This document shows, one piece after another, positions 1-10,514 of a stretch of 10,514 nt of DNA. How positions within the stretch are numbered: position 1 is the stretch's first letter; every line of letters starts with the position of its first letter. Source of the stretch: an uncultured Aliterella sp. (GTDB lineage: Bacteria; Cyanobacteriota; Cyanobacteriia; Cyanobacteriales; Chroococcidiopsidaceae); contig CAJQOK010000386.1 in assembly GCA_905479905.1 (NCBI GenBank), positions 1 through 10,514 of the forward strand. Direction: 5' to 3'. The notes under the pieces were generated by a model. It did not search any database. It had not been told where the DNA came from and saw nothing but the letters and a program-made list of their open reading frames with translations. The position numbers were made by a program, and so were the translations under genes.

Positions 1-874
1 AAGCTCTAGTGCAGACGTTCGCATACCAAGCTGTAGGAGTATTAAAAGCAAAAAAATCGATTTCTGTCAAACTCACTCCTGCTTTATTTGCGGCTTCTTG
101 GCAGCAAGTACGAACAAAATCGACGGCTGTTTCTGCTAAACTACTAGCATTTTCTCCTGTTTGCGTTAATATTCGCGGTTTACCTAGCTCGTCAGTTTCT
201 AGACTGTGACAGTATGCACCGTAGGTAGCAGCCGTAGATACTATTTTGTGCGCTAAAATTCCCTGGTTTGGTTTGAGTTGTTCGACAACAAAAGCTCCCG
301 CACCATCTCCCATTGACCAAGCAAGGGTATCTCGTTCTCGAACAGTATTCGAGCCAAAGTGAGAGACAATTACCAAAGCATTACTGTATTCTCCGGTTTG
401 GATTAAAGCACGGGCATTTTGCAGTGCTACTAAAGCGCTAGAACAAGTTGATTCGAGATTCCACGCAGGACACTTTAACCCTAATTTTCGAGCTAACCTA
501 GTGGTGTTATCCATCCCCAGGCGATCCAGAGAAGCCACGATCGCTACCTCTACTTCTTCAACTGGCAATTTTGCTGCGGCTAACGCCTCTGTTGCTGCTC
601 GATATTGAATTGCTAAAGAAGATTCATCCGCGCCTAGTACTCGCCGTTCTACATTCCCTCGAAAGGGGTCAGATAAATAGGGTGCAACCTCTTGAGACCA
701 AAGATCGACATCATCCTCACTACTAGATATAGTCGAGCTTCTTTTGTTTCTTTTTGGCGCTTGGCGCACCATCTCAGGATATTTTTGCTGCCAATAATCG
801 TTGGTACGGATAGTGCTAGGAAAGCTAACGGCTAGGGAACGGATACCTATTGACACTGGTGTAGATATAGACAT
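1..874 (-). CDS. KAS III-like (3-oxoacyl-ACP synthase III family) condensing or acyl-transfer enzyme, C-terminus outside the window
   Basis: I translated this frame by hand: it is open from ATG 874-872 to the left window edge, giving 291 residues without a stop. The thiolase-fold nucleophile is Cys144 in the motif NLESTCSSALVAL, and the fold glycines follow in MGDGAGAFVVEQ (residues 188-199). The region that carries the catalytic His in FabH (start of the C-terminal half, after a conserved Ile-Asp) reads IDFFAFNTPTAWY (272-284), so Asn278 stands where His is expected; the later FabH-type Asn would lie beyond the window. The family catalyses decarboxylative condensation or acyl transfer from acyl-CoA or acyl-ACP. 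The gene starts 15 nt after the AcpS-like gene and is probably last of those visible in the minus-strand operon; no clear Shine-Dalgarno is seen. I infer that it uses the aryl thioester made by the upstream ligase and ACP. The family call is firm; the substrate is unknown. Confidence 0.85.
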   Translation of the reverse strand, partial: MSISTPVSIGIRSLAVSFPSTIRTNDYWQQKYPEMVRQAPKRNKRSSTISSSEDDVDLWSQEVAPYLSDPFRGNVERRVLGADESSLAIQYRAATEALAAAKLPVEEVEVAIVASLDRLGMDNTTRLARKLGLKCPAWNLESTCSSALVALQNARALIQTGEYSNALVIVSHFGSNTVRERDTLAWSMGDGAGAFVVEQLKPNQGILAHKIVSTAATYGAYCHSLETDELGKPRILTQTGENASSLAETAVDFVRTCCQEAANKAGVSLTEIDFFAFNTPTAWYANVCTRA

Positions 875-889
875 ATTAAAACTACTGAT

Positions 890-1318
890 TTAAACTACTG
901 CGATCGCGCTGGCTACGGCATAGGTAGCAGTATGACTAATACTTAACAACCATTGCTTAATACCGAGTTTTGCTGCTATTTCTTGACATCGACCGTACAA
1001 AACTACAGCAGGTTGACCTGTGGGTAATCTGAGAATTTCAATATCTAGCCAATTCAAGCAAAGATCGTTTTTACTGATAATCGCAATTGCTTTCTTAGCA
1101 GCCAAACGACCAGCTAAGTATTGAATTCGCCGTTCACCAGTATCGGTAACGCTGCACTCTGTACTTGTATAGTGTTGCTGGATAAATTTCTCTCCTTCTC
1201 GTTCTACAAGATGTTTGAAGCGGTAAATTTCTAATACTTGCAAGCTATGGTTCAAGGTCTTAAAGTCTTCACAACTCTTGGTTAAACTTCCTACATTGCT
1301 TTCATACATTGATCGCAT
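890..1318 (-). CDS. AcpS-like 4'-phosphopantetheinyl transferase homologue lacking both usual metal ligands
   Basis: The product is 142 aa from ATG 1318; a TTG at 1327 and an ATG at 1309 are alternatives. GGTAGAG lies 9 nt before the 1309 ATG, so that start (139 aa) is also plausible. The AcpS fold is clear: the segment EREGEKFIQQHYTSTE matches the family FxxRxFTxxE region, YLAGRLAAKKA matches YLAGRFAAKEA, then LDIEILRLPTGQPAV, and a C-terminal LLSISHTATYAVA that matches the SxSHT strand. Two key positions differ. The Asp of the N-terminal G-x-D motif is Gln (SLQVLEI), and the metal-binding Glu of AAKEA is Lys. In AcpS these two acidic residues coordinate Mg2+ for transfer from CoA to the carrier serine, so this copy is probably inactive alone, a partner subunit, or altered in role. 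It sits between the salicylate synthase and the KAS III-like gene, both close by. There is no frameshift here; the substitutions are in frame. Confidence 0.78.
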   Translation of the reverse strand: MRSMYESNVGSLTKSCEDFKTLNHSLQVLEIYRFKHLVEREGEKFIQQHYTSTECSVTDTGERRIQYLAGRLAAKKAIAIISKNDLCLNWLDIEILRLPTGQPAVVLYGRCQEIAAKLGIKQWLLSISHTATYAVASAIAVV

Positions 1319-1336
1319 CTCTACCAAATTTAGTAA

Positions 1337-2656
1337 TTAGTTTTTAAGCACCAAATTATTCAACACGGTATTCATCTTGTTGACAGACTCAACATACTCG
1401 TGCTGAGGAACTGATTCAGCAATAATTCCCGCCCCTGCATTCAAATAAATGCGATCGCCATATTGATAAACTGAGCGAATTGCGATCGCTAAATCTGCTT
1501 CCCCTTGGCTGTTTATCCAGCCAATACTACCAGCATAAATTCCTCTCGGTTCTGCTTCTAGGCGATCTATCCACTCTAGGGCTTTTTGTTTACTAATTCC
1601 CGATACTGTAATCCCCGGAAACAAGACTTTTAAAGCATCCCAAAGAGTATTATCAGCCTTAAGCTGACCTCCTACTTTCGATGACAGGTGTTGCACGCAA
1701 CGATACTGTTTAACCTCCATAAAGTTTAAAATCCGTACTGTTTCTGGCACGCAAACAGCAGCAATTTCATCTTGCGCCAGCCAAACTGAGAGAGAATGTT
1801 CTTTTACCTCTTTGGCATCGGTAAATAACTCGTTGTTAAACTTAATATCTTCTTCGATACTGACACCGCGAGGTCTAGTTCCTGCTAAGGGGTTAGTGAC
1901 AACAAAACCATCTCGTACCTCCATCAAAGTTTCAGGGCTAAAACCTACCGCGCTAACATCTCCCAGATTTAAACAATAAGAGCGAGCAGAATTATTAGCT
2001 TTAGTACCGAGAACGTAAGTGCCTAAAATATCCAGTTCGCCAGATAATTGAATAGAACGGGAAACAATCGCCTTATGCAAACGAGCGTTTTTAATTGCCT
2101 CAATTAAGGTGCTGACAGAGCTTTGATACTGTTCGCGATCGCTCTGGTCAACATTGACAGTTGTTGCCTGGTAATCTGGTAATTCAGACTCCATAAATAG
2201 TTGTCTTCTCACCAAGTCTAATGATTGAGTAGTCTTAATTCGTACTCCTTGTTTGGTAAAGTGCAGTTCGGTTTCAGGAATTAAGAAATGACACAAAGAC
2301 TGTAAGCTGACTTTGGCATAGGCAGAATAAAAACGTGCTAGATCAAAAGCCGTATAGCCGTATGCTGTCCAATCTTCAATGGGTAACGAGTTTAAGAGGC
2401 TCTCTACCTGTTTAAAGGGATCGCTGACTGGTTCTACAGAAGATTTCCCCGCTCCTTCAAGCAATACCTTATCTTGAGTAACGATTACTTTAGCTAGTTC
2501 GCCTCCAGCAATACGAACCTCGTTTTTTCCTTCGTACATGACATATTGAGTAAAAATGCCAGCTTGCAGGAGATTGTTGAGAACTACAATTGCGTCCCTG
2601 TGACCGGGAACGAAGGTTTCACGATACTTAATTGCGGTTTTAAATTCTAATACCAT
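1337..2656 (-). CDS. salicylate synthase / isochorismate synthase (chorismate-utilizing, MbtI/Irp9/YbtS type)
   Basis: The 439-aa protein has the chorismate-binding fold in its C-terminal two thirds and matches the length of Irp9 (434) and MbtI (450) better than EntC (about 390). Recognisable sites are the general-base Lys195 in HKAIVSR, the general-acid Glu242 in VGFSPE, NPLAGTRPRG (255-264), the metal-binding DAKEVKEH (280-287), and the salicylate-synthase-like run CVQHLSSKVGG and LFPGITVSGISK (320-357). The C-terminus has RGIYAGSIGW, IRSVYQ, NAGAGI and HEYVES. The family converts chorismate to isochorismate with Mg2+; the salicylate synthase branch then eliminates pyruvate to give salicylate. 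The PLAGTR and SGISK context favours salicylate synthase, but pure isochorismate synthase cannot be excluded by eye. The gene lies 39 nt after the AMP-ligase gene, the next step of the pathway, and 18 nt before the AcpS-like ATG at 1318. No strong Shine-Dalgarno is seen. Confidence 0.85.
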   Translation of the reverse strand: MVLEFKTAIKYRETFVPGHRDAIVVLNNLLQAGIFTQYVMYEGKNEVRIAGGELAKVIVTQDKVLLEGAGKSSVEPVSDPFKQVESLLNSLPIEDWTAYGYTAFDLARFYSAYAKVSLQSLCHFLIPETELHFTKQGVRIKTTQSLDLVRRQLFMESELPDYQATTVNVDQSDREQYQSSVSTLIEAIKNARLHKAIVSRSIQLSGELDILGTYVLGTKANNSARSYCLNLGDVSAVGFSPETLMEVRDGFVVTNPLAGTRPRGVSIEEDIKFNNELFTDAKEVKEHSLSVWLAQDEIAAVCVPETVRILNFMEVKQYRCVQHLSSKVGGQLKADNTLWDALKVLFPGITVSGISKQKALEWIDRLEAEPRGIYAGSIGWINSQGEADLAIAIRSVYQYGDRIYLNAGAGIIAESVPQHEYVESVNKMNTVLNNLVLKN

Positions 2657-2695
2657 TTGCTTGTTATTTAATTGATAATTAGGCGATTAGCGAAG

Positions 2696-4252
2696 CTACC
2701 GAGCAATAGTTAATAAATTGGGTTGCGGTTGTCTCAACAAACGACGATGAATTTTTCCGGTAGAGGTGCGCGGTAAACTCTCCACAAAGTAAATCTGTTG
2801 GGGAGTTTTAAAATGAGGTAAATGCTGTCTGGCAAACTGACGAATACTTTTTTCGATCTCAATACTAGGCTGTCGTGCTGACTTCAAGCTGATATAGGCA
2901 ACAATTTGCGTCAGGCGATCGCCACCATTGTATTCAGGTACTATGGCAACTTCCAACACTTGTTGATGTTGATATAAAACTCCTTCTATTTCTAAAGGCG
3001 ATACCCACTGACCGTTAACTTTAAACAAGTCATCACCTCGTCCCATGAACCAGAAAAAACCATCGCGATCGCGTTTATATTTATCTCCAGTTCGCATCAC
3101 GTTCCCGTAGATAGCTTGGCGCGTTTTTTGCAGTTGATTCCAGTAACCCAACATCAGGCTTTCCCCCTTTACCTCTAGTTCGCCAATTTCATCATCTCTA
3201 CAGGGAATACCGCGATCGTCCACAACCCGAACATCGTAACCAGGTATGGGACGACCAGAACTCCCTGGTTTAGATTCTCCCAAGCGATTAGAGAGAAATA
3301 TATGCAGAAACTCTGTAGTGCCAATTCCCTCACAAATTTCTAAACCATGTACCTGTGTCCATTCTTGCCAAATACTCTTTGGTAGTTGTTCGGCTGCGGA
3401 CACGCACAAGCGCAGCGATGATGAATCCAAACCAGCAATTTCTTTTAGCTCTAAAATACTGGCATAAACGCTAGGTATGCCAAAAAATACTGTCGGTCGA
3501 TAGTGTTGAATATCGTCGATAATATCGAAGGCATTACTAGCATCAGATAATACTGAAGCTGCACCAACTGCTAGGGGAAAATAAACACTATTACCCAAAC
3601 CATAGGCAAAAGCAATATTAGCAACAGAATAAAAAATATCTTTTTCATTCAAGCCTAGAACAGCTTCAGCATACTGTTTGACGCACACTAATACACTCTG
3701 ATGAGCGTGCATGACCCCTTTCGGTTGTCCTGTGCTACCAGAAGTGTAAAGCCAAAAAGCTACTTCATCGGGTGATGTCGTCGCGTAAGTTGTTAGTTCT
3801 GAGCAATTTTCAAGTAGAGATAAAAATGGCTGTTTGCCATCGATGAGTAATATCTGATGCAAACGATCTGACAAAAGAGATAGCTTTTCTTGCCATGCTT
3901 GGCTAGTTAGCAATATCTTGATGCGAGAGTCTTGAACAATATAGTCGATCTCTGCGACTGAACAAGCAGGATTAATCGGCACGGGTACAGCACCTAGCCA
4001 AATTGCGCCCAGAAAAAAGATTGCTGATTCCGACCGATTTGGTAATAATATCCCAACGCGATTTTCTCTTTCTACACCAAGCGTTGCCAGTAATTTAGCA
4101 CTGCGTCTGACTAAACTATTTAGCTGCGAGTAAGTATAAGTTTGATCGCGATCGCAAAGTGCTATTTTCTCCCCATTCCCTCGCGCTAAGTTGCTCTCTA
4201 GCAAATAAGCAGCAATGTTAAAAATATCTGGTCGTTTGTCAATCTCATTCAT
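2696..4252 (-). CDS. aryl-acid AMP-forming ligase, benzoate-CoA ligase type (predicted salicylate-activating)
   Basis: This 518-aa ANL-superfamily enzyme has the P-loop LYTSGSTGQPKG (168-179), the benzoate-CoA-ligase-type motif AFAYGLGNSVYFPLAVG (214-230), GIGTTE (309-314), TGD (388-390), the hinge region GRGDDLFKVNGQWVSP (404-419) and the catalytic Lys500 in PRTSTGKIHRR. It should adenylate an aromatic acid and transfer it to CoA or to a carrier-protein phosphopantetheine. The next gene downstream makes salicylate and an ACP is encoded upstream, so salicyl-AMP to salicyl-ACP is the favoured reaction (inference). It is not the usual DhbE/YbtE/MbtA stand-alone ligase: the AFAYGLGN block points to the benzoate-CoA ligase branch. 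The ATG at 4252 is preceded by AAGGA with 8 nt spacing, a good ribosome-binding site. The gap to the preceding AcpS gene is 27 nt. Substrate could also be benzoate or a hydroxybenzoate. Confidence 0.85.
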   Translation of the reverse strand: MNEIDKRPDIFNIAAYLLESNLARGNGEKIALCDRDQTYTYSQLNSLVRRSAKLLATLGVERENRVGILLPNRSESAIFFLGAIWLGAVPVPINPACSVAEIDYIVQDSRIKILLTSQAWQEKLSLLSDRLHQILLIDGKQPFLSLLENCSELTTYATTSPDEVAFWLYTSGSTGQPKGVMHAHQSVLVCVKQYAEAVLGLNEKDIFYSVANIAFAYGLGNSVYFPLAVGAASVLSDASNAFDIIDDIQHYRPTVFFGIPSVYASILELKEIAGLDSSSLRLCVSAAEQLPKSIWQEWTQVHGLEICEGIGTTEFLHIFLSNRLGESKPGSSGRPIPGYDVRVVDDRGIPCRDDEIGELEVKGESLMLGYWNQLQKTRQAIYGNVMRTGDKYKRDRDGFFWFMGRGDDLFKVNGQWVSPLEIEGVLYQHQQVLEVAIVPEYNGGDRLTQIVAYISLKSARQPSIEIEKSIRQFARQHLPHFKTPQQIYFVESLPRTSTGKIHRRLLRQPQPNLLTIAR

Positions 4253-4279
4253 TTAAACTTTCCTTCAAGGCTTATAGGT

Positions 4280-4707
4280 CTAGGAGAGAGCTAAAACGTT
4301 GACTACTAAGCAATCTTGCCACTTCCACCAGTCAACAAACCACTGTTGAATACCCAGTTTTTGAGCTTGAATTTTTGCCCGTCCGTGCAAACAAACTACT
4401 GGCCGATCTTGAGTGATGTCTACTTCAATTTCATTCCAGCCGATGCCCACAAAACCAATACCTAAAGCTTTGCTTACGGCTTCTTTGATGGCAAAACACA
4501 ATGTATAAGCGCAATTTGGTGAAGAAAGCGCCACGCGATCGCTAACTGATTGACAATACTTTTGTTCTTGGAGAGTAAACACCATCGTTAAGGTTTCGCG
4601 ATCGTAGCGATCGATTAACCTGGCAATTTTGGGTATAGATGCAATGTCAACGCCAATTCCTTTGACTTCGGTTTTTTTGGCAAGGTGCTAATACTAATTG
4701 TATTCAT
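4280..4707 (-). CDS. AcpS-type holo-ACP synthase with a frame break at an A7 run
   Basis: The C-terminal 101 residues (frame open from an internal ATG at 4585) begin with MVFTLQEQKYC, which is the middle of an AcpS protein (FTxxExxYC). The missing N-terminus, KGIGVDIASIPKIARLIDR, lies directly upstream in the same frame, carrying the metal-binding Asp, but that frame has no ATG, GTG or TTG before an in-frame TAG at 4688-4690. The adjacent frame has ATG 4707-4705 with AAGGA 7 nt upstream. The two frames meet at seven A residues (T7 on the + strand, 4672-4678). Reading one extra A, or slipping back by one, gives a 142-aa AcpS with Asp21 and the Glu of FAIKEA (residue 76). Without it the ATG yields only 31 aa. 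The C-terminal SxSHT strand is replaced by FVDWWKWQDC. It is the likely activator of the neighbouring ACP. Slippage, a real mutation or a sequencing error are all possible. Confidence 0.72.
4672..4678 (-). other. A7 homopolymer, candidate slippage site
   Basis: On the coding (minus) strand, the reading frame of the ATG at 4707 enters this run as CCA AAA AAA CCG, and the AcpS frame leaves it as AAA AAA ACC GAA. The run therefore fits both a ribosomal -1 slip on A AAA AAA and a transcriptional insertion of one A. No clear downstream stem-loop was identified by eye, and the AAGGA ribosome-binding site is too far upstream to act as a stimulator of the kind known from dnaX. It may also be an assembly or sequencing error in a homopolymer. 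Confidence 0.55.
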
Positions 4708-4754
4708 TAAACTGTCCTTACTATATACAACAATTCTCAACAATTTAACTGAGC

Positions 4755-5009
4755 TTAGTTCTGAGATGTCATCTGTGACATGACTGACTCGATTAAAGTA
4801 CAGACTTCAGCTAAACTTTTGTCCCGACGAGTTTCTAATTTGACATTAATGCCCAGCCTGCGTTTTAATGCTAGGGCAACTTCTATTGTTTCTGTAGAAT
4901 CTAGCTGTAAGTCCTGATGGAGCAAAGCTTCAGGGTGTATCAACTCTGCTGGAATTCCTAGAGCTTTGAGTATATCCTCAAGGTTGCTCATCACCTTAAC
5001 AGTGTCCAT
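4755..5009 (-). CDS. discrete acyl/aryl carrier protein
   Basis: The 84-aa protein has the carrier-protein four-helix pattern, with the phosphopantetheine attachment motif DLQLDSTETIEVALALK (33-49). Ser38, in D-S-T-E, is the predicted modified residue. It differs from housekeeping AcpP (usually D-S-L-D), so a specialised carrier for an aryl or unusual acyl group is likely (inference). The ATG at 5009 has GGAGG about 12 nt upstream; ATG 4991 is an alternative but has AAGGTG almost touching it. It is the first gene of the minus-strand run, 47 nt before the ATG of the AcpS gene. Such a small ACP next to a dedicated transferase and an aryl ligase suggests it holds the salicyl thioester for the KAS III-like enzyme. 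No condensation or NRPS domain is attached. Confidence 0.85.
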   Translation of the reverse strand: MDTVKVMSNLEDILKALGIPAELIHPEALLHQDLQLDSTETIEVALALKRRLGINVKLETRRDKSLAEVCTLIESVMSQMTSQN

Positions 5010-5120
5010 CGGACGAAATAACCTCCAACCTTAACTTCAAAAACCTGCATAGCTAACAATTAACAGTTATCTTTTTGCAATTGTGCTAACTACAGGAGTT
5101 ACATTCGCTCTTAAACTTAT

Positions 5121-5135
5121 TGAGAATTACTCTTA
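5121..5135. promoter_or_regulatory. candidate Fur box 1
   Basis: TGAGAATTACTCTTA is a 7-1-7 palindrome with 5 of 7 self-complementary positions. It matches 12 of 14 positions of the common variant TGAGAAT-n-ATTCTCA, and 10 of 14 of TGATAAT-n-ATTATCA. It lies 112 bp before the ACP start codon. Iron-dependent repression by a Fur protein is inferred from the match and the context. Confidence 0.5.
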
Positions 5136-5224
5136 ACAAGCTGGTAATTTAGATACTACCACCTTTAATTAAGAAACAGCAGTCGTTCTCATTAAGATAT
5201 TTGGGGTCTGTCTCAAAAAGCTAT

Positions 5225-5239
5225 TAGAAATAATTATCA
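5225..5239. promoter_or_regulatory. candidate Fur box 2
   Basis: TAGAAATAATTATCA has a perfect right half (ATTATCA) and 4 of 7 matches in the left half, 11 of 14 against the 7-1-7 Fur consensus. It lies about 135 bp before the permease start, upstream of the candidate plus-strand promoter. The region is AT-rich, so a chance match is possible. Confidence 0.42.
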
Positions 5240-5244
5240 TCAAG

Positions 5245-5304
5245 AGAGTCAAAAGGGGCTTGATAGTTGTAACTTTTGACCTTTAAGCTTTGACTTTTGA
5301 CTCT
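5245..5304. repeat. 11-bp inverted repeat with internal TTTGAC direct repeats
   Basis: AGAGTCAAAAG (5245-5255) is exactly complementary to CTTTTGACTCT (5294-5304). Between them CTTTTGAC occurs again at 5273-5280 and TTTGAC at 5289-5294. This resembles the short degenerate TTTTGAC-type repeats common between genes in filamentous cyanobacteria. It could form a long-loop hairpin, and it also supplies TTGACT hexamers for a promoter. Confidence 0.5.
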
Positions 5305-5318
5305 ATTAAATTAATAAT
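5290..5318 (+). promoter_or_regulatory. candidate sigma70-type promoter for the permease operon
   Basis: TTGACT (5290-5295) is followed after 17 nt by AATAAT (5313-5318), about 57 nt before the permease start codon. The -35 is good and the -10 is weak. The hexamer lies inside the TTTGAC repeat, so the match may be incidental. Confidence 0.3.
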
Positions 5319-5374
5319 AGTTGAAAAATATTCGTAATAAGTTTAAAGTAGTCTTTGTTTGCACCGTACTCTAA

Positions 5375-6364
5375 TTGCGACTACCCTTGCTTATTGGCTT
5401 ATTATTAGGAGCGATCGCTCTATTGCTGTGTCTAATTGCCAGCGTTGCCTATGGCGCGGCGGACATTTCCTTAGATACTGTATTTGCTGCGCTGACCAAT
5501 TTTGACGGTTCAGCTAACCACTTGATTATTCTGACAGCGAGGCTACCGCGATCGCTCGTTGCCATTTTGGTAGGGGCTGCCCTCGCTGTTGCCGGAGCAA
5601 TTATGCAAGGGATAACACGCAATCCCTTAGCCGACCCAGCTATTTTAGGTATAGAAGCAGGTGCATCCTTAGCAGTCGTTGCGACGACTTTTTTGTTTGG
5701 TAGTTCTTCGGTAAATACCTACATCGGATTCGCCTTTATGGGTGCAGGGCTAGCGGCGATCGCAGTTTATTGGCTAGCTTCTCTCGGTCGCGGCGGATTA
5801 ACACCCCTAAATCTCACAATTGTGGGCGCTGTCCTCACGGCTTTATTCTACTCATTAACTATAGGCATCCTGATTATTAGCCAACGCACGCTAGACGAAA
5901 TCCGCTTTTGGTTAGCTGGGTCAATTGCTGGCATAGACTTCAGTATGTTAATTCAAGTGCTGCCATACATCTCTATCGGATTAGTAATGGCATTTGCCCT
6001 AAGCAGACAAATTACAGTTTTGAACTTAGGCGAGGATGTAGCGCAAGGTTTGGGGCAAAGTACCGTGTGGATAAAGGCGATCGCTGGTGTAAGTGTAGTG
6101 CTATTAGCAGGTAGTTCTGTGGCGATCGCCGGACCAATTGGCTTTGTCGGTTTGGTAGTACCTCACATCGTCCGCTTTATTGTTGGTGTGGATTACCGAT
6201 GGATTCTTCCCTATGCGGCAATTGTAGGAGCGATTTTATTGCTCTTAGCCGATCTCAGCAGTCGCGTACTCCTAGCACCGCGAGAATTACCTGTGGGCGT
6301 AATGACAGCAATAGTTGGCGCTCCCTTTTTCCTCTATTTGGCGCGGTCGAAGGTAAAACGATGA
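5375..6364 (+). CDS. FecCD-family iron-siderophore ABC transporter permease 1
   Basis: The 329-aa, highly hydrophobic protein should form about ten membrane helices. It carries the FecCD/BtuC signature region GAIMQGITRNPLADPAILGIEAGASLAV and the cytoplasmic-loop motif GPIGFVGLVVPHIVRFIVG, which contacts the ATPase. It is one half of the inner-membrane channel for ferric siderophores; vitamin B12 and haem are related substrates. The start is odd: TTG 5375 directly follows an in-frame TAA, no ATG exists between 5300 and 5374, and no Shine-Dalgarno is seen. The N-terminus starts at the first membrane helix and may be a few residues short compared with relatives. A second TTG at 5387 is possible. 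The stop overlaps the ATG of the next gene (ATGA), indicating translational coupling. Confidence 0.9.
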   Translation: MRLPLLIGLLLGAIALLLCLIASVAYGAADISLDTVFAALTNFDGSANHLIILTARLPRSLVAILVGAALAVAGAIMQGITRNPLADPAILGIEAGASLAVVATTFLFGSSSVNTYIGFAFMGAGLAAIAVYWLASLGRGGLTPLNLTIVGAVLTALFYSLTIGILIISQRTLDEIRFWLAGSIAGIDFSMLIQVLPYISIGLVMAFALSRQITVLNLGEDVAQGLGQSTVWIKAIAGVSVVLLAGSSVAIAGPIGFVGLVVPHIVRFIVGVDYRWILPYAAIVGAILLLLADLSSRVLLAPRELPVGVMTAIVGAPFFLYLARSKVKR

Positions 6365-7404
6365 ATAAAGGCTGGCTTGTTATCACCTCTCCCCACTTGG
6401 GCGTATCCTTCCGACTCAATCGGCGAGTACCAGCAGTAATGTTAGCCCTAGTAGTTATCACGCTAGCAGCGATGGTTGCGAGTATTGGACAAGGCGAATA
6501 CCCAATTCCACCCTTAGAGGTCGTAAAAACCCTACTCGGTTGGGACAGCAATCGCGACTACTCATTTATTATCAATACGCTGCGACTGCCTAGAACCTTA
6601 GTTGCTTTCATGGTAGGAGTGGGGCTAGCAATCTCAGGAACAATTTTGCAAGGGCTAACTCGCAATCCGCTTGCTGACCCTAGCATTATTGGCATTAACG
6701 CTGGTGCTAGTCTAGCAGTTGTCAGTTTAGTTGTTCTGTTCCCGTCAGCGCCGATGTATCTTCTGCCTTGGAGTGCTTTTGGTGGTGCTGTAGTTGTAGC
6801 TGCATCAATTTACTTATTGGCTTGGAATCAAGGCAGTTCTCCCGTCCAATTAATTTTAGTAGGAATTGGGCTAGCAGCGATCGCTACAGCTTTGACTAAC
6901 TTAGCGATCGCCTTTGGGGAAATTAGTAGCGTCAGTCAAGCTTTAGTTTGGCTAGCAGGTAGCGTCTATGGGTGCGGTTGGGAACACGTAGCCACTATCC
7001 TCCCTTGGCTGATTGTTTTGACAGCGCTAGCGTTGATACTGGCACCGCAACTCAACATCCTGAACTTGGGCGATGATGTTGCTAGGGGTTTAGGGAGCGC
7101 AGTCGAGTGGCAGCGCGGTTTGCTGTTATTAATTAGCGTCGCTTTGGCTGGGGCAGCCGTGGCGACTGCTGGCACAATTGCTTTTGTCGGTTTAATTGCC
7201 CCGCATCTAGGGCGAATGCTGGTAGGCCCGACTCATGAAGGTACAATTCCAACTGCTGCCTTGACGGGAGGAGCGATCGTGGTGTTAGCAGATTTAGCAG
7301 GGCGGACAGCGTTTGCCCCCATCGAACTCCCTTGCGGCATTGTCACTGCTGCTGTGGGTGCGCCCTATTTTCTCTATCTATTGTATCGAAATCGTAATGC
7401 GTAA
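6361..7404 (+). CDS. FecCD-family iron-siderophore ABC transporter permease 2
   Basis: The product is 347 aa from the ATG at 6361, which overlaps the preceding stop by 4 nt and is preceded by GAAGGT at suitable spacing. The frame is open further upstream to 6199, but that extension overlaps permease 1 and is not protein-like, so I reject it. Signature blocks mirror the first permease: GTILQGLTRNPLADPSIIG and GTIAFVGLIAPHLGRMLVG, with about ten membrane segments. It is a paralogue of the upstream gene, and the two should form a heterodimeric channel in the inner membrane, as in FecC/FecD or FepD/FepG. It is followed 44 nt later by the ATPase gene. The substrate is not readable from the sequence; the divergent salicylate genes suggest an aryl siderophore. 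Confidence 0.92.
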   Translation: MNKGWLVITSPHLGVSFRLNRRVPAVMLALVVITLAAMVASIGQGEYPIPPLEVVKTLLGWDSNRDYSFIINTLRLPRTLVAFMVGVGLAISGTILQGLTRNPLADPSIIGINAGASLAVVSLVVLFPSAPMYLLPWSAFGGAVVVAASIYLLAWNQGSSPVQLILVGIGLAAIATALTNLAIAFGEISSVSQALVWLAGSVYGCGWEHVATILPWLIVLTALALILAPQLNILNLGDDVARGLGSAVEWQRGLLLLISVALAGAAVATAGTIAFVGLIAPHLGRMLVGPTHEGTIPTAALTGGAIVVLADLAGRTAFAPIELPCGIVTAAVGAPYFLYLLYRNRNA

Positions 7405-7448
7405 TATTGTTCGCTTTTAAGCCTGCAAAATTGTGATTCTTCAAATGA

Positions 7449-8276
7449 ATGTTGCCACCAATGAAGCCTGAAATCGATAGTTCTTACACGCTCACAACCC
7501 GCAAGCTGACCCTATCCTACGACAAAAATTCGGTCATAGGAAGTCTCGATCTCGCCATTCCAACTGGACAAATTACCGCACTTGTCGGTCCTAACGGCTG
7601 TGGCAAGTCTACTCTGCTGCGGGGACTGGCACGCTTACTAAAGCCGCAAAGCGGTACAGTCTATCTTGACGGCAAGGCGATCGCCCAGCTTTCCACAAAA
7701 GAGGTTGCCAAGCGCCTTAGCATCCTGCCCCAAAACCCAACCGCACCAGAGGGATTAACAGTTAGAGAATTAATTGCTCAAGGACGCTACCCGCATCAAA
7801 CTTGGCGGCAACAGTGGTCGCAGGAAGACGAACGAATGCTGAAACAGGCGATCGCCATGACAAACTTAGTACCTCTTGCCGAGCGACCTCTTGATACCCT
7901 CTCCGGCGGACAGCGACAGCGTGCTTGGATTGCCATGACCTTAGCTCAAAACACAGATATTCTGCTGCTGGATGAACCGACTACTTTTCTTGACCTTGCT
8001 CACCAAATTGAAGTCCTCGATTTACTTGACGATCTCAATTGCAATTACGGACGAACGATTGTCATGGTTTTGCACGATCTCAATTTAGCCTGTCGCTATG
8101 CAAGCAATCTGATTGCTCTACGCAACGGACAGGTGTTCGCCCAAGGCTCAGTCAAGCAGGTAATGACAGAAACGATGCTGAAAGAGGTATTTGGGCTAGA
8201 AAGTTTGATTATGGTAGACCCAGTAGCTAAAACGCCAATGTGCATTCCTATAGGACGTAAAATGGTTGTGTCGTAA
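7449..8276 (+). CDS. iron-siderophore ABC transporter ATP-binding protein (FecE/FepC/FhuC type)
   Basis: The 275-aa protein has Walker [10 protein letters not shown] (47-55), the Q-loop LPQ (93-95), the signature LSGGQRQR (151-158), Walker B ILLLDE (171-176) and the H-loop His209 in VLHDLNLA. The order and length are typical of the ATPase of ferric-siderophore importers, and it would drive the two FecCD permeases encoded just upstream. Starts at ATG 7449 or ATG 7461 are both possible (275 or 271 aa); neither has a clear ribosome-binding site, and a stray ATG at 7445 is in another frame. It is the last gene of the plus-strand operon. No periplasmic binding-protein gene follows; the partner must be encoded elsewhere. 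Confidence 0.93.
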
Positions 8277-8659
8277 GAACTATTGCAGAACAAAGGAACG
8301 ACCTGAGTTAGGGTATGAGCACTGGCGCAACAATTACAAACATTTCACAAAATTAATTAGCTAAAATTGTTCATTGCTTAAATCGGTACGAACGCGATTG
8401 TCTCATTGCTCTGGTTGCCTGTCGGTTTATCTATTGACATATAACCAATGAGACATTCTCTAAGACAATTTTTAGCTGATCTTTGGTCATGTACAAACTC
8501 GAAAATTATCTTCTGTAATAGTCATTTTCTGACTCCTGTTTAAAAGGCGATCGCGCATTTAGTTCTAGAGGATAGTTAAAAGTGATACTATCTCGTCTCT
8601 ATGCTCTACCCTACTCTGCCTAACAAGAAAGCGCGATCGCACTCCAATATTCATATCAC
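8277..8659. other. convergent intergenic spacer without recognised genes
   Basis: This 383-bp spacer lies between the ends of the ABC ATPase gene and ppk2. I see no supported ORF. It holds a 10-bp inverted repeat (8399-8408 with 8446-8455), a small imperfect stem GATAGT/ACTATC (8571-8576 with 8587-8592), and two HIP1-containing decamers in inverted orientation (8547-8556, 8631-8640). None is followed by a convincing T-tract, so I do not call a terminator with confidence. Confidence 0.5.
8399..8455. repeat. 10-bp inverted repeat downstream of the ABC operon
   Basis: TGTCTCATTG (8399-8408) is exactly complementary to CAATGAGACA (8446-8455), with a 37-nt loop. A third element, AGACAATTTTT (8463-8473), could pair with ATTGTCT (8397-8403) as an alternative fold and ends in a T-run. 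It may be a 3'-end structure or a remnant of a small mobile repeat. Confidence 0.35.
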
Positions 8660-9589
8660 TCAATATACTTGAGGGACAAAGAACTGCTCGTTGCGAGGGG
8701 CGCGAACATAATCGTATGATAGAGGTCTGGGCGGAAGCTCTAGAGGAGGAGGGGTCATATCTTCGTAGGGAATTTTGCTCAGTAAATGATGAAGGCAATT
8801 GAGCCTAGAGCGTTTTTTATCGTCCGCCTCAATCGTAAACCAGGGCGCTTCAGGAATATTTGTGCGCGCAAACATGGCATCTTTTGCTTGCGAGTATTCC
8901 TGCCAACGAGCGCGCGATTCCAAATCCATTGGACTGAGTTTCCAACGTCTTGCTGGATCGTGACTGCGGGATAAAAAGCGCCGCTCTTGCTCCTCATCGC
9001 TGACTGAGAACCAATACTTTAGCAAAATAATCCCCGAACCAACTAACATTCGTTCAAATTGGGGGCAAGATTCCATGAATTCACTATACTCAGCATCAGT
9101 ACAAAAGCCCATGATTCTTTCAACTCCGGCTCGGTTGTACCAACTGCGATCAAATAGGACAATTTCACCCGCCGCCGGAAGGTGTGCCACGTAGCGCTGG
9201 AAATACCACTGAGTTTTCTCGCGGTCGGAGGGAGTGCCTAGAGCCACAACTCGACAACCACGAGGGTTAAGTGGTTCATTAATCCGTTTAATCACGCCAC
9301 CTTTTCCCGCCGCATCTCGACCTTCAAAAATCACCACAACTCGATAACCAACGTGCTTAAGCCAGTATTGCATTTTGACTAATTCAACCTGGAGTTGCCT
9401 TAATTGGGTTTCGTAAGTTTTCTTAGGAATCTTCTTGGCAAAGATTTCGTTACTACCATCAAAAATCTTTTTTGATTTCTTAGGTTTTTTCTCGTCTTGT
9501 ACCTTTAATAATTTCTCTGCTAAATCTGGAGTCAGTTGAACTAAGCCATTATTTTTTAGTTCTTCTCCTTTAATTTCATCGGTTGACAT
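8660..9589 (-). CDS. ppk2: polyphosphate kinase 2 (PPK2) family protein
   Basis: The product is 309 aa from ATG 9589, with GAGAG 9 nt upstream; a TTG two codons earlier is less likely. The Walker A-like loop is FEGRDAAGKGG (88-98) and the Walker B/lid region is LFDRSWYNRAGVERIMGFC (145-163), both diagnostic of PPK2. Further family blocks are GTPSDREKTQWYFQRYVAHLP (split at 118-138) and KLSPMDLESRARW. PPK2 enzymes transfer phosphate between polyphosphate and nucleoside mono- or diphosphates in the cytoplasm. The length and a single domain fit class I (nucleoside diphosphate phosphorylating), though class is not certain by eye. A Lys-rich N-terminal tail (residues 25-58) precedes the domain. 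It is a lone gene, convergent with the ABC operon, and not obviously part of the iron module. Confidence 0.93.
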   Translation of the reverse strand: MSTDEIKGEELKNNGLVQLTPDLAEKLLKVQDEKKPKKSKKIFDGSNEIFAKKIPKKTYETQLRQLQVELVKMQYWLKHVGYRVVVIFEGRDAAGKGGVIKRINEPLNPRGCRVVALGTPSDREKTQWYFQRYVAHLPAAGEIVLFDRSWYNRAGVERIMGFCTDAEYSEFMESCPQFERMLVGSGIILLKYWFSVSDEEQERRFLSRSHDPARRWKLSPMDLESRARWQEYSQAKDAMFARTNIPEAPWFTIEADDKKRSRLNCLHHLLSKIPYEDMTPPPLELPPRPLSYDYVRAPRNEQFFVPQVY

Positions 9590-9803
9590 ATACAATTACT
9601 CTCTTATTTAATTGGCTAACTTAAATTTACTTACTAAGGAAGGATCTGATCTGTATACTATAAGTCAAATGGAACGTCAGGAAATGTCACACAAATACGG
9701 CTTTGGAAATCTTTACCAATTATAATGAGCTAGGATCGACTGTAAATGCTACTTGTTCTAAAATTGCCTTGACTGCTGGCTGTTTAATATAGATACATTT
9801 TGG
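9590..9803. other. intergenic spacer upstream of ppk2
   Basis: No gene is supported in this stretch. It must carry the ppk2 promoter on the minus strand; TTGACT occurs there (plus-strand AGTCAA, 9663-9668), but no convincing -10 at standard spacing was found. A short open minus-strand frame near 9725-9806 looks protein-like but has no recognisable identity. Confidence 0.35.
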
Positions 9804-10225
9804 ATGAGGCTATGCAACGCCCGCTCGATTGAAACTACCTCCAGTCCTCACTGCATAAAGCTTAACCTCAATGAAGTGATTAGCCCCACCCTGACCCTCC
9901 AGCAAGGTGCAACGAAGCCGGATGCCCCTGTTGCCCAACAGTTACTCGCCATTGAATCGGTGAAATCAGTCTTTTTATTTCAGGACTTTATCACCCTTAC
10001 GCGCACTATGATTTGCAGACTGGCAACCTATCCTTGCTAAAGCTGCTGCCATTATTGGGGTAGCGAAGGATGCTGACAAAGCGCTAATTGCTCAAGTTTC
10101 TCCGTCTTAGATCACAGCAACAAGCGCTAATTTCACTACCGAGCAGCCTACAAGATCAAATTTTGGTCAAGTTGAAGTTGCCGTACAAATGTTTCGCGCA
10201 ATTCCAATTCAAGTTCGTGTGGGGA
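9804..10225 (+). pseudogene. broken Nfu/NifU N-terminal-domain protein gene, 5' part only
   Basis: The first frame gives RSIETTSSPHCIKLNLNEVISP and VAQQLLAIESVKSVFLFQDFITLTRT, which resembles the N-terminal Nfu-type domain (xIxTTPNPNxxKLNL) of cyanobacterial NifU-N/HEAT-like proteins. After LTRT the frame is lost; the continuation DWQPILAKAAAIIGVAKDAD is in another frame starting near 10018. That frame stops at TAG 10108-10110 and resumes in phase as NFGQVEVAVQMFRAIPIQVRV (10159-10221). There is therefore at least one frameshift and one nonsense codon. The homology then ends abruptly at about 10225, where helicase sequence starts. The intact protein would be longer; its role is not well defined. 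Identification is from recalled family patterns, and the breakpoints are approximate. Confidence 0.72.
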
Positions 10226-10514
10226 CGCGCAATCAGGTCGCGGTACTGCAATTGCTGAACCCACAATGCAAAGGTAAAACTGAACTGTTTCGCGGTGGGA
10301 TGAAATTGCGCGTAGGCGATCGCGTAATTCAACAAGTTAATGACTATAACCACGAGGTGTTCAATGGCGACCTGGAAACGATTGCAGCAGTTGACATAGA
10401 AAAACAAGAGGTGAAACTTGCAGTTTGAGGGGCGGAGTGTTAACTATGACTATGCGGACATTAATGAGTTAGCGCTGGCGTGGGCAGTAACAATTCATAA
10501 GGCACACCCGTTCA
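10226..10514 (+). pseudogene. fragment of a RecD-like (RecD2-type) SF1 DNA helicase gene
   Basis: From about 10226 the frame reads LLNPQCKGKTELFRGGMKLRVGDRVIQQ in two adjoining blocks, then VNDYNHEVFNGDLETIAAVD. This is the SH3-like insert and flanking region typical of RecD2-type helicases. At 10411-10428 the frame runs into TGA; shifting by one base, from CAG at 10421, restores QFEGRSVNYDYADINELALA and then WAVTIHK, the helicase motif normally followed by (S/A)QG. Here it reads KAHPF, so the QG is lost and a small deletion is likely. The 5' two thirds of the gene, including Walker A, are absent, and the fragment is fused in phase to the Nfu-like remnant. It continues past the window edge. 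It is decayed sequence rather than a working gene. Confidence 0.75.

Follow-up and report, generated by a model that had tools for sequence, protein, structure and literature searches.

The locus described here raises two linked questions: to which acceptor is salicylate passed once it has been loaded onto a discrete acyl carrier protein (ACP), and why do two genes of the AcpS phosphopantetheinyl transferase (PPTase) family, here called PPT1 and PPT2, accompany that carrier? The window, 10,514 nucleotides, is the whole of contig CAJQOK010000386.1 (C386) from a 65%-complete genome of an uncultured Aliterella sp. (GCA_905479905.1). The explanation that fits best as a whole, and that we regard as likely, combines a known type of salicyl-thiazoline metallophore cluster, a KAS III-like protein acting as an acyl relay, and an AcpS that appears to be divided between two genes.

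Gene content of the window

Six genes of the ORF list, all on the minus strand within positions 2-5009, form a compact run (Table 1), with gaps of 15 bases between KAS III and PPT2, 9 between PPT2 and the salicylate synthase, 39 between the salicylate synthase and the ligase, and 27 between the ligase and PPT1. A sequence-only reading had placed a salicylate synthase, an aryl ligase, an ACP, two AcpS-like proteins and a KAS III-like enzyme in this run, and open reading frames and family scores confirm all six. The salicylate synthase passes the equivalog cutoff for the MbtI/Irp9 type, and its best relative in the PDB is an MbtI-type salicylate synthase; the solved structures nearest to the aryl ligase are benzoate- and anthranilate-CoA ligases. 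PPT2 is AcpS-like and scores under the curated cutoffs of the listed AcpS models, TIGR00556 excepted.

The frame of PPT1 stays open upstream of the listed ORF to give 135 residues, taking in the GIGVD motif that the listed ORF misses. This upstream stretch contains no ATG, GTG or TTG; by eye, the nearest upstream ATG is out of frame with PPT1 and precedes a run of seven A by 29 bases. When the gene set was sought across the genomes of relatives, as the sequence-only reading had proposed, the same six genes recurred in the same order in 12 fetched loci (L016, L019, L020, L022, L023, L024, L053, L054, L056, L058, L069 and L070), interrupted in some of them by one further ORF. Duplicate loci were each counted once (L051 = L015; L062 = L025).

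Separately, the divergent promoter was scanned with the Fur-box pattern. Two overlapping weak matches were found at 5225-5242, and 27 of 200 window shuffles reach as many. A promoter scan gave 2 matches, compared with a shuffle mean of 1.3.

Table 1 Features of the window, with family scores
Feature	Position	Strand	Family score
Discrete acyl carrier protein, 84 aa, putative salicyl carrier, FatB / gloACP type	4755..5009	-	PF00550 23.0 bits, cutoff 20.8
PPT1, AcpS-family half, metal-side residues D8, E58, K62	4280..4684 (listed ORF 4280-4585)	-	PF01648 35.7, cutoff 25
Aryl (salicylate) AMP ligase, FatD / gloSCL type	2696..4252	-	TIGR02262 (benzoate-CoA ligase family) 486.9 bits, cutoff 375
Salicylate synthase, MbtI/Irp9 type	1337..2656	-	TIGR03494 332.0 bits, cutoff 325.15
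PPT2, AcpS-family half, CoA-side residues R53, GxP, SISH	890..1327	-	TIGR00556 55.0, cutoff 45.35
KAS III-like protein, N-terminal 291 aa	2..874	-	PF08545 49.6, cutoff 24
FecCD-type siderophore ABC permease, divergent from the minus-strand run	5375..6364	+	PF01032 317.5 bits
Second FecCD-type permease	6355..7404	+	PF01032 320.1 bits
FecE/FepC-type ABC ATPase	7449..8276	+	PF00005; NCBIfam FecE 338.3 bits, under cutoff 375

The AcpS-family pair and its carrier protein

In V. cholerae AcpS, Asp8, Glu57 and Lys61 come from one chain and Ser111, Asp112, Lys51 and His80 from the neighbouring chain. By likeness to Lys51, R53 was assigned provisionally to the chain that supplies the CoA side. For Sfp, the usual residue assignments were used. 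We compared both half-sites across 143 PPT1 and 33 PPT2 proteins. Two PPT1 searches gave 320 and 464 matching proteins, with 120 listed from each, and the 143 comprise the 120 listed for one search, the fetched loci and the window. Each distinct sequence entered the comparison once; L053, G234 and G232 were kept apart as intact PPT2 cousins, with a separate row for G036:C85.

The metal side (D8, E58, K62) is complete in 141/143 PPT1 among the matches listed and in 0/33 PPT2, the window's own PPT2 having Q at D8 and K at E58; the two PPT1 without it (L021, L056) are both short frames. The five CoA-side positions (R53, GxP and S-x-S-H) are complete in all 33 PPT2 and in none of the 143 PPT1 from the matches listed. 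These PPT1 retain at most two of the five, with the histidine of SISH kept in 71 of them. PPT1 thus has the AcpS fold and metal side but lacks the CoA side, PPT2 has the fold and CoA side but lacks the metal side, and no single chain among these 143 PPT1 (from the matches listed) and 33 PPT2 carries a complete active site. The same profiles also brought up 13 more PPT1 and 14 more partners, which follow the same trend. In a reference set of 38 AcpS from the phylum, the metal side is complete in 36 and the CoA side in 33; the profile that selected them was seeded on the AAKEA and SH motifs, so the set leans towards intact members, which were left unfiltered by residue afterwards. Three partners adjoining PPT1 are intact PPT2 that keep all checked positions (L053/G314, G527, G541), and in three partners (G036, G422, G542) R53 and both serines are lost as well.

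The carrier protein offers a second line of evidence. Its pantetheine serine lies in the motif Q-L-D-S-T; the Q (S-3) and the T (S+1) correspond to Q31/T35 of Gloeocapsa gloACP. Of 24 loci with PPT1, 22 have Thr at S+1, whereas all six loci that lack both PPT1 and PPT2 have Val there, although those six fall in only two clades; in L021, L022, L024 and L070 the serine was read by eye from segments. Published work reports that Sfp R4-4 leaves wild-type gloACP unmodified and modifies it after changes at Q31/T35, that gloSCL loads salicylate on Q31G/T35L holo-gloACP, and that gloPPT alone failed to activate gloACP both on coexpression and in vitro, with misfolding of gloPPT left open by its authors (PMC11744666). 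At locus L136, PPT1 matches a protein of Gloeocapsa PCC 7428 with 100% identity, and we infer that the published gloPPT is this PPT1. The PCC 7428 genome also encodes a complete AcpS elsewhere (L071).

We propose that a dedicated two-subunit AcpS activates the discrete ACP, which bears the same Q/T pair that keeps Sfp from modifying gloACP. PPT1 would provide the half-site that binds metal and PPT2 the one that binds CoA, comparable to the two domains that Sfp has in one chain. In clusters without PPT2, an AcpS encoded elsewhere in the genome would stand in. We lean towards regarding the pair as a candidate enzyme active only as a PPT1:PPT2 hetero-oligomer. With slightly less assurance, we favour the broader statement that cyanobacteria possess a two-gene PPTase. 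Its obligate partners would re-create, from two AcpS copies, the shared roles that Sfp unites in a single chain; the enzyme would be reserved for salicyl-ACPs that the housekeeping Sfp-type PPTase is unable to modify, and PPT1 would borrow a subunit from a genomic AcpS where PPT2 is absent.

A competing explanation has PPT1 working alone, as a full AcpS whose CoA pocket is altered, with PPT2 a decaying copy that has no function. Consistent with it, D8, E58 and K62 are kept, half of the PPT1 copies among the matches listed have a histidine near the end, and nine loci (L059, L131-L138) carry PPT1 with no adjoining PPT2. However, the host genomes of these PPT2-less loci carry another AcpS-type gene, gloPPT was inactive by itself, and retention of every CoA-side position in 33/33 PPT2 is unlike decay. 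A second AcpS-type gene was seen in 28/28 PPT1 genomes versus 8/47 of the nearest genomes without PPT1, a comparison that ignores kinship; the latter becomes 10/47 if G024 and G048, weak matches of Sfp length that were left out, are included. With or without PPT1, most members of the family to which the window belongs carry an AcpS, though this does not hold for its genus. We consider the stand-alone PPT1 unlikely.

Less likely still, PPT1 and PPT2 might be ACP-binding chaperones or regulators, with an Sfp-type housekeeping enzyme doing the chemistry. In its favour, a PF01648 match occurs in each of the 52 relatives with good completeness, the best-scoring among the matches listed being of Sfp length, and none of the 143 PPT1 or 33 PPT2 has a complete active site. 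Yet the half-sites complement each other residue by residue, and the window ACP has both residues that had to be changed before Sfp R4-4 accepted gloACP.

If real, the split AcpS would be a PPTase active site common to two different gene products. It would account for the published failure of gloPPT on gloACP and predict the partner subunit as a cheap fix, allow carrier proteins that Sfp cannot modify to be activated unmutated, and give a role to fatC and fatF of the fatuamide cluster, annotated only as PPTase-like.

The KAS III-like protein and the modules that follow

The KAS III gene is truncated by the contig end at the window edge. Another contig of the same genome, C15, opens with the missing KAS III end and a fused carrier domain (G000:C15:2-571), followed by a heterocyclization-adenylation-carrier (Cy-A-PCP) NRPS and then the start of a PKS (KS). 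The junction of C386 and C15 is deduced from the split gene, and about 17 residues appear to fall in the gap. Within the fetched stretches, a Cy-A-PCP NRPS is found in 21 of 25 distinct loci with a fused KAS III; it adjoins that gene or sits one gene away, and in L060 KAS III, carrier and Cy domain lie within a single 1585-aa open frame. The Cy motif is DLxxFDAWS, where the consensus of such domains is DxxxxDxxS.

A profile alignment to FabH, with positions placed by FabH residue numbering, identifies the catalytic Cys and Asn in the window protein and an Asn at the His position. The fused relatives keep Cys and Asn in 25/25, with Asn (24/25) or Ser (1/25) at the His position. The window protein therefore lacks the Cys-His-Asn triad of FabH, in which His is required for decarboxylation. 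It also lacks a Cys-His-Asp triad of the ChlB3/CerJ type, as His is absent from both of the aligned FabH catalytic positions.

The KAS III-like protein probably takes salicyl over from the discrete ACP and hands it to the carrier domain fused to it. Transfer is probably what it performs, rather than extension, because the condensation His is absent and because salicyl is bonded directly to thiazoline in fatuamide (PMC11877528). The sequence-only reading had salicyl-ACP offloaded or extended by this enzyme: a relay through the KAS III-like protein survives as the most likely course, and extension loses ground with the missing His. CerJ H295N is reported to be inactive, so a His-less KAS III may be a poor acyltransferase; despite the missing triad, the protein may work like ChlB3 and CerJ.

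Condensation of a malonyl unit with salicyl, giving a 2-hydroxybenzoylacetyl or 4-hydroxycoumarin type product, is improbable. The KAS III fold and the conserved Cys and Asn would suit it, and relatives with solved structures include a PQS biosynthetic enzyme and PqsC. Against it, none of the 25 fused copies has the His, a carrier domain and a Cy-type NRPS come next, and in fatuamide, assigned to a cluster that has the same gene, salicyl and thiazoline are not separated by a C2 unit.

The NRPS-free route of the sequence-only reading, in which KAS III offloads or extends salicyl-ACP without any NRPS, suits a window that itself holds an aryl ligase, a discrete ACP and a KAS III but no NRPS, and is rejected as extremely improbable because in the same genome an NRPS, with a PKS after it, directly follows the KAS III gene on C15, and an NRPS also occurs in 21 of 25 relatives and in the fatuamide cluster.

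Salicylate synthase would begin the pathway by converting chorismate to salicylate, which the ligase, by analogy with gloSCL, would adenylate and load onto the discrete holo-ACP. The His-less KAS III would take salicyl on its Cys and hand it to its C-terminal carrier domain. In the NRPS that follows, the heterocyclization domain would join the salicyl group to an amino acid, presumably Cys by analogy with FatH, to form a thiazoline, and PKS/NRPS modules would continue. The neighbouring Fec-type transporters would import the metal complex.

Comparison with known systems

Judging from its genes and their order, the locus is almost certainly the half that loads the starter in a salicyl-thiazoline NRPS/PKS metallophore cluster like those of fatuamide and lusichelin, here spread over two contigs. 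It has the salicylate synthase and aryl ligase, both above cutoff, and, across the deduced junction, a Cy-A-PCP first module and then a PKS. In the fatuamide cluster fatA-fatR, as published (PMC11877528), fatB encodes an ACP, fatC a PPTase-superfamily protein, fatD a benzoate-CoA-ligase family member, fatE a salicylate synthase, fatF a 'holo-ACP synthase', fatG a KAS III (1524 nt) and fatH a Cy-A(Cys)-P module: the same genes in the same order as here. The published cluster section assigns fatF and fatG no function. The likeness is drawn from published gene descriptions; here the Fec genes are divergent and only the KS start of the PKS is seen. The different logic once proposed for an aryl metallophore thus gives way to a known pathway type, of which this cluster is a further member. 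The lusichelin cluster lus (PMC12210259), likened by description, also has a salicylate synthase, an AMP ligase, a Cy-type first NRPS and then a PKS; its description takes salicylate from ligase to NRPS and makes no mention of a relay by KAS III.

The Gloeocapsa-type locus L136 shares the module of salicylate ligase, ACP, PPT1 and salicylate synthase, and its ACP likewise has the Q and T near the serine, but at L136 the module serves to prime a type II PKS (KS/CLF), and the stretch seen has no PPT2, KAS III or NRPS.

ChlB3 and CerJ likewise have a KAS III fold and an active-site Cys, and ChlB3 moves 6-methylsalicyl between carrier proteins (PMC9573744). They use Cys-His-Asp, whereas the protein here has Cys, Asn (or Ser) and Asn, and its likely acceptor carrier is fused to the enzyme. 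With its carrier attached, the KAS III could relay aryl starters, a step left unassigned in the cluster descriptions given for fatuamide and lusichelin (PMC11877528, PMC12210259).

AcpS-type PPTases in cyanobacteria are not new as such, because an AcpS-type clade with eight cyanobacterial members has been published (PMC5605751); judged from search results alone, our literature search found no description of a two-gene AcpS. In group I (AcpS) both half-sites belong to one polypeptide used three times, and in group II (Sfp type) they are fused (PMC3447402), whereas here they appear to be divided between two separate genes.

Gene content and the downstream assembly line

The window spans contig C386 from end to end; the source genome measures 3.2 Mb and is 65% complete. 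The KAS III gene is truncated by the end of the contig. Gene and domain calls bore out the parts list of the sequence-only reading (see table), and the polyphosphate kinase is apparently unrelated to the cluster. Two overlapping Fur-box-like matches with three mismatches (5225-5242) lie in the divergent promoter that separates the ACP from the Fec genes; when the window was shuffled 200 times, 27 of the shuffled sequences had at least two such matches.

Genes called in the window
Feature	Position	Strand or direction	Remark
ACP, PPT1 (AcpS-like), aryl ligase, salicylate synthase, PPT2 (AcpS-like), KAS III, in this order	5009 to left end	minus	
Two FecCD permeases and a FecE-like ATPase	from 5375	opposite to the six genes	
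PPK2-type polyphosphate kinase	8660-9595	minus	score above cutoff

The KAS III protein of relatives is about 500 residues long; the copy at locus L016 consists of a KAS III domain fused to a C-terminal carrier domain. An NRPS-type protein follows directly or one gene further, and then a PKS. The protein after KAS III at L016 carries TubC docking, condensation, adenylation and carrier domains. The heterocyclization motif DLxxFDAWS is present in the NRPS of 21 of the 25 distinct loci with a fused KAS III, the exceptions being L021, L024 (condensation remnant only), L057 (different motif) and L059. At L060 (1293-6050, genome G021), a single open frame of 1585 residues holds KAS III, carrier and Cy domains, and the same genome also carries an unfused version (L058). 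Tryptophan-halogenase and FAD-binding matches were seen at L019 in a 557-residue protein (11598-13271) between KAS III and the Cy-NRPS; the domain scan covered L019, and open frames of matching size (549-557 residues) and place lie at L020, L023, L069 and L070.

Contig C15 (5276 bp), from the window's own genome, opens with residues matching 313-502 of a relative's KAS III protein, continues with a 1155-residue protein matching that relative's NRPS (motif DLQIFDAWS) and ends in the beginning of a PKS ketosynthase, identified by sequence rather than by domain scan. In the numbering of that KAS III protein, the part encoded in the window reaches residue 295, which places about 17 residues in an assembly gap. 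We infer a junction of C386 with C15 as the simplest reading. The pathway had been proposed to be NRPS-free; this is wrong, since C15 runs from KAS III through an NRPS into a PKS, as do loci of relatives.

The KAS III step

In a profile alignment, the catalytic Cys and Asn of FabH align with a conserved Cys and Asn of the cluster enzyme, and the catalytic His of FabH aligns with an Asn. Cys and Asn are invariant among the 25 fused proteins, and the His position is occupied by Asn in 24 and by Ser in one. In contrast, ChlB3, a KAS III-like acyltransferase that shuttles 6-methylsalicyl between carriers, is described with a Cys-His-Asp triad (PMC9573744). By its triad the cluster enzyme is thus of neither the condensing nor the ChlB3 type. 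KAS III probably takes salicyl over from the discrete ACP and hands it on to the carrier domain fused to it, a role that fits the gene order, the L060 fusion and the thiazoline bonded directly to salicyl in fatuamide (PMC11877528).

KAS III homologues of 371-390 residues without a carrier domain have other gene neighbours (L025/L062, L061, L063-L068). Those at L025 encode an aromatic amino acid lyase, a ligase, a TPP enzyme, a chorismate mutase, a tyrosinase and a Coq4-like protein. These loci probably represent a different aromatic pathway.

PPT1, its proposed AcpS-type partner and the carrier protein

A search of 229 genomes of the order placed PPT1 in 25 (E up to 1e-35). A 386-genome phylum sample added three (G237, G314 and G375); its further matches at 61-82 bits were taken for other AcpS-type proteins. 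Each of the 28 PPT1 genomes encodes a second AcpS-type protein, either a PPT2 inside or close to the cluster or an AcpS at another site in the genome. The CoA side of this second protein is complete in 25 of the 28; in G036, G422 and G542 it lacks R53 and both serines. The AcpS of G011, itself a PPT1 genome, has lost E58. Among the 60 nearest genomes, 13 carry PPT1, and AcpS occurs in 8 of the other 47 (10 if two weak Sfp-length matches are counted); for the putative AcpS-type partner, 13/13 versus 8/47 gives a Fisher value of 4e-8 with kinship ignored. Most of the window's family carries AcpS anyway, its genus does not. The sequence evidence is strong and makes the two AcpS-like genes worth a bench test as candidate partners.

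Genome G497 contains two PPT1-PPT2 pairs, on contigs C596 and C336 (L249/L261 and L255/L269), with a stop inside the second PPT2 match. The frame of PPT1 itself has no ATG, GTG or TTG in the window (4586-4714, minus) or at L056 (near 13258-13500). By eye, both have an other-frame ATG 29 bases ahead of a seven-A run, at which a -1 shift would lead into the PPT1 frame. The missing start may reflect slippage rather than an assembly error.

Other cyanobacteria carry the ligase-ACP-PPT1-salicylate synthase module too, inside type II PKS-like clusters (L131-L136 and L138); L135, the one scanned for domains, encodes two ketosynthase-family proteins, a cupin and cyclases. The L136 PPT1 matches a Gloeocapsa sp. 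PCC 7428 protein at 100% identity, and L136 is, judged by sequence, the cluster of this strain, published as gloPKS (PMC11744666). In that system, ligase, salicylate and ATP load a holo-ACP variant, and gloACP is refractory to Sfp owing to Q31 and T35, which lie at -3 and +1 relative to the serine (PMC11744666). Counting by hand puts the Q and T of the L136 ACP at positions 31 and 35, and the window ACP has the same residues at the same distances from its serine. Such resistance to Sfp would be a reason for a dedicated activating enzyme. Thr follows the serine at 22 of 24 PPT1 loci (Leu at L022, Val at L054), and Val follows it at all six loci without PPT1 or PPT2; these six form two clades in the salicylate synthase and ligase tree and therefore count as about two events, not six. 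In this group, a PPT2/AcpS profile at 1e-4 found no match in G170, G230 and G373 and one in G371.

The Gloeocapsa PPTase, gloPPT, left gloACP unactivated on coexpression and in vitro, misfolding not being excluded by the authors (PMC11744666). We take gloPPT to be the L136 protein. On the reading that PPT1 works with an AcpS-type partner, gloPPT would have been inactive for want of that partner; the AcpS of the E. coli host did not substitute for it in the coexpression. The Gloeocapsa genome encodes a complete AcpS elsewhere (L071).

Relation to published metallophore clusters

The fatuamide cluster is described in the order ACP, PPTase-superfamily protein, benzoate-CoA ligase, salicylate synthase, 'holo-ACP synthase', KAS III and Cy-A(Cys)-P (PMC11877528), and the window with C15 has the same gene order from ACP through the Cy-type NRPS. 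The cluster descriptions in PMC11877528 and PMC12210259 assign no role to KAS III or the second AcpS-like protein; both papers cite the leptochelins as cyanobacterial metallophores. Like the cluster studied here, the lusichelin cluster has salicylate synthase, ligase and Cy-type NRPS at its start (PMC12210259). The window cluster is a further member of this published kind.
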